The notes under the pieces were generated by a model. That model had not been told where the DNA came from. It saw nothing but the letters and a program-made list of their open reading frames with translations, and ran no database searches. A program made the translations under genes and the position numbers. Source: Polynucleobacter sp. AM-26B4 (lineage in GTDB: Bacteria > Pseudomonadota > Gammaproteobacteria > Burkholderiales > Burkholderiaceae). Taken from it: DNA of 64,000 nucleotides. Shown here one piece after another: positions 1 through 64,000 of this stretch (position 1 is its first letter; each line of letters starts with the position of its first letter). The DNA lies in assembly GCF_018882285.1 (NCBI RefSeq), contig NZ_JACVOT010000001.1, positions 1,371,916 to 1,435,915 on the forward strand, read 5' to 3'.

Positions 1-48
1 AGTAAGACTATCTTAGGCTTGGCCAGTTCATGGCACTAATCCCTCTGA

Positions 49-1617
49 TTAAAGAGTATCTTTTTTAACTGGTTCAGGAAGATCAACCATCACTGGCGCT
101 CCAGGAACCGTGCACCCTTGAGTACAGCATTTTCCTGCTTGTGTATTTTGTGTGATAGCGCGATCAGGGTCGTTGCTTAATCCTCTATCTAGCAAGCGTT
201 CAACCAGTTTAACTTTTGAGCCCAACGGATAATTACGATAGATTTCACGTTTCATCGCTTCCGGTGAGCCTCCACCATGTAAGCTGATCACTGAATACCA
301 GCCGCCTTGATAAGAAGCTGTTAAATCTTCAATGAAGCGCGCAGTTTCAATGCGCTTGTCATAAGGTATGTTTGGGTTGGCCCGAAGTACATCGCTAAGT
401 TTCGCAGCAGTTTCAGGATTGTGATCTTCATCAGGCCCTGGTAATGCCACAATTAATCCACCGGACACATAATGAGCAATCTTATGCATGTCATAAATTT
501 GTGTGGCTAATAATAGTTTTCCGATATTTGAAAAAACAGGATCAGGCACAAAGCTTTGAGCAGGAATGTCTTCAGTTGCATAAACAGAGGCAGCTACGCC
601 GCAAGCATAAAAGCCTTCAGTAATTTTAATGAGCTCAACCATTTGATCGCGTAAGTGATGTTCTTCACCAGGATCAAATCCATTTGCTTCACACATCAGT
701 GCCCCAGCACCAATTAACAAATCTCCAAATCCAGCTCGCGCACCAATACAGCTATGACGATGGTGAGTGGCATAGTTATATGTCATATAACCAGTGTGCT
801 CACATTCATCAGCGTAAAAGACTTTGTCCCAAGGGACGAAGACATTTTCAAAAATGACAACACCAGTAGATTGACCATACTTATTTGAAAATAAGGCTGC
901 TTTTTCACCTGGACGACCTGCAGGACGAGCAACAATGGTGATGCCTTCAGCATCAACCGGGACGGCACAGCAAACAGCAAAGTCCGCATCCTCTTTATTC
1001 ATATTTCTACACGGCATCACCAAAAACTCATGCATGTATGGTGCACCAGTGACGATTGCCTTTGTTCCTGAAATACGTATACCTTTACCGTCGCGATGAG
1101 TGACATGGACATAAGCGTCAATATTTCCTTGCTCGTGTGGGCGCTTGCTGCGATCACCTTTGGCATCTGTCATAGCAATACCAAGAGTTAAGTCGCGCTT
1201 TTGTACATCGTGAAGATAGGCCGCAAACTTTTCGCGATGTTCAGTTGTGCCTTTTGCATCATCGATTCGTGCAGACACTTGATGAATCGCATTTAATGCA
1301 TCATGAGTGAGATAGCGTTGAGCGCAACCCGTCTCCTGACATACAAGACGAACAGCTTCTAGTTTGTTTAATAGGTCGCCGCTACTTGTATTAATGTGCA
1401 CAAATCGATTAATAACTTCTCCGGTGCTATTTTGAGTCGCGGTCATGATCGGCGCATATTCTGGGCGAAGAGCGTAGTCATAAGTTAAGCCAACGGCATT
1501 CACGCCAGGGCGCAATGAAGGTTCATCTACAACCGATTCAATGCGACGTCCGTCCACAAATACTTTCGGTTTGTATTGGCGAAGTGATTCTTCATATTCT
1601 TTGGCTGACATCAACAT
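49..1617 (-). CDS. HpaB/AbfD-superfamily flavin-dependent hydroxylase
   Basis: The 522-residue protein belongs to the 4-hydroxyphenylacetate 3-hydroxylase (HpaB) / 4-hydroxybutyryl-CoA dehydratase superfamily; the GAMTDPKGDR-like block appears as AMTDAKGDRSKRP near residue 148. The dehydratase branch binds a 4Fe-4S cluster with three Cys and one His. Here only one Cys (C98, in ETGCAQRY) and the His (H286, in HHRHSC) align; the other two ligand positions are Tyr and Ala. It is therefore more likely a reduced-flavin monooxygenase for a phenolic substrate than a dehydratase. Start is ATG 1617, with AGGAAAG about 9 bases upstream; ATG 1611 is an alternative. It is divergent from a TetR gene. The substrate cannot be read from the sequence, and no flavin reductase partner is nearby. 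Confidence 0.8.
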   Translation of the reverse strand: MLMSAKEYEESLRQYKPKVFVDGRRIESVVDEPSLRPGVNAVGLTYDYALRPEYAPIMTATQNSTGEVINRFVHINTSSGDLLNKLEAVRLVCQETGCAQRYLTHDALNAIHQVSARIDDAKGTTEHREKFAAYLHDVQKRDLTLGIAMTDAKGDRSKRPHEQGNIDAYVHVTHRDGKGIRISGTKAIVTGAPYMHEFLVMPCRNMNKEDADFAVCCAVPVDAEGITIVARPAGRPGEKAALFSNKYGQSTGVVIFENVFVPWDKVFYADECEHTGYMTYNYATHHRHSCIGARAGFGDLLIGAGALMCEANGFDPGEEHHLRDQMVELIKITEGFYACGVAASVYATEDIPAQSFVPDPVFSNIGKLLLATQIYDMHKIAHYVSGGLIVALPGPDEDHNPETAAKLSDVLRANPNIPYDKRIETARFIEDLTASYQGGWYSVISLHGGGSPEAMKREIYRNYPLGSKVKLVERLLDRGLSNDPDRAITQNTQAGKCCTQGCTVPGAPVMVDLPEPVKKDTL

Positions 1618-1649
1618 GGCTTTGACTTTCCTACAATTGTTTCTTAAAT

Positions 1650-1666
1650 ATTAAACATTGTTTAAT
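1650..1666. promoter_or_regulatory. Palindromic operator candidate for the TetR regulator
   Basis: ATTAAAC-att-GTTTAAT is a perfect 7-bp inverted repeat with a 3-bp spacer. It lies in the 87-bp gap between the divergent hydroxylase and TetR genes. TetR regulators usually bind such palindromes between divergent promoters, so this is the best operator candidate. That it is bound is inference. Confidence 0.45.
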
Positions 1667-1704
1667 TTATTGTCAATTGTTCAAAATTAGGTAAAATAAG
1701 GAAC

Positions 1705-2382
1705 ATGAGACAAAAAACCAACTTAGAAGATTCCAGTAAAGAAAAGGTGCTTGAGGCACGTAAAGGCCGCCAAGCGCTGGTCAGTGATGCTAAGAAAGCC
1801 CATATCTTGGCAGCAGCCAAAGAAGTATTTGAGGAGCATGGTTTGGAAGGGGCTAACGTCAGAGAAATTGCTAAACAAGCTGGATATACGCCAGGTGCAA
1901 TTTATTCATATTTCACTTCTAAAGAAGAAATCTACGGCGCTTTATTGGCAGAATCATTAGAGCGTTTAAATGAAGCTGTCAGCAATAGCATAGCTAGCGC
2001 CAAATCATCAGTTCAAAAGGTAGAGAGATCCGCATTGGGATTCTATGAGTTCTACGCTTCAAATCCAAGAGATCTTGATCTTGGATTTTATTTATTTGGT
2101 GGCGCTAGACCTTATGGTTTAACACCAGAACTAAATACAAAACTAAACACCAGGCTCAGGGATTCATTGCTGCATTTAGAGCATGCTTTAATCGAAATAG
2201 GTGCGTCTCCTAAGATTGCTAAAGAGGAAGTAACCGCTTTTTTCGCGCAATGCGTAGGTTTACTGATTTTGGAAAATACACATCGCATCAGAATGTTCCA
2301 AGAGAATTCCGCAAAACTCTGCGCTATATATGTAACGCAGGTAGTGGAGCGAATTGCGATCGGAAAAAAAGGAAGAAGTTAA
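1705..2382 (+). CDS. TetR/AcrR family transcriptional regulator
   Basis: 225 residues. After a charged N-terminal tail of about 25 residues comes a TetR DNA-binding domain: ILAAAKEVFEEHGLEGANVR, then EIAKQAGYTPGAIYSYFTSK (residues about 35-80), the classic TetR helix-turn-helix ending in YSYF-SKE. The C-terminal ligand/dimer domain is not recognisable to subfamily. ATG 1705 has AAGGA just upstream. It is divergent from the HpaB-like hydroxylase and followed after 10 bases by an isomerase-like gene. It probably represses one or both in the absence of an aromatic ligand (inference from arrangement). Confidence 0.88.
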   Translation: MRQKTNLEDSSKEKVLEARKGRQALVSDAKKAHILAAAKEVFEEHGLEGANVREIAKQAGYTPGAIYSYFTSKEEIYGALLAESLERLNEAVSNSIASAKSSVQKVERSALGFYEFYASNPRDLDLGFYLFGGARPYGLTPELNTKLNTRLRDSLLHLEHALIEIGASPKIAKEEVTAFFAQCVGLLILENTHRIRMFQENSAKLCAIYVTQVVERIAIGKKGRS

Positions 2383-2392
2383 CTTTTTATTT

Positions 2393-3025
2393 ATGAATAT
2401 GAAACTAAAAGCTTATTTCTATTACGACATCATTTCACCGTATGCTTACTTATTTCTAAAATCAAGAAAAATTTTAGAAGATAAATTACAGCTCATTCCT
2501 GTACCTATCTTTTTCCCTGGCTTATTGAGACTTCAAGATAACAGGGGGCCGGCTGAAGTTTCTGAGAAGCGAATCTACACCTATCAATTTTGTGTGTGGA
2601 AAGCTCAAAAACTAAATCTGTCGTTTCAATTTCCCAAACGTCATCCCTTTGCATCAGCGCCAGCGCAGCGCTTGTTACTTCAGAACAATGCTGATTTGGC
2701 CATGCTTGATAAAGCCTTTGATTTTGTCTGGGGGCAGGGGCATGATCCAGAGCTTGAATGGGAAGGGTTTTGTGTGGCAATTGGATTACCTAAAAACACC
2801 CCAAAACCACAAGATGAAAATATCAAGAAAGCTTTGATTGAATCAACGCAAACCGCTGCTAATCATGGTGTATTTGGTGTGCCGAGCATAAGAATTGATC
2901 AGCAAATATTTTGGGGGGTTGATTCAATCGACTGGATTCTGGAGTATCTGACTAAACCGGAGATGTTTTCTGAAAAAGAATATCAAGAAGTACACTCAAT
3001 CATCAATCCGCTGATAGAAAAATAA
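2393..3025 (+). CDS. DsbA-family protein, 2-hydroxychromene-2-carboxylate isomerase-like
   Basis: A 210-residue thioredoxin-fold protein of the HCCA isomerase/DsbA group. Near the N-terminus YYDIISPYAYLF carries the family S-P-Y signature in place of a CxxC redox motif. The C-terminal block GVFGVPSIRIDQQIFWGVDS (residues about 162-180) is the conserved cis-Pro region (GVFGVP). Members isomerise chromene intermediates of naphthalene breakdown using glutathione, or act on unknown thiol substrates. An in-frame codon at 2354 would overlap TetR; ATG 2393, just after the TetR stop, fits better. Co-transcription with TetR is likely, and fits a small aromatic-degradation unit. Confidence 0.8.
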   Translation: MNMKLKAYFYYDIISPYAYLFLKSRKILEDKLQLIPVPIFFPGLLRLQDNRGPAEVSEKRIYTYQFCVWKAQKLNLSFQFPKRHPFASAPAQRLLLQNNADLAMLDKAFDFVWGQGHDPELEWEGFCVAIGLPKNTPKPQDENIKKALIESTQTAANHGVFGVPSIRIDQQIFWGVDSIDWILEYLTKPEMFSEKEYQEVHSIINPLIEK

Positions 3026-3094
3026 TCTTGATAGTAACAGCGCAAAATTAAGATCACTAATTCTTATTATTAGTAAAAATAGATTTTTATTGGA

Positions 3095-3298
3095 TTAACT
3101 TCTGCGTCTTTTCTTCCATGTGTAGGGTTCGCCATTAGATAACTTACCATCAGAAATCCCGTCAGAACCGAACTTTCCGACAATTTCGAGCCCATTTGCA
3201 TGAATCGTTACAAATTCACCCAATGCTTTTGCCCATTCCATGGCTTGATCTAGATTCTCAAACTCAAAAACCTCTGTTTTGTGTTCAATGAATATCAA
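3095..3298 (-). CDS. Small hypothetical protein (67 aa)
   Basis: A soluble, mixed-charge small protein: EHKTEVFEFENLDQAMEWAK, then EFVTIHANGLEIVGKFGSDG, and a basic tail WKKRRRS. The only upstream start in frame is TTG at 3298; the next ATG (MEWAKALG) would leave 48 residues. The amino-acid composition and lack of low-complexity bias look like a true gene. No family is recognised and no function is proposed. No convincing Shine-Dalgarno sequence precedes the TTG. Confidence 0.5.
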   Translation of the reverse strand: MIFIEHKTEVFEFENLDQAMEWAKALGEFVTIHANGLEIVGKFGSDGISDGKLSNGEPYTWKKRRRS

Positions 3299-3439
3299 TT
3301 CAAATAACTTTCATAAAAATGCTGATCAAAAAAATTAAGCATCATTGTTTCTGTAGCGTATTGCGAATAAATTGTTTTTTTGTAATAAGCGTTATATTGA
3401 CAGTGAAATCCAAATTACTCAAAGTGAGCAATCAAAAAA

Positions 3440-3532
3440 ATGAATTTTTTTAAAATGGTCACCTATTTACCAAGAAAAATCAGGCAGTTTTACGATGACG
3501 TGCTGAGCTTCATCAAGGCCAACTCTCGATAA
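3440..3532 (+). CDS. Possible 30-aa basic small protein
   Basis: An open frame in the otherwise empty gap 3299-3550: ATG AAT TTT TTT AAA, ending in CGA TAA. The peptide has a short hydrophobic start (MNFFKMVTYL) and then an amphipathic, basic half. It resembles in style the short DUF1127-type proteins of proteobacteria, but no homology can be claimed. The Shine-Dalgarno is weak (AAAGTGAG about 13 bases upstream). Confidence 0.25.
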   Translation: MNFFKMVTYLPRKIRQFYDDVLSFIKANSR

Positions 3533-3550
3533 AATCTGAACAAAGAAAAC

Positions 3551-4249
3551 TTATCTTTTCTCAATCAAAGACAAAAATTCTCTGCGCAAATTAGAGTTTT
3601 CTAAAAACTCACCACGCATCACACTGTTGATCATTTTCGAATCATTGTCCTTGACACCACGCCATTGCATGCAGAAGTGATCAGCTTCCATCACCACGGC
3701 TAAGCCAGCAGGCTTTAGCTTTTGCTCAAGCATGTTCGCGAGTTCCACCACAGCCTCTTCTTGTATCTGAGGTCTAGACATCACCCATTCAGTTAAACGA
3801 GCGTACTTCGATAGGCCAACCAATGCAGAGTCTTTGTCAGGTAGTACCCCAATCCAAATACGGCCCATGATGGGGCAAAGATGGTGCGAGCAGGCGCTGC
3901 GCACGGTGATAGGGCCAATGATCATCAGCTCATTAAGACGGCTGATGTTCGGAAAGTCAGTCAAAGCAGGCGGCGCCACATAACGGCCATTGAAGACTTC
4001 ATTCACATACATCTTTGCCACGCGACGACTGGTATTTCTGGTGTTGTGATCATTCTCTGTATCAATCACCAAGCTTTCAAGCAAAGCTTGTACTTTTTCA
4101 GACACTTCATCGACCAAACCATCTAATTCACCTGGCTCTATATGTGCAGCAATATTGTCATTCGCATGGAAGCGGACCTTGCTTGCTTTCAAGCGCGCAC
4201 GGATGACTTCAGAAATAGGTTGTTGCTTACTTGGCTTTGGTTCACTCAT
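3551..4249 (-). CDS. folE: GTP cyclohydrolase I
   Basis: 232 residues. GTP cyclohydrolase I makes 7,8-dihydroneopterin triphosphate for folate (and pterin or queuosine-type) synthesis in the cytoplasm. The zinc/catalytic block SACSHHLCPIMGRIWIGVLP is present, with Cys and both His, and the third zinc Cys is in ADHFCMQWRGVKD. The ending MRGEFLENSNLRREFLSLI is typical. Start ATG 4249 lies 14 bases after the SemiSWEET stop, so both are probably on one transcript. The roughly 45-residue N-terminal extension before the core is slightly long but usual for this branch. Confidence 0.93.
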   Translation of the reverse strand: MSEPKPSKQQPISEVIRARLKASKVRFHANDNIAAHIEPGELDGLVDEVSEKVQALLESLVIDTENDHNTRNTSRRVAKMYVNEVFNGRYVAPPALTDFPNISRLNELMIIGPITVRSACSHHLCPIMGRIWIGVLPDKDSALVGLSKYARLTEWVMSRPQIQEEAVVELANMLEQKLKPAGLAVVMEADHFCMQWRGVKDNDSKMINSVMRGEFLENSNLRREFLSLIEKR

Positions 4250-4263
4250 GATGTGGCCTTATT

Positions 4264-4539
4264 TTAATCACCTTGGCGGTGTGCCATCAGGTGCTGAATT
4301 TTTAAATACAAAATAGTCGCTGATAAAACAAATGTGATGATGTTAGCGACCAAGATCGGACCACTGCCTATTAAAACGCCATAAATGATCCAAAGAATAA
4401 TTCCAAAAGTAAACGTGGCATACATGCCCAATGAAATACCCGATAAATCTCTGGTGGTGATTGAGCGATAGGTTTGTGGAATAAAAGCAGCGGTGGTGAT
4501 GGTGGCTGCAATGAAGCCAAGCAAGTTGTCAAAATCCAT
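4264..4539 (-). CDS. SemiSWEET family sugar transporter
   Basis: 91 residues with three predicted membrane helices (about 5-25, 37-57 and 61-82). The first helix ends in AAFIPQTYRS, the PQ-loop motif of the MtN3/SWEET/SemiSWEET family. Bacterial SemiSWEETs are single three-helix repeats that dimerise to form a sugar pore in the inner membrane. Length and motif match well. It sits directly upstream of folE in the same direction. The substrate is not deducible. Confidence 0.85.
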   Translation of the reverse strand: MDFDNLLGFIAATITTAAFIPQTYRSITTRDLSGISLGMYATFTFGIILWIIYGVLIGSGPILVANIITFVLSATILYLKIQHLMAHRQGD

Positions 4540-4626
4540 TGAAACTAATCCTTTGAAGGCTTTAATTGAAATCTAGTACCAATGTATAGGAATTCTTGTT
4601 TTCTTGCTTGTCGGCTATTCAAAGGG

Positions 4627-5661
4627 TTATTTATTCTGATGCGAAGCACAATGAGTACTGATTCTGTTGGCTAATTTAATGCCGCTTAACCAAGCCCCCT
4701 CAACTCGACCTCCATGCAGCCAGTCTCCACAAAAGCCAAGGCCATCCACTGGTGAATAGTGATACTCAATCATTGCTTCAAGACCACCGCTGGCATAACG
4801 CCAACGATGCATGGTCACTTGGGCATCTAAAGTATTAAAGCCAAGCTTCCCCATGCAAGCCATTAACTCAGCACTAACATCTTCTTTTGCCAGTTCTAGG
4901 TTCGCATCACTCCACTCAGGGCTGGCATGAACTGTCCAGTAATCCAGGCCACCTCGTTTTGGCTTGGTGCTATTTCTGGCAATCCAAGCGATCGGTTCTT
5001 GATTGATAAAAGCTGCATCAAATTGAAAAGAACTTTGGTGCGGAAAATGAACCATCATCGTCCAACAGGATTTCATCTTGGAATCATTTGCAATCTTTGA
5101 TGCTTTATCAAGATTTGATACTTGTCCTGTGACATTTTTAAGTAGTGTCTCAACTTGCGGTGATGGAATAGCCAAAACAACCATATCAAACTGCTTCAAT
5201 AGAGGGCCATGTTCCAAGCTACTCAAAGCCCAGCCCTGGAGACTTTTCTCCATTCCACAGATAGTGGTTTCATACTGAACTGATAACTGCTTGGCCAAAT
5301 GCTTGGTTGGTGCTGTCATTTCAGGAATACCAACAAAACGTTTGTCCTGAGAAAGACTTTCTGACCAAGAACCTTCTTTATAAACACCTAGTTTTGGCTG
5401 CCACTGCGCAACCAGGCCTAACTCAATCCAGAGATTGACTTCTTCTATAAAAAGAGGGTCTCTGGCCGTGAAATACTGCGCTCCATGATCTGCTGACCAT
5501 GACTCTGTGCGGCGTGTGCTCAAGCGACCGCTGGCGCCGCGGCTCTTTTCATAGACTTGGACATCAAATCCCAATGACTGTAACTTCAGGGCGCAAGCAG
5601 CCCCTGAAATACCAGCACCAATCACTGCCACAGATGGTTTTTTATTTGATTCAGCTTGCAT
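4627..5661 (-). CDS. FAD-dependent amine-oxidase/renalase-like oxidoreductase
   Basis: 344 residues. The N-terminus AVIGAGISGAACALKLQSLG (residues about 11-30) is the dinucleotide-binding GxGxxG fold, followed by the second FAD contact VYEKSRGASGRLSTRR. The C-terminal DGLGFCGDWLHGGRVEGAWL is the typical FAD-closing motif of NAD(P)-binding renalase/amine-oxidase proteins. The substrate is unknown. Its start overlaps the alkB stop by 11 bases, so the two are translationally close and probably co-transcribed. Confidence 0.85.
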   Translation of the reverse strand: MQAESNKKPSVAVIGAGISGAACALKLQSLGFDVQVYEKSRGASGRLSTRRTESWSADHGAQYFTARDPLFIEEVNLWIELGLVAQWQPKLGVYKEGSWSESLSQDKRFVGIPEMTAPTKHLAKQLSVQYETTICGMEKSLQGWALSSLEHGPLLKQFDMVVLAIPSPQVETLLKNVTGQVSNLDKASKIANDSKMKSCWTMMVHFPHQSSFQFDAAFINQEPIAWIARNSTKPKRGGLDYWTVHASPEWSDANLELAKEDVSAELMACMGKLGFNTLDAQVTMHRWRYASGGLEAMIEYHYSPVDGLGFCGDWLHGGRVEGAWLSGIKLANRISTHCASHQNK

Positions 5662-6271
5662 GCTTTATTTTTCTAAAAGTTAAGTTGATTCGTGGTTCTA
5701 CAGCTACCTTGGTTTTAATCAAAGCATGCTGCCAGTAGGTTTGGGTTGGAGGTTGCATCAGTAAGAGACTGCCATCGTCTAAAAATAGGGACGCTTTGCT
5801 GAAATCCTTCTTATGACGAAAAGAGAACTTTCTTCTTCCGCCAAAGCTCAGTGATGCGATCGGAGAGTTTTGATCCAACTCCTTCTCATCGTCGCTGTGC
5901 CAACCCATTCCTTCATCACCATGATGGTAAAGATTGAGCAGGCAAGAGTTGAACTGATGGCCACAGAAAGATTCCAGCCTCTGTTTAATGCCCAAGAGGG
6001 GCGCAGACCACTCTTGAGGATTCTTTTTAACCCCAGAATAGGTATAAGAAAGATCTGAATCAGCAACCCAAACAACCTTCCTGGTAGTAGTGATTTTCTT
6101 GCCAAACATGGCTAGTTCATCAAATTGCCAATTCAAGCCCTTGAGCAGTTCCTCAAACAATTGCTTGCTTTCCGATTCTGAATAAAAATCTTTGTGATAG
6201 GTCACCTCACCATCTTTGGACAAGATGGTGAGGGCTTCATCAAGATCATTCATCAGGGAAATTTGTTTCAT
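5651..6271 (-). CDS. alkB: AlkB-like 2-oxoglutarate/Fe(II) dioxygenase
   Basis: 206 residues from ATG 6271 (the preceding codon is TTG, so the protein may begin MK). The double-stranded beta-helix iron ligands are seen as HSD in GMGWHSDDEKEL and a distal His in YWQHALIKT; the 2-oxoglutarate-binding arginines are in PRINLTFRKI. Family members directly reverse alkylation damage (1-methyladenine, 3-methylcytosine) in DNA or RNA. Length and the SLSFGGRRKFSFR block resemble the AlkB2/3-like branch rather than Ada-operon AlkB. The neighbour downstream is the FAD protein. Confidence 0.9.
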   Translation of the reverse strand: MKQISLMNDLDEALTILSKDGEVTYHKDFYSESESKQLFEELLKGLNWQFDELAMFGKKITTTRKVVWVADSDLSYTYSGVKKNPQEWSAPLLGIKQRLESFCGHQFNSCLLNLYHHGDEGMGWHSDDEKELDQNSPIASLSFGGRRKFSFRHKKDFSKASLFLDDGSLLLMQPPTQTYWQHALIKTKVAVEPRINLTFRKIKHAS

Positions 6272-6364
6272 CAAGCGTGACTAGCTAAAAAAGATTAACA
6301 TCTTAAATAAGTTGATTTTGGTGGTCTTGTATCCACCAAGAGTAATTCAGGAAGGGAATCTAAG

Positions 6365-6538
6365 TTGAGTTCAGATAAGCGCTGTTGTGGTTCAGGAGTC
6401 TGCATCATCAATGCTCAAGGTGAGTGTTGGTGTGGTCAGGTATGGGATGGCGAAAAAATGTGCCATCCACCACTCAAACCATTGGTCAGCCCAACACCTG
6501 ATTCAAACGAAAATCCAAAAACCTCACCTGAATCTTAG
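6365..6538 (+). CDS. Cysteine-rich small protein with TTG start (57 aa)
   Basis: Starts at TTG 6365, preceded by a good Shine-Dalgarno (GGAAGGG at 6350-6356, spacing about 8-9). It encodes a compact cysteine core: CCGSGVCIINAQGECWCGQ, then WDGEKMCHP, giving six Cys in about 27 residues, followed by a Pro/Ser/Asn-rich tail. The Cys spacing suggests metal binding or disulphides. Its last 53 bases overlap, in antisense, the end of the exported-protein gene on the other strand. No named family is recognised. Confidence 0.6.
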   Translation: MSSDKRCCGSGVCIINAQGECWCGQVWDGEKMCHPPLKPLVSPTPDSNENPKTSPES

Positions 6539-6851
6539 GCTCTTGCATCAAACAAGATTTGGCTGCGGCTGATTCTTTTTGCTTGAACCAACTTGGCCTT
6601 GTTTGATTGTTGTTCAAGGTCTCAATTTCACTGGTGTTCAAGCTATTGCTCAATTGGGTTGAAGTGCATGCGCAATGAGCAGTGAACTGTTCTGATGTTA
6701 AGCCTTTAACACCCGCATGACGTTTGAGCTGTTCTTGGATGCAACTTTCTTGATAGCTCTTCTTAAAGCTCGTGATACTCGTAGGCTGGCTGAATGCCAG
6801 GTCTGAAAATAGCAAGAAAAACGCTGGTGTAAAACGAATAAATTTTTTCAT
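6486..6851 (-). CDS. Exported hypothetical protein
   Basis: 121 residues with a clear signal peptide (MKKFIRFTPAFFLLFSDLAFS, cleavage near residue 21). The mature part has cysteines in CIQEQLKRH, AHCACTSTQL and KSCLMQEP, resembling small periplasmic Cys-containing proteins. Its ATG overlaps the stop of the DUF4149 gene by 4 bases, so it is translated from the same message. No family is recognised. Confidence 0.7.
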   Translation of the reverse strand: MKKFIRFTPAFFLLFSDLAFSQPTSITSFKKSYQESCIQEQLKRHAGVKGLTSEQFTAHCACTSTQLSNSLNTSEIETLNNNQTRPSWFKQKESAAAKSCLMQEPKIQVRFLDFRLNQVLG

Positions 6852-7225
6852 AATGAAACCACCAACAGGTAAATAAAAGCAACTAACTGAGCGAGGTTGA
6901 TCACCACGCTCAAGCCATGAAGAATATGAAACTGTTTATGCAGTCCTAAATCTTTTGCTTGATTGATTTTTCCGGTCAAATAAAACAGAGTAAAACCAAA
7001 TAAAATCGCACAAGCAATCAGTAAATATTGAGCATGAGAGCTTTGCGCCAAGAAAGCACTGATCACCGTCAAAATGCCCAATGAGGCATAGTATTTTGGA
7101 AAAAAGTTCCTGACGTACTTGCTAGACCATTCGACGGGTAGAACCTTGAACACCGTTGGAGCCACCACCACGGTGAAGAAAAGCATGATGCCAACCATGG
7201 CAGCAATAAGGTAGTTAGCAATCAT
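6848..7225 (-). CDS. DUF4149-type integral membrane protein
   Basis: 125 residues with four hydrophobic helices (about 4-24, 46-64, 67-85 and 102-122). The second helix is preceded by RNFFPKYYASLG, the conserved F-P-x-Y-Y feature of the DUF4149/TMEM205-like family. Function is unknown; the protein is predicted to lie in the inner membrane. It overlaps the downstream exported protein gene by ATGA, so the pair form an operon. Confidence 0.75.
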   Translation of the reverse strand: MIANYLIAAMVGIMLFFTVVVAPTVFKVLPVEWSSKYVRNFFPKYYASLGILTVISAFLAQSSHAQYLLIACAILFGFTLFYLTGKINQAKDLGLHKQFHILHGLSVVINLAQLVAFIYLLVVSL

Positions 7226-7425
7226 AGGAATCGGCTTTCATTAAAAGATGCGTGTGAATAAATCGACACCCCAATTTAATAGATTTACTAGATTTTTGCT
7301 TGCAGCCCGCATATACCCATAAAACCTGCCTCAGCCTGACTCCAAATTGCGGATAGAGCTCAGCAGTATTTCGGTTTATCGGCTAAATTAGAGGCAATAC
7401 CAACAAGAATTAACAGGTGACAAAC

Positions 7426-7566
7426 ATGATTCAACAATTACGCATCAAACTCGCGCGCTGGATTTTGGGCAAGCATTGCGCTTGCTATCAAATGGGTTAT
7501 CACACCATGGTTGATTTTAGGGAACGCAGCTGTCAGAGAATGTCTCAACAGGACACTGATAAATAA
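7426..7566 (+). CDS. Small basic hypothetical protein (46 aa)
   Basis: An ATG frame in the 7226-7589 gap with AGGTGA 6 bases upstream: MIQQLRIKLARWILGKHC, then a middle with three Cys, ending QQDTDK. It ends 23 bases before the DnaQ-UvrC-type gene in the same direction and may be co-transcribed with it. The Arg/Lys-rich amphipathic start is typical of short proteobacterial proteins of unknown role. The rest of the gap (7226-7425) shows nothing clear. Confidence 0.45.
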   Translation: MIQQLRIKLARWILGKHCACYQMGYHTMVDFRERSCQRMSQQDTDK

Positions 7567-7589
7567 TCATTCATTAGCAGTATTTCCCT

Positions 7590-9005
7590 ATGCATCATGA
7601 TCACCAAGATTATCCAGATTTGGCCTTTGTCGATATTGAAACGACTGGGTCGAATTTTGATAGGGACCGAATCACAGAGATTGGTATCAAGCTAGTCTCT
7701 GGTGACCATCAAGAAACTTGGGAAAGCCTGATCAATCCAGGCACATTCATACCCCAAAATATTCAAGCGTTGACAGGCATTCGTCCCGAGATGGTGCAGC
7801 ATCAACCACCGTTTGATGAACTTGCCAGACAAATCCTAGAAAAACTAGAGGGCAAGATATTCATTGCTCATAACGCACGCTTTGACTATGGCTTTTTAAA
7901 AGCCTCATTCAAAAGACTTGGGATTGATTTCAAGCCAAAGGTCTTATGCACCGTTAAATTATCAAGGTTGTTATTTCCCAACCAGCCTAGGCATAACTTA
8001 GACACCATCATCCAGACTCATGGTTTAAATGTCAGCGCCAGACATCGCGCCTTAGGCGATGCTGATCTACTTCTTCAGTTTTGGAGAATCTGCGAAGCGA
8101 AATTTGGTAAGACCCAACTAAGAGCAGCGCTTAATCAATTGATTGGCCATGCCAGCCTGCCGCCCAATATTGACAAAGCCATGATCGATGAAATACCTGA
8201 AAAGCCAGGATGCTACATTTTTTATGGTGAGAACAAAGCACCTATTTATATCGGTAAGAGCATCACGATGCGCAGCAGGGTCATGGGTCATTTTCAGTCG
8301 GCGCTGACTCAGCGCAAAGAAATGAAACTATCCATGCAGATCAGAGACATTGATTGGATAGAGACCAGCGGTGAGCTAGGAGCTTTATTGCTTGAATCAA
8401 AGCTAATCAAAGAGCGCATGCCAAGCATGAACATCAAGCTGCGCCGCTCAAAAGATCTCTGTGCCTGGAAAGTCCAAGAGAATGAAGAGGGTGCTCTGAT
8501 TCCAACGCTGGTGAATCATCGAGATTTACTTCCGGGGCTACAAGATGATCTATTTGGTCTCTTTTACAGTAAAAGAGAAGCCAATGCTTATTTGAAGGCA
8601 ATCGCTAAAAAGCATCGCTTATGTGAAGCATTGCTTGGTCTTGAAAAACGCATAGCGGGCAAGTCTTGTTTTGGCTATCAAATCAAACAATGTGGGGGTG
8701 CGTGCATTGGTCAATCACCCATCAGCTTACATAACCTGCAACTAAAAACCGCTCTGGAGTTATTCAGGGTTCAAGTCTGGCCATACAAGGGGCCCATTGC
8801 GATTAAAGAGGGTGAGCAAATGCACGTCGTTGATCGTTGGTGCTATTTGGGATCAGCTATCAATGAGAGCGAGTTGGAAGAGTTGATGCACCTGGGCGAT
8901 GCTGAATTTGATCTGGATATTTACAAAATCCTCAAAAAAGCCATTCAGGGCAGCTTTAAAAGCCAAATCCTGCCACTGAGGAAGCTCTCAGCAACAAATC
9001 CTTAA
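7590..9005 (+). CDS. DnaQ-like 3'-5' exonuclease fused to UvrC-type GIY-YIG nuclease
   Basis: 471 residues, two nuclease domains. Residues about 10-170 are a DEDDh exonuclease: AFVDIETTG, FIAHNARFDYGFL and HRALGDADLL supply the acidic residues and His. Residues about 200-290 are a GIY-YIG domain (GCYIFYGENKAPIYIGKSIT with following Arg and GHF). The last part resembles the extension of Cho/UvrC-N proteins. Known fusions of this kind are annotated as DNA polymerase III epsilon-like or Cho-related, and are thought to act in nucleotide-excision-type repair. It sits near a photolyase and AlkB, consistent with DNA repair. Activity is inferred from motifs. Confidence 0.88.
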   Translation: MHHDHQDYPDLAFVDIETTGSNFDRDRITEIGIKLVSGDHQETWESLINPGTFIPQNIQALTGIRPEMVQHQPPFDELARQILEKLEGKIFIAHNARFDYGFLKASFKRLGIDFKPKVLCTVKLSRLLFPNQPRHNLDTIIQTHGLNVSARHRALGDADLLLQFWRICEAKFGKTQLRAALNQLIGHASLPPNIDKAMIDEIPEKPGCYIFYGENKAPIYIGKSITMRSRVMGHFQSALTQRKEMKLSMQIRDIDWIETSGELGALLLESKLIKERMPSMNIKLRRSKDLCAWKVQENEEGALIPTLVNHRDLLPGLQDDLFGLFYSKREANAYLKAIAKKHRLCEALLGLEKRIAGKSCFGYQIKQCGGACIGQSPISLHNLQLKTALELFRVQVWPYKGPIAIKEGEQMHVVDRWCYLGSAINESELEELMHLGDAEFDLDIYKILKKAIQGSFKSQILPLRKLSATNP

Positions 9006-9085
9006 AGTTCTTATAATTATAAAAACGCCAAATAAATGGCAAAAAGCGAATAAAGCTAATAAGGCGAGACAAAACAAGGATTCAA

Positions 9086-9553
9086 ATGCGCATTGAAGAT
9101 ACCGATCCAGCCAGACATGCCAGTATTGAATATCCGATGGAAGTGGGGTCGCCTGTCTTCGCGCCTATTAAAGTCACCGAAGAAAAAGACAAGGCTGTCA
9201 ATGTGGCTCGTCAGAATGCCAAGCATGAATACGATCGCATCATGGAGCAAGCCAATGTCTTGATGAAGCAAGCCAAAGCTTTGCAATCCAGACTTGATGT
9301 CACTGAACAAGTGCATGCTGCTAAGTTCTCATTCAATCCATTGCATGGCAAGATTTATCACTTGTACTTTGATCACCGTCAACAAACCAATGTCTTGATT
9401 CAGACGGGGCCTGATGAGTGGACCTGTGGTATTCCAGAGCACTGGACATTTAAGCTGAGTGTCAAAAAATTAGGCGACAGTACTTGGGAAGAGCTCGAGC
9501 AAGAGTTAAAACCAGAAAGTAATCCAGTCGATCTAGCTTTACTTAAGGGTTGA
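9086..9553 (+). CDS. DUF2452 domain protein
   Basis: 155 residues. The N-terminal MEVGSPVFAPIKVTEEKDK, a central helix rich in Ala/Gln/Lys (residues about 40-75), and the FNPLHGKIYHLYFDHRQQTN block ending in a P-x-E-W segment fit DUF2452, a cytosolic family of unknown function. It lies 80 bases after the exo/GIY-YIG gene and 68 bases before the photolyase gene, all in one direction. Confidence 0.7.
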   Translation: MRIEDTDPARHASIEYPMEVGSPVFAPIKVTEEKDKAVNVARQNAKHEYDRIMEQANVLMKQAKALQSRLDVTEQVHAAKFSFNPLHGKIYHLYFDHRQQTNVLIQTGPDEWTCGIPEHWTFKLSVKKLGDSTWEELEQELKPESNPVDLALLKG

Positions 9554-9621
9554 TCAGGGCTGATTAGGCAATTCGCTTAAATCTCAATTCCTGATTCATC
9601 ATCACTAATTCCTAATTCAGG

Positions 9622-10917
9622 ATGCACAAAACTTCGGTTTACCTTTTTCGGCAAGACCTCAGGCTTGAAGATAATCCGGCTTTCTCTAAAGCCTGCTCTG
9701 AAAGTCAGTTTTTAATCCCCATCTATTGCAGGTCCCCTGAAAATCAAAAAATAACAAAATGGGGATTCCCTCGGGAGGGAATTCACCGCAGTTATTTCTT
9801 GAATGATTCTCTCAATGATTTGAATCAGCAACTCAAAGCCAAAGGTTCTGAACTATGTTTGTTTGAAGGTGAGCCTACCTATGTGCTTCAAGATTTAATC
9901 AAGCAACTGCAGGTTGATGCTATCTACTGTGAAGAGATTGCTGCCCCTGAGGAGCAAAACGAACTCGCTTTGATTGAGGCGTTAGGTAAGGATTTGGGCA
10001 TACCTATTCATGCGACTTGGCAATCAACCATGATTGACCCGGGTGAGCTGCCTTTTTCAGTCGATGAAATGCCTGAGCAATTCACACAATTTCGTATTCA
10101 AATTGAAAAAAGAAAGCATCTCTTCACGCCACCCAAATCAGCACCCAAAGCCATTCCCCCACTACCTGATGAATTCAAACATCAGCAAGCTCTTGAAGTA
10201 TCACCGAGTAACATTGCCTTGAGTACTCAAAGTTCATTCCCGTATTGGAAAGAATCATTCCGAGGCGGTGAGTCACATGCCAAACAACATCTTCATCAAT
10301 ACCTTCAAAAACGCTTACCTCATACCTATAAAAAAACACGCAATGAATTGTTTGGTGAAGACTACTCAAGTAAATTCTCACCATGGTTAGCCAATGGGTG
10401 TTTGTCTTCAAGAATCGTCATGACTCAGTTAAAAGAATTCGAGGCTGAGTTTGGAGCGAATGAAGGCAGTTACTGGCTATGGTTTGAACTTCTCTGGCGC
10501 GACTATTTCAGAGTCTTGCATTTGAAGTGGGGCAGTGCTCTTTACCATGCCAGGGGGCTTAGTGATGCACCCCCGCCGCAACACAACCCAAAATGCTTTG
10601 AGAAGTGGTGCGCAGGTAACACAGGTGAATCAATCGTTGATGCAGGCATGAGAGAGTTACATGCAACGGGATATCTGTCTAACCGATTAAGGCAAGTGGT
10701 TGCTAGTTATTTGATCTATGACCTCAATTGCGATTGGCGAGCGGGAGCTGCTTGGTTCGAATCGCAGTTGATTGATTACGATGTTTATAGCAATCAGGGG
10801 AATTGGTTATACATTGCCGGCAGAGGCACAGATCCGCGGGGAGGTCGGCGCTTTAATCCAAAGAAACAAGCAGATGATCACGACTCGGATAAGGCTTACA
10901 GATCACTTTGGCTTTGA
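9622..10917 (+). CDS. DASH-type cryptochrome/DNA photolyase
   Basis: 431 residues. The N-terminal antenna-domain Rossmann part starts SVYLFRQDLRLEDNPAFSKA. The C-terminal FAD domain contains GESIVDAGMRELHATGYLSN and then RLRQVVASYL, with the FAD/DNA-contact NxxRGGRR-like ending GTDPRGGRRFNPKKQADDHD that is typical of CRY-DASH. The family repairs cyclobutane dimers (mainly single-stranded) with blue light, using methenyltetrahydrofolate and FAD. Length is on the short side for DASH proteins. It clusters with other repair genes. Confidence 0.9.
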   Translation: MHKTSVYLFRQDLRLEDNPAFSKACSESQFLIPIYCRSPENQKITKWGFPREGIHRSYFLNDSLNDLNQQLKAKGSELCLFEGEPTYVLQDLIKQLQVDAIYCEEIAAPEEQNELALIEALGKDLGIPIHATWQSTMIDPGELPFSVDEMPEQFTQFRIQIEKRKHLFTPPKSAPKAIPPLPDEFKHQQALEVSPSNIALSTQSSFPYWKESFRGGESHAKQHLHQYLQKRLPHTYKKTRNELFGEDYSSKFSPWLANGCLSSRIVMTQLKEFEAEFGANEGSYWLWFELLWRDYFRVLHLKWGSALYHARGLSDAPPPQHNPKCFEKWCAGNTGESIVDAGMRELHATGYLSNRLRQVVASYLIYDLNCDWRAGAAWFESQLIDYDVYSNQGNWLYIAGRGTDPRGGRRFNPKKQADDHDSDKAYRSLWL

Positions 10918-11006
10918 TGAATCTTTAAAGTAGTTTCAAAGCGTTTCCATTGACCTGGCGCAAAAGTATTCATTGACAAAAACACCTCTTCAGCCGAAGA
11001 TTAGAT

Positions 11007-12002
11007 ATGTCACCAATCTCTTCACAAGAAACCAATCTGCGTTATCGACGCCTATTTGAAACAGCCTACGACGGCATTTTGATCTTAGATTTTGAAAGTG
11101 GTCGCATTCAAGATGTGAACCCTTATCTAATCGAAATGCTGGGCTACAGCAAAGAAGAACTGATTGGCATGGAGCTTTGGGAAATCGGCGCCATGGTCGA
11201 TAAATTGGCATCTTTGAAAGCTTTTGAAACTCTTAAGCAAGAAGGCTACATTAAATACAGTGATCTGCCACTTCGCACTAAATCTGGAAAAATCATCAGT
11301 GTTGAATTCGTCAGTAATGCCTACGGTGTGAATGGTGAGCGAGTGATTCAGTGCAATATCAGAGATATCACCGATAGAAAAAATGCTGAAGGCTGTTTAA
11401 TTAAATATCAGCAAGACTTGGCTCTTAATATGTACGAGGTAGTTGATGCACTGACCAAGACTATTGTGGCTCGTGATCCCTATACCTACCAACATCAATT
11501 ACGAGTGGCACATCTGTGCGTAGCCATTGCCAATCAAATGAACCTGCCCGTGAATGTTGTTGAAGGCCTTAAATTAAGTGCCTTGATCCATGATATTGGG
11601 AAAATTGGTGTGCCTGCGGAATTACTCACCAAGCCTACACCTTTGGAAACTTACGAAATACAAGCCCTCCAAAAGCATGTTCAAACTGGTTTTGATATCG
11701 TCAAAGATATTAATTTTCAATGGCCTCTGGCTCAAACCATTTATCAGCATCACGAAAGAATCAATGGTGCTGGTTACCCGAATCAACTCAAAGGTGACGC
11801 CATCATCATGGAAGCCAGAATTTTGGCCGTGGCTGATACCGTTGAAGCCATGTCACACAACCGACCTTATCGAACATCCTTAGGTCTTGATAAGGCACTC
11901 GCTGAAATTGAGAGTGGCAAAGGAAGCTTGTTCGATGAACGGGTGGTAGATGCTTGTTTAAAGCTATTTAGACAAGACAATTACGAGTTTCCAGCGGTTT
12001 GA
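11007..12002 (+). CDS. PAS domain + HD-GYP cyclic-di-GMP phosphodiesterase
   Basis: 331 residues. A PAS sensor (residues about 11-127: RLFETAYDGILILDFESGRI) is joined to an HD-GYP domain (about 145-325). Metal-binding HD is in ALIHDIGKIG (H195, D196) and the GYP signature in HHERINGAGYP (G256-P258); the usual Asp before GxGYP is Asn here. HD-GYP enzymes degrade cyclic-di-GMP. It converges on the diguanylate cyclase gene of the exopolysaccharide operon (9-base gap between stops), so maker and breaker of the signal sit side by side. No transmembrane segment, so a soluble sensor. Confidence 0.9.
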   Translation: MSPISSQETNLRYRRLFETAYDGILILDFESGRIQDVNPYLIEMLGYSKEELIGMELWEIGAMVDKLASLKAFETLKQEGYIKYSDLPLRTKSGKIISVEFVSNAYGVNGERVIQCNIRDITDRKNAEGCLIKYQQDLALNMYEVVDALTKTIVARDPYTYQHQLRVAHLCVAIANQMNLPVNVVEGLKLSALIHDIGKIGVPAELLTKPTPLETYEIQALQKHVQTGFDIVKDINFQWPLAQTIYQHHERINGAGYPNQLKGDAIIMEARILAVADTVEAMSHNRPYRTSLGLDKALAEIESGKGSLFDERVVDACLKLFRQDNYEFPAV

Positions 12003-12011
12003 TCAAAGCAG

Positions 12012-12851
12012 CTAAGCCATCATCCCATCATCAAATAACTTGACCTGATTTCTGCCTGCATTTTTAGCGCAGTACATCGCTTTATCGGAATAGTCGATAT
12101 AAAGATCCATCGCAAGATCTAAAGAATCATGATTCACTTGTTTTGGATCAAAGATAGATATCCCGATACTCACTGTTAAGGTGATTTCTTCACCGTTGAC
12201 GATTGCGAAATAATTTTTTGAAATAGCTTCACGAAGTCTTTCTGCAATCTCAAGGGCAGCTTTGGTATCAGTTTCTGGGCAAGCAATCAAAAACTCTTCG
12301 CCACCAAAACGACCAAATACATCAATATCTCTTAATTTATGCTGACAGAATAAAGACAAGTTCTTTAATACTGTGTCACCAACCATATGACCATACTGAT
12401 CATTGATACGCTTGAAGTAATCAATGTCAAGCATCAGAAAGGCCAAGGGGTGAAGACTTCTTTGCCCGCGACTGATTTCTCTTTTAAGGCGCACATAGGT
12501 TTCTTTTTTAGTCAGTGCCAGTGTTAAAGAATCCGTGGCATTCAAAATCTCTAAAGCAGAATTCTCTTTACGAACTTCACTCAAGGCTGCCTTGATACCA
12601 AAAACCCCAATGAACAACAATAAGGAAATTGGCACTGATAAAAAAGCATCTTTGATGTCATAAACTGAGTATTCATAGACATTGATCAACGGTACCACTC
12701 GGCGACCAATCATGATGGTCAGTGCGGCACTTAAAGCAATGCAAGTGATTTTGTATTTATTGACAATATTGATTAATCTGAATGATTGATAACTGGCGCC
12801 TATCTGAAGAGTCAGAGAAAGTGAATACAGTAGGATTGCTAGTGTTTTCAT
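12012..12851 (-). CDS. Membrane-anchored diguanylate cyclase (GGDEF)
   Basis: 279 residues. Three hydrophobic segments (about 3-22, 33-58 and 70-90) are followed by a GGDEF domain. The active-site loop is GGEEF (183-187) with conserved LDIDYFKRINDQYGH before it. A product-inhibition I-site RxxD (RDID, 174-177) sits exactly five residues upstream, so feedback control is expected. It starts 6 bases after the outer-membrane protein gene in the GT2-barrel-GGDEF order, so the cyclase is made together with the polysaccharide synthase it probably activates. Confidence 0.9.
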   Translation of the reverse strand: MKTLAILLYSLSLTLQIGASYQSFRLINIVNKYKITCIALSAALTIMIGRRVVPLINVYEYSVYDIKDAFLSVPISLLLFIGVFGIKAALSEVRKENSALEILNATDSLTLALTKKETYVRLKREISRGQRSLHPLAFLMLDIDYFKRINDQYGHMVGDTVLKNLSLFCQHKLRDIDVFGRFGGEEFLIACPETDTKAALEIAERLREAISKNYFAIVNGEEITLTVSIGISIFDPKQVNHDSLDLAMDLYIDYSDKAMYCAKNAGRNQVKLFDDGMMA

Positions 12852-12857
12852 GATCGA

Positions 12858-13805
12858 TCAGAAGCTAAAGATCAGGCTGGTGTTCAAGTATCTGTACTTG
12901 TAGTCTGGGCCGTTGAAGGTGGCACTTTGACCATAGCCTAACTTGCTTTTAAAAACAATCGACTTGTTGATGGGGCTGTTGGCTTCTAACTCATACAAAT
13001 GAGTGCTGGTGCGAGGATCCTCATTCACTTTTTGACGACCCACACCAATCAAGCCAGACAACATCCAGCTTTGAACCTTTTGACGCATGGCCACTGCCAC
13101 CATCTGTTCTTCGTATTCATTGGGGTTGAAGTAGTTGCCATTATTTTCTTGTTGACTGTTGCGATACTGACGATGTCTTAGCTGAAGATTGATGCCTTGC
13201 TCGGGTAGCAAGTCGTAAATCAACTTACCGCGAATATGGTTTCGGGTGTTGTTATCAGAGAAACGGTGTTGCCCTAAAAGACCAATGACTGTCCATCCTT
13301 CGGCAAGACGCTGCTCTAAACTGCCGCCGTAATAGTCATATTTGATACCCCTGTCGAGAGAGTTTCTTGTCTCAACCCAGTCACGGTTGTAAAACAATTC
13401 AGCATTGGTGCCTTCTCGAAGAGACATGGCGTAGTTCATGTCAGCATTCACCAGGGTGTGATTGCCCAATTGATTCACACCAAGATTGACCTTGTGACCT
13501 AAACCATTCTTTGGATCAATCGACTCACTCACCAAGCTTACTTGAGAGGCATCTTTTTTCCACTCATATTGTTCAAAGCTGTGATGCAGGGCTTGGATGC
13601 CTGTGTAATGTTGACCATCTTTGTAAAGCGGCAATAAACCAATGCCTGCTTTGACAGCTTTGAACTGATCATTGTCACTATAGGCGCTGATCGTTGGGCT
13701 CAGTAAACCCCAAGACTCATTGCTTTGAGCATGGATCAAGTTTGGTGTGAGGACTGCACAAATAAGCGTGGTTAAAAGTGCGGGGGTTCTTAGTTTGTTT
13801 TTCAT
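12858..13805 (-). CDS. Outer-membrane beta-barrel protein, PgaA-porin-like
   Basis: 315 residues from ATG 13805, which overlaps the GT2 stop by 4 bases. A signal peptide (about 26 residues, ending in IHA) precedes a region of alternating amphipathic strands and aromatic girdles with a terminal Phe (SLIFSF), the usual BAM insertion signal. The YDYYGGSLEQRL and LRHRQYRNSQQ segments and genetic linkage recall the C-terminal porin half of PgaA/HmsH, but the long TPR half of PgaA is absent. It probably exports the polysaccharide made by the upstream synthase (inference). Confidence 0.65.
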   Translation of the reverse strand: MKNKLRTPALLTTLICAVLTPNLIHAQSNESWGLLSPTISAYSDNDQFKAVKAGIGLLPLYKDGQHYTGIQALHHSFEQYEWKKDASQVSLVSESIDPKNGLGHKVNLGVNQLGNHTLVNADMNYAMSLREGTNAELFYNRDWVETRNSLDRGIKYDYYGGSLEQRLAEGWTVIGLLGQHRFSDNNTRNHIRGKLIYDLLPEQGINLQLRHRQYRNSQQENNGNYFNPNEYEEQMVAVAMRQKVQSWMLSGLIGVGRQKVNEDPRTSTHLYELEANSPINKSIVFKSKLGYGQSATFNGPDYKYRYLNTSLIFSF

Positions 13806-15103
13806 TTTGTGCCCCAAGTTTTTTTTGTGCCAAATATCTCTGTGATGTAACCCCAAACTGCAGCTGGTTGCAAAATACAGCTGTAGGGCAATATATAAAG
13901 AAAAAATCCTAAAGCATTACGACGCACACGTAAGTGTTGCTCAATAAACATTTGTTCTTCAATGCGGTACATCACGGAATTGATGATCAGAGCCAATGGC
14001 AAAAGTGTCAGAGTCATTGGTCCAACAATCCAAAAGTAACCAAACATGGCTAAGATCAAGCCTGGCAAGAAGCCAAAAGTAAAAGCAACGTCCATGGCTG
14101 GAAACAGCAGATCCCACCAAATGAAGAAAGTAGATAAGCGCTTCCTGAACAATACTTTTGGATGGTATTTGAATGCTTCAATCATGCCCCTGGCCCAGCG
14201 CTGTCTTTGTCGAATAAAACCTGAGACAGTACTTGGCACGATTGTGAAAGCAATTGCATCCTCGCAATAGCCCACGCGATAGTCTTTTTCGAGCATGGCC
14301 CAAGTCAGCACAATGTCCTCACCGACAGTCTTTGGCCAACCGCCTAACTCAAGAACGATTGATTTTTTATACAAAGAAAATGCGCCTTGTGCCACCAAGG
14401 TGCCTTGATTGAGAGATTGCACCCGTTTAACGGTGGCAATCCCCTGAAAGTAATCCCACTCTTGTGATTGAGTGATCCAGTTTTGACGAGAATTACGAAC
14501 CATGATCGTGCCAGCAACCGCGCAGGTATTAGCAGGATCACTGTGGAAGCGTTCCACAATTCTAAGTAATGCGTCTTTGTATAAATAGGAGTCTGCATCC
14601 AAGGTAATCACTAGCTCATGACTAGCCATGGCGAGAGCTCTGTTCAGCGCTTCAGATTTACCTTGATTGGTCTCTTGCTGAATGCATCGCAACCAAGGAT
14701 ATTTGCTGGTCAGTTGATTGCACACGGCATGGGTCTGATCTTTGGAACCATCATCGATCAAAATGACTTCAAGAGTTCCCGGATAATTTTGTTTTGCAAT
14801 ACTTTCAAAAGTATCTGGAATGACAGCTTCTTCGTTATAAGCTGCAATCAAAATAGTGATGGGGGGATAACTATCTAGATGTTTGCGAACAGGCCTTTTA
14901 TCCATCATCAAGCTAAAAACCATGAAGGCATTGATAAAGCCTGGCACAACTGCGATGAATAAAATCAAAAATCCAGCAAGGAACCAGCCAATCACTGCTG
15001 AGAGATCGGCAAACCAAAATTGGGATGCCCACACAGAGAAGCCAGCCCAAAGAATCGCAACGAATAAGGCTAATTGAAATTTAGTATTAACTTTCAGGTA
15101 CAT
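13802..15103 (-). CDS. Family-2 glycosyltransferase, PgaC/HmsR-like polysaccharide synthase
   Basis: 433 residues. Two N-terminal membrane helices (about 10-30 and 37-65), a GT2 catalytic domain, then C-terminal helices (about 320-420). Catalytic motifs are complete: DDGS (117-120), DAD (169-171), GED (261-263) and QRQRW (299-303). These mark processive beta-glycan synthases such as PgaC. It heads the operon with the outer-membrane barrel and the GGDEF cyclase. No PgaB deacetylase or PgaD subunit is present nearby. The exact sugar cannot be read from sequence. Confidence 0.88.
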   Translation of the reverse strand: MYLKVNTKFQLALFVAILWAGFSVWASQFWFADLSAVIGWFLAGFLILFIAVVPGFINAFMVFSLMMDKRPVRKHLDSYPPITILIAAYNEEAVIPDTFESIAKQNYPGTLEVILIDDGSKDQTHAVCNQLTSKYPWLRCIQQETNQGKSEALNRALAMASHELVITLDADSYLYKDALLRIVERFHSDPANTCAVAGTIMVRNSRQNWITQSQEWDYFQGIATVKRVQSLNQGTLVAQGAFSLYKKSIVLELGGWPKTVGEDIVLTWAMLEKDYRVGYCEDAIAFTIVPSTVSGFIRQRQRWARGMIEAFKYHPKVLFRKRLSTFFIWWDLLFPAMDVAFTFGFLPGLILAMFGYFWIVGPMTLTLLPLALIINSVMYRIEEQMFIEQHLRVRRNALGFFLYILPYSCILQPAAVWGYITEIFGTKKTWGTK

Positions 15104-15141
15104 ACATGCTCTTTTTAGGATGTTATGCGCCCAGTATGAAC

Positions 15142-15159
15142 CTAATTTCTATAAATTAG
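15142..15159. promoter_or_regulatory. Inverted repeat upstream of the polysaccharide operon
   Basis: CTAATTT-ctat-AAATTAG, a perfect 7-bp inverted repeat about 40 bases upstream of the synthase start in the AT-rich 15104-15229 gap. It could be an operator or, being AT-rich, a chance palindrome. Confidence 0.2.
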
Positions 15160-15229
15160 AAACGTTTAAATCAAATAAAACACATTTAATTTAAAGCCAC
15201 ATCAAAAACATATGAATTTGATAAATAAA

Positions 15230-16060
15230 TCACTTTTTGGGGTTCAAGCGACTCGAGCCCCAGATTTCAAACTGACGCTTCATGTCTGCAGCTTCAGCCT
15301 CAATCGTATCGTCTTCACTGGCGGGGCAATCCGTTGGCATCTCTTGTTTAGAACCATCAGCCACCTTTTGCTGAACCGCTACGGGTGCTGATTTGCCATC
15401 CCAGGCAAATGGGTTCTTGAAAGTTGGTGGATCTGGCAAACAATCGTACTTATAAATAGGAGGCCAACCATCATCCACGGGTTGGAATGAAATGGTTTTC
15501 TGGAAGATCAGCGGTTTTCCGGTGGGAATGGGTGGCAGAGGCGGCATGTTTTCAATCGCCTGACGCGCTAGCTTCTCAGCAACAGGAGATGTGGACCAAA
15601 GCGTCTCTAACTTTGATAGCTTGCCGTTAGCGGCAATCTCAATATGAAAGCGCACCATGCCTTGATCGGGTCCTTCTACTGATCTTCCCATCATGCTGCG
15701 CACTTGTTGTCCCCAATTGTGGCGATAGCGCTTGCTGTTCTTCAAGGTATAGGTGGAAGCTTTTTGCCACTCTTCAGCGGATGGTGCTGGTGGCGCATCC
15801 ATGTAAGCCAACTTCTTCTCTTCGGGTATTACTCTTTGAGTATTTAAAACCAGAGTTTGTTCTTCTTCAGGTTTCTTTTCTTTTCTCTCTTCTTTCTTTT
15901 GCTCAGGCTCAAGTTTGACTTGTACCACCTCATTCAAAGGCTTTGATTTGATGGGATTGTTTTCTTGATAGCTCAATCCCACAACAATCAAAATTAAATG
16001 AAATGCCAGAGATATAAGAAGTCCCATCTGAAATCTTGATGGTTTTTTGGTGAAGAGCAT
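15230..16060 (-). CDS. TonB-like energy transducer
   Basis: 276 residues. A single N-terminal membrane helix (about 12-30, LLISLAFHLILIVVGLSY) with the His found in many TonB helices, a charged Lys/Glu/Pro linker (about 45-85), and a TonB C-terminal-like domain around residues 115-190 (VRFHIEIAANGKLSKLETLW, then ENMPPLPPIPTG). An extra C-terminal stretch of about 80 residues with three Cys is unusual. ExbB/ExbD are not in the window. It lies upstream of the polysaccharide operon in the same direction with a 126-base gap. Confidence 0.75.
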   Translation of the reverse strand: MLFTKKPSRFQMGLLISLAFHLILIVVGLSYQENNPIKSKPLNEVVQVKLEPEQKKEERKEKKPEEEQTLVLNTQRVIPEEKKLAYMDAPPAPSAEEWQKASTYTLKNSKRYRHNWGQQVRSMMGRSVEGPDQGMVRFHIEIAANGKLSKLETLWSTSPVAEKLARQAIENMPPLPPIPTGKPLIFQKTISFQPVDDGWPPIYKYDCLPDPPTFKNPFAWDGKSAPVAVQQKVADGSKQEMPTDCPASEDDTIEAEAADMKRQFEIWGSSRLNPKK

Positions 16061-16225
16061 TTAGGATTAGTTAATAACTATCTTATCTATCGATGGGTCT
16101 TGATTTTATCGGTAGTTTGGTTCATTGTTAGACCAATAAATAAAGTTTTACTTCAATTTAATTTATTCATCACTAATACTTAGTTTCTCTTACTAAGTGT
16201 TTTTAATAAAAATCGAGGGAGTGTT

Positions 16226-16648
16226 ATGAAGCAATTAATCAAACTAATCACAGCCATGTCATTCGTGGTTTTCTCAGGACATGCTTTTTCAGAATCAGTC
16301 AAAATTGTTTATCACGTGAACGAAGGTGTGCAACAAGCCAGTCGTGCGATTGGTAATATTCGCAATCACTTGAATGCTGATCCAAAAGCAAAAATCGTTG
16401 TAGTGACTCACGGCCCTGGTATCGACTTTTTACTTGAAGGTGCTGAGAACATGTCTGGTTCAAAGTTTTCCGCATCGATTGGTGACTTGGTGAGCAAGGG
16501 TGTTGAGTTCAGAGTTTGTAACAACACCTTGGTTTCAAGAAAAATTCCTAAAGAGCAAGTCATCATGGAAGCTAAGATTGTTCCTTCAGGCGTTGCAGAA
16601 GTTTCTAACTTGCAAGCCAAAGAGCGTTACGCGTATTTGAAGCCTTAA
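16226..16648 (+). CDS. Exported DsrE-family protein
   Basis: 140 residues with a signal peptide (about 22 residues, ending in HAFS). The mature protein is DsrE/DsrF-like: VKIVYHVNEGVQQASRAIGN, IVVVTHGPGIDFLLEGAENM, and a conserved-type Cys in GVEFRVCNNTLVSR. Intracellular DsrE proteins relay sulfur; exported relatives of this kind are common in betaproteobacteria and of unknown role. GAGGGAG stands upstream of ATG 16226. A bidirectional terminator follows. Confidence 0.82.
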   Translation: MKQLIKLITAMSFVVFSGHAFSESVKIVYHVNEGVQQASRAIGNIRNHLNADPKAKIVVVTHGPGIDFLLEGAENMSGSKFSASIGDLVSKGVEFRVCNNTLVSRKIPKEQVIMEAKIVPSGVAEVSNLQAKERYAYLKP

Positions 16649-16677
16649 ACTAAAAATAAGGTTAAAACTAAACCAAT

Positions 16678-16706
16678 AAAAAAGGCCGCTGATGCGGCCC
16701 TTTTTA
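16678..16706. terminator. Bidirectional intrinsic terminator
   Basis: An A-run, then GGCCGC-tgat-GCGGCC, then a T-run. It lies between the convergent DsrE-like and isocitrate dehydrogenase genes and can end both transcripts. Confidence 0.9.
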
Positions 16707-16722
16707 TTACTGCTTATCTAAA

Positions 16723-18954
16723 TCACTTAGCAGAATCAATGATTTGATTCAGTGTTGCGCTAGGGCGCATCACTTGTTCAAGCTTCTTAAGATCTGGCTT
16801 GTAGTAACCACCGATATCAACTGACTTACCTTGAACAACTGCTAACTCAGAAACAATCTTCTCTTCATTGTCTTTTAACTGCTTAGCTAACTTAGTAAAG
16901 TGAGCTTGTAGTTCTTTGTCTTCTGTTTGAGCAGCCAAAGCTTGTGCCCAGTACAGTGCCAAATAGAACTGGCTGCCACGGTTATCTAGTTCACCTGTTC
17001 TTGATGAAGGTGATTTTCTATTCTCAAGCAATTGACCAGTGGCCTCGTCCAAAGTCTTGGCCAAAATCTTAGCTTTAGGATTGTTCTTCTTGATGCCCAC
17101 ATCTTCAATCGAAACTGCCAAGGCCAAGAACTCGCCCAATGAGTCCCAACGCAAGTGGTTCTCTTCAACCAATTGCTTCACATGCTTAGGCGCTGAACCG
17201 CCGGCACCAGTTTCAAATAGGCCGCCACCATTCATCAAAGGCACAACAGACAACATCTTGGCTGAAGTACCTAATTCAAGAATTGGGAACAAGTCTGTGA
17301 GGTAGTCACGCAAAATGTTACCCGTGACAGAGATGGTGTCTTTGCCACGAATGATGCGCTCTAATGTGTAACGCATCGCACGTGTTTGAGACATGATCTG
17401 AATATCCAAACCTGTGGTGTCGTGATCTTTTAAGTATCTAGTTACTTTCTTGATCAACTCAGCTTCGTGAGGACGGTACTCATCTAACCAGAACACTGCT
17501 GGAGTATTTGATTGACGTGCACGAGTCACAGCCAACTTCACCCAATCTCTGATTGGAGCGTCTTTCACTTGGCACATGCGCCAAATATCGCCTTCTTCCA
17601 CATTCTGCTCAAGCAACACAGTGCCATCCAAGGTCACAATGCGTGCAACACCTGGCTCTGCAATTTCAAAAGTCTTGTCGTGTGAGCCGTACTCTTCAGC
17701 TTGTTGAGCCATCAAGCCCACGTTGGGCACACTGCCCATGGTCACTGGATCAAAATTGCCATGCGTCTTACAGAAGTTGATCATCTCTTGATAGATACGA
17801 GCAAATGTTGATTCAGGCATCACTGCTTTGGTGTCCTTCAAACGACCATCAGCACCCCACATCTTGCCGCCCGCACGAATCATCGCTGGCATAGATGCAT
17901 CAACGATCACGTCATTTGGTGAGTGAAGGTTAGTAATACCTTTGGCAGAATCCACCATCGCTAATTCTGGATTGTGCTCATGACATGCGTGCAAGTCATT
18001 GATGATCTCTTCACGCTTAGAGCTTGGAAGACTTGCGATCTTCTCGTAAACACTGCTCAAACCGTTATTTGGGTTCACGCCCAATTGCTTGAACAACTCA
18101 CCGTGTTTCTCAAAAGCAGTTTTGTAGAAAATCTTCACAGCGTGACCGAACACGATTGGGTGAGACACCTTCATCATGGTCGCTTTCACGTGCAATGAGA
18201 ACATCACGCGTGTTTCGTATGCGTCTTGGATTTCATCTTCATAGAACTTGCACAAAGCTTTTTTACTCATGTACATGCTGTCGATGATCTCGCCTTCTAA
18301 AAGAGAAACTTTTTCTTTCAGAACAACTGTCTTACCTGATTTAGTCACCAAATCCATGCGCACGTCGCAGGCTTGAGGCATGACCATTGATTTTTCGCTG
18401 GAGTAGAAATCACCACCGTGCATGTGTGACACGTGAGTTCTAGAAGCTTGGCTCCACTTGCCCATAGAGTGTGGGTTATTGCGTGCATAACGCTTCACAG
18501 CTGCTGGTGCGCGACGATCTGAGTTACCTTCACGAAGCACAGGGTTCACTGAGCTGCCCAAACATTTTGAATAACGCGCACGAATCGCTTTTTCTTCTTC
18601 TGTTTGTGGGTTCTCTGGGTAGTTCGGAATCTTGTAACCCTGAGACTGCAATTCTTTGATGGCGGCTGTTAACTGACCTAAAGCTGCAGAAATATTCGGC
18701 AACTTGATGATGTTCGTATCAGGCAACAAAGTCAGTTTGCCTAATGCGCTTAAATTGTTAGGAACTTTTTGTTCGTCTGAAAGGAAATCTGGAAATTCAG
18801 CAAGGATACGAGCCGCAACAGAAATGTCACTTTCAACAACGTCAATACCAGCTGGTGCTGTGAAAGTTCTGATGATGGGTAAAAAGGAAGCGGTTGCTAA
18901 ATATGGGGCTTCATCCGTCAATGTGTAGATGATTGTTGATTTTTCCTTGCTCAT
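16723..18954 (-). CDS. icd: Monomeric NADP-dependent isocitrate dehydrogenase
   Basis: 743 residues from ATG 18954 ([17 protein letters not shown]). This is the large monomeric IDH type, unrelated in length to the dimeric Icd of about 417 residues. Typical blocks are [33 protein letters not shown] and [20 protein letters not shown]. It converts isocitrate and NADP+ to 2-oxoglutarate, CO2 and NADPH in the cytoplasm, feeding the 2-oxoglutarate dehydrogenase encoded further along this window. A longer in-frame start at 18996 is possible, but AGAGGA before 18954 favours the shorter form. Confidence 0.95.
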
Positions 18955-19110
18955 TCTTCTTTGTCCTCTTTTTATAGATGTCCGTCTGATACTCAAGGTG
19001 TAGCAAATTCGAAAGCGATTTTAATCGTCGAATCTTTGATTATCCTTACCTATTTGGGCTAAGTAAAACCCTGCACCCTGATTTTTAATGAAAATAGGCT
19101 CCCCAAATAG

Positions 19111-19140
19111 GTAAAAGCCCTGATAAAACAGGGCTTTTAC
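19111..19140. terminator. Intrinsic terminator (bidirectional)
   Basis: A perfect 12-bp stem, GTAAAAGCCCTG and its complement, with an ATAAAA loop and flanking A/T tracts within the stem. It lies just downstream of the nemA stop on the minus strand. Confidence 0.88.
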
Positions 19141-19163
19141 AGGGTATCAAGAGCTTTTTTGTC

Positions 19164-20255
19164 TTAAGTCAAAGCAGGGTAATCTGTGTAACCTTTTTCA
19201 GTGCCACCGTAAAAAGTTGAGCGGTCGTAAGGGGTTAATGCCGCATTTTGGGCAAAACGCTCTAGCAGGTCAGGGTTGGAGATATAAAGTCTGCCAAAAG
19301 CCACTGCATCAGCCTGAGCTGATGTGACTGCTGCCTCTGCGCTGTCTCTATCGTAACCGCCTGCCATGATGACTTTGCCTTTGAAAAGCTTTTTGAACAA
19401 GGCTGAAGTACTTGGAACATCCTTGGCCACTTCATCGTTGCCGCCAGCACTGGTTGAGCGGGGCTCAATCATGTGCAAATAAGCCAAGTTCAATGGATTT
19501 AATTGCTCGATCACATGCGTGAATAAGCCAACGGGATCTTTGTCTGACATGTCATTGAATGTGCCGTAAGGAGAAAGGCGCACACCCACACGATCGCTGC
19601 CCCATACCTGTATCACCTCATCAAGAACTTCTAACAACAAGCGCGTTCTGTTGGCAAAACTGCCACCGTATTGATCTTGGCGTTGATTGCTGGAGTCTTG
19701 TAAGAACTGATCCAGCAAGTAACCGTTTGCGGCATGAACCTCAACACCATCAAAGCCAGCTTGCTTTGCGACTGTCGCGGCATGGCTATAAGCTTGAAGC
19801 AACGCAGGGATTTCAGAGACGGCTAATTCACGTGGAGTTTCATAATCAGCCAATTGCCAAGAAGCTGTGTACACCTGACCTGTTGGAGCAATTGCAGAAG
19901 GAGCTACTGGCAAGCCATCTTCAGGGTGTAAAGAAGAATGAGAAATTCTGCCCACATGCCATAACTGCATCACGATTTTTCCGTTCTTGGCGTGCACGGC
20001 AGCCGTGATCTTTTGCCAAGCCTTCATTTGCTCGTCGCTATAGATACCAGGAGTGCCTGGATAACCTTTACCCAAAGGACAAATTTGAGAAGCCTCGGTA
20101 ATGATCAAGCCAGCGCTGGCTCGTTGACTGTAATAGGTGGCCGCTAAATCACTGGGTACATCACCAGCAGTGGCACGCATGCGGGTCAAGGGAGCCATCA
20201 CTAGGCGATTTTGCAGGGCAATCGCCCCCAAGGTTTCAGGTGTTAATAATTTCAT
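19164..20255 (-). CDS. nemA: Old-yellow-enzyme alkene reductase (N-ethylmaleimide reductase-like)
   Basis: 363 residues, an FMN-binding TIM barrel. The start LLTPETLGAIALQNRLVMAP followed by LTRMRA is the OYE FMN-binding entry, DGVEVHAANGYLLDQFLQ holds the active-site block, and VAFGRLYISNPDLLERF closes the barrel. It reduces activated C=C bonds and nitro compounds with NADPH. The family is certain; the nemA symbol is by similarity only. A strong terminator follows. Confidence 0.88.
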   Translation of the reverse strand: MKLLTPETLGAIALQNRLVMAPLTRMRATAGDVPSDLAATYYSQRASAGLIITEASQICPLGKGYPGTPGIYSDEQMKAWQKITAAVHAKNGKIVMQLWHVGRISHSSLHPEDGLPVAPSAIAPTGQVYTASWQLADYETPRELAVSEIPALLQAYSHAATVAKQAGFDGVEVHAANGYLLDQFLQDSSNQRQDQYGGSFANRTRLLLEVLDEVIQVWGSDRVGVRLSPYGTFNDMSDKDPVGLFTHVIEQLNPLNLAYLHMIEPRSTSAGGNDEVAKDVPSTSALFKKLFKGKVIMAGGYDRDSAEAAVTSAQADAVAFGRLYISNPDLLERFAQNAALTPYDRSTFYGGTEKGYTDYPALT

Positions 20256-20429
20256 GTCTCTTTTCTTTTTAGAGTGTTTGGATGAGCGCTATTTTAAGAA
20301 GTTTTTAATAAGTCTGCTTACCGAGTGATTAAAAACATATTAAATAACAATCGCTTAGGCATACAGCCATTAAAAAATGGCCATCAAAACATACCCTCAA
20401 AGCCTCATTCGTCATTTATGTCACTTATA

Positions 20430-20469
20430 TTACTTTTGTAAGTTCCTTAGCCTATAATTTGTACACAAA
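20430..20469 (+). promoter_or_regulatory. Promoter with overlapping palindrome for the wHTH gene
   Basis: A perfect -10 box TATAAT (20453-20458) with a weak -35 TTACTT 17 bases upstream. It is overlapped at its end by TTTGT-ac-ACAAA (20458-20469), a candidate self-regulatory operator for the winged-helix protein encoded 46 bases downstream. Confidence 0.4.
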
Positions 20470-20514
20470 ATCAAAAATACAATTAAAACTATTAGCCCTA
20501 GAGACAACACATAA

Positions 20515-20864
20515 ATGAAAAACAAAGATTTGCAAGAAATCTATTTCAGGTTTTTGAACTTGGTTCGCTCAATTGAAGAGCTACCAAGCTTTCCTAAACT
20601 AGATGCACAGAAACTCAGCTTCTAAACGAAGTGGCAACTCATTGGAAAAGTGGTGAACGCCTCTTGGTCAGTGATGCAATCGCGATGCGTGAGATTGGAT
20701 CGCCTGCGACTTTGCATGCGCGCTTAAAGCAATTGCGTGACAAAAACATGGTGACTTATGTGGTGGAAACCGATGGTCGTAAAAAATACATCGAGCCTAC
20801 CAGCACTGCGTTGAAATACTTCTCAGATATTTCAAATTGCATGATCGAAGCCACTGCTAAATAA
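20515..20864 (+). pseudogene. Winged-helix (MarR-like) regulator interrupted by a frameshift
   Basis: ATG 20515 opens a frame (start MKNKDLQEIYFRFLNLVRSI) that stops after 36 residues at TAA 20623-20625. The next frame continues the protein without a gap (LLNEVATHWKSGERLLVSDA, then HARLKQLRDKNMVTYVVETD, a winged-helix recognition helix and wing) to 20864. One base is missing near 20614-20619; adding it would join KLDAQKL to QLLNEVATHW in one reading frame of about 116 residues. Both halves have normal composition, so this is a recent mutation, a sequencing error, or less likely a programmed shift. No slippery heptamer is seen. GTG 20631 could start a shortened protein. Confidence 0.65.
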
Positions 20865-20881
20865 GTAGATGCTCATAAAAC

Positions 20882-20914
20882 AAAAAAGCTCCTGAAATAT
20901 CAGGAGCTTTTTTT
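20882..20914 (+). terminator. Intrinsic terminator
   Basis: A 14-bp stem AAAAAAGCTCCTGA / TCAGGAGCTTTTTT with loop AATA and further T residues, 17 bases after the wHTH stop. It can also serve the convergent oxidase gene. Confidence 0.9.
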
Positions 20915-20933
20915 TATTGCAATACTTAATTAA

Positions 20934-22361
20934 TCAAGAAGCAATCACCTTACCAGGATTCATCAAGTTGTGTGGATCTAAAGCATGCTTGATGGCTTGC
21001 ATCACACCCAAGGCCACTTCACCGCGATGGCCTTTTAAGTACCCCACTTTTTGTTGACCCACTCCATGCTCTGCTGAGATAGAACCATTGAGCTTTTCAA
21101 CTTCGGCATAGACCAAAGCTTGAATCTCTTTGGATTTGCTGGTGAAGAATTCTTCAGTTTGTGCTGAACTTGGACCTGCGATGTTGTAGTGCAAATTACC
21201 ATCACCCAAGTGACCATAGTTGATCACGCGCACGCCTGGATACTTGGTGCGCAACATGTCATTGCAGGTGGTGATGAAGCTCGGAATCGCTGAAATCGGC
21301 AAAGACACATCATGTTTGATGTTCGGACCATCATCCGCTTGAGCCAAGGGCACGTGCTCACGCATGTCCCAAAATTTTCTGGCTTGAGCAAGATTGCTAG
21401 CAATCGCTGCATCACTCGCGCAACCAGATTCAAGGGCGCCTTCCAAGATCGACTCCATCAACTGCATGGCGTGCTCTTCGCTCTCGTAATCAGAAATTTC
21501 TACTAACACTTCATAAGCATTCGGGCCGCTCAAAGGACTGGCAAGAGCAGGGTAGTAGTGTTTTAACAATGCCAAACTTTCATCAGACATCATTTCAAAA
21601 CCAGTGAGCTGTGCTGAAGCACCTGCTTGAAAACGATTCAATAACTCAACGGCAGCATCTGCATGCGGAACCGCAACCAAGGCAGTCCAGTTAGCCACTG
21701 GGCGTGGGAACAACTTCATCACTGCTGCGGTGATAAGGCCTAAGCTACCTTCAGCGCCAATGAACAAGTCACGTAAATCGTAGCCGGTATTGTCTTTGCG
21801 CAAACCACGCAAGCTATTCAAAATTTCGCCATTGGGCATCACGACTTCAAGACCCAAGCAAAGCTCGCGTGCATTGCCATAACGCAACACTGAAGTGCCG
21901 CCTGCATTGGTTGATAAATTGCCACCAATCGTGCAGCTGCCTTCAGCACCTAAGCTCAATGGAAAGTAACGATCGGCTGCTGTAGCGGCTTCTTGTAAAG
22001 ACTGCAAAATCATCCCAGCTTCAACTGTGATGGTTTGATTGGATGTATCAATCGCGCGCACTTGGTTCATGCGGTTCAAAGAGATCACCACTTGTCGACC
22101 AGTGCTGTTAGGGGTGGCGCCACCGCACATGCCGGTGTTGCCACCTTGCGGAACAATCGCGATGCGATTGGCAGCACAGAGCTTCACAATCTCTGACACT
22201 TCTTGAGTATTACCGGGGCGTAGAGCAGCAATCGCTTGACCACGGTAGCGCTTACGCCAATCAACCAAGTAGGGCTCTAAATCATCAGGTGCTGTGATCA
22301 CTTGGGCTTTGCCAATGATCTTTTCAAAGCCAGCAATCAATTCTTGATCATTCAATGACAT
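20934..22361 (-). CDS. FAD-linked 2-hydroxyacid dehydrogenase (GlcD/D2HGDH family)
   Basis: 475 residues. The N-terminal PCMH-type FAD domain has VPQGGNTGMCGGATP (about 72-86) and LGAEGSCTIGGNLSTNAGGT. The C-terminal FAD-oxidase domain ends with INYGHLGDGNLHYNI, SAEHGVGQQKVGYL and DPHNLMNPGKV, characteristic of D-2-hydroxyglutarate, D-lactate and glycolate (GlcD) dehydrogenases. It oxidises a 2-hydroxyacid to the 2-oxoacid, passing electrons to a membrane or ETF acceptor. An ETF-QO is encoded about 5 kb away. The exact substrate is unresolved. Confidence 0.88.
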   Translation of the reverse strand: MSLNDQELIAGFEKIIGKAQVITAPDDLEPYLVDWRKRYRGQAIAALRPGNTQEVSEIVKLCAANRIAIVPQGGNTGMCGGATPNSTGRQVVISLNRMNQVRAIDTSNQTITVEAGMILQSLQEAATAADRYFPLSLGAEGSCTIGGNLSTNAGGTSVLRYGNARELCLGLEVVMPNGEILNSLRGLRKDNTGYDLRDLFIGAEGSLGLITAAVMKLFPRPVANWTALVAVPHADAAVELLNRFQAGASAQLTGFEMMSDESLALLKHYYPALASPLSGPNAYEVLVEISDYESEEHAMQLMESILEGALESGCASDAAIASNLAQARKFWDMREHVPLAQADDGPNIKHDVSLPISAIPSFITTCNDMLRTKYPGVRVINYGHLGDGNLHYNIAGPSSAQTEEFFTSKSKEIQALVYAEVEKLNGSISAEHGVGQQKVGYLKGHRGEVALGVMQAIKHALDPHNLMNPGKVIAS

Positions 22362-22401
22362 TTTGTCTTCCTCAGTATTTCTAATATTTTTATTTACTTC
22401 T

Positions 22402-24352
<1,951 letters not shown>

Positions 24353-24456
24353 AAAGAAAAGCCATAGCTGGGGTAAGCCCCTATATGGCAGGGCTGGCGA
24401 GTCTTAAAACCTACTGATAGACTGAGCCTATAAGACACCAAAAAAAGGAGGCAAGC

Positions 24457-24918
24457 ATGAAGGTCAGTGATATTTTGCGTTTTAAAGGCGCTACTCTTTA
24501 TACCGTTGCTCCAGATACTTCGCTTGCAGCCGCCGTGCACATCATGGCAGAAAAAGACATCGGTTCTTTGGTGGTCATGAAATATTCAGACTTGGTAGGT
24601 ATTTTGACCTTCCGTGAAGTGATCAATGCTTTGGCTAAGAATCATGGTGCCTTGAATCAAGAGACTGTTGGCTCTGTGATGGAAAAATCTCCCATGACTT
24701 GCACTTCAGAAATGGACTTGGATGAAGCGCGTCGCATCATGCTAGATCAACACATGCGCTACTTACCGGTATTGGATGGCAGCACTTTGAACGGTGTGAT
24801 CTCTTTCTACGACGTTGCTAAGGCAGTGGTGGAAGCGCAAGGTTTTGAAAACACCATGCTCAAAGCCTATATCCGTGATTGGCCAGCCGCCGAAGAGTCA
24901 GGTACTCCGGCCAAGTAA
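24457..24918 (+). CDS. Tandem CBS-domain protein
   Basis: 153 residues, two CBS domains (about 8-62 and 75-133): VAPDTSLAAAVHIMAEKDIG then SLVVM, and MDLDEARRIMLDQHMRYLPV then LDG. Stand-alone CBS pairs bind adenosine nucleotides and act as regulators of partners not identifiable here. The Shine-Dalgarno AAAGGAGG (about 24443-24450) is unusually strong, suggesting high expression. Confidence 0.9.
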   Translation: MKVSDILRFKGATLYTVAPDTSLAAAVHIMAEKDIGSLVVMKYSDLVGILTFREVINALAKNHGALNQETVGSVMEKSPMTCTSEMDLDEARRIMLDQHMRYLPVLDGSTLNGVISFYDVAKAVVEAQGFENTMLKAYIRDWPAAEESGTPAK

Positions 24919-25006
24919 AGCCATTCTTTGCCAAGAATTACAAAAATAACAAAAAATAAGAATGGCAAATCAAGCTTCATTGCCAGACCAATGTCATAAT
25001 TGAGGC

Positions 25007-26107
25007 ATGGCTGGAAGCACACTAGGACACTTATTTCGTATCACCACTTTTGGTGAATCTCATGGACCCGCAATCGGAGCTGTTGTAGACGGCTGTCCTC
25101 CGGGCATGTCTTTATCAGTTGAAGACATTCAGCTGGACTTGGATCGACGCAAACCTGGCACCTCACGCCACGTCACGCAACGTCAAGAAGCTGACCAAGT
25201 AGAAATTCTTTCAGGTGTGTTTGAAGGTAAAACAACCGGTACTCCGATTGCTTTGGTGATTCGTAATACGGATCAACGCAGTCAAGACTATGGCGACATC
25301 TTGGATAGTTTTAGACCAGGACACGCTGACTACACCTATTGGCACAAGTACGGCATTCGTGACCCACGCGGTGGCGGTCGTTCTTCTGCGCGTTTAACTG
25401 CGCCTGTTGTGGCTGCAGCTGCGGTAGCTAAAAAATGGTTGGCAGAAAAACACGGCATCAGTTTTTATGGCTACATGACTCAACTGGGTGATGTGGAGAT
25501 TCCGTTTGAAGATCAATCACAGATTTCTCAAAATCCATTCTTTGCACCTAATGCCAAGATCATTCCTGAACTAGAAGCGTACATGGATCAACTGCGCAAA
25601 GCAGGGGATTCTTGTGGTGCACGCTTAACAGTGGTGGCTAAGAATGTGCCGGTTGGTTTGGGCGAACCTATTTTTGACAAATTAGATGCAGACATTGCGC
25701 ACGCAATGATGGGCATCAATGCGGTCAAAGGTGTTGAGATTGGCGCAGGCTTTAAGAGCGTTGCCCAAAAAGGCAGTGAGCATGGCGATGAAATGTTTGC
25801 AGATGGTTTTGCAAGCAATAACGCCGGCGGTATGTTGGGTGGTATCAGCAGTGGCCAAGATGTGGTGGTATCGATTGCGATCAAACCAACTTCATCGATC
25901 ATGTCACCAAAACAATCGATCAATCGTGCTGGCGATGTGTCTGTGGTGCAAACCAAAGGTCGTCACGATCCTTGCGTGGGTATACGCGCCACTCCAATTG
26001 CTGAAGCCATGTTGGCTTTGGTGATCATGGATCATGTCTTAAGACATCGCGCACAGTGCGGTGATGTCAGTGTCAGTACGCCACGCATTCCAGCACAACG
26101 TCCCTAA
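25007..26107 (+). CDS. aroC: Chorismate synthase
   Basis: 366 residues, full length. The start [20 protein letters not shown] is the first signature; [20 protein letters not shown] and [20 protein letters not shown] are FMN/EPSP-binding blocks. It forms chorismate from 5-enolpyruvylshikimate-3-phosphate using reduced FMN, the last common step to aromatic amino acids. It is followed after 13 bases by the MFS gene, probably on one message. Confidence 0.97.
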
Positions 26108-26120
26108 ATAGAGTGCTGCA

Positions 26121-27287
26121 ATGACTGGTCTGGTACGACTGTCTTTCGCAGCCTTTTTCTTTTTTTACTTTTCATACATTGGGCTGATGTCGCCCTATGC
26201 CAGTCTTTACTTTGCGAGTAAAGACTTCGGCGCGATTGAAATCGCCGCCTTGATGTCGATGTTCCAGATCACGCGCATCTTAGGTCCTTTTGCCTGGGGT
26301 TGGTTGGCCGATATGCGCCGCGATCGCTTGGGCATCATGCGCATCACATCCGCATTGGCCTGCATTATTTTCTCTGGTATTTTTTATCTGGAGAGTTACA
26401 TCGCTTTACTCATCTGGATGTTCTTATTGAACACCGTGATCAGCAGTCTGATGCCTTTGGGCGAGGCAGCCACGGTTCATGCTCTGTATAAAAACAATGA
26501 CTTTGATAAACGCTATGGGCGCTTAAGACTCTGGGGCTCGATTGGTTTTATTGCCATGGTGTTGGGCGCCGGTGCCTGGTTTGAAACTTTTGGCATTGAT
26601 AGCTTGCCTTGGTTTGGCATCGTGGCATTGTTGATCATGACTGCTTTGACCTTGACCTTGCGTGAACCACCGATGGATGTGGTCATGCACGCTGACATCA
26701 AGTTAAGTCATGTGCTTAAAAACCGCAATGTGCAGTGGTTCATGTCTGCCAATTTTTGGATGATCTTTGGCCATGCCGGACTCTATGTCTTCTACTCTTT
26801 GTATCTTGATCGTTTGGGTTACAGCAAAGGTGAGATAGGATTGTTTTGGATGTTGGGTGTTTTAGCTGAAGTGATATTTTTTTACTTTCAAAGTTACTTT
26901 TTTGCCAGATTCACCACAAAGAACATTTTGCTCGGCGCGTATTTCATCGGGGTCGTCCGCTTTGCTTTGATGGCTTACGTTCCTGAATTATTGATTTTGA
27001 TTTTGGCTCAAGTGATGCACGCAGCCACCTTTGGTGCTCACCACAGTGCCAGCATCAAGATGTTGCAAACCTGGTTCAAGGGACCATTGCAAGCCAGAGG
27101 GCAGGCGCTTTACACCACCGTCTCGTATGGCATTGGTGGCACAGTGGGCGGTTTGTTCGCTGGTTGGGTTTGGGAATACCTCGCTCCACACCACGTCTTT
27201 GGTTTGGCAGCGCTCAGCAGTTTATTCGGATACTTGTGCATGAGTCGCGTGAAGCCACACCATGATGCTGCGGTGATTAAGAACTGA
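26121..27287 (+). CDS. Major facilitator superfamily transporter (MFS_1_like/HcaT type)
   Basis: 388 residues with 12 hydrophobic segments. The loop between helices 2 and 3 reads FAWGWLADMRRDRLG, the MFS G-x-L-a-D-r-x-x-r signature. The YFSYIGLMSPYASLYFASKD opening matches the MFS_1_like group that contains HcaT and nucleoside:H+ symporters. Inner-membrane secondary transport is expected; the substrate is unknown. It sits right behind aroC. Confidence 0.85.
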   Translation: MTGLVRLSFAAFFFFYFSYIGLMSPYASLYFASKDFGAIEIAALMSMFQITRILGPFAWGWLADMRRDRLGIMRITSALACIIFSGIFYLESYIALLIWMFLLNTVISSLMPLGEAATVHALYKNNDFDKRYGRLRLWGSIGFIAMVLGAGAWFETFGIDSLPWFGIVALLIMTALTLTLREPPMDVVMHADIKLSHVLKNRNVQWFMSANFWMIFGHAGLYVFYSLYLDRLGYSKGEIGLFWMLGVLAEVIFFYFQSYFFARFTTKNILLGAYFIGVVRFALMAYVPELLILILAQVMHAATFGAHHSASIKMLQTWFKGPLQARGQALYTTVSYGIGGTVGGLFAGWVWEYLAPHHVFGLAALSSLFGYLCMSRVKPHHDAAVIKN

Positions 27288-27345
27288 AGAAATAACTAAA
27301 GAAACAGCGCAAGAAACAACTCAAAAATCACCTAAAACAACTGCA

Positions 27346-29019
27346 TCACATGCCAGAATAATTCGGGCCGCCAGAACCTTCAGGATTTAACCAAACAATG
27401 TTTTGCGTTGGGTCTTTGATGTCACAGGTTTTGCAATGAACGCAGTTCTGCGCATTGATTTGTAATTGCTGACCTTGTTCACCATCCACGTATTCATAAA
27501 CACCAGCAGGGCAGTAGCGTTGCTCTGGACCATCAAACACAGGTAAGTTGGTGATGACTGGCACCATTGAATTAAGCAGCGTTAAATGCGCTGGCTGATT
27601 TTCTTCATGGTTCGTATTGGAAATAAACACTGAAGATAATTTATCAAAAGTAATTTTTCCATCAGGTTTTGGATAGTCAATTTTTTGACACTGATCAGCT
27701 GGTTTTAAATACTCGTGATCAGCGTACTGTGTGTGAACTGTCCATGGCACATTGCCACCGAATAACTTTTGTTCAATGCCCACCATCAAGGTGCCCACAT
27801 ACAAACCTTTGCCCATCCATGGTTTGAAGTTGCGAGCTTTGTTCAATTCTTGATACAACCAGCTCTTCTTGAAAGCTTCTGGGTAAGCGCTCAACTCATC
27901 ACCAGAGCGATTGTGTGTGACGGCTTCAAACGCAGCTTCAGCGGCCATCATGCCGGTCTTGATTGCTGCATGACTGCCCTTGATGCGAGACGCATTTAAA
28001 AAGCCTGCATCGCAACCAATCAAAGCGCCACCAGGGAACACTGTCTTTGGCAAACTGTTCAAGCCACCGGCTGTGATCACACGTGCACCATAACCAATGC
28101 GCTTGCCGCCTTCGAAGAACTTGCGCACGCTTGGATGAGTTTTGTAACGCTGAAACTCTTCAAAAGGACTGAGGTAAGGGTTGCTATACGACAAGCCCAC
28201 CACGAAGCCGACCGCTACTTGATTATTTTCTAGGTGATATAAAAACGAACCACCATAAGTGTCAGAACTGAGTGGCCAGCCTGCTGTGTGGATCACCAAG
28301 CCTTCTTGATGCATGGCTGGATCGATTTCCCATAGCTCTTTGATGCCAAGACCGTAACTCTGCGGATCTTTGCCTTCGTCTAATTGATAGCTCTCGATCA
28401 ATTGTTTGCCTAAGTGACCACGCGCACCTTCAGCAAACAATGTGTACTTGGCGCGCAACTCCATACCGAGCTGAAAATTCTCAGTGGCTTGGCCATCACG
28501 ACCAACGCCTAAATTACCCGTGGCCACACCGACCACTTGACCTGCTTCACCGTACAAAATTTCTGCTGCTGGAAAGCCTGGGAAAATTTCCACGCCAAGG
28601 TTCTCAGCTTGAGTACCCAACCAACGAGTGAAGTTCGACAAACTCACCACATAGTTGCCGTGATTTTTAAAACAGTTAGGCAACATCCATTGAGGGGTGG
28701 TGTATGACTTGCTCTCAGTGAGGAACATGAAACGATCTTCACTCACTGCAGTATTCAATGGCGCACCTTGTTTTTTCCAGTCAGGGATCAACTCATTGAT
28801 GCCAATTGGGTCCATCACGGCGCCTGATAAGATATGTGCGCCAACTTCAGAGCCTTTTTCTAAAACACAGACAGAGATCTCTTGACCTTTTTCGGTGCTC
28901 AATTGCTTTAAGCGAATGGCGGCTGATAAACCAGCAGGGCCACCACCGACGATGACAACGTCATAGTCCATGGATTCACGCGGGCCAAATTGTTCAAGTA
29001 GCTCAGGGCTGGTATTCAT
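27346..29019 (-). CDS. Electron-transfer flavoprotein-ubiquinone oxidoreductase
   Basis: 557 residues, full length. N-terminal FAD fold VIVGGGPAGLSAAIRLKQLS; the middle has the quinone/membrane region (GCDAGFLNASRIKGSHAAIK); the C-terminal 4Fe-4S domain has cysteines in YCPAGVYEY and NCVHCKTCDIKDPTQN. It passes electrons from ETF (acyl-CoA and other flavin dehydrogenases) to ubiquinone at the inner membrane. It is divergent from the ketone-body operon, fitting fatty-acid or C4-acid oxidation. Confidence 0.95.
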   Translation of the reverse strand: MNTSPELLEQFGPRESMDYDVVIVGGGPAGLSAAIRLKQLSTEKGQEISVCVLEKGSEVGAHILSGAVMDPIGINELIPDWKKQGAPLNTAVSEDRFMFLTESKSYTTPQWMLPNCFKNHGNYVVSLSNFTRWLGTQAENLGVEIFPGFPAAEILYGEAGQVVGVATGNLGVGRDGQATENFQLGMELRAKYTLFAEGARGHLGKQLIESYQLDEGKDPQSYGLGIKELWEIDPAMHQEGLVIHTAGWPLSSDTYGGSFLYHLENNQVAVGFVVGLSYSNPYLSPFEEFQRYKTHPSVRKFFEGGKRIGYGARVITAGGLNSLPKTVFPGGALIGCDAGFLNASRIKGSHAAIKTGMMAAEAAFEAVTHNRSGDELSAYPEAFKKSWLYQELNKARNFKPWMGKGLYVGTLMVGIEQKLFGGNVPWTVHTQYADHEYLKPADQCQKIDYPKPDGKITFDKLSSVFISNTNHEENQPAHLTLLNSMVPVITNLPVFDGPEQRYCPAGVYEYVDGEQGQQLQINAQNCVHCKTCDIKDPTQNIVWLNPEGSGGPNYSGM

Positions 29020-29331
29020 GCAATCTCCAAAATGAGTTCTTCTGACTCACTGAATCAATGATTTAACAGTCATGATTTTAAGTTCAATCTCAAATCATAC
29101 TTACATAGGCTGCAAAACAGGATACAAAACAGATACTAGCACCCCCTTTAGTGCATATATTACAAGGGCTTAGGGCATTTAGATCGCTCTTGGGTCAATT
29201 CTGTCAAGGTAACGTCAATAGAATGGTATATAAATAGGGGTTTGGCATATTGTTTGCTTAATGAATAGTCAGCAAAACAATGGGTTTTAGAAACTAAAAC
29301 CAGCTATCTTTGAATCAAATGGGAGTTTTTC
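29020..29331. other. 312-bp divergent intergenic region
   Basis: AT-rich gap between ETF-QO and scoA starts. TATATAAA near 29227-29234 is a -10-like element for scoA, without a clear -35 at the right spacing. GGGAG stands about 8 bases before the scoA ATG. No gene or RNA is seen. Confidence 0.4.
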
Positions 29332-30030
29332 ATGAATAAGGTTTACGGTTCTGCAAAAGAGGCTTTGGCAGACATTGTCAAAAATGGCCAAACTTTTGCA
29401 GTGGGTGGTTTTGGTTTGTGTGGCATTCCTGAGGCATTGATCGCTGCATTGCGCGATACAGGGGCAACCAATTTAACAGCCATCTCTAACAACGCTGGTG
29501 TGGATGGCTTTGGTTTGGGTCAACTACTAGAAACTCGCCAAATTAAAAAAATGATTTCATCTTATGTGGGTGAAAACAAAGAGTTTGAGCGTCAATACTT
29601 GGCAGGTGAATTAGAACTTGAGTTCACACCACAAGGTACCTTGGCAGAAAAACTTCGCGCCGGTGGTTGTGGCATTCCTGCTTTCTTTACTAAGACTGGT
29701 GTAGGCACGATCGTGGCCGATGGTAAAGAGATCCGCGAATTCGATGGTGAAAAATATGTGATGGAACGCTCTTTGGTGGCAGACATTGCTTTGGTCAAAG
29801 CTTGGAAAGCTGACAAAGCTGGCAACTTGATCTACCGCCACACAGCGCGTAACTTCAATCCAATGTGCGCGATGGCCGGCAAGATCACGGTGGTTGAAGT
29901 CGAAGAGATCGTTGAGAACGGCGCATTTGAGCCTGCTGATGTTCATACACCAAGTATTTATGTGCATCGCATCGTGTTAAACAAAAATCCAGAAAAGCGC
30001 ATCGAACAGCGCACTGTTAGCAAGGCTTAA
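29332..30030 (+). CDS. scoA: 3-oxoacid CoA-transferase subunit A
   Basis: 232 residues. The start [20 protein letters not shown] and [20 protein letters not shown] are the conserved subunit A entry; [20 protein letters not shown] and [16 protein letters not shown] follow. Together with subunit B it moves CoA from succinyl-CoA to acetoacetate. It is the first gene of the operon with scoB, a CDF transporter, bdhA and a hydrolase, so the likely role is use of acetoacetate and 3-hydroxybutyrate. Confidence 0.95.
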
Positions 30031-30041
30031 GGAGCAAGATC

Positions 30042-30692
30042 ATGGCATGGAATCGTGATGAAATGGCTGCACGTGCAGCCAAAGAATTAAAAGATGGTTA
30101 CTACGTTAACTTGGGCATTGGCTTGCCAACCTTGGTAGCGAACCACGTACCAAAAGAAATTGAAGTTTGGCTTCAATCAGAAAACGGTTTGTTGGGCATT
30201 GGTCCATTCCCAACAGAAGATCAAGTCGATGCAGACTTGATCAATGCGGGTAAACAAACCATCACCACATTACCTGGCTCTGCGATTTTTTCTTCAGCTG
30301 ATTCATTTGGCATGATTCGCGGCGGAAAAATCAATATTGCCATTTTGGGCGCGATGCAAGTCAGCGAAAAAGGCGACTTGGCCAACTGGATGATCCCAGG
30401 CAAGATGGTCAAAGGCATGGGCGGTGCAATGGACTTGGTTGCGGGCGTGAAACACGTGGTGGTCTTGATGGAACACGTTGCCAAGAAAAAAGACGGCACA
30501 GAAGACATCAAGATTTTGCCAAGCTGCACCTTGCCATTAACAGGTGTGGGTGTGGTCAATCGCATCATCACTGATTTAGCTGTTTTAGATGTCACACCTC
30601 AAGGCATGAAACTACTTGAGCTTGCACCTGGTGTGAGCAAAGAAGAGGTGATTGCTAAAACTGGTTGTCCTTTAGATACCAGCGCTGTCTAA
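30042..30692 (+). CDS. scoB: 3-oxoacid CoA-transferase subunit B
   Basis: 216 residues. [17 protein letters not shown] and [15 protein letters not shown] carry the subunit B signature, with the catalytic Glu in SENG that forms the CoA thioester. [20 protein letters not shown] and the closing [20 protein letters not shown] are typical. It starts 11 bases after scoA with AAGGAGCAAG upstream, and forms the heteromeric enzyme with ScoA. Confidence 0.95.
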
Positions 30693-30694
30693 AT

Positions 30695-31615
30695 ATGAAA
30701 GATGCTAAGCAAGCAACTCAGCATGCCACTCATTTGCATGCACACAAGAGAGGCGATGCTCAGCATCTTCATTACCGCGAGTCTCATCAAGTCGGCATTC
30801 TGTTAGCAGCCTTGCTGCTAACTTTCCTCTTTGCCGGTATTGAAGCATTTGCTGGTTTTTGGGCCAACTCATTGGCCTTGATCTCTGATGCTGGCCACAT
30901 GGTCACAGATGCATCAGCTTTGGCTTTGGCTTTATTGGCGCAAATCATTGCTAAGCGACCACCTTCAATCAAAAATTCATTTGGTTTTGGTCGAGCAGAG
31001 TCTTTGGCAGCTTTTGTTAATTGCTTGGCAATGTTGGTCTTGATCATTTGGATTGCTCTTGAAGCGATCTCACGCTTCAATGATCCACATCAAGTGCAAG
31101 GTCAGGCTGTGATGGTGGTGGCCGTGATTGGTTTGGTGATCAACTTGATCGTCGCTTGGATTTTGTCTAAAGATAAGAAAAGTGTTAATACCAAAGCAGC
31201 CTTGGTTCATGTGATGGGTGACCTCTTGGGTTCATTGGCAGCATTGATTGCAGGTGTGGTGATTCATTTCACAGGCTGGATGCAGATTGACCCAATCTTG
31301 TCATTGTTTGTCTGTGTCTTATTGATTCGTTCAACCATCAATGTATTAAAAGAGTCATATCACTTCTTGATGGAGGGTGTGCCTCATCACATTGACTACG
31401 TTCAAGTGGGTAAAGATTTACAAGCAGTTGATGGTGTTTTGGCTGTGCATGACTTGCATGTCTGGGAGATGTCACCAGGACATCCTGCTTTGATTGGTCA
31501 TGTCGAAGTGCGTGATTTGCAAGATTGGCCAATCACCATGGAAAAAATTAATAAGATGTTGCTAGAGAAACATGAGATTGATCATGTCACTTTGCAACCT
31601 GAGATGCCTAGTTAA
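30695..31615 (+). CDS. Cation diffusion facilitator (CzcD/ZitB-like) metal exporter
   Basis: 306 residues from ATG 30695, two bases after the scoB stop. A His-rich N-terminus (HATHLHAHKRGDAQHLHY) precedes six membrane helices. The helix 2 metal site HMVTD in LISDAGHMVTDASALALALL and the helix 5 site HVMGD are the CDF HxxxD pairs. A cytosolic C-terminal domain ends the protein. It exports Zn2+, Co2+ or similar using protons. Tight packing inside a ketone-body operon is odd. A hairpin (GTTAAGTT/AACTTAAC, 31611-31634) covers the stop codon. Confidence 0.9.
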   Translation: MKDAKQATQHATHLHAHKRGDAQHLHYRESHQVGILLAALLLTFLFAGIEAFAGFWANSLALISDAGHMVTDASALALALLAQIIAKRPPSIKNSFGFGRAESLAAFVNCLAMLVLIIWIALEAISRFNDPHQVQGQAVMVVAVIGLVINLIVAWILSKDKKSVNTKAALVHVMGDLLGSLAALIAGVVIHFTGWMQIDPILSLFVCVLLIRSTINVLKESYHFLMEGVPHHIDYVQVGKDLQAVDGVLAVHDLHVWEMSPGHPALIGHVEVRDLQDWPITMEKINKMLLEKHEIDHVTLQPEMPS

Positions 31616-31694
31616 GTTAGCAAGCGAACTTAACAAGCTAAGTGATTAAGCTAAATTAATAAATAAATCATTAAATATTTCGGAGCGATTGGAT

Positions 31695-32471
31695 ATGAGT
31701 ATGTTGAAAGGTAAAACAGCATTGGTGACTGGTTCAACCAGTGGTATTGGTTTGGGCATTGCTAAAGCATTGGCAGAGCAGGGTGCCAATATCATGATGA
31801 ACGGCTTTGGAGAAAAAGACGCAGCGATGGCTGAAGTCAAAGCCTTTGGTGTTGAAGTGGATTACCACGGTGCTGACATGAGCAAGCCTGCAGAAATCGA
31901 AGCGATGATGCAAGCCGCTGAAAAGCGTTTTGGTGCTGTTGATATTTTGGTGAACAACGCAGGTATTCAGCATGTGGCCAATGTGGAAGACTTCCCGGTT
32001 GATCGTTGGGACGCCATCATTGCGATCAACTTGTCTTCAGCGTTTCACACCACACGCATGGCATTGCCTGGCATGAAGCAACGCAATTGGGGCCGCATCA
32101 TCAACTTGGCATCTGTACACGGCTTAGTGGCCTCTGCGCAGAAGTCAGCGTATGTTGCAGCCAAGCACGGCATCGTTGGTTTAACAAAAGTGACAGCTTT
32201 AGAAACAGCGCAAACCGGTGTGACTTGTAATGCGATTTGCCCAGGTTGGGTATTAACGCCATTGGTCCAAAAACAAGTGGATGCCCGCGCTGAAAAAGAC
32301 AAAGTGAATAATGAAGAAGCCAAGAAACGTTTGCTTTCAGAAAAGCAACCTTCTGGCGAATTCGTCACACCTGATCAATTAGCAGCTTTGGCAGTGTTCT
32401 TCTGTAGTCCAGCGGCTACTCAAATACGTGGTGTTGCTTGGAATATGGATGGAGGCTGGGTAGCCCAGTAA
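31695..32471 (+). CDS. bdhA: 3-hydroxybutyrate dehydrogenase
   Basis: 258 residues from ATG 31695 (a TTG codon lies two codons earlier). Classical short-chain dehydrogenase: TGSTSGIGLGIAKAL (NAD site), NNAGIQHV, and catalytic Ser/Tyr/Lys in INLASVHGLVASAQKSAYVA followed by AKHG. The QHVA and C-terminal GGWVAQ are typical of BdhA. It interconverts 3-hydroxybutyrate and acetoacetate, feeding ScoAB encoded upstream. CGGAG lies about 10 bases before the ATG. The stop and the next start overlap (TAATG). Confidence 0.9.
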   Translation: MSMLKGKTALVTGSTSGIGLGIAKALAEQGANIMMNGFGEKDAAMAEVKAFGVEVDYHGADMSKPAEIEAMMQAAEKRFGAVDILVNNAGIQHVANVEDFPVDRWDAIIAINLSSAFHTTRMALPGMKQRNWGRIINLASVHGLVASAQKSAYVAAKHGIVGLTKVTALETAQTGVTCNAICPGWVLTPLVQKQVDARAEKDKVNNEEAKKRLLSEKQPSGEFVTPDQLAALAVFFCSPAATQIRGVAWNMDGGWVAQ

Positions 32472-33517
32472 TGCTCAAGCGCTTACTTCAACGACTCTTC
32501 GGAAAGAAACCACAGAGCTCTTATGAGATAGAACTCACAAGCTCTGTGGGCGTATCGCAAGCGCCAGCTAGTGAAGCAAATAACGAAGTAAAGAATGAAT
32601 TAATAACACCTGTCATTGATTACCCCATCCCAGTTGAGGATGTTCCTGATCTTCCCGATCCAGAATGTAGAACGAACTATGTGCAATGCGCCAGCCCATC
32701 GGGTTTTCATAAGATGGCGTATCACGAGTGGGGTGATCCTAATAATCCACGTGTCTTAATTTGTGTGCACGGTCTAACTCGCCGCGGTAGTGACTTCACA
32801 GTTTTGGCCAAAGCGATGCGCGATCGTTACAGAGTGATCTGCCCAGACATCGTGGGTCGAGGTGATTCTGATTGGTTAGAAAATCCGATGCTGTATGGCA
32901 TTCCACAATATGTGACTGATATGAATGCGCTTCTTGCACAGTTAGGTTTGCATGAAGTTGATTGGTTTGGCACATCGATGGGTGGTTTGATTGGCATCTT
33001 CATGGCGAGTCAGAAAAACTCACCGATTAGAAAAATGATTCTCAATGATGTTGGCCCAAGAATTGAACCAACAGCGCTCAAACGTTTGGGTGATTATGTT
33101 GGCAAACCTTTGCGCTTTAACAGCAAAAAAGAAGGCTTGATTTATCTCAATCGCATTTGTGAACCTTTTGGAACTTTCACGCCAGAACAGTGGAAAGACT
33201 ACAACGGTCCTCATTTGAAAAAAGATGGTGATCAGTGGATCGTGCATTACGACCCGGACATCGTCAAACCATTTTCAGCAGTTAATAAGATGACTTCCAT
33301 GATGGGTGAAATGATGACCTGGAAAGCCTATGATGCGATCAATGCTGAGATGCTGATTGTGCGTGGTGCTGAATCTGATTTGATTTCAGGGCTCACAGTG
33401 AATGAGATGTGTCGTCGTAACCCCAAAGCAAAAAGCACCGAAATTCTTGGGGTGGGACATGCTCCGGCATTCATCACGCCAGAACAGGTATCCTTAGCAC
33501 GTGAGTTCTATAGTTAA
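32471..33517 (+). CDS. Alpha/beta hydrolase
   Basis: 348 residues from the ATG that shares one base with the bdhA stop. After an N-terminal extension of about 75 residues (low similarity, acidic), a hydrolase core begins: CVHGLTRRGSDFTVLAKAMR (oxyanion), nucleophile elbow GTSMGG, acid near RGAESD and catalytic His in ILGVGHAPAF. Position in the ketone-body operon suggests an esterase, perhaps acting on hydroxybutyrate oligomers, but the sequence does not prove it. Confidence 0.82.
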   Translation: MLKRLLQRLFGKKPQSSYEIELTSSVGVSQAPASEANNEVKNELITPVIDYPIPVEDVPDLPDPECRTNYVQCASPSGFHKMAYHEWGDPNNPRVLICVHGLTRRGSDFTVLAKAMRDRYRVICPDIVGRGDSDWLENPMLYGIPQYVTDMNALLAQLGLHEVDWFGTSMGGLIGIFMASQKNSPIRKMILNDVGPRIEPTALKRLGDYVGKPLRFNSKKEGLIYLNRICEPFGTFTPEQWKDYNGPHLKKDGDQWIVHYDPDIVKPFSAVNKMTSMMGEMMTWKAYDAINAEMLIVRGAESDLISGLTVNEMCRRNPKAKSTEILGVGHAPAFITPEQVSLAREFYS

Positions 33518-35429
33518 GACCGATTTATTGTTTGGAGAAGACCTTCATGCCCATGCCATGGGCGTGAAGGAGATCCTGCTCTTCTTAAAGTTAGATGAAG
33601 CCAGTTGCTTGGCTGCTGAGCATCTTGACTCAACACTCTCTAAAGAATCTCTAGAAAAACAATTGGGGCAAGAAGTTGCTCAATTGATCATGGGCTATCG
33701 CGCGCTGAAAGCGGCGCAATTAAAAATTGCCCGACAGTCATCCAATCAACTTGGTCAAAGTGCGCAAGCTCAAGTAGAAGTTTTAAGAAAAATGCTTTTG
33801 GCATTTGCTCATGACTTGCGCGTGGTGCTATTGCATTTGGCATCAGTGGTTCAAACTTTGCGTTGGGTCACCTCCCAAAGAATCGAAACACCAACATCTT
33901 GGGCGCAAGACATCTTGGATGTCGATGCAGCTTTAGCCAATCGTTTGGGTATTTGGCAATTGAAGTGGGAGATGGAAGATTTAGCATTTCGATGCTTGGC
34001 TCCAGACACCTACAAACAGATCGCCAGTTTGTTGGATTCAAAACGCGTTGAGCGTGAAGCATTCATTGCCGATGTCATGAATCGCTTGCAAGCAGAATTG
34101 AATCAAGCTGGTATCAAAGGTGAAGTGCAGGGTCGACCAAAACACATTTACAGCATTTGGAAAAAAATGCAGGGCAAATCCATCGACTTTGCTCAGCTTT
34201 ACGATGTGCGCGCATTTCGTATCATGGTCGATGATGTAAAAGATTGCTACGCTGCCTTGGGCATCGTGCATCACATCTGGCAACCCATCCCAAAAGAATT
34301 CGACGACTACATTGCCAGACCAAAACCCAACGGTTATCAATCACTGCACACCGTGGTGATGGACGCAGACAACATTTCATTTGAAGTGCAGGTCAGAACC
34401 CACGAAATGCACAAGCAAGCCGAGTATGGTGTTGCTGCGCATTGGCGTTACAAAGAAGCGGGCAAGCAAGGTTATGCCGGCACCGTGAGTGCCAAAGAAG
34501 AATACGACCGCCGCATTGCTTGGGCCAGACAATTGATTGCCTGGAAAGAAGACGCTTGGGATCAACTCAAAGGGCAAGAGCTCGATGATCAAATTTATGT
34601 GCTGACACCATTGGGTCAGGTCGTGCCTTTGCAGCAAGGTGCCACACCGATTGATTTCGCTTACTCGGTTCACACGGACTTGGGGCACCGTTGCAGAGGC
34701 TCGAGAGTAGATGGTGCGATGGTGCCTTTGGACACGCAACTAAAAAATGGTCAAACCGTTGAAATCATTTCTGTCAAACAAGGCGGTCCTTCTTTGGATT
34801 GGCTCAATGCTGAGCGAGGCTACCTCGCCACCAATCGTGCTAAATCAAAAGTGCGTGCTTGGTTCACGGCGCAACAAGCTGAACAAGATGGTGACAAAAC
34901 AGATAAAGATGAAATTGTTGCTGAAGTTGTTAAGCCAGAGTTGCCCGACATCATCTTGCGCAAGAGCAAAGTCAAATCTGGTCAAAGCGATGTCTTGGTG
35001 GTGGGTGTTGATTCTTTGCTCACGCAACTATCGCGTTGTTGCCGTCCTGTGCCACCAGACCCCATCAGTGGATTTGTGACCCGAGGTCGTGGCGTATCGA
35101 TCCATCGACAAGACTGCAGCACTTTCAAGCAACTCCTAGCCAGAGCACCAGAGAGAGTCGTGGTCACTGAGTGGGGCAATCAGCCCGAAGGCAAATCATT
35201 GTTCCCAGTGGACTTGGCTTTGATGGCCGTCGATCGCCAGGGCTTGTTGCGAGACATCTCGGAAGTGTTCTCACGCCTAAAAATCAACGTCACAGGCGTC
35301 AAAACGCAGTCTCGCAAAGGCATTGCCAGCATGCAGTTCACGATTGAAGTGCCCTCAACCAATGGTTTACAAACCGCTGTGAGCGCTCTTTTAGAGGTCA
35401 AAGGTGTCACCGAGGCGAGAAGGAAGTAG
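33501..35429 (+). CDS. relA: RelA-type (p)ppGpp synthetase
   Basis: 642 residues from GTG 33501, overlapping the hydrolase gene by 17 bases. The N-terminal HD region lacks the HDxxED hydrolase motif. The synthetase domain holds GRPKHIYSIWKKMQGKS and the RelA-type EFDD (residues 266-269) in place of the RxKD of bifunctional SpoT/Rel. TGS (about 355-415), Cys-rich (LSRCCRPVPPDPISGFVTRG) and ACT domains follow. It makes (p)ppGpp on stalled ribosomes. It is shorter than the roughly 740-residue E. coli RelA, mainly at the N-terminus, so an upstream start or truncated pseudo-hydrolase domain is possible. Confidence 0.92.
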   Translation: MSSIVKTDLLFGEDLHAHAMGVKEILLFLKLDEASCLAAEHLDSTLSKESLEKQLGQEVAQLIMGYRALKAAQLKIARQSSNQLGQSAQAQVEVLRKMLLAFAHDLRVVLLHLASVVQTLRWVTSQRIETPTSWAQDILDVDAALANRLGIWQLKWEMEDLAFRCLAPDTYKQIASLLDSKRVEREAFIADVMNRLQAELNQAGIKGEVQGRPKHIYSIWKKMQGKSIDFAQLYDVRAFRIMVDDVKDCYAALGIVHHIWQPIPKEFDDYIARPKPNGYQSLHTVVMDADNISFEVQVRTHEMHKQAEYGVAAHWRYKEAGKQGYAGTVSAKEEYDRRIAWARQLIAWKEDAWDQLKGQELDDQIYVLTPLGQVVPLQQGATPIDFAYSVHTDLGHRCRGSRVDGAMVPLDTQLKNGQTVEIISVKQGGPSLDWLNAERGYLATNRAKSKVRAWFTAQQAEQDGDKTDKDEIVAEVVKPELPDIILRKSKVKSGQSDVLVVGVDSLLTQLSRCCRPVPPDPISGFVTRGRGVSIHRQDCSTFKQLLARAPERVVVTEWGNQPEGKSLFPVDLALMAVDRQGLLRDISEVFSRLKINVTGVKTQSRKGIASMQFTIEVPSTNGLQTAVSALLEVKGVTEARRK

Positions 35430-35457
35430 CCACAAGTGATAAACTGTCGGTCTTAAT

Positions 35458-35534
<77 letters not shown>

Positions 35535-35639
35535 ACGAATTTGGCACCGTAAAGTATGGTGCAGTGATGTAAAAACTGGCGCGGAATGTCCTAGGTTCAA
35601 AAAGACCCCAGAGCACCGCGCTAAATTTTTGGAGTTGAT
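35535..35639 (+). promoter_or_regulatory. thrS leader with two hairpins
   Basis: A hairpin GCACC/GGTGC (35544-35562) is followed by GCGCGG (35579-35584) pairing with CCGCGC (35616-35621). The second is followed by a T-run and, 9 bases on, by the Shine-Dalgarno GGAG (35631-35634). It could be an attenuator or a translational operator comparable in place to the E. coli thrS operator. This is structural inference only. Confidence 0.4.
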
Positions 35640-37562
35640 ATGGTTGTTGTCACATTACCTGATGGATCAAAGCGCGAATATCCCGCGCCATTGACCGTTT
35701 TCGAAGTGGCACAAAGCATTGGTGCTGGTTTGGCTAAAGCTGCTTTGGCCGGTAAGGTCAATGGCAAATTGGTTGACACCAGTCACTTGATCAACTCTGA
35801 TAGCAACATCGCGATCGTCACAGATAAAGATCCTGAAGGCTTGGAAGTCATTCGTCACTCCAGCGCCCACTTGATGGCTTATGCCGTTAAAGAACTCTAC
35901 CCAGAAGCGCAAGTGACCATCGGCCCTGTGATCGAGTCTGGTTTTTATTATGACTTTGCCTACAGCCGTCCATTCACACCAGAAGACTTGGTAGCGATTG
36001 AAAAGCGCATGGCTGAGTTGGCCAAAAAAGACGAGAAGATTGAGCGTCGCGTGGTGAGCCGTGATGAAGCTGTTAAATATTTCAAAGGTTTGGGCGAGAA
36101 CTACAAAGCAGAATTGATTGAAGCGATTCCTCAGTCTGAAGATGTTTCTTTGTATTCAGAAGGTGGCTTCACTGACTTGTGCCGCGGCCCTCACGTGCCA
36201 TCGACTGGCAAATTAAAAGTATTCAAATTGATCAAAGTGGCAGGTGCCTATTGGCGCGGCGACAGCAAGAACGAAATGCTTCAGCGTATTTACGCCACAG
36301 CATGGGCCAAGAAAGAAGATCAAGACGCTTACTTCCACATGTTGGAAGAAGCTGAGAAGCGTGATCACCGCAAACTAGGTAAACAATTAGATCTATTCCA
36401 TTTCCAAGAAGAAGCCCCAGGCTTGATCTTCTGGCATCCAAAAGGTTGGACGATTTGGCAGCAAGTTGAGCAATACATGCGCCGTGTGTACCAAGAGAAT
36501 GGTTACCAAGAAGTCAAAGCTCCGCAAATCTTGGACCGTGGACTTTGGGAAAAATCAGGCCACTGGGAAAACTACAAAGACAATATGTTCACGACTGAGT
36601 CTGAGAATCGTGCTTATGCTTTGAAGCCGATGAACTGCCCAGGCCACGTACAAATTTATAACGCTGGTTTACACAGCTACCGTGAACTACCGTTGCGTTA
36701 CGGTGAGTTTGGTCAGTGTCACCGCAATGAATCATCTGGTGCCTTGCACGGTTTGATGCGTGTGCGTGGTTTCACGCAAGACGATGGTCACATTTTCTGT
36801 ACAGAAGATCAGATCCAATCTGAAGTGGCTGACTTTGATAAAGCCGTGCGTGCGGTTTATCAAGACTTTGGTTTCACAGAAGTGGCCGTTAAATTGGCCT
36901 TGCGACCTGCTAAGCGAGTTGGTGACGACGCCATTTGGGATAAAGCAGAAGATGCCTTGCGCAATGCTTTGAAATCCTCTGGACAAGAGTGGGAAGAGTT
37001 ACCAGGTGAGGGTGCTTTCTACGGACCAAAAATTGAATATCACCTCAAAGATTCAATCGGTCGTTCATGGCAATGCGGCACGATGCAAGTCGACTTTTCA
37101 ATGCCACAACGTTTAGGCGCTGAATACGTTTCTGCTGACAATGATCGTCAAGTACCGGTCATGTTGCACCGTGCGATCGTGGGTTCTTTGGAGCGATTTA
37201 TCGGTATTTTGATCGAAAACCATGCCGGCGCAATGCCTACCTGGCTTGCACCAACTCAGTGCATAGTGATGAATATTTCCGGAAATTCAGCCGAATATGC
37301 TGAAAAAGTACAGCAAATCCTCAAAAAACAAGGATTTAGGGCTGAAGTTGATTTGCGGAACGAGAAAATTACGTTTAAAATCCGTGAGCACGCAATGCAG
37401 AAGGTTCCTTATCTCATCGTTGTCGGTGACAAGGAAGCAGAAGCAAATGCGGTGGCCGTGCGCGCCAGAGGTGGAGTTGATTTAGGTGTAATGCCAATCG
37501 AAGACTTCATCGCCCGACTCCAACAGGATGTATCCCAGAAGGTCGGACCCCAGCCAGTCTGA
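35640..37562 (+). CDS. thrS: Threonyl-tRNA synthetase
   Basis: 640 residues, full length. TGS domain at 1-62, editing domain with [14 protein letters not shown] and the [13 protein letters not shown] zinc-type block, and class II catalytic domain: motif 2 [20 protein letters not shown], then [11 protein letters not shown], and motif 3 [20 protein letters not shown]. The anticodon-binding domain starts near 540. It is first of the translation gene cluster, with infC 42 bases downstream. Confidence 0.98.
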
Positions 37563-37604
37563 GGTGAGCAAGGTCTTGTTAAAAAATTTTGAAGGAAACA
37601 CGAG

Positions 37605-38126
37605 ATAGCTACTGAGAAAACTCATCGTATTAACCGGGAAATTACTGCCCCCGAATTACGATTAATTGGCAACGACAGTGAACCACTTGGAGTGGTGAAA
37701 TTGGCTGATGCTTTAAGACTGGCGGAAGAGAGCGAATTAGATTTGGTGGAGATTGCCCCAACGGCAGAACCTCCGGTTGCCCGTGTGATGGATTACGGCA
37801 AGTTCAAATACCAAGAAGCTAAGAAAGCTCACGAAGCGAAGTTAAAGCAAAAAGTTATTCAGGTGAAGGAAGTTAAATTCCGCCCTGGCACTGATGACGG
37901 TGACTACAACGTTAAGTTGCGCAATTTGGTGAGATTCTTAGAAGAGGGTGATAAAACAAAAATCACTTTGCGTTTCCGAGGTCGTGAATTAGCCCACCAA
38001 GAAATTGGTGTACGCATGTTGGAAAGATTGAAAGCTGATCTAGAGCCGTATGGCGCTGTTGAGCAGTTTCCAAAGATGGAGGGGCGCCAGATGGTGATGG
38101 TTCTTTCCCCCATCAAGAAGAAATAA
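37605..38126 (+). CDS. infC: Translation initiation factor IF-3 (ATA start codon)
   Basis: 173 residues if started at ATA 37605 (ATA GCT ACT GAG AAA), giving [20 protein letters not shown], a full IF-3 N-terminus. AAGGAA (37592-37597) is correctly spaced 7 bases upstream. No ATG, GTG or TTG occurs in a suitable place; the first GTG (37692) would remove the conserved RINREI helix. IF-3 genes are known to use rare start codons (AUU in E. coli) that IF-3 itself discriminates against, giving negative autoregulation. The rest ([33 protein letters not shown]) is standard. Confidence 0.93.
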
Positions 38127-38316
38127 TCACTCGCAAGAGTGAAACGAATAATCACCCTAAGGGTGAAAGAATTACCTGAAAAGGTGATGCAGTAACCCGG
38201 CGACGTAAGTCAGACCGGAGAAAGACGAAAGTCTTATTTAGAAGTATGTCTGGGTAATAGAAGCGCAATCGTCGATTGCCACCTAAGTCGTACAAATTAG
38301 TGAAAAGGGAGCAGTT
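38127..38316 (+). promoter_or_regulatory. Structured leader of rpmI-rplT
   Basis: 190 bases between infC and rpmI. It holds three successive small hairpins of similar sequence (TCACTC-gcaa-GAGTGA 38127-38142; TCACCC-taa-GGGTGA 38152-38166; TTACCT-gaaa-AGGTGA 38172-38187). Further stems are AAGAC-gaaa-GTCTT (38222-38235) and GCAATC-gtc-GATTGC (38265-38279). It is a likely site for ribosomal protein L20 autoregulation, which in E. coli acts in this interval; the details here are inference. Confidence 0.5.
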
Positions 38317-38514
38317 ATGCCCAAGATGAAAACGAAAAGCGGTGCAGCTAAGCGTTTTAGAGTTCGCGCAAGCGGTTCTATCAAACGTGGTCAAGCGTTC
38401 AAGCGCCATATTCTGACCAAGAAGACGACTAAGAACAAACGTCACCTTCGCGGTGCAGTTGCCGTACATGATTCAGATGTGAAATCAGTACGTTCTATGA
38501 TGCCTTACGCTTAA
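38317..38514 (+). CDS. rpmI: Ribosomal protein L35
   Basis: 65 residues, very basic, typical L35: start [20 protein letters not shown] and [23 protein letters not shown] lies 6 bases before the ATG. It is in the conserved infC-rpmI-rplT order and is part of the 50S subunit. Confidence 0.98.
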
Positions 38515-38537
38515 CCTCAGACGAATAGGAGAATCAC

Positions 38538-38897
38538 ATGCCAAGAGTCAAACGCGGGGTTACAGCTAGAGCCCGTCATAAAAAAGTTATCGATGCTGCC
38601 AAAGGTTACCGTGGCCGTCGTAAGAATGTATTCCGTATTGCTAAGCAAGCGGTTATGCGTGCAGGTCAGTACGCTTACCGTGACCGTCGCAATAAGAAGC
38701 GCGTATTCCGTGCTTTGTGGATTGCACGTATCAATGCTGCTGTTCGCCAATACGATGTCACATACAGCGTATTCATGAATGGTATGAAGCGATCAGGTGT
38801 TGAGTTAGACCGTAAGGTTCTATCTGACATGGCGATCAACGACAAGCCAGCGTTTGCTGCCTTAGTCGCTCGTATCAAAACAGTAGTAGCTGCGTAA
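38538..38897 (+). CDS. rplT: Ribosomal protein L20
   Basis: 119 residues: [20 protein letters not shown], then [20 protein letters not shown] and [16 protein letters not shown] core ([20 protein letters not shown]). It binds 23S rRNA early in 50S assembly and represses its own operon in enterobacteria. AGGAG precedes the ATG. Confidence 0.98.
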
Positions 38898-38910
38898 GTA
38901 GGGCCCGCAC

Positions 38911-39957
38911 ATGGTTTCACTCGACCAAGTTGTCGAGGATGCCAAGCGGGACTTCGATGGTGCCGCCGATTCGGCGGCCCTCGAAGACGCCAAGGCACGC
39001 TACCTCGGTAAATCCGGAATTCTCACAGAGCGTCTTAAGTCGCTAGGTGCGTTGGATCCTGAGGCACGCAAAGCAGCCGGCGCAGAAATCAACCAAGTTA
39101 AATCAGCCGTAGAAGCAGCGCTCAATGCGCGTCGCCAAGCATTGGCTGATGCTGTTTTACAAACTCGTTTAAGTGCTGAAGCCATTGATGTCACCATGCC
39201 AGGTCGTGGTCAAGACAGCGGTAGCTTGCATCCTGTGATGCGCACTTGGGAACGTGTTGAACAAATTTTCCGATCAGTTGGTTTCGATGTGGCCGATGGC
39301 CCAGAAATCGAAAACGACTGGTTCAATTTCACGGCGCTGAACAGCCCTGAAAATCACCCAGCACGATCCATGCAAGACACTTTCTATGTGGAAGGTGTTG
39401 ATGAGCAAAACAAACCATTGCTATTGCGCACGCACACCAGCCCAATGCAAGTTCGTTATGCCAGCGCTCATGTGGCTAAATATTCCAAAGATGCGGTGAT
39501 GCCACCAATCAAAGTGATTGCACCAGGTCGCACTTACCGTGTTGATAGTGATGCGACGCATTCACCAATGTTCAATCAAGTAGAAGGCTTATGGATTGCA
39601 GAGAACGTATCTTTTGCAGACCTCAAAGGTGTTTACACCGACTTCTTAAAAACATTCTTTGAAACGGACGCCATCGATGTTCGTTTCCGCCCATCATATT
39701 TTCCGTTCACTGAGCCATCAGCAGAAATTGACATGGCCTTTGAATCTGGAAAGTTAGCGGGCCGTTGGTTAGAAATTTCAGGAGCAGGTCAAGTTCATCC
39801 AACTGTTTTGCGCAACATGGGTCTCGACCCGGAGCGTTACATTGGATTTGCTTTTGGCTCAGGTTTAGAGCGCTTGACCATGTTGCGCTATGGCATTGAC
39901 GATTTGCGTTTGTTCTTTGAAAACGACATTCGTTTCTTATCTCAATTCCCAGCTTAA
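38911..39957 (+). CDS. pheS: Phenylalanyl-tRNA synthetase alpha subunit
   Basis: 348 residues. An N-terminal coiled coil (about 1-90) precedes the class II core: [34 protein letters not shown], motif 2 [20 protein letters not shown], and motif 3 [20 protein letters not shown]. It forms the alpha2beta2 enzyme with PheT. It follows rplT by 13 bases. Confidence 0.98.
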
Positions 39958-39976
39958 TTCAGACTGAGCAACCATC

Positions 39977-42418
39977 ATGCAATTTTCAGAATCCTGGCTC
40001 AGACAATACGTTAATCCTGACATGACAACGGAGCAGTTGTCACATGCTTTGACCATGGCAGGTCTTGAAGTTGAAGAGACACGTCCTTTAGCGCCGCCAT
40101 TCACACAAGTGGTGGTTGCAGAAATTCTAGAAGCTGCGCAGCACCCAGATGCAGACCGCTTGCGCGTTTGTAAAGTCAATGCCGGTGGCGAGACATTGCA
40201 AATTGTTTGTGGTGCCCCAAATGCTCGCGTTGGTATCAAGATTCCTTGTGCTTTGGTTGGTGCGCAATTGCCACCATCTGAAGAGGGTGGCAAACCATTC
40301 GCTATCAAACTTGGCAAATTGCGCGGTGTTGAATCGCAAGGCATGTTGTGTTCAGGTCGCGAACTAGGTGTTGGTCAAGACTCTGAAGGCATCATGGAGT
40401 TGGCTGCTGATGCGCCGGTTGGACAAGACATTCGTGAGCACTTAAAACTTGATGACACGATTTTCATCATCAAGCTCACACCAAACAAAGCTGATTGCTT
40501 ATCAATTCTTGGTGTGGCACGTGAAGTGTCTGCCATCACTGGTGCCAAACTATGCGCACCAACAATTGAAGCGCAAAAAAGCAGCATTCAAGACAAACTC
40601 AAAGTCACAGTAGAAAACAAAGACCTCTGTGGTCGTTTCGCTGGTCGTGTGATCAAGGGTGTTAATGCCAAAACCAAAACTCCTGACTGGATGGTGCGTT
40701 ATTTAGAAGGCGCCGGACAAAGAAGTATTTCTGCTTTGGTGGATATCTCAAACTATGCGATGTTGGCAATTGGTCAACCAACGCATGTGTTTGATCTGAA
40801 CAAGATCAAAGGCGACTTAACGGTTCGTTGGGGTCGTGATGGTGAGCAATTAGAGCTATTGAATGGCCAAACAATTTCTGTGGCGCCATTGAATGGTCAG
40901 GGTGTTGGCGTGATCGCTGATGCCAACGGTGTAGAAAGCATGGCCGGCATCATGGGTGGTAACCCAAGCTCTGTCACTTTAGACACACAAGATATTTATC
41001 TCGAATCTGCTTTCTGGTGGCCATCAGCCATCCAAGGTCGCAGCAGAAGATTCAACTTCTCAACCGATGCAGCGCATCGTTTTGAGCGCGGTGTAGATCC
41101 TGCCGGCACAGTCAATGCCCTTGAATTTGTTTCAGGATTGATTGCTGAAATCTGTGGTGGTCAGTTAGGTCCTGTTGATGACCAAATCGTTGACTTGCCA
41201 AAGCGCTCAGACGTTCGTTTAAGAGTGGCTCGTGCACAAAAAGTCATTGGTGTGCCATTGACTGCTGATGTGATTGCACAATTATTTGATCGCATTGGTT
41301 TGCAATACCAGCGAGAAGGCAATGAAGCATTTGTGGTCAAAGCTCCTAGCCATCGTTTCGATATTGAAATCGAAGAAGACTTGATTGAAGAAGTTGCCAG
41401 ACTCTACGGCTTTGAAAATATTCCAGCCAACCCGCCAGTGGCAGAGCAGCGCATGCAAGGCACGCAAGAGCCTAAGCGTGGCATCCATCAATTGCGTCAC
41501 GCGATTGCAAACAGAGCCTATCAAGAAGTCATGAACTTTGGTTTCATTGACGCTGACACAGAAGAAAAATTAGCCGGTAACACCAACCCAATCAAAGTAC
41601 TCAACCCGATCGCTAGTCAGTACTCGGTCATGAGAAGTAACTTGATTGGTGGTTTGGTACAAAACCTCAAACAAAACATCAACCGCAAAGCAACGCGTGT
41701 GCGTTTATTTGAAGTGGGTCGTGTATTCCAACGCAATCCAGAAGCTCAAGTAGGTGAGTTGAGCATTGCTGGTTACGATCAACCAGTTCGTGTTGCTGGT
41801 TTGGCCTATGGCCCAGCAGTGCCAGAACAATGGGGCACACCAACTCGCTCAGTCGACTTCTTTGATGTCAAAGGTGATCTAGAGGCACTATTGGCTCCTT
41901 TAGAATTCAAAGCAGAAAAGACAGAACACCCAGCCTTGCATCCTGGACGCAGTGCACAAATTTCTATCAAGAAGCGTGGCAAAGATATTAACTTGGGCGT
42001 GATTGGTGAACTTCACCCACGTTGGCAGCAAGCCTATGACATCCCAGGTTCAGTCGTTCTATTTGAAATTGACTGGGCAGCCATCCAAGACATCGGTTTA
42101 CCGGTCATCAACACGATCAGTAAATTCCCAGCGGTTACCAGAGACTTGGCGGTGGTTGTGGATCAGGCAGTAACAGTGACTCAGTTGCAAGATGCTATGA
42201 AGGCAGCCAAGCAGTTATTGGTAAAGAAAATCGACTTATTTGACGAATTCAAGCCAACTGCAGGCAGAATGGGCGGAATGGCTGAAAACGAAAAGAGTTT
42301 GGCGTTTAGGATCACTTTGTCAGATGAATCAGGTACATTACAAGATGCTCAGATCGAACCTGTGATTTCAGCCTTGTTAGATGCCATGAGCGTAAAATGC
42401 AAAGCAAGAATTCGTTGA
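39977..42418 (+). CDS. pheT: Phenylalanyl-tRNA synthetase beta subunit
   Basis: 813 residues, full length. An N-terminal EMAP-like tRNA-binding domain (about 40-150), B3/4 editing domain ([20 protein letters not shown] then HRFERG), B5 domain with [20 protein letters not shown], a catalytic-like core, and a C-terminal anticodon-binding ferredoxin fold ([20 protein letters not shown]). It is the tRNA-binding and editing partner of PheS, 19 bases downstream. Confidence 0.98.
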
Positions 42419-42495
42419 CCAACAACGCAACAAAGAACAGAATAAGCAGTAACTAAAAAATAAACAACAGAACAAAGTAAAAGTGGAGTGCAGCC

Positions 42496-42795
42496 ATGAG
42501 TGATGCCGCAACAATTACAAAAGCAGAATTATCAGACGCCTTGTTTGACCAAGTTGGTTTAAACAAGCGTGAAGCCAAAGACTTGATCGACTCTTTCTTT
42601 GAAACAGTGGGTCAATCTTTGCAATCAGGTGTGGACGTTAAAATCTCTGGATTTGGTAACTTTCAATTAAGAGAAAAATCAGCTCGTCCTGGCCGTAATC
42701 CTAAAACTGGTGAGTTGGTACCTATCTCAGCCAGACGCGTGGTCACATTTCACGCCAGCCAAAAGCTCAAAGACAAGGTCGATCCTAAGGTCTAA
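42496..42795 (+). CDS. ihfA: Integration host factor alpha subunit
   Basis: 99 residues of the HU/IHF fold: [40 protein letters not shown] then NPKTGE with the DNA-intercalating Pro arm. As in most proteobacteria it lies after pheT. With IhfB it makes the DNA-bending heterodimer. GGAG stands 10 bases before the ATG. Confidence 0.96.
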
Positions 42796-42807
42796 AGAGT
42801 TTCACTA

Positions 42808-43191
42808 ATGGAAAAGAACATGCACGGCATGATTGCCGGGGGATCCCTCCCTCCAATTCCAGCGAAACGCTACTTCACCATTGGTGAAGTAGGGGAGTTG
42901 TGTGATGTTAAGCCGCACGTCTTGAGATATTGGGAGCAAGAGTTCAACCAACTCAACCCACAAAAGCGTCGCGGTAACCGTCGTTACTACCAACACCATG
43001 AAGTGGTGCTGATTCGTAGAATCAGAGAGCTGCTGTACGAAGAAGGTTTCACCATCAACGGCGCCAAATTGCGCCTCAATGAATCAAGCCAAGAGAACTC
43101 TGTTCAGGTGAGCCACCAGAGAACCAATGGCCAGCATCAAGATTCAATCAGGACTGAGCTAGAAGCCGTCCTAAAAATCCTATCTAAATAG
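42808..43191 (+). CDS. MerR family transcriptional regulator
   Basis: 127 residues. A MerR DNA-binding domain covers about 20-90: [40 protein letters not shown] and [20 protein letters not shown]. The short C-terminus has no metal-binding Cys, so it is not a classical metal sensor. This gene regularly follows ihfA in the group; its targets are unknown. It starts 12 bases after ihfA. Confidence 0.92.
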
Positions 43192-43212
43192 TTATACAAT
43201 TTTCTGTTAAGT

Positions 43213-43290
<78 letters not shown>

Positions 43291-43292
43291 TA

Positions 43293-43318
43293 AAAAAGAC
43301 CACCGAAGTGGTCTTTTT
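43293..43318. terminator. Intrinsic terminator after tRNA-Pro
   Basis: AAAAAGACCAC-cgaa-GTGGTCTTTTT, a perfect stem with flanking A and T runs. It can also end the convergent repeat-protein gene. Confidence 0.92.
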
Positions 43319-43339
43319 ATATTTTTTGTACTGAGATCT

Positions 43340-43663
43340 TTAATTGCAGTATGTCTGAGTACCAATTGTTTGACAGGTTTTCCCATTTGAATAATAGGTT
43401 TGATTGCCAATTTGCTGGGCAGTAACTCCATTTGAGTAATAGGTTTGATTGCCGATTTGCTGAGCAGTCGTTCCATTTGAGTAATAGGTCTGGTTGCCGA
43501 TTTGTTGAGCTGTCGTTCCGTTGGAGTAATAAGTCTGATTGCCAATCTGTTGCGATGTAGTTCCATTTTGGTAATAGCGTTGATTACCAATTTGCTGATA
43601 ACTCTGTTGAGCAAAAGCAATACTTGTAACGGACATAAGTAAAAAACCTAGTACTTTCTTCAT
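43340..43663 (-). CDS. Exported tandem-repeat protein
   Basis: 107 residues. A signal peptide (about 18 residues, ending in AFA) is followed by five 15-residue repeats with consensus QQIGNQTYYSNGTTA (residues 23-97) and a partial sixth unit that brings two Cys (KTCQTIGTQTYCN). The Gln/Asn/Tyr/Gly/Thr-rich units have the look of a beta-solenoid or adhesive/amyloid-like secreted protein. No family is recognised. AGGAG lies before the ATG. Units differ by few substitutions, so copy number may vary between strains. Confidence 0.8.
   Translation of the reverse strand: MKKVLGFLLMSVTSIAFAQQSYQQIGNQRYYQNGTTSQQIGNQTYYSNGTTAQQIGNQTYYSNGTTAQQIGNQTYYSNGVTAQQIGNQTYYSNGKTCQTIGTQTYCN
43343..43597 (-). repeat. 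45-bp coding tandem repeat, five full units and a partial one
   Basis: Each unit encodes 15 residues of the exported protein. Units are nearly identical at the DNA level around the ATTGCCAATTTGCTG-like core and the TAATAGGTTTG segment, and abut without spacers. In-frame, coding and gap-free, so not CRISPR. Confidence 0.9.
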
Positions 43664-43776
43664 GTGACTCCTTTACGTTGATTCAATATCTTTAGATTAA
43701 CCTTATTGATACTTTATTGCTAGTAATTTTTATATGTAACTTTATTTAACCGCTTACTCAATTAAATTTTAGTTAT

Positions 43777-43803
43777 TCAATGGCTCAACCTATGAGCCAT
43801 TGA
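43777..43803. promoter_or_regulatory. Operator candidate 1 of the WYL regulon
   Basis: An 11-bp perfect inverted repeat TCAATGGCTCA / TGAGCCATTGA with a 5-bp spacer (accta). Its core TGGCTCA-N5-TGAGCCA recurs exactly at 51552-51570, and a variant core occurs before the WYL regulator gene. It is 41 bases upstream of the small-protein ATG at 43845. Confidence 0.55.
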
Positions 43804-43808
43804 GCCCT

Positions 43809-43836
43809 CAAAATGAGCTATCAAACACTCATTTTG
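43809..43836 (+). promoter_or_regulatory. Second inverted repeat next to the Shine-Dalgarno
   Basis: CAAAATGAG (43809-43817) and CTCATTTTG (43828-43836) form a perfect 9-bp inverted repeat with a 10-base loop. Its last base is the first G of the GGAGG Shine-Dalgarno of the next gene. In RNA it would fold beside the ribosome site; in DNA it could be a second operator. Confidence 0.4.
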
Positions 43837-43844
43837 GAGGTGGT

Positions 43845-44207
43845 ATGCGTAACTACACTTACATTGATGGCACCCGTTTTATAGTGGTCAACCTATTTCG
43901 CAGTCTGAGATATGACATTGACCGCTTAGACATGAGCTGGGTGGGGGATCAAAAGCCGATCTTTTCAAGAGGCTTTAGGATCGTTGATAACGATGAGAAC
44001 AATACAGTGACTCTTGATGGTGGGGACGCCGACAATCTCATCTACAGTCTGACTTACATGTTCTCAAACGAAGAAACCACGGAAGAGTTCAGAGAAGCCG
44101 TTGATGAGTTCATCAAGGATGCGCTAATCACTAAAAACTACCTGATCAACAGCCAAGGTAAAAAAGAGAGCGACAAAACTACAGAAGCTGAATCTTTACT
44201 TCATTAA
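43845..44207 (+). CDS. Hypothetical protein downstream of double palindrome
   Basis: 120 residues from ATG 43845, chosen because GGAGG (43836-43840) is spaced correctly; a TTG at 43800 in the same frame lies in the palindrome. The protein is acidic and soluble: MRNYTYIDGTRFIVVNLFRS, then FRIVDNDENNTVTLDGGDAD, and a charged tail. No family is recognised. It converges on the WYL gene, and the pair share a terminator hairpin that spans both stop codons. The upstream palindromes suggest WYL control. Confidence 0.7.
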   Translation: MRNYTYIDGTRFIVVNLFRSLRYDIDRLDMSWVGDQKPIFSRGFRIVDNDENNTVTLDGGDADNLIYSLTYMFSNEETTEEFREAVDEFIKDALITKNYLINSQGKKESDKTTEAESLLH

Positions 44208-44231
44208 TACGCTCAATTTATTGAGCGTATT
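44206..44231. terminator. Bidirectional hairpin between convergent stops
   Basis: AATACGCTCAA-ttta-TTGAGCGTATT, an 11-bp perfect stem. The last bases of the small-protein stop codon are in its left arm and the WYL stop codon overlaps the loop, so it probably ends both transcripts. The T-run is short. Confidence 0.6.
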
Positions 44232-45192
44232 TCTTAAGAGAATTCTCAAGCTTTGAGATGACTTTCTTCTTCAAGTCAGCGGGGGCTAGAACTTCTACCT
44301 CGTCGCCATGCTTGAGAATATCCATGATCAGTTCAGGATCTTGGCTGTACTCAAACTCTAAAACATAAGAGCCATCTTTTTCAAAATGGCTGCGTTGTTC
44401 TGGGTGCCAAGACTCCCCTGAAACCCATCTTGATGCTTTTGGACTAAATTTAAGTTTGGCTGTCTTATCTGCTCCGCCAGAGAAGATGCCGTAACTCTTT
44501 GTGAAATGCTCATTCATATCCTTATCAGAAATGTCTTTGCACTTCTCATTGAGTAAAACCACATCTCTGATGCCATCTAGCGAGAAGCTTCGTAAAGCTT
44601 CTCGCTTATGACAATAAGCATCCAAGTACCAGTTTTCTCGATAATGAATCAAACGCTGAGGTGACACCTCGCGTTCCTCGACTTCATCGCGGTCCTTGGT
44701 ATAAAAAAGGATTTGAATCATTTCTCGTTTGAGCAGGGCATTACCAATATCCGCAAAATACTTGCTAGAGTTCTTTCGGGACCCCATGCTGATCAATTTG
44801 ATGCGCTTACGCAACTCTTTGGAGCTTGTTTCACCGTTGCCTAGGATCGCATCGATTCTGGTCATCAATGGCGCGATATGAGGACCAATGAGGCCGCCTT
44901 GGTCCAAAGAAGCCAGGAGATGATTCATGGTCACTAGGGCGGTGGTTTCCTCTTGAGAAAACCACATGCCGTGCAGCTCAAACTTAGGGCCTGGACCTTG
45001 TTTACCAAATTTATAACCACGCTCATATGAATCCCACTCAATCGGGGCATTCAAATTATTCTTCATGAAAGCCAGATCGCGTTTGAACGTGGCCAATGAA
45101 ATATCGAGCTCTTGTAAAAAAGCGTCTGTACTCACAACCCCACGACTATTGAGTAGGTTGTATATCTTGTAAACGCGCTCCATGTTGTTCAT
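44218..45192 (-). CDS. WYL-domain transcriptional regulator (BrxR/CapW/PafC-like)
   Basis: 324 residues. A DeoR-type helix-turn-helix at the N-terminus (MERVYKIYNLLNSRGVVSTD, LDISLATFKRDLAFMKNNLN, residues about 4-60), a WYL domain around 150-215 with VSPQRLIHYRENWYLDAYCH and LRSFSLDGI, and a C-terminal WCX-like domain. WYL regulators of this layout (BrxR, CapW and relatives) commonly repress phage-defence islands and respond to nucleic-acid or nucleotide ligands. It lies beside the methyltransferase/helicase/nuclease cluster, with a matching palindrome in its own upstream region. The role as its controller is inferred. Confidence 0.9.
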   Translation of the reverse strand: MNNMERVYKIYNLLNSRGVVSTDAFLQELDISLATFKRDLAFMKNNLNAPIEWDSYERGYKFGKQGPGPKFELHGMWFSQEETTALVTMNHLLASLDQGGLIGPHIAPLMTRIDAILGNGETSSKELRKRIKLISMGSRKNSSKYFADIGNALLKREMIQILFYTKDRDEVEEREVSPQRLIHYRENWYLDAYCHKREALRSFSLDGIRDVVLLNEKCKDISDKDMNEHFTKSYGIFSGGADKTAKLKFSPKASRWVSGESWHPEQRSHFEKDGSYVLEFEYSQDPELIMDILKHGDEVEVLAPADLKKKVISKLENSLKKYAQ

Positions 45193-45492
45193 AAGCCAGC
45201 CTCATATTTAGCACTTTTGATGACTTTAGCACTTTATGAGATTGGTAGCTCATTTAATGAGCTAGTGCTGCCTTAGCTCTGATTCCGCGCTTGTATTTCA
45301 ACTGCTGTATTGAAATCAAGATTTAAAGATGGCACCTTATGTATGGTGGGTACTGGATTTTGCTTGCTTAAAAGAATGAAAATTATTCAACGCTTTGAAA
45401 TTAAAAAAACGTTTCTATAAGGCACGAGCGAATTTGATGTGAAAATCAAAATAGAAAGAAACACTAAATAGTCATGTACTTGCGTAAATACG
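45193..45492. other. 300-bp regulatory gap upstream of the WYL gene
   Basis: Upstream of the WYL gene: direct repeats TTTAGCACTTT at 45207-45217 and 45225-45235 (18-bp period), then TAGCTCA-tttaa-TGAGCTA (45246-45264). The remainder (45265-45492) is AT-rich without a credible gene. Confidence 0.45.
45246..45264. promoter_or_regulatory. Operator candidate 2 (WYL autoregulation)
   Basis: TAGCTCA-tttaa-TGAGCTA: the same GCTCA-N5-TGAGC core as the palindromes at 43777 and 51552, 54 bases upstream of the WYL gene start. Position fits autorepression. Confidence 0.5.
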
Positions 45493-46176
45493 TTAGTAGT
45501 AACGAAGAGATTTATCAACAATTTTTCTAATGTAGTCACTGTTAAACCAAAAAGCTTGCTTAACAATTTTATTGCCTATGGAATCAGTATCAAAATCAGA
45601 GCCATTTTGAGCTTTTGGCCGCATGTGTATAAAATTTGTAAATGAGCTTGTTGGCAGGCTACTAATATTTTTTCCGCCTGACGTTTTAAATGTTTTGCAT
45701 GCACCAGTTTGAACTTTTTTTTGATACATTTCCCATTCGGCTCTAATCATAGCTTCATCGAAATTATCAGGAAACCATAAAAATGATTTCCCAATTTTTC
45801 TTTCACTAACATGACTAATCTTTGAGGTTGATAAAATTGGTATAAACAACAGGGAGTTTAAATATTTTTTTAAATGGCTTTGCTCCCAAGTTTCAAGCTC
45901 AAATTCTTTAAGTTTAATGGGGCATAAAGATACCGATTCCCAGGGTTTATTTGTAGCTGGGTTAATTCTAATGACCTTAATTTTAGTATTAGAGTCTTTT
46001 GGTAATACATTAAGATTTGCAAAGAACTTTTTAAATAATGTTGCCTGACCATTCTTTGACTTTGAAATATCAATATTTAGTTGCTTTGCTAAAGTAATCA
46101 TACTTTGACCTTCAAGCATTGTCATAATGTTGATTAAGTCATCGCCTGAAGTTACGCCACTTTTACTAAAAGTCAT
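45493..46176 (-). CDS. Stand-alone MutH/Sau3AI-fold protein lacking the catalytic ExK
   Basis: 227 residues. The order of conserved blocks follows MutH and the C-terminal half of Sau3AI: a helical start (EGQSMITLAKQLNIDIS), WEQSHLKKYLNSLLFIPI (about 97-114), SFLWFPDNFD (131-140), HMRPKAQN (184-191, the MutH IRPKA motif) and KQAFWFNSDYI (206-216). Where MutH has D-x6-ExK (GVELKTIP), this protein reads TKIKVIRIN (64-72), so the nuclease residues are missing, as in the non-catalytic Sau3AI domain. It is probably a DNA-binding/recognition subunit. Divergent from the C5-methyltransferase with 45 bases between. The alternative is a decayed restriction enzyme, although the frame is intact. Confidence 0.75.
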   Translation of the reverse strand: MTFSKSGVTSGDDLINIMTMLEGQSMITLAKQLNIDISKSKNGQATLFKKFFANLNVLPKDSNTKIKVIRINPATNKPWESVSLCPIKLKEFELETWEQSHLKKYLNSLLFIPILSTSKISHVSERKIGKSFLWFPDNFDEAMIRAEWEMYQKKVQTGACKTFKTSGGKNISSLPTSSFTNFIHMRPKAQNGSDFDTDSIGNKIVKQAFWFNSDYIRKIVDKSLRYY

Positions 46177-46221
46177 TTAATTAATTTTTATTTACTAGAA
46201 ACTATAAGTTATCATAATCCA
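46177..46221. promoter_or_regulatory. 45-bp divergent promoter region, no Shine-Dalgarno on either side
   Basis: Pure AT-rich gap between the MutH-like and methyltransferase starts. -10-like elements TATAAG (46203-46208) and CATAAT (46213-46218) are so close to ATG 46222 that a leaderless or nearly leaderless message is likely. Neither gene has a recognisable ribosome-binding site. Confidence 0.4.
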
Positions 46222-47496
46222 ATGAAAATTATTGAACTTTTTGCAGGTATTGGCGGTTTTCGGATTGGATTTGAATCAGCCAATAAGAATTTAAATTCAG
46301 ACTACTTTAAGGTGGTTTGGAGTAATCAGTGGGAGCCTAATGAGAGGGCTCAATACGCATCTCAAGTTTATGTCAATAAGTGGGGTGAAAAAAATCATAG
46401 CAATGAAGATATTGAGACGATTTGCGAGCGGGAAATGTCTTCTGGATCAGGCGAAAAAATCCTGCCGAAATACGATTTATTAGTTGGTGGTTTTCCATGC
46501 CAAGATTACTCAGTAGCTAAAACACTTCGAAGTGCAGAGGGTATTCATGGAAAAAAAGGTGTTTTATGGTGGTCGATATACAAAATTATTTCGATTACAG
46601 CGCCCAAGTACGTTCTCTTAGAAAATGTTGATAGATTAATAAGTTCCCCGGCCAAGCAACGGGGAAGAGATTTCGCAATTATGTTGTCATGTTTGAATGA
46701 TTTAGGGTATGTGGTTGAGTGGCGAATCATTAATGCTGCTGAGTATGGGTTCGCTCAAAGAAGAAAGAGGATATTTATTTTTGCCTCAAAAGAGACAACG
46801 AAATATGCAAAAAAAATTATTAAATCTCCGTTCACATCAATTTATAAAAATGGTATTTTTCCGCAAGCTTTTCCAGTTATAGGCAAAGAAAAAAATTTAG
46901 AAGAAAATTTACTCCCTAATTTTTCAATTAGTGATTTAGATTTGGATGTGATAACAACTAATTTTAATAAGGGCGGTAAAAAAACTCCATTTTTAAATTC
47001 CGGTATCTCATTTAAAAGAAATATATGGACTGAGCGAGTTATTCCAAATTACTCTGGCAAGTTTGATTGCATTAGAAATCATCTGGTAAAGGATTCTGAT
47101 GTGCCGGCTGAGTACTACATATCTAAAAAAGAATATGAAGAAAAATGGTTTCCCTTAAAGGATGCAAAAAAAATAGAAAGAATAAGTAAATCTGGAATTC
47201 CCTATCTTTATTCTGAAGGCAGAATTGCCTGTCCAGATGAGTTGAATAAGCCTGCTCGGACCATCATAACTTCGGAGGGGGGGAAAACCCCATCAAGATT
47301 TAAGCATATTATTTTTAAGGATGGTAAGTACAGAAGGTTGACACCAGTTGAGCTTGAGGGATTAAGTGGGTTTCCGAAGAATCATACAAGGCTGGACATT
47401 ATTCCAGATAAGAAGCGAGCCTTCTTTATAGGTAATGCACTTGTAACAGGTGTTGTGGATAGGTTGGGGATTTCAATTTATAAACTGATTGGGTGA
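46222..47496 (+). CDS. DNA (cytosine-5-)-methyltransferase
   Basis: 424 residues with a full motif set: I IELFAGIGGFRIGFE (4-18), IV GGFPCQDYS with catalytic Cys93, VI LLENVDRL (132-139), VIII FAQRRKRIF (177-185), and IX/X LSGFPKNHTR and FIGNALVTGVVDRL at the C-terminus. The target-recognition part (about 200-350) contains YYISKKEYEEKW and ARTIITSEGGKTPSRFKHII, a form I associate with methyltransferases paired with Sau3AI/MutH-type enzymes; a GATC-like site is only a guess. It is first gene of a four-gene operon (12-base gap to the ParB-like gene) and would protect host DNA. Confidence 0.93.
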   Translation: MKIIELFAGIGGFRIGFESANKNLNSDYFKVVWSNQWEPNERAQYASQVYVNKWGEKNHSNEDIETICEREMSSGSGEKILPKYDLLVGGFPCQDYSVAKTLRSAEGIHGKKGVLWWSIYKIISITAPKYVLLENVDRLISSPAKQRGRDFAIMLSCLNDLGYVVEWRIINAAEYGFAQRRKRIFIFASKETTKYAKKIIKSPFTSIYKNGIFPQAFPVIGKEKNLEENLLPNFSISDLDLDVITTNFNKGGKKTPFLNSGISFKRNIWTERVIPNYSGKFDCIRNHLVKDSDVPAEYYISKKEYEEKWFPLKDAKKIERISKSGIPYLYSEGRIACPDELNKPARTIITSEGGKTPSRFKHIIFKDGKYRRLTPVELEGLSGFPKNHTRLDIIPDKKRAFFIGNALVTGVVDRLGISIYKLIG

Positions 47497-47508
47497 GTTG
47501 AGGGCAAG

Positions 47509-48795
47509 ATGATGGATGAAAATTTTTTGGGTAAGTCTAGGCAAGAAAGGTTGGATATATTGGAACGAGCTGAGCTTGAGGCAGCTCGTGGGGATACTCG
47601 TACCTTCCTAATTACAAACTTTAAACGCAAGTCGCATGATTTACCAATTTTGCGCGTTAATATTTCAGTGCCAAAGTACAGGTTAAGGAATGGTAGAACA
47701 TTAACCTATCAATTAGAGTATGTTGCAAAACATACAGTGGATAAAGATTTCTTTAGTGCTGACCCTGAAAATATTGAAGCTCAAAAAGCGCAATATGAAA
47801 TATTAGAAAAAATGATTAATGAAGAGAGGCTATTGGAAACATTTCAAAGCACTCAAAAAAAGAACGGTGAAATTCAAACAGAGCCGTTAGTTCTAGATCA
47901 TGATGGATTTGTTGTTAATGGTAATAGGCGTATTACAGCCTGGCGTAAGTTGTTATCGGACAATCCAAAATCATATGGGGCGTTTGAATATATAGATGTT
48001 GTTAGGTTGCCCCCTTGTGAGGAAAGGGAAATTGTTGAGTACGAAGAGGCTATTCAGGTTAAACCGGATATTAAAAGTGAATATGCATGGCATTGTCGTA
48101 TAGGAATGATGCGACAAAGGCAATTTATTGACAATGTGGACCCCGAGGTTATTGTTAATAATTACAAACTTACAGATGTTGCAGAGTTGAATGATCAAAT
48201 TGGTTACTATCAATTGGCTGAAAACTGGTTAGAGCAATCTGGTAAAACTAATGAGTGGTCTGAGGTTGATCAAAATGAACAAGCTTTTAAGATGCTTTAT
48301 GAAGCAAAAAAGAAAAGGGGTAAGAAATTAATGCCTCATCATGAGATGGCTTTAGAGGCAGCTGCTTTTACTTTAATAAGTACGCCTAGACAAGATAAGG
48401 CAGGGCGGTTGTTTACTCAAATACCTGAATTGGGAAAATCACTTGAGGTCATTGTCGACAAAGTAGCAGAGGATAAGGGTTTTTTAGATCTTCCTGAAAA
48501 AGAAAGATTTAAGAGTTTTGCTCAATTTGTAACAATAAAAACTAATGAACGAGAAGAGGTTAAAGAAAAGTCCCAAATAATTTTTGAGGCCATAGAGGAA
48601 GCTAAGGAAGAGCTTAAAGGCGAAAAAAATGCTTCTTTTGTTGAGGATAAAGTTAATGAAGCAATTAAATGCTTAAATCAAGCCAAGAGGAATTTTAAGT
48701 CCCCTAAAAACCCATCAACCATTGTTTCTAACATGGATAAAATCTTAAGTTTGACAAATGAACTAAGAAAAAAGGTGCTTGAGGATAAAAAATAA
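47509..48795 (+). CDS. ParB/Srx-like domain protein in a methyltransferase operon
   Basis: 428 residues. An N-terminal half includes TEPLVLDHDGFVVNGNRRIT then AWRKL (about 125-147), matching the ParB GxRRxxA box (GNRRITA), which binds CTP or other NTP in ParB-like proteins. A following EEREIVEYEEAIQVK segment resembles the ParB ENxxR region loosely. The C-terminal part is helical and charged (about 250-428, coiled-coil prone, VKEKSQIIFEAIEEAKEELK). Ribosome site AGGGCAAG is upstream. Its stop overlaps the helicase start (TAATG). Possibly an NTP-dependent clamp, loader or adaptor; function unproven. Confidence 0.72.
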   Translation: MMDENFLGKSRQERLDILERAELEAARGDTRTFLITNFKRKSHDLPILRVNISVPKYRLRNGRTLTYQLEYVAKHTVDKDFFSADPENIEAQKAQYEILEKMINEERLLETFQSTQKKNGEIQTEPLVLDHDGFVVNGNRRITAWRKLLSDNPKSYGAFEYIDVVRLPPCEEREIVEYEEAIQVKPDIKSEYAWHCRIGMMRQRQFIDNVDPEVIVNNYKLTDVAELNDQIGYYQLAENWLEQSGKTNEWSEVDQNEQAFKMLYEAKKKRGKKLMPHHEMALEAAAFTLISTPRQDKAGRLFTQIPELGKSLEVIVDKVAEDKGFLDLPEKERFKSFAQFVTIKTNEREEVKEKSQIIFEAIEEAKEELKGEKNASFVEDKVNEAIKCLNQAKRNFKSPKNPSTIVSNMDKILSLTNELRKKVLEDKK

Positions 48796-50603
48796 TGCCT
48801 CATCTAAAAGTTGACTATAGTCGCGAAAACTCGTCTGCGATTTTTACTTTCTCAGATGATGTAAAAGCATCCTTGCGAATGAGTATTTTTACTTACTGTC
48901 AGATATCAGGTTTAGAAAGCTATAAGAGATTATCTGACTTTCGGTTTCAGATGGATTGGTCAGATTTTTTATCAATATGTGATGGTATATCTGAGCGTGT
49001 TGAGTTCGAGGATGTTGAGTTTATTTTCGATGATGATGCTCGAAATAAATTCAATCTGGCGATAAAGGACAGAGAAGTCTTAACTGAAAGTTCTGCTCCA
49101 AGCCCCATAGATGCAAGTATTTTATTGGGGACTATTCAAGCAAGTCACTTTAAACGTAATTTAACTGCAGAGCAGCTTAGAAATGTTTGTAAGTTAGCGT
49201 CTTTGCGCGGTGGAGCGTCTTTTTCTGTCCCTGGCGCAGGTAAAACTACCGAAGCATTGGCGACTTACGCGTATCACAGTAAAGACCTTGACAAGGTTTT
49301 AATTGTGGCACCTAAGAATGCATTTATTTCTTGGGATGACCAGATTCAGGATTGTTTCTTAAATCCTCCGGCTATATATCGTATGCAGGGTGCAAATTTA
49401 AATGTGGATGAAATAGATGCTGCTAGATTTTTAATCATCACATATCAAAAATTAGCTAATGAAGTTCCGCTACTTAAAAAGCTTTTATCAAATCATCGGG
49501 TTATGATGATTCTTGATGAGGCGCATAGAATTAAAGGTGGTAAAGGTAGGGTAACTGCCGAAGCAGTACTGAGCCTAGCAGATTTGGTTGACAGGAGATT
49601 ACTTCTTACTGGTACGCCAATGCCTCAAAGCATTGAGGATTTGAAGCCGCAAATTAGTTTTTTATATCCGGCATACCAAGTTCACAACATTGAAGATCCT
49701 GTTTCTGCAATTTCTAATATATTTGTTAGGACCACAAAAGCTGAGCTAGATGAATACTTGCCGTCAATTGTTTGCGAGCGTGAAATGGTTAAATTAGGTT
49801 TTGACCACAGGCATTTATATGATTTAGTTAAGAAAGAGGAGATTCGCAAGTTATCTGGATTAAATCTAACTGATAGAAGTGCTCTTAGGAGGGCTGGCCG
49901 CTCTGTAATGAGATTATTGATGTTAGCAGTAAATCCATCAATTATTGGTAAATTTGATAGTGATGCATTAAATGATTTGTTAATTGCAGCCTGTAAAAAT
50001 GAGTCCCCAAAAAATAAACGAGCATGTGAAATCGCCAGGAAAAATGCTAATAATGGTGAGAAGACTCTTATATGGACAAACTTTAGACAGAATGTCGAGC
50101 TAATAACTACGCAATTGAAAGATTTGGGAGCTGTTCACATTCATGGAGGTGTTGATGCTGGCTCTGATGAGGATGAGGAGACGAGAGAATATAAAATCAA
50201 GCAATTCAATCAAGCGCCCGATTGTATGGTAATGGTTGCAACTCCTGCAGCTGCTTCAGAAAGTATAAGTCTTCATCATGGTTGCCATAATGCCGTTTTT
50301 ATTGATAGATCATTTAATGCGGCACAGTATATTCAGGCACAAGACAGGATTCATAGAGTCAGTAATGATGGTAAGAATAAGCCAGCTGTAAAAATTAAAT
50401 TTTTAGAATGTGAAGACTCAATTGATCAAACTGTTTCAAAACGTCTTGCCGAAAAGATTGAGAATATGTCAAAGGTTCTTAGAGATGACTCTCTAAGAGA
50501 TATGATAAACGTAAGCCTGGATTTGGAAGAGGGTGTTCTGGATGAGTCAGAAGGCTTGGAGGTCGAAGACGTTCGAGCTCTTATTAAGGATATGGCTTCT
50601 TAA
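48795..50603 (+). CDS. SNF2-type superfamily-2 helicase/translocase
   Basis: 602 residues. After about 120 residues without known domain, RecA-1 has Walker A SVPGAGKT (144-151), LIVAPKNAFISWDDQI (motif Ia), DEAH (241-244) in MMILDEAHRIKGG, and LLTGTPMPQSIEDLKP (motif III). RecA-2 has TLIWTNFRQNVELIT (motif IV) and AQYIQAQDRIHRVSN (motif VI, Q-D-R-x-H-R). This is the SNF2/RapA layout, i.e. a dsDNA translocase rather than an unwinding helicase. It is translationally coupled to genes on both sides (TAATG before, 2-base gap after), so motor and nuclease are probably made in fixed ratio. Confidence 0.9.
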   Translation: MPHLKVDYSRENSSAIFTFSDDVKASLRMSIFTYCQISGLESYKRLSDFRFQMDWSDFLSICDGISERVEFEDVEFIFDDDARNKFNLAIKDREVLTESSAPSPIDASILLGTIQASHFKRNLTAEQLRNVCKLASLRGGASFSVPGAGKTTEALATYAYHSKDLDKVLIVAPKNAFISWDDQIQDCFLNPPAIYRMQGANLNVDEIDAARFLIITYQKLANEVPLLKKLLSNHRVMMILDEAHRIKGGKGRVTAEAVLSLADLVDRRLLLTGTPMPQSIEDLKPQISFLYPAYQVHNIEDPVSAISNIFVRTTKAELDEYLPSIVCEREMVKLGFDHRHLYDLVKKEEIRKLSGLNLTDRSALRRAGRSVMRLLMLAVNPSIIGKFDSDALNDLLIAACKNESPKNKRACEIARKNANNGEKTLIWTNFRQNVELITTQLKDLGAVHIHGGVDAGSDEDEETREYKIKQFNQAPDCMVMVATPAAASESISLHHGCHNAVFIDRSFNAAQYIQAQDRIHRVSNDGKNKPAVKIKFLECEDSIDQTVSKRLAEKIENMSKVLRDDSLRDMINVSLDLEEGVLDESEGLEVEDVRALIKDMAS

Positions 50604-50605
50604 TT

Positions 50606-51475
50606 ATGGTGTCGGCTGGTTTAGTAGATGCTTTAGTTGAATTAATTTTAAAAATTAATAGCGGTTATCACTTACATGTAAATGTAACGATGCGCCGAGT
50701 TTTTAACAGCTGTGATTTAGCATCTATCTGTCAATTAGGCATTAGATATAAATTGCTTAAAGAAAACCATGATGAGCTTATCGAACTCTCTGAATCAGCC
50801 GCAATTTTAATTAAATCAGAAAAAAAATTATTTATTAAGCAAGCAATTGTAAAGATGTATGTTCAATTTGATAGGCCAGTAATTACTTCTTTAGCCCATC
50901 TTGGAGTTGCGCATTGTTTAGCTTCGATGAGTGCAAGTGAGCGTCAAATTTTTAGGGAAAGTGGACTTTTAGAAGATTCTCCAACTAATGAAATGATCGA
51001 CTGGTGGGATGGGTTAGCAAGAGAACGCCGAGGGGATATTAATGCTCTCAAAGAAGATGTTGGTCGTCGCGGTGAAGAGATTGCAATTAATTATGAGCGA
51101 AGCAGAACTGGCCTAGAGCCAATATGGCAATCAATTTATGACAATACTGCTGGTTATGATATTTTAAGTTGTATTGATTTTGATTTAAGCCACCGCTTGT
51201 TTATTGAAGTTAAATCTAGTACTTTGGCTAGATCTAAGGCGCATTTTTATCTTTCTAAAAATGAATACAATTTTGCTAAGCAAAAAGAAAATTACCATCT
51301 CTATCTTTTTAATTTTTTGAATAATGATATCTACATGGCAATTGCTGACATTTCAATGATTTCTGATTCAATACCTCAAAGTATTGGATTTGGAGAGTGG
51401 GAGTCATGCTCTATTCCATTTAGTCACCCGAATTTAGAATTTAAAAAAATTGAAATTAGTGCATTTAAGAAGTAG
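50606..51475 (+). CDS. NOV_C/DUF3883-type PD-(D/E)XK nuclease
   Basis: 289 residues. The C-terminal half is a NOV_C (DUF3883) nuclease-like domain: GRRGEEIAINYERSR (153-167), TAGYDILS with D185, and LFIEVKSS with E201 and K203, giving D...ExK of the PD-(D/E)XK fold, then YLSKNEYNFAKQKENYHLYL. The N-terminal half (1-140) is helical and unrecognised, perhaps the contact with the helicase. It follows the SNF2 gene by 2 bases. It is the best candidate for the cutting subunit, since the MutH-like neighbour has lost its catalytic residues. Confidence 0.82.
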   Translation: MVSAGLVDALVELILKINSGYHLHVNVTMRRVFNSCDLASICQLGIRYKLLKENHDELIELSESAAILIKSEKKLFIKQAIVKMYVQFDRPVITSLAHLGVAHCLASMSASERQIFRESGLLEDSPTNEMIDWWDGLARERRGDINALKEDVGRRGEEIAINYERSRTGLEPIWQSIYDNTAGYDILSCIDFDLSHRLFIEVKSSTLARSKAHFYLSKNEYNFAKQKENYHLYLFNFLNNDIYMAIADISMISDSIPQSIGFGEWESCSIPFSHPNLEFKKIEISAFKK

Positions 51476-51551
51476 TAACTTTTTGAATGTAACGTTTAGC
51501 GATCTCTTTGGGTGACGTGCGTTCAACTATGAATCCACTTTAAGCTCAAGC

Positions 51552-51570
51552 TGGCTCAATATATGAGCCA
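51552..51570. promoter_or_regulatory. Operator candidate 3 of the WYL regulon
   Basis: TGGCTCA-atata-TGAGCCA: the arms are identical to those of the palindrome at 43781-43799. The 18 bases after it also resemble those after the first copy, ending in AAAATGxG at the same distance. It lies just past the nuclease gene, 13 bases before ATG 51584. Confidence 0.5.
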
Positions 51571-51583
51571 CCCATGTCCCAAA

Positions 51584-51871
51584 ATGCGAAATATGCTAAT
51601 CGGACCAGCCATCATTTCTTTCTTGCTACCTCTACAACTCTATGCCAACGATCTTCAACATTTCCGTCTTGAAACGGATGTTTACGTGCGTATTGCACGT
51701 GATTCAGCCGTATTGATTGGTGTGCCCAATCTCATGAACCGTTTTCCAGTCATCAACCATGACCAAGAGCTCATACTCAGAGAAGCCAACAAATATGATC
51801 GACCCCTTAAAAGAAGAAAACTCTTCATTCTCAAATTCTTAAGAAGTACTAATACTTTTTCGGATATTTAA
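51584..51871 (+). CDS. Possible small exported protein
   Basis: 95 residues from ATG 51584. A signal-like start MRNMLIGPAIISFLLPLQLY (followed by ANDLQ) precedes a basic protein with VYVRIARDSAVLIGVPNLMN. It lies directly behind operator candidate 3, but has no Shine-Dalgarno. No family is recognised. It may be genuine cargo controlled by WYL or a degraded gene, since the following 220 bases contain a start-less open frame. Confidence 0.4.
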   Translation: MRNMLIGPAIISFLLPLQLYANDLQHFRLETDVYVRIARDSAVLIGVPNLMNRFPVINHDQELILREANKYDRPLKRRKLFILKFLRSTNTFSDI

Positions 51872-51906
51872 AAATGATTATTCATGAATTAATCAACAAC
51901 ATGTAA

Positions 51907-52092
51907 TTTATCAAAAAGTGCGGTCAAAAAAATCAAGTTAAAGACTACATATGCTTGGGTAAGAAACCAAAAACTGTTAGAGTTGAAAGAACTTATAAAA
52001 ACAATATTTGGGGTCGTACTTATCAAAAAATTTATGAACTCTTTAACCCACCCAAAGACATAGACTTGGTAAACATCTACCCATACATATAA
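51907..52092 (+). pseudogene. Start-less open frame, possible gene remnant
   Basis: An open frame of 61 codons between TAA 51904-51906 and TAA 52090-52092 with no start codon. It encodes a protein-like sequence (GKKPKTVRVERTYKNNIWGR, then TYQKIYELFNPPKDIDLVNI). It directly abuts the HD-domain ATG. It may be the 3' end of a lost gene. Evidence is composition only. Confidence 0.25.
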
Positions 52093-52560
52093 ATGCTCTA
52101 CCACCGCCCACAACTCCTTCAGCACATCCGTGACCAATTCGTCATTGACTGGCATGGGGTTCATGGAGCTAATCACTGGGCCAGGGTCTTGCATCATGGC
52201 CAACGCATCGCTGAACAAAGACAAGCTGACTTACTCGTTGTAGAACTATTTGCTTTTTTGCATGACAGCTGCCGCTTTGATGACTACAAAGACCCACTGC
52301 ATGGAGAGCGGGGTGCAGAATTCGCCCACGGCATCAATGGACAACACTTCCACCTAGACAGTCAGCAGCTCGATAACCTCTGCTATGCTATTCGTCATCA
52401 CTCAGGTGGTGAAGTCTCTACCAATCCAACCATACAAAGCTGTTGGGATGCTGATCGCTTAGATCTTGGAAGAGTAGGCATCATCCCATCACCTAAATTC
52501 TTATCTGTTGAAGCCTCTCAACTGATTGATGAAGCATTCAACTGGAGCATCAGTTCATGA
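52093..52560 (+). CDS. HD-domain protein
   Basis: 155 residues. VIDWHGVHGANHWARVLHHG (metal His) and LFAFLHDSCRFDDYKD (HD pair) fit the HD phosphohydrolase fold, with CYAIRHHSGGEV and WDADRLDLGRVGI as later metal-binding His and Asp. The short single-domain form suggests a nucleotide or small phosphoester hydrolase. It overlaps the next gene by 4 bases. No Shine-Dalgarno is evident. Confidence 0.82.
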   Translation: MLYHRPQLLQHIRDQFVIDWHGVHGANHWARVLHHGQRIAEQRQADLLVVELFAFLHDSCRFDDYKDPLHGERGAEFAHGINGQHFHLDSQQLDNLCYAIRHHSGGEVSTNPTIQSCWDADRLDLGRVGIIPSPKFLSVEASQLIDEAFNWSISS

Positions 52561-53447
52561 AAACACTTTTATCAATTTCAAAAAACTTCATTCTCAAATT
52601 TCCCACATTCATCACATTTGGTCTTTTGAATGTAGCTCTTCTAAATCTTGCCTTCGCTCAATCTACTGCCACCCCCGAGCACGCCATAGGCCTTAAAGAA
52701 CAACTCATCTCAGTTGAGCTATCTCCGGGCATTCAACAACAAGGTGTTTTATCACTTGCTGCTAGCAGCACAGCGCCCACACGACTTGCTGTTTTATTTC
52801 CGGGCTATCCATCAGTAGTAAGACCAGTGGTTGAAGGGCAGAGCATGACATCCTCTAAGCTCTCTGGAAACTTCTTGATTCGGTCACGCCGTCACTTGGC
52901 CACTGATGCAATTGCTACTTTGGTTGTGGATTGTCACTCGGATAGTGGTGACTATTGCTCAAGCAGTTATCAAGCATCTTCAAAACGTCATCAAGATGTA
53001 TTGAAGTTAATTCAGGAAGTTAAAAAACAATACCCAAGTATTCAAGAGATATGGGCAATAGGTACATCGATGGGCACAGTCTCATCAAGCTTTGCACTCA
53101 CTCATGAGCCCAGTATTTACAAAGGAGCGATTCATACAGCTTCGATCACTGAACCCAATGCCAGAAACTCTTATCCAGAACTAAGAAACTTTGATTACGC
53201 CAAAGCCAATCACATCTTCATTCACCATCTGAACGATCCTTGCTTCCTGACCACTCATTCAGGAGCGAAGTCCATTGCAGAAAAATACAAACGTCCATTG
53301 ATCACGGTCACCGGAGGAGGTGATTTTCGTGGGGATGCTTGCAAGGCATTTACCGAGCATGGCTTTAGAGGCAAAGAAAAAGAAGTCATGACCGCCATTG
53401 GCAAAATTCTGATGACAGCCAAAGTTGAAGCCCTCTTAATTGATTAA
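52557..53447 (+). CDS. Exported alpha/beta hydrolase
   Basis: 296 residues. A signal peptide of about 34 residues (LLNLAFA end) is followed by an alpha/beta-hydrolase core: LAVLFPGYPSVVRPV, nucleophile elbow IWAIGTSMGTVSS, and IFIHHLNDPC near the acid site, with His in FTEHGFRG. Four or more Cys (CHSDSGDYCSSS, DPCFLTT, DACKAF) suggest periplasmic disulphides. The substrate is unknown. Its ATG overlaps the HD-domain gene stop. Confidence 0.78.
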   Translation: MKTLLSISKNFILKFPTFITFGLLNVALLNLAFAQSTATPEHAIGLKEQLISVELSPGIQQQGVLSLAASSTAPTRLAVLFPGYPSVVRPVVEGQSMTSSKLSGNFLIRSRRHLATDAIATLVVDCHSDSGDYCSSSYQASSKRHQDVLKLIQEVKKQYPSIQEIWAIGTSMGTVSSSFALTHEPSIYKGAIHTASITEPNARNSYPELRNFDYAKANHIFIHHLNDPCFLTTHSGAKSIAEKYKRPLITVTGGGDFRGDACKAFTEHGFRGKEKEVMTAIGKILMTAKVEALLID

Positions 53448-53706
53448 AAGTGCTTATAAATCAAGGATTTTAAGTAAATAGGGGGGGGGCTGAATAAAAT
53501 CATCAAAACATATAAATATTATTATATTTATATAAACATTAATATTAATAATCCAAATAAATTATTAAATACTTGCCGATTAGGTATTTAATAGTTACTA
53601 TAATAAATATCCTCAATAATTAATTGATGGGATAGCTCAGAAAACTGGTTTATTAACTGCTGAGTAAATTAATACTTATTAAACTTATATAATATTTGGA
53701 GAATCA
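53448..53706 (+). promoter_or_regulatory. AT-rich leader of the H-NS-like gene with a G9 tract
   Basis: 259 bases, extremely AT-rich except for a run of nine G (53481-53489). AT-rich curved DNA before an H-NS-type gene fits autorepression by H-NS. A poly-G run is a site where slipped-strand length changes occur in some bacteria. GGAG stands 7 bases before ATG 53707. Confidence 0.4.
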
Positions 53707-53991
53707 ATGGCAACTTATCAAGAGTTATTAGCTCAAAAAGAATCTTTAGAGAAACAAATCCTTGAAGCTAAAGCCCGTGAAAAAGCAGAAGGCGTTGCTA
53801 AGGCAAAAGCCATCATTGAACAATATAACTTGAGCGCCTCTGATATATTCAATCGCAAAGGTCCTGCAGGCTCACGTGGTGGTAAGGTTGCTGCTAAATA
53901 CCGCAATCCAAACACAGGTGAAACCTGGACTGGCCGTGGCAAAGCGCCAAAATGGATCGAAGGTCAAAACCGCGCTCAATTTGCAATTTAA
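53707..53991 (+). CDS. H-NS family nucleoid-associated protein
   Basis: 94 residues. A coiled-coil oligomerisation part (ELLAQKESLEKQILEAKARE), a linker, and the C-terminal DNA-binding domain KYRNPNTGETWTGRGKAPKW, whose TGRGKAP matches the H-NS TWTGQGRTP AT-hook-like loop. H-NS proteins silence AT-rich, acquired DNA. Its position beside the AT-rich island is suggestive. A terminator follows. Confidence 0.9.
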   Translation: MATYQELLAQKESLEKQILEAKAREKAEGVAKAKAIIEQYNLSASDIFNRKGPAGSRGGKVAAKYRNPNTGETWTGRGKAPKWIEGQNRAQFAI

Positions 53992-54060
53992 TGCGCGATT
54001 TACTAGATATTACTGATCAGGTAACTCAGTAATATTTAGTAATAAATAGCTCAAACAATA

Positions 54061-54110
54061 AAAAGCCCGTTAATTGGTCAGTTAATGACCCATAGCGGGC
54101 TTTCTCTTTT
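54061..54110 (+). terminator. Intrinsic terminator of the H-NS-like gene
   Basis: Stem AAAGCCCG (54062-54069) / CGGGCTTT (54096-54103) with an inner stem GGTCA/TGACC, then TCTCTTTT. Confidence 0.82.
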
Positions 54111-54197
54111 CTCCATCCCGCCCTTAAATACACTCTAATTAATTGACTTATATTCCCTCATATTTTCAGGGAGGGGTAGTGATTGCTATGCTAGTAA

Positions 54198-54551
54198 TCA
54201 GGCATGTACCTTTTGGCTAACTCTTGCTTTCTTTTTTACCAACGCATTTAGTTGGAAATTAATACCTTCATTTTTTTGAATAATATGGATCACTTGAAAA
54301 AAATTCTCCATGGTTGGGTTGCCAGTAAGAGCAAGCATACGATGAAGGCTTTTACTCGGCTTATTTATTTCTTGAGCCAAGCCCTCAAAGCCGATCGTAG
54401 AATTCACGAGATCTCTGAGTAAGGCTTTTCCAAGTGCGGTATCGCCTACAAAAAAGGCAGAAAGAGCTTCTTCAAATAGAGCTGCTGCAAAAGCAGGGTC
54501 ACGCTCAACGCGCGCCTTAACTGTATCTTTAAATAATTTAGTTAATGGCAT
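54198..54551 (-). CDS. HigA/addiction-module antidote-like DNA-binding protein
   Basis: 117 residues. The sequence KALLRDLVNSTIGFEGLAQE, then NKPSKSLHRMLALTGNPTME NFF-type helix-turn-helix (residues about 62-95), fits the probable addiction-module antidote family next to HigB/RelE-like toxins. No toxin gene is found on either side (54552-54694 and 54000-54197 hold none), so it is an orphan antitoxin or a solo regulator. Confidence 0.75.
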   Translation of the reverse strand: MPLTKLFKDTVKARVERDPAFAAALFEEALSAFFVGDTALGKALLRDLVNSTIGFEGLAQEINKPSKSLHRMLALTGNPTMENFFQVIHIIQKNEGINFQLNALVKKKARVSQKVHA

Positions 54552-54694
54552 GATTATTTCCTTTTCTCTTTAAGGACCTTTGTACCTACTGCAAGCCAAA
54601 CTTGATGAGGAGGCAAAATACCGATTTTGGATTTTTAATGGCAACCTCTGCCAAAGTGGCCTGCTACCGCATCAAAGCCCAGTGCTCCTAGAGC

Positions 54695-55384
54695 TTATAT
54701 TCCAGCCTCTTCGCATTTCTGAACCAGGCAATCCAAAATCAAGGTTTCCATCTTGTGGGCATAAAGCAAATTAACCTCGCCTTTTGCCATAGAGAGCTTA
54801 TCTTTCTTATATCCCCTGATCATTGAATTGGTCAAAATCTTGGGTTCTTTATTGGGTGGATATTCTTTGATTTCTGGGGGAATCTTTGTCACTTGAGGAT
54901 GCAACTTTAAGAACCCACCCTCAACCAAAGTAGGGATGTGTCTGGTGTGCAGGTTTCTCTGCAAATAATGAAGCAAATGAACTTGCTCAACTGGGCTGAT
55001 CTGCCAATCCAAATAAATCACATCGGGTGATAGGGAAACCGATTGCATCAAGGCTTCCAGGGTGTCATGGCACAAATGCAAATCGACCGAAGACTCCCAA
55101 GGCTCAACGAACTTCTTGAAGTCTTCGAACTGCTCCTCGCCTCGCAAAATACAGAGTAATAGGAACTGATTGCCGCAGCGTTCGCGGATACCCATTCTTC
55201 TGCGGGTCAGCAATTGCTCTAATGAGGACATCAAAATACGGCGGTGACCGCCTCGGGTTTTCCAAGCCAATAACTCGCCAGTCTCAACCATCTTTTGGAC
55301 GGTACCTAGTGATACTTGAAGATGCTTCGCGGTTTCGCGAGTACTCAAGAAATCTTTAGGATTTTCTTCTTTATTAAGGTCCAT
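54695..55384 (-). CDS. Excisionase-type HTH protein with receiver-like C-terminus
   Basis: 229 residues. Residues 12-60 form an excisionase/MerR-type HTH: FLSTRETAKHLQVSLGTVQK, then MVETGELLAWKTRGGHRRIL (HTH_17 with the GGHRR wing). Residues about 72-160 look like a response-regulator receiver (FLLLCILRGEE, then PDVIYLDWQISP with candidate phospho-Asp D126). The last part is basic. It is divergent from sucA with a gap of about 340 bases and may regulate a nearby promoter; no excision function is implied. Confidence 0.75.
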   Translation of the reverse strand: MDLNKEENPKDFLSTRETAKHLQVSLGTVQKMVETGELLAWKTRGGHRRILMSSLEQLLTRRRMGIRERCGNQFLLLCILRGEEQFEDFKKFVEPWESSVDLHLCHDTLEALMQSVSLSPDVIYLDWQISPVEQVHLLHYLQRNLHTRHIPTLVEGGFLKLHPQVTKIPPEIKEYPPNKEPKILTNSMIRGYKKDKLSMAKGEVNLLYAHKMETLILDCLVQKCEEAGI

Positions 55385-55730
55385 CTAAAACTTTCCTATT
55401 AATTGATGAAAGGACCTGAAATCGTATATTTAATTTATTTGCTATGTAATCAGACGATTCTGATTTCTTTGTAGGAAATTTCTTACAAATAACTGTCATG
55501 AGAAACCGATTAAATAAGGGAAAAACCTGAATGTGCACCTTAAACATTGGGTTTAAAGTGATTATTGTTAAAAAAGTCCCGCAAATTGGTGCTGGAAGTG
55601 TTAAGCTCTCATTTACGGAAATGTTTCCGTGGTAGTTACAACTTGATCGCAATCCGCTAACCGGTGAAGCCGTGTCGCGGAAGGTTTTAACCCACTACAA
55701 ACTCGGGATACCCGATGAAAGGTGAGCAAT
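55385..55730. other. Upstream region of sucA
   Basis: 346 bases between divergent genes. The sucA-proximal part is GC-richer (CTAACCGGTGAAGCCGTG region near 55660-55680) and probably a transcribed leader. AAAGGTGAG precedes ATG 55731. No small gene or defined riboswitch is recognised. Confidence 0.4.
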
Positions 55731-58586
55731 ATGATGCAGTCCTACAGAGGTAGTTCTTATCTCTTTGGCGGTAACGCGCCCTACGTAGAAGAACTCTACG
55801 AAGCCTATCTTGAAAACCCAGCTTCTGTCTCAGACTATTGGCGTGAATATTTTGACAATGTTCAATTAGTGCCAGCTGTTGATGGTTCAACCAAACACGA
55901 TGTACCTCATGCCCCAGTGGTCAATGCTTTTGCACAACGTGCCAAGCAAGGTCCGATTCGTGTCATCAATGACTCTGCCGATTCAGAACTAGGTCGCAAA
56001 CGCGTTGCTGTTCAACAACTCATCGCTGCTCACCGCAACGTTGGTAACCGTTGGGCCGATTTAGACCCACTCAAGCGCACTGAGCGCCCAAATATTCCAG
56101 AGCTAGATCCTGCCTTCTACGGTTTGGGTGATGCTGACATGGACATCGTATTTAATACCAGCAACACATTCTTCGGCAAAGACAACATGACTTTGCGTGA
56201 GTTGTTGCAAAACTTGCGCCAAACATACTCAGGCACCATCGGTGCTGAGTTCATGTACATCACTGATCAAAAGATCAAACGTTGGTGGCAAGAAAAATTA
56301 GAAGCTGCGAGATCAACTCCAAGCTTCTCACCAGAAAAGAAAAAACAAGTTCTTGAGCGCTTAACAGCAGCTGAAGGCTTAGAGCGTTACTTGCACACAA
56401 AGTATGTGGGTCAAAAGCGTTTCTCATTAGAGGGCGGTGAAAGTTTCATCGCTTCGATGGATGAAGTGATCAAAGTGGCTGGCTCTGCCGGTGTACAAGA
56501 AATCGTGATCGGTATGGCTCACCGCGGTCGTTTGAACGTGTTGGTGAACACCTTGGGCAAGATGCCTAAAGACTTGTTCGCTGAATTCGATCACACAGCC
56601 CCAGAAGATTTGCCTGCTGGTGACGTGAAGTATCACCAAGGTTTCTCAAGCGACGTCACAACTCCTGGCGGTCCTGTGCATTTGTCATTGGCGTTCAACC
56701 CATCTCACTTAGAGATCGTGAACCCAGTGGTAGAAGGTTCAGTGCGTGCGCGTATGGATCGTCGTGGCGACACAACAGGTTCTCAAGTGATGCCAATCTT
56801 GGTACACGGTGACGCAGCGATTGCTGGTCAAGGTGTGGTTCAAGAAACATTGGCGATGGCTGAGGTTCGTGGTTACTACACTGGTGGCACGATTCATATC
56901 GTGATCAACAACCAAATCGGTTTCACGACATCAGACCCACGCGACTTGCGTTCGACTCTTTACTGTACAGACATCCTCAAAACAATCGATGCACCTGTGT
57001 TGCACGTGAACGGTGATGATCCAGAAGCAGTGGTGTTCGCTACTCAGTTGGCTGTTGAATATCGCAACACCTTCAAAAAAGACGTGGCGATCGACATCAT
57101 CTGTTTCCGTAAATTAGGTCACAACGAGCAAGACACTCCAGCCTTGACTCAACCTTTGATGTACAAAAAGATTGCACAACATCCTGGTACTCGTAAGTTA
57201 TATGCTGACAAGCTAGAAGCCCAAGGCGTATTGCAAGCTGGTGGCGGTGATGAAATGGTCAAAGCCTATCGCACAGCGATGGATGCTGGTAAGCACACAG
57301 TAGACCCAGTGATTTCTAACTTCAAAGGCAAGTACGCAGTTGATTGGTCTCCATTCCTAAATAAGAAATGGACAGACTCAGCGGACACAGCGATTCCTTT
57401 GGCTGAGTGGAAGCGCTTGGCAGAACGTATTACAAAAGTGCCAGAAGGCTTTAAGCCACATAACTTGGTTGATAACGTATTGAACAATCGTGCGGCCATG
57501 GGTCGTGGCGAAGTCAACGTTGACTGGGGTATGGGCGAGCACATGGCGTTTGCTTCATTGGTGGCGAGCGGTTACCCGATTCGTTTATCAGGTGAAGACT
57601 CAGGCCGTGGCACATTCACACACCGTCACGCAGTGATCCATGATCAAAATCGCGAAAAGTGGGACACAGGTACTTATGTGCCTTTGGAACACGTTGCAGA
57701 AGGTCAAGCCAATTTCACTGTGATCGACTCAATTCTTTCAGAAGAAGCTGTTTTAGGTTTTGAATATGGTTACGCAGCAGCAGAACCAAACACTTTGACT
57801 ATTTGGGAAGCCCAGTTCGGTGACTTCGTGAACGGTGCTCAAGTGGTGATCGACCAGTTCATCGCCTCTGGCGAAGTGAAGTGGGGTCGTGCCAATGGTC
57901 TAGTTCTTATGTTGCCTCACGGTTATGAAGGTCAGGGTCCTGAGCACTCATCAGCACGTCCTGAGCGTTTCATGCAGTTGTGCGCTGACATGAACATGCA
58001 AGTTGTTCAGCCAACCACTGCTTCACAAATCTTCCATTTGTTGCGTCGTCAGATGATCCGTCAGTTCCGTAAGCCGTTGATCATCATGACTCCAAAATCT
58101 TTGTTGAGAAACAAAGACGCCACATCACCAGTTTCAGAATTCACCAAAGGTGAATTCAAAACAGTGATCGGTGAATTGGATGAGAGCATTGATCCTAAGA
58201 AAGTGACCCGTGTGGTTGCTTGCTCAGGCAAGGTTTATTACGACTTGGTAAAAGCTCGTGAAGCTAAGAAACAAACTGATGTGGCATTGATTCGTGTAGA
58301 ACAGTTGTATCCGTTCCCACACAAAGCATTTGCTACAGAAATGAAGAAATATCCAAAAGCGACTGAAATTGTTTGGTGTCAGGACGAGCCACAAAACCAG
58401 GGTTCATGGTTCTTCATTCAGCACAACATTCACGAGAACATGACAGAGGGTCAAAAATTGGGTTACTCAGGTCGCCCAGCTTCAGCCTCTCCGGCTTGTG
58501 GTTACGCTCACTTGCATCAAGATCAACAAAAATCTTTGATTGAAGGCGCGTTTGCCAAACTCAAAGGTTTTGTACTCACTAAATAA
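55731..58586 (+). CDS. sucA: 2-oxoglutarate dehydrogenase E1 component
   Basis: 951 residues from ATG 55731, preferred because AAAGGTGAG lies 5-8 bases upstream; a GTG at 55722 would add three residues. The N-terminal E2-binding start is YVEELYEAYLENPASVSDYW; ThDP-binding and catalytic blocks include GMAHRGRLNVLVNTLGK, HVNGDDPEAV, RKLGHNEQDTP and the LPHGYEGQGPEHSSARPERF transketolase-type motif. It decarboxylates 2-oxoglutarate and passes succinyl to SucB. First gene of the sucA-sucB-lpd operon. Confidence 0.98.
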   Translation: MMQSYRGSSYLFGGNAPYVEELYEAYLENPASVSDYWREYFDNVQLVPAVDGSTKHDVPHAPVVNAFAQRAKQGPIRVINDSADSELGRKRVAVQQLIAAHRNVGNRWADLDPLKRTERPNIPELDPAFYGLGDADMDIVFNTSNTFFGKDNMTLRELLQNLRQTYSGTIGAEFMYITDQKIKRWWQEKLEAARSTPSFSPEKKKQVLERLTAAEGLERYLHTKYVGQKRFSLEGGESFIASMDEVIKVAGSAGVQEIVIGMAHRGRLNVLVNTLGKMPKDLFAEFDHTAPEDLPAGDVKYHQGFSSDVTTPGGPVHLSLAFNPSHLEIVNPVVEGSVRARMDRRGDTTGSQVMPILVHGDAAIAGQGVVQETLAMAEVRGYYTGGTIHIVINNQIGFTTSDPRDLRSTLYCTDILKTIDAPVLHVNGDDPEAVVFATQLAVEYRNTFKKDVAIDIICFRKLGHNEQDTPALTQPLMYKKIAQHPGTRKLYADKLEAQGVLQAGGGDEMVKAYRTAMDAGKHTVDPVISNFKGKYAVDWSPFLNKKWTDSADTAIPLAEWKRLAERITKVPEGFKPHNLVDNVLNNRAAMGRGEVNVDWGMGEHMAFASLVASGYPIRLSGEDSGRGTFTHRHAVIHDQNREKWDTGTYVPLEHVAEGQANFTVIDSILSEEAVLGFEYGYAAAEPNTLTIWEAQFGDFVNGAQVVIDQFIASGEVKWGRANGLVLMLPHGYEGQGPEHSSARPERFMQLCADMNMQVVQPTTASQIFHLLRRQMIRQFRKPLIIMTPKSLLRNKDATSPVSEFTKGEFKTVIGELDESIDPKKVTRVVACSGKVYYDLVKAREAKKQTDVALIRVEQLYPFPHKAFATEMKKYPKATEIVWCQDEPQNQGSWFFIQHNIHENMTEGQKLGYSGRPASASPACGYAHLHQDQQKSLIEGAFAKLKGFVLTK

Positions 58587-58636
58587 TCAGTTAATAACAC
58601 TAACAATTACTCAATAGAGAATAAGGGAAAAAGAAC

Positions 58637-59857
58637 ATGGCTATCGTAGACGTCAAAGTTCCACAATTATCAGAATCAGTTGCAGAAGCAACTATGTTGA
58701 CTTGGAAGAAAAAAGCCGGTGAAGCGGTTGCTCAAGATGAAATCTTGATCGAAATCGAAACCGACAAAGTGGTGCTTGAAGTACCAGCGCCTTCAGCCGG
58801 TGTATTGGCTGAAATCGTGGTGGGTGATGGCGGCACAGTGGTTTCTGATCAAGTGATTGCAAAAATTGACAGCGCTGCTAAAGCTGCTGCTGCACCTGCA
58901 GCGGCCGCTCCTGCTCCTGCAGCTGCACCAGCCGCAGCTCCTGCTGCTGCGCCAGCAGCCGCTGCATCAGCCAGCGCTAAGGCAATGCCTTCAGCAGCTA
59001 AGTTGATGGCAGAAAACAATCTATCTGCTGCTCAAGTGGGTGGTTCAGGTAAAGATGGTCGTGTGACCAAAGGTGATGTTCTTGCAACATTGTCTGGCGC
59101 AGCACCAGTTGCTAAAGCAGCTGCTGCACCAGCGGCACCGCAAGTGAACATCGGTAATCGCCCAGAAGAGCGCGTACCAATGAGCCGTTTGCGTGCTCGT
59201 ATTGCTGAGCGCTTATTGCAGTCTCAACAAACCAATGCCATTTTGACTACTTTCAACGAAGTGAACATGGCTCCAGTGATGGGCATGCGCAACAAATACA
59301 AAGACCAGTTTGAAAAAGAACACGGTACTAAGTTAGGTTTCATGTCTTTCTTCGTTAAAGCAGCTGTGCACGCTTTGAAGAAATACCCGGTCTTGAATGC
59401 CTCAGTTGATGGCAACGACATCGTTTATCACGGTTACTTTGACATTGGTATCGCCGTTGGTTCACCACGTGGTCTAGTGGTACCTATTCTGCGCGATGCT
59501 GATCAAATGAGCTTGGCTGATATTGAAAAGAAAATTGCTGAATTTGGCGTTAAAGCACGTGATGGCAAATTAACACTTGATGACTTGTCAGGTGGTACTT
59601 TCTCAATCTCTAACGGCGGTATCTTCGGTTCAATGTTGTCTACACCGATCATCAACCCACCACAGTCAGCTATTTTGGGTATCCACGCTACCAAAGACCG
59701 TGCTGTTGTTGAAAACGGTCAAGTGGTGGTGCGCCCAATTAACTATTTGGCGATGTCTTACGACCACCGCATCATTGACGGTCGTGAAGCTGTATTAGGT
59801 TTGGTTGCAATGAAAGAAGCGTTGGAAGATCCAGCACGTCTTTTGTTAGACCTTTAA
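58637..59857 (+). CDS. sucB: Dihydrolipoamide succinyltransferase (E2)
   Basis: 406 residues. One lipoyl domain (1-75; [15 protein letters not shown] with the lipoylated Lys in TDKV), an Ala/Pro-rich flexible linker (about 85-118), a peripheral E1/E3-binding domain ([20 protein letters not shown]) and a CoA-dependent acyltransferase core with the catalytic [16 protein letters not shown] near the C-terminus. It forms the E2 core of 2-oxoglutarate dehydrogenase. Confidence 0.98.
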
Positions 59858-59895
59858 TCCATACAGTCAAAGACAAAGAGAAATAGGGAAAAATT

Positions 59896-61332
59896 ATGAG
59901 TCAAAATTTTGACGTAGTTGTCATTGGCGGTGGCCCTGGTGGTTACATCGCTGCGATTCGTGCCGCTCAATTAGGTTTCAAAGTAGCGTGTGCTGAAAGC
60001 AATCCATATGACGATCCAAAAGGTGAGCCACGTTTGGGCGGTACTTGTTTGAACGTTGGTTGTATTCCATCAAAAGCATTGTTGGCCAGCTCTGAAGAGT
60101 TTGAGAACATCGCTCATCACATTGGTGATCACGGTATCAGCGTTAAAGATGCCAGCATCGATGTGAAAAAGATGATTGCTCGCAAAGATGACATCGTTGG
60201 CAAGATGACAGGTGGCATTCAGTTCTTGTTCCGCAAAAACAAAATCACTTTGTTAAGAGGCCACGCTTCATTTGCAGGCAAGGGCGCTGATGGTTACCAG
60301 ATCAAAGTGGACGGTAAAGACGCTGGCACAGTAACTGCTAAAAACGTCATCATCGCCACAGGTTCTAAAGCCCGTCATCTACCAGGCATGCCTGTTGATA
60401 ACGAATTGATTTGTGACAACGAAGGTGCTCTCAAGTTTGGCGCCACTCCTAAGAAATTAGGCGTGATTGGTGCTGGCGTGATTGGTCTTGAGTTGGGTTC
60501 AGTCTGGCGTCGTTTGGGTGCTGAAGTCACGATCCTTGAAGCATTACCAAGCTTCTTGGGTGCTTGTGATGAAGGCGTTGCCAAAGAAGCTCACAAACTA
60601 TTCACCAAGCAAGGCTTGAAGATCAATTTGGGTGTGAAGATTGGTGAAGTGAAAGCATCTAAAAAAGGTGTGTCAGTGGCTTATACAGACAGCACTGGTG
60701 CAGCTCAAAAACTTGAATGTGATCGTTTGATCGTGTCAGTGGGTCGTGTACCAAACACTGAAGGTTTGAACCTAGAAGCCATCGGCTTAAAAGTGGATGA
60801 GCGCGGTTTCATTCCAATCGATAACCACACATGCGCTACTTCAGCTCCTGGTGTATACGCTGTGGGTGACGTGGTGCGTGGACCGATGTTGGCACATAAA
60901 GCTGAAGACGAAGGTGTCTTAGTGGCTGAAGTGATCGCTGGTCAAAAACCACACATTGATTACAACTGCATTCCTTGGGTGATCTACACATCTCCTGAGA
61001 TTGCTTGGGTTGGCAAAACTGAACAGCAATTAAAAGCTGAAGGTCGTGCTTACAAGCCAGGTCAGTTCCCATTCGCGGCCAACGGTCGTGCCTTGGGTAT
61101 GGGCTCTGCTGATGGTTTCGTGAAAGTGTTGGCTGATGCTCAGACTGATGAGATCCTTGGTGTTCACATTGTTGGTGCGGCAGCCTCAGACTTGATCGCT
61201 GAAGCCGCTGTAGCGATGGAGTTCAAAGCAGCCGCTGAAGACATCGGTCGCGTTTGCCATCCACACCCAAGCTTGTCAGAAGTCGTGAGAGAAGCAGCAT
61301 TGGCGACTGACAAACGTGCACTGAATATGTAA
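59896..61332 (+). CDS. lpd: Dihydrolipoamide dehydrogenase (E3)
   Basis: 478 residues. FAD fold [20 protein letters not shown], redox disulphide [18 protein letters not shown] site [20 protein letters not shown] and the C-terminal His/Glu pair in [13 protein letters not shown]. It reoxidises dihydrolipoamide of the SucAB complex and gives NADH. Third gene of the operon. Confidence 0.98.
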
Positions 61333-61365
61333 TGCATGTGATGTTGCTTTATCAAGAGTGACAAA

Positions 61366-61404
61366 TTGGGGATCGATAAACGCTATTGGTTTATAGATCC
61401 CCAA
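61366..61404. terminator. Hairpin after lpd
   Basis: TTGGGGATC (61366-61374) / GATCCCCAA (61396-61404) with inner stem ATAAA/TTTAT. Strong hairpin, but not followed by a good T-run, so terminator function is moderate. Confidence 0.5.
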
Positions 61405-61468
61405 ATTATTTATACAGACAGCATTTTTTTAGATAGTACTTACTAGAAAGCAATCACGCAGATAAATC

Positions 61469-62575
61469 ATGAAAATGAAAGTCGTTGATTTTTACAAACA
61501 AGAATTGGTCAAGCGAGGCTATGGCAGCGATCCTGCACAACAAGCCGCGATTGATCGCTTGCAAGTATGTCAAGATGAATGGTTTGCCTACAAAGAAGTG
61601 CGCAGTAATACCCTGAAAAAAATGGTGCGCTTTCCAGATCTTCCTCGTGGTGTTTATCTATGGGGTGGAGTGGGGCGCGGAAAATCATTTTTGATGGATT
61701 GCTTCTACGAAGCATCTCCTCTGGAGAAGAAAACCCGTTTGCACTTTCATGAGTTCATGCGTGAAGTTCACCGAGAGCTTCAAGACCTCAGAGGTCAAGC
61801 AGACCCATTGGATGCCTTGGGTAAAAACATCGCCAAAAAATACCGTTTGATTTGTTTTGATGAGTTTCACGTGAGCGATGTGGCTGATGCAATGATCTTG
61901 TACAAATTGCTTGAAGCCTTATTCAAATACCGCGTGCAATTCATCATGACGTCCAATTACCGTCCTGATCTTCTTTACCCAGATGGCTTGCATCGTGACC
62001 GTCTCTTGCCAGCGATTGCTTTATTGCAAGAAAAGCTCGATGTGATGAACGTTGATGCAGGCATCGACTACCGTCAAAAAGCGATGGAACAGGTTCAGGC
62101 CTACTACACACCTTTGGGTGCAGAAACTGCGAAAACCATGGATGCAGTTTTTAACAAAATTGCTGAAGCGCACGATGAGGAAAACTCAACTCTTTTTATT
62201 GAATCAAGAGAAATCAATGCCGTGCGCAGAGCCGGTGGCGTAGCTTGGTTCAACTTTAAAACTTTGTGTGGTGGCACAAGATCTCAAAACGATTATCTAG
62301 AGATCTCTAATCTGTTTCACACGGTACTACTATCAGAAGTGCCACACATGCCACCCAAGATGTCGAGTGAGGCGCGTCGCTTCACTTGGTTGATCGATGT
62401 CTTTTATGACCATAAGGTCAAACTCATCATCTCGGCCGAGGTAGCAGCAGAATTACTCTACACCGAAGGCCCTATGGCCAATGAGTTCCACAGAACCGTG
62501 TCACGCATTGTTGAGATGCAGTCCAAAGAGTACCTTGAGGCGCCTAGGCGCATCGTTGATACCAGTCTGACTTAG
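61469..62575 (+). CDS. zapE: AFG1-like ATPase ZapE
   Basis: 368 residues. Walker A GVYLWGGVGRGKSFLMD (about 54-70), Walker B RLICFDEFHVSDVADAMILY, sensor FIMTSNYRPDLLYPDGLHRD, and the AFG1-type ending RFTWLIDVFYDHKVKLIISA. ZapE is an FtsZ-associated ATPase in E. coli. ATG 61469 or 61475 may start translation. Its stop codon lies in a three-fold 11-bp tandem repeat. Confidence 0.93.
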   Translation: MKMKVVDFYKQELVKRGYGSDPAQQAAIDRLQVCQDEWFAYKEVRSNTLKKMVRFPDLPRGVYLWGGVGRGKSFLMDCFYEASPLEKKTRLHFHEFMREVHRELQDLRGQADPLDALGKNIAKKYRLICFDEFHVSDVADAMILYKLLEALFKYRVQFIMTSNYRPDLLYPDGLHRDRLLPAIALLQEKLDVMNVDAGIDYRQKAMEQVQAYYTPLGAETAKTMDAVFNKIAEAHDEENSTLFIESREINAVRRAGGVAWFNFKTLCGGTRSQNDYLEISNLFHTVLLSEVPHMPPKMSSEARRFTWLIDVFYDHKVKLIISAEVAAELLYTEGPMANEFHRTVSRIVEMQSKEYLEAPRRIVDTSLT

Positions 62576-62597
62576 GTCTGACTTAGGTCTAACTTAG
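62565..62597. repeat. Three-fold 11-bp tandem repeat at the zapE stop
   Basis: GTCTGACTTAG twice, then GTCTAACTTAG. The first unit contains the zapE TAG. A slipped duplication that leaves the protein intact. Confidence 0.85.
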
Positions 62598-62648
62598 TTG
62601 ATCCTTAATCTCAAAGCATTGCCGCCAATAGGCAAGTAAAATAGACGC

Positions 62649-63488
62649 ATGCACACACTCAATGCCGATTTGCATTGCCACTCCGTTGTTTCTGATGGGA
62701 CTTTGACCCCGGAAGCTCTGGCTTGTCGTGCCCATGCCAATGGCGTACAAGTATGGTCTTTGACCGACCACGATGAAGTGGGTGGTCAAGAGCGCGCCAA
62801 AAAAGCCGCCGAAGATCTGGGCATGAAATACATCTCTGGTGTTGAAATCTCAGTGACCTGGTGCTCACAAACAGTTCACATTGTTGGTTTGGGGATTGAC
62901 CACACCAACGCCGCTTTGATTGAAGGCCTTTATCAGACCAGAAATGGTCGATCCAAGCGAGCCCAAGAGATTGCAGCACAACTCGATCAAATCGGCATTA
63001 AAAATGCCTACGAGGGTGCTTTGCAATTCGTGGGTAATCCTGAACTTATTTCAAGAACGCATTTCGCACGATTCTTGGTGGATTCTGGTGTTTGCAAAGA
63101 CACCAATGAAGTATTTGCCAATTATTTAATAGAAGGTAAACCTGGCTATGTGGGCCATGAATGGGCCAATTTAACCGACGCCGTCAATTGGATCACCCAA
63201 GCGGGTGGTATTGCCGTGATAGCCCATCCAGGGCGTTATAACTACACCAGCTTGCAGTTAGACGAGCTTTATGGCCAGTTCAAAGACATGGGCGGCCGTG
63301 GCATCGAAGTGGTCACTGGTAGCCATACCAAGGACGAGTACAAAACATTTGCTAAAGTAGCACTACAGCATGGTTTTTTGGCTTCCAGAGGGTCTGATTT
63401 TCATAGTCCCACTGAGAGCCATGTAGATTTGGGCACCTTGCCAGATCTGCCATCACAATTACAACCTGTTTGGTTGGAGTTTCAATAA
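62649..63488 (+). CDS. PHP-domain phosphoesterase (TrpH/RNase AM-like)
   Basis: 279 residues. N-terminal PHP motif DLHCHSVVSDGTLTPEAL with metal His/Asp, SLTDHDEVGG, GVEISVTW, and further AVIAHPGRYN and SRGSDFHSPTE. This is the YciV/TrpH family, shown in E. coli to be a 5'-3' exonuclease acting on RNA and 3'-phosphoadenosine 5'-phosphate. It precedes trpS by 7 bases, an old association in proteobacteria. Confidence 0.92.
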   Translation: MHTLNADLHCHSVVSDGTLTPEALACRAHANGVQVWSLTDHDEVGGQERAKKAAEDLGMKYISGVEISVTWCSQTVHIVGLGIDHTNAALIEGLYQTRNGRSKRAQEIAAQLDQIGIKNAYEGALQFVGNPELISRTHFARFLVDSGVCKDTNEVFANYLIEGKPGYVGHEWANLTDAVNWITQAGGIAVIAHPGRYNYTSLQLDELYGQFKDMGGRGIEVVTGSHTKDEYKTFAKVALQHGFLASRGSDFHSPTESHVDLGTLPDLPSQLQPVWLEFQ

Positions 63489-63495
63489 GAGATAT

Positions 63496-64000
63496 ATGTT
63501 TTCTGAACGAGTTTTATCAGGTATGCGCCCAACCGGCGCTCTGCACTTAGGTCACTATCACGGTGTTCTTAAAAATTGGTTAAAGCTTCAAGCTGAATAC
63601 CCATGCTATTTCTTTGTGGCTGATTGGCATGCTTTGACCACGCACTATGAAACACCAGAGGTGATTGAAAAATCCGTTTGGGACATGGTCATCGATTGGT
63701 TGGCAGCTGGTGTTGATCCAACTCAAGCCACCTTGTTCATTCAGAGCAAAGTGCCAGAGCACGCAGAACTATTTCTCTTGTTAGCCATGGGCACACCTTT
63801 GGGTTGGTTGGAACGTGTACCGACCTACAAAGATCAAATTGAAAAACTCAAAGAAAAAGATCTTCAGACTTATGGTTTCTTGGGCTATCCATTGCTACAA
63901 GCCGCAGACATCTTGATCTACCGCGCACAACACGTGCCAGTGGGTGAAGACCAAGTGCCTCACGTAGAAATGACCCGTGAAGTAGCGCGTCGTTTTAATC
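63496..64000 (+). CDS. trpS: Tryptophanyl-tRNA synthetase (5' part)
   Basis: The frame runs from ATG 63496 off the window end (168 codons). MFSERVLSGMRPTGALHLGH carries the class I HIGH-like motif (HLGH); YFFVADWHALTTHYE and LQAADILIYRAQHVPVGEDQ are TrpRS signatures. The KMSKS loop would lie beyond the window. Probably co-transcribed with the PHP gene. Confidence 0.96.
   Translation, partial: MFSERVLSGMRPTGALHLGHYHGVLKNWLKLQAEYPCYFFVADWHALTTHYETPEVIEKSVWDMVIDWLAAGVDPTQATLFIQSKVPEHAELFLLLAMGTPLGWLERVPTYKDQIEKLKEKDLQTYGFLGYPLLQAADILIYRAQHVPVGEDQVPHVEMTREVARRFN

Follow-up and report, generated by a model that had tools for sequence, protein, structure and literature searches.

The locus lies in a window of 64,000 nucleotides (the whole stretch of DNA that was analysed) from Polynucleobacter sp. 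AM-26B4, whose genome assembly comprises 1.67 Mb in 17 contigs. On the plus strand, a C5-cytosine methyltransferase of Sau3AI type (424 aa, 46222..47496) is followed by a ParB/Noc/KorB-fold protein (428 aa, 47509..48795), an SNF2-family ATPase (602 aa, 48795..50603) and a NOV_C/DUF3883 PD-(D/E)XK nuclease (289 aa, 50606..51475), spaced by a 12-base gap, a TAATG overlap and a 2-base gap, respectively. A MutH/Sau3AI-fold protein of 227 aa (45493..46176, minus strand), the reader candidate, is divergent from the methyltransferase across an intergenic stretch of 45 bases (46177..46221). The set is bordered by a WYL regulator (44218..45192, minus strand) and by an ORF that we take to be HD-domain-like (52093..52560, plus strand), identified as the other border by its position at genus loci. 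The gene coordinates, strands and spacings given in an earlier sequence-only reading were confirmed from the sequence.

The core (45493-51475) had a GC content of 0.357, compared with 0.447 and 0.449 on its two sides, and is a low-GC insert in a chromosomal hotspot. Of 61 genus genomes, 21 had relatives of the WYL gene and nine had the HD gene. Eight genus sites, in seven genomes, were fetched for comparison. The WYL-HD distance was ~0.5 kb at four of them (G016, G018, G038 and G059 contig 6), where module genes were not found, 1.0 kb in G004, 2.3 kb on G059 contig 2 and ~25 kb in G010; the G053 site held a WYL piece alone. The sequence-only reading had counted the WYL regulator as a member of the system. 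Given these four empty sites and the host-like GC content of the gene (0.441), that part was dropped: the regulator is probably a resident neighbour at the hotspot and not in the cassette, although it may possibly control it. At the same hotspot in G138 (locus L146, same genus), the HD and DUF3567 genes are accompanied by another ParB-SNF2 pair, a divergent one, which adjoins an ORF that is presumably integrase-like. The DUF3567/BTH_I0359-like ORF of the window (43800-44207, plus strand) scored under both family cut-offs, and in several genomes of the genus a DUF3567 relative was close to the HD gene. A small putatively exported protein with ~17-residue repeats (QQIGNQTYYSNGTTA) is encoded at 43340-43663 (minus strand), adjoining tRNA-Pro (43213-43289).

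The reader candidate matched Pfam MutH above the family cut-off (6.3e-12). Against the NCBIfam Sau3AI model NF040973 it scored 78.6 bits (cut-off 300) over model positions 248-474 of 475, the second half, and against the MutH model NF003458 it scored 66.2 bits (cut-off 243). For blastp, full-length plasmid Sau3AI-family proteins were split into N and C halves and Klebsiella MutH was added. Five Sau3AI C halves were matched (3e-16, 2e-15, 4e-11, 5e-11 and 8e-8), as was Klebsiella MutH (4e-15), with E values of 0.05 or worse for those N halves that matched at all. Close relatives of the window reader were not found in viral contigs. In a tree of 18 sequences, the window reader adjoined the clade of Sau3AI C halves (support 92/93, not starred), and the putative readers of Priestia and Lactiplantibacillus plantarum plasmids fell within the C halves (100/99). 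The nearest kin in the tree thus appears to be the non-catalytic Sau3AI half; kinship with MutH is possible, as the alternative joining the two had a P value of 0.24 with long branches in play. Our first reading, a plain Sau3AI C half, was set aside on the same tree result and the near-equal match to Klebsiella MutH. Identification as a Sau3AI endonuclease was rejected on its single domain, its altered catalytic motif and its sub-threshold score, and identification as MutH on the loss of the glutamate and a score likewise under the cut-off.

MutH and the catalytic Sau3AI halves read PDF...GVELK or variants of it. In the window reader the catalytic E-L-K is K-I-K (context NTKIK), so the canonical glutamate is lost and the protein is predicted to be inactive, as the sequence-only reading had proposed. 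The glutamate is also lost in the Priestia (NISIK) and L. plantarum (GIKLK) readers, and is kept in one of the five Sau3AI C halves compared (L099, NIEVK). A shift of the active site to elsewhere in the reader is possible. The IHMRPKA loop of the window reader is kept, aligning with the LQLRPKA loop of MutH, which we take to be its GATC-reading element. Passages of a study of Sau3AI (PMC548270) describe a C-terminal domain that has lost its catalytic residues and turned into an effector-binding domain, and give GATC as the site read by the enzyme.

The window methyltransferase matched Pfam DNA_methylase (1.4e-57), with intact PCQ and ENV motifs. It was 43-44% identical, over 424-441 aligned columns (its full length), to three methyltransferases located beside full-length Sau3AI-family endonucleases (L098, L099 and L092), which places it among C5 methyltransferases of Sau3AI type. 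Likewise, the methyltransferase by the Priestia ParB set was 91% identical to that by the L099 endonuclease. This kinship makes GATC the likely site, and the window system probably reads it. GATC counts lent this site no support. The window core had 10 GATC where 21.4 were expected, the lowest ratio among the palindromes tried, a weak result given that 16 were tried; across 70 modules of relatives there were 1998 against 2119.0 expected (O/E 0.94), similar to the flanks (0.96). In L. plantarum, a very short patch repair endonuclease is annotated by the set with the dead Sau3AI half (L094, 7750-8187, minus strand), as expected with a C5 methyltransferase alongside.

The motif NGNRR was invariant in the ParB-like family, with GNRR in 71/71 aligned sequences; the corresponding motif of ParB/Noc/KorB clamps is GERR. 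Solved ParB chains gave no match at the sequence level. The structure model of the protein matched ParB/Noc/KorB clamps over the N-terminal CTPase fold and the DNA-binding domain (10-18% identity), and the protein may therefore bind CTP. The SNF2 protein, the predicted motor, matched Pfam SNF2-rel_dom (2.8e-19) and Helicase_C (3.2e-10), and its translation carries a Walker A motif (PGAGKT) and DEAH, as expected of an SNF2 ATPase; a genome scan at E ≤ 0.001 gave a single match. Walker A and DExH motifs were both present in 74/82 SNF2 ORFs of relatives, fragments counted. The NOV_C protein matched its Pfam family (1.4e-11). Residues E157, D185, E201 and K203 were invariant among 51 aligned sequences, D..ExK was kept in 71/72 NOV_C ORFs, and the model (pLDDT 94.3) had a Holliday junction resolvase as its top Foldseek match (E 0.006, probability 1.00), together identifying a PD-(D/E)XK nuclease. 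DUF3883 was earlier predicted to be the restriction nuclease domain of SNF2 operons (PMC3710099) and is counted among presumed type II restriction groups (PMC10609329); PMC4081073 added nothing further.

To determine the conservation of the gene set, genome and viral contigs were scanned with the ParB-like alignment, and 80 of 115 relatives were kept together with seven viral loci. These 87 loci are 85 distinct ones (L083 duplicates L027 and L087 duplicates L085), and the copies were left in the counts. An SNF2 gene was adjacent to the ParB-like gene on the same strand in 76/87 loci. NOV_C came next in 70 of these 76, the six misses being five contig ends and L066. ParB-like, SNF2 and NOV_C genes are thus a conserved operon, in order in 70/87 loci. 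The co-occurrence check proposed with the sequence-only reading supports its view that methyltransferase, dead restriction-fold reader, SNF2 and NOV_C form one system. A BglII/BamHI-fold gene lay directly upstream of the ParB-like gene, on the same strand, in 66/76 loci; two of the ten misses were at contig starts, leaving 8/76 loci where the gene was absent and no contig start was to blame, so the reader is not universal. A methyltransferase occurred within the stretch examined in 70/76 loci. Counted over the 85 distinct loci, SNF2 occurred in 74, NOV_C in 68, the upstream BglII-fold gene in 64 and a methyltransferase in 68. The commonest methyltransferase layout across the 76 loci was a same-strand N4/N6 enzyme upstream, the sole methyltransferase in 43 of them; 12 loci had a C5 methyltransferase and eight an amino-methyltransferase downstream on the opposite strand. 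In L011, L028, L030 and L036 an amino-methyltransferase directly precedes the ParB-like gene and a BglII-fold gene was not found, the reader being either missing or unrecognised. Nine ParB-like loci lacked an adjacent SNF2 gene (L053, L062, L065, L067, L068, L071, L074, L077 and L078; counted as misses in the 87), and the three of them whose neighbours were read (L053, L062 and L078) had other genes there.

The tree rows included Pseudomonadota, Bacillota, Verrucomicrobiota, Planctomycetota and Thermodesulfobacteriota. The ParB-like gene was rare in the genus and family samples (2/151 and 2/398, E ≤ 1e-10), its only occurrences being the window and the divergent one in G138. In the phylum sample (4/398, E ≤ 1e-20) it was found in the window, L150, L151 and L152. 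L150 is a five-gene set and an exact copy of L085, L151 holds ParB-SNF2-NOV_C-methyltransferase with no BglII-fold gene found, and L152 has the ParB-like gene alone. As L150 is a copy, the gain from this sample is a single new core set.

The sequence-only reading lacked a further piece of evidence: in relatives, a second, unrelated dead restriction fold occupies the same gene position. PF09195 was matched at E ≤ 1 by all 40 BglII-fold members scanned, with 1.2e-14 as the best value; the first member gave 1.6e-5 and 25.1 bits, just under the cut-off of 26, and 18 of the 40 also matched the BamHI family. A profile of the family found the structures of BstYI (1.5e-7), BamHI (7e-5) and OkrAI. The IEVQ of BstYI and MEFE of BamHI (E-x-Q/E-x-E) align on LCLQ (C-x-Q) of the family, and we take the aligned glutamates of the two enzymes to be catalytic. 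None of 68 BglII-fold members had glutamate at this position. The 65 members matched by pattern had Cys (44), Gln (15), His (4), Ala (1) or Ser (1), and three more were assigned Cys by eye; D91, K94 and E133 were invariant in the family. As judged from these alignments, the canonical catalytic glutamate is gone from two unrelated restriction folds that occur alongside this core. The BglII/BstYI/BamHI group recognises GATC-centred sites, RGATCY among them, and both the BglII and MutH/Sau3AI folds thus come from enzymes of GATC-centred sites.

Cousin sets showed further heterogeneity in reader, methyltransferase and nuclease. On plasmids from Priestia (L091, L092) and L. plantarum (L094), ParB and SNF2 genes and a dcm gene for a Sau3AI-type methyltransferase occur with a dead Sau3AI half, which in Priestia forms the N-terminal region of a 512-aa protein encoded on the other strand. 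A PLD domain is present at the SNF2 N terminus in L091 and L094, where NOV_C is missing; the L092 SNF2 protein is 99% identical to that of L091, and this Priestia plasmid carries an additional Sau3AI-family endonuclease with a methyltransferase beside it. Exiguobacterium has ParB and a long SNF2 protein with dcm ~5 kb off, Streptomyces has ParB, SNF2 and NOV_C, and Kozakia has these three together with two genes upstream for which Pfam gave no match. On Enterococcus, Lactococcus and Limosilactobacillus reuteri plasmids (L096, L112, L114), a type III Mod-Res pair is followed by ParB-like and SNF2 genes on the same strand. The one such pair scanned (L096) had methyltransferase and endonuclease domains present, and a description of the arrangement was not found in the open-licence PMC papers examined. 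Three Enterococcus plasmids encode proteins of 860-869 aa before ParB and SNF2 (L095, 2904-5513; L103, 2851-5433; L113, 2047-4641); the two scanned (L095 and L103) gave a weak sigma-70 region 4 match and no recognised nuclease domain. NOV_C was not found in the type III Mod-Res and other Enterococcus, Lactobacillaceae and Lactococcus ParB-SNF2 sets, and such sets may point to a wider role of the core pair. One report (PMC6098607) describes a Lactococcus plasmid with a PLD-SNF2 protein and a type IIG-like methyltransferase.

In a ParB+SNF2 tree of 1005 columns, built on 46 rows selected from 81 to cover their spread, the window fell within the NOV_C group. Its neighbours there were BglII-type rows, and both the PLD-type rows and the type III plasmid rows were distant; in a quick first tree of all 81 rows it stood beside a whole BglII-type clade. 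Grouping the three rows with a MutH/Sau3AI-fold reader was rejected (P = 1e-20). Placement of the window outside all other NOV_C rows was also rejected (P = 0.004), a weaker result with a long window branch (1.91) and groups named after the first tree. The simplest reading is that the dead MutH/Sau3AI fold joined this core in separate unions, which agrees with the reader tree, where window and plasmid readers are likewise apart.

Taken together, we consider it reasonably probable that these genes encode an undescribed family of ATP-dependent restriction-modification, built from a dead reader, a clamp, an SNF2 motor and a NOV_C cutter. The Sau3AI-type methyltransferase would mark host GATC as GATm5C, a specificity suggested by its kinship, and the dead MutH/Sau3AI-fold protein would bind unmodified sites without cutting them. 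The reader would then recruit or load the ParB/Noc-like protein, probably a nucleotide-gated clamp on DNA, together with the SNF2 motor, and ATP-driven movement or the meeting of complexes would activate the NOV_C nuclease to cut the DNA. We infer the function of the system, its site, its nucleotide use, the behaviour of the clamp, the sequence of steps and the effect on phages from the evidence above. The core model is independent of whether the reader stems from Sau3AI or MutH. The mechanism put forward in the sequence-only reading thus stands as the best current model, with the WYL regulator removed and the ParB-like protein, which needed a role of its own, promoted to clamp.

We consider it unlikely that the dead restriction-fold protein is instead a regulator (a controller or methylation sensor of the methyltransferase operon), with DNA recognised by the ParB-like or SNF2 protein. 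Its divergent position 45 bases from the window methyltransferase and the eight loci lacking a BglII-fold gene agree with such a role. However, in 66/76 relatives the gene directly precedes ParB in the same orientation, where a controller would hardly be expected, GATC is absent from both the 45-base intergenic stretch and the 300-base MutH-WYL gap, and the role is filled by two unrelated restriction folds. Somewhat less credible still is a dead fold that cuts through a shifted active site, as one half of a type II pair with accessory ParB, SNF2 and NOV_C proteins: the invariant D91, K94 and E133 could be catalytic and type III Mod-Res pairs, of which the one scanned (L096) has its methyltransferase and endonuclease domains, are also accompanied by ParB and SNF2, yet the canonical glutamate is missing from all 68 BglII-fold members and from the window, Priestia and L. 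plantarum readers, and passages of PMC548270 describe the nearest Sau3AI half as non-catalytic.

A similarly small chance attaches to the ParB/Srx-fold protein being itself the nuclease or NTPase effector, with NOV_C auxiliary. One report (PMC5512222) presents ParB/Srx domains as nickases or NTPases, NOV_C was not found in several Bacillota ParB-SNF2 sets, and two Enterococcus sets pair the core with the 860-869-aa protein lacking a recognised nuclease domain. Against this, the model matches CTPase clamps over both domains, the active residues of NOV_C are conserved, and PLD is fused to SNF2 in L091 and L094, where NOV_C is missing. That the genes are loose neighbours in a defence hotspot seems very improbable: spacing and content of the hotspot do vary within the genus, but the tight operon spacing and the conserved co-occurrence, in order in 70/87 loci and several phyla, contradict it.

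Beyond the restriction system favoured here, we tentatively suggest, at rather less than even likelihood, a modular defence family. A ParB-like nucleotide-gated clamp and SNF2 motor would form its core, catalysis-less restriction enzymes of at least two unrelated folds (BglII and MutH/Sau3AI) would serve as plug-in readers, and methyltransferase and nuclease (NOV_C or PLD) would be swapped along with them; a sliding clamp would be loaded at unmodified sites, with no cutting there, as parS loads ParB. What is new in the present gene sets is the recurrent use, as probable readers, of restriction folds that lack the canonical catalytic residue. If true, repeated disarming of restriction enzymes would be a route from type II specificities to ATP-dependent restriction, and DNA immunity would gain a clamp of ParB type. 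The idea is directly testable, since the known site of the related active enzyme predicts the site read.

Seven locus proteins were scanned with PADLOC, and named defence systems were unmatched there and in NCBIfam, in line with the sequence-only reading. The ParB members scanned (window, L003 and L057) matched nothing in PADLOC-DB 2.0.0, and the other genes matched only parts of models or generic methyltransferase models. DISARM comprises DrmA, DrmB and DrmC with a methyltransferase; the window SNF2 protein matched only parts of DrmD and DrmA and the methyltransferase matched DrmMII, with DrmB and DrmC absent among the matches listed (for the methyltransferase, the best 25 of 62). The BREX signature is PglZ with a BrxC-type ATPase, neither of which was among the matches listed for the seven proteins, where only parts of the BrxH helicase appeared. 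Druantia is marked by DruE, Zorya by ZorA and ZorB and Dpd by DpdA, and the seven proteins gave only DruM, ZorD and DpdE cross-matches of the methyltransferase and SNF2 protein. A description of this gene set was not found in the open-licence PMC literature, outside which lie most subscription journals and all bioRxiv preprints.

Among related systems, CglI and NgoAVII perform ATP-dependent C5 restriction with an R subunit that carries a B3-like and a PLD domain. They share with the present set a C5 methyltransferase, motor and nuclease, and the Priestia and L. plantarum cousins have a PLD nuclease; B3 and PLD domains were not found in the window proteins (Pfam), which have a ParB-like protein and dead restriction enzyme instead. 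Passages on BREX-related BR systems and COG1743-DUF499-SNF2-nuclease operons (PMC12839542, PMC7641849) describe a methyltransferase and Swi2/Snf2 motor with a restriction endonuclease or PLD nuclease, and BR helicase proteins with an inactive restriction-endonuclease-like domain internally. The methyltransferase, SNF2 motor, nuclease and inactive domain in those passages resemble our set, whereas a ParB-like gene of this kind and a separate dead type II gene were not found there, and COG1743 operons have a DUF499 ATPase. The Sau3AI type II system (GATC) resembles the window set in its methyltransferase (43-44% identity) and in the reader, which is nearest to the C-terminal half, but the window set lacks a catalytic MutH domain and adds SNF2, ParB-like and NOV_C proteins. 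The reader of relatives shares the fold of the BglII/BstYI/BamHI type II enzymes and mostly sits, as they do, with a methyltransferase gene, but its catalytic glutamate is replaced and its gene precedes a ParB-SNF2-NOV_C operon. Finally, the ParB-like protein resembles ParB/Noc/KorB CTPase clamps in the predicted fold of its N-terminal and DNA-binding domains and differs from them in carrying GNRR for GERR and in its operon partners, which here are a methyltransferase, an SNF2 motor and a nuclease.
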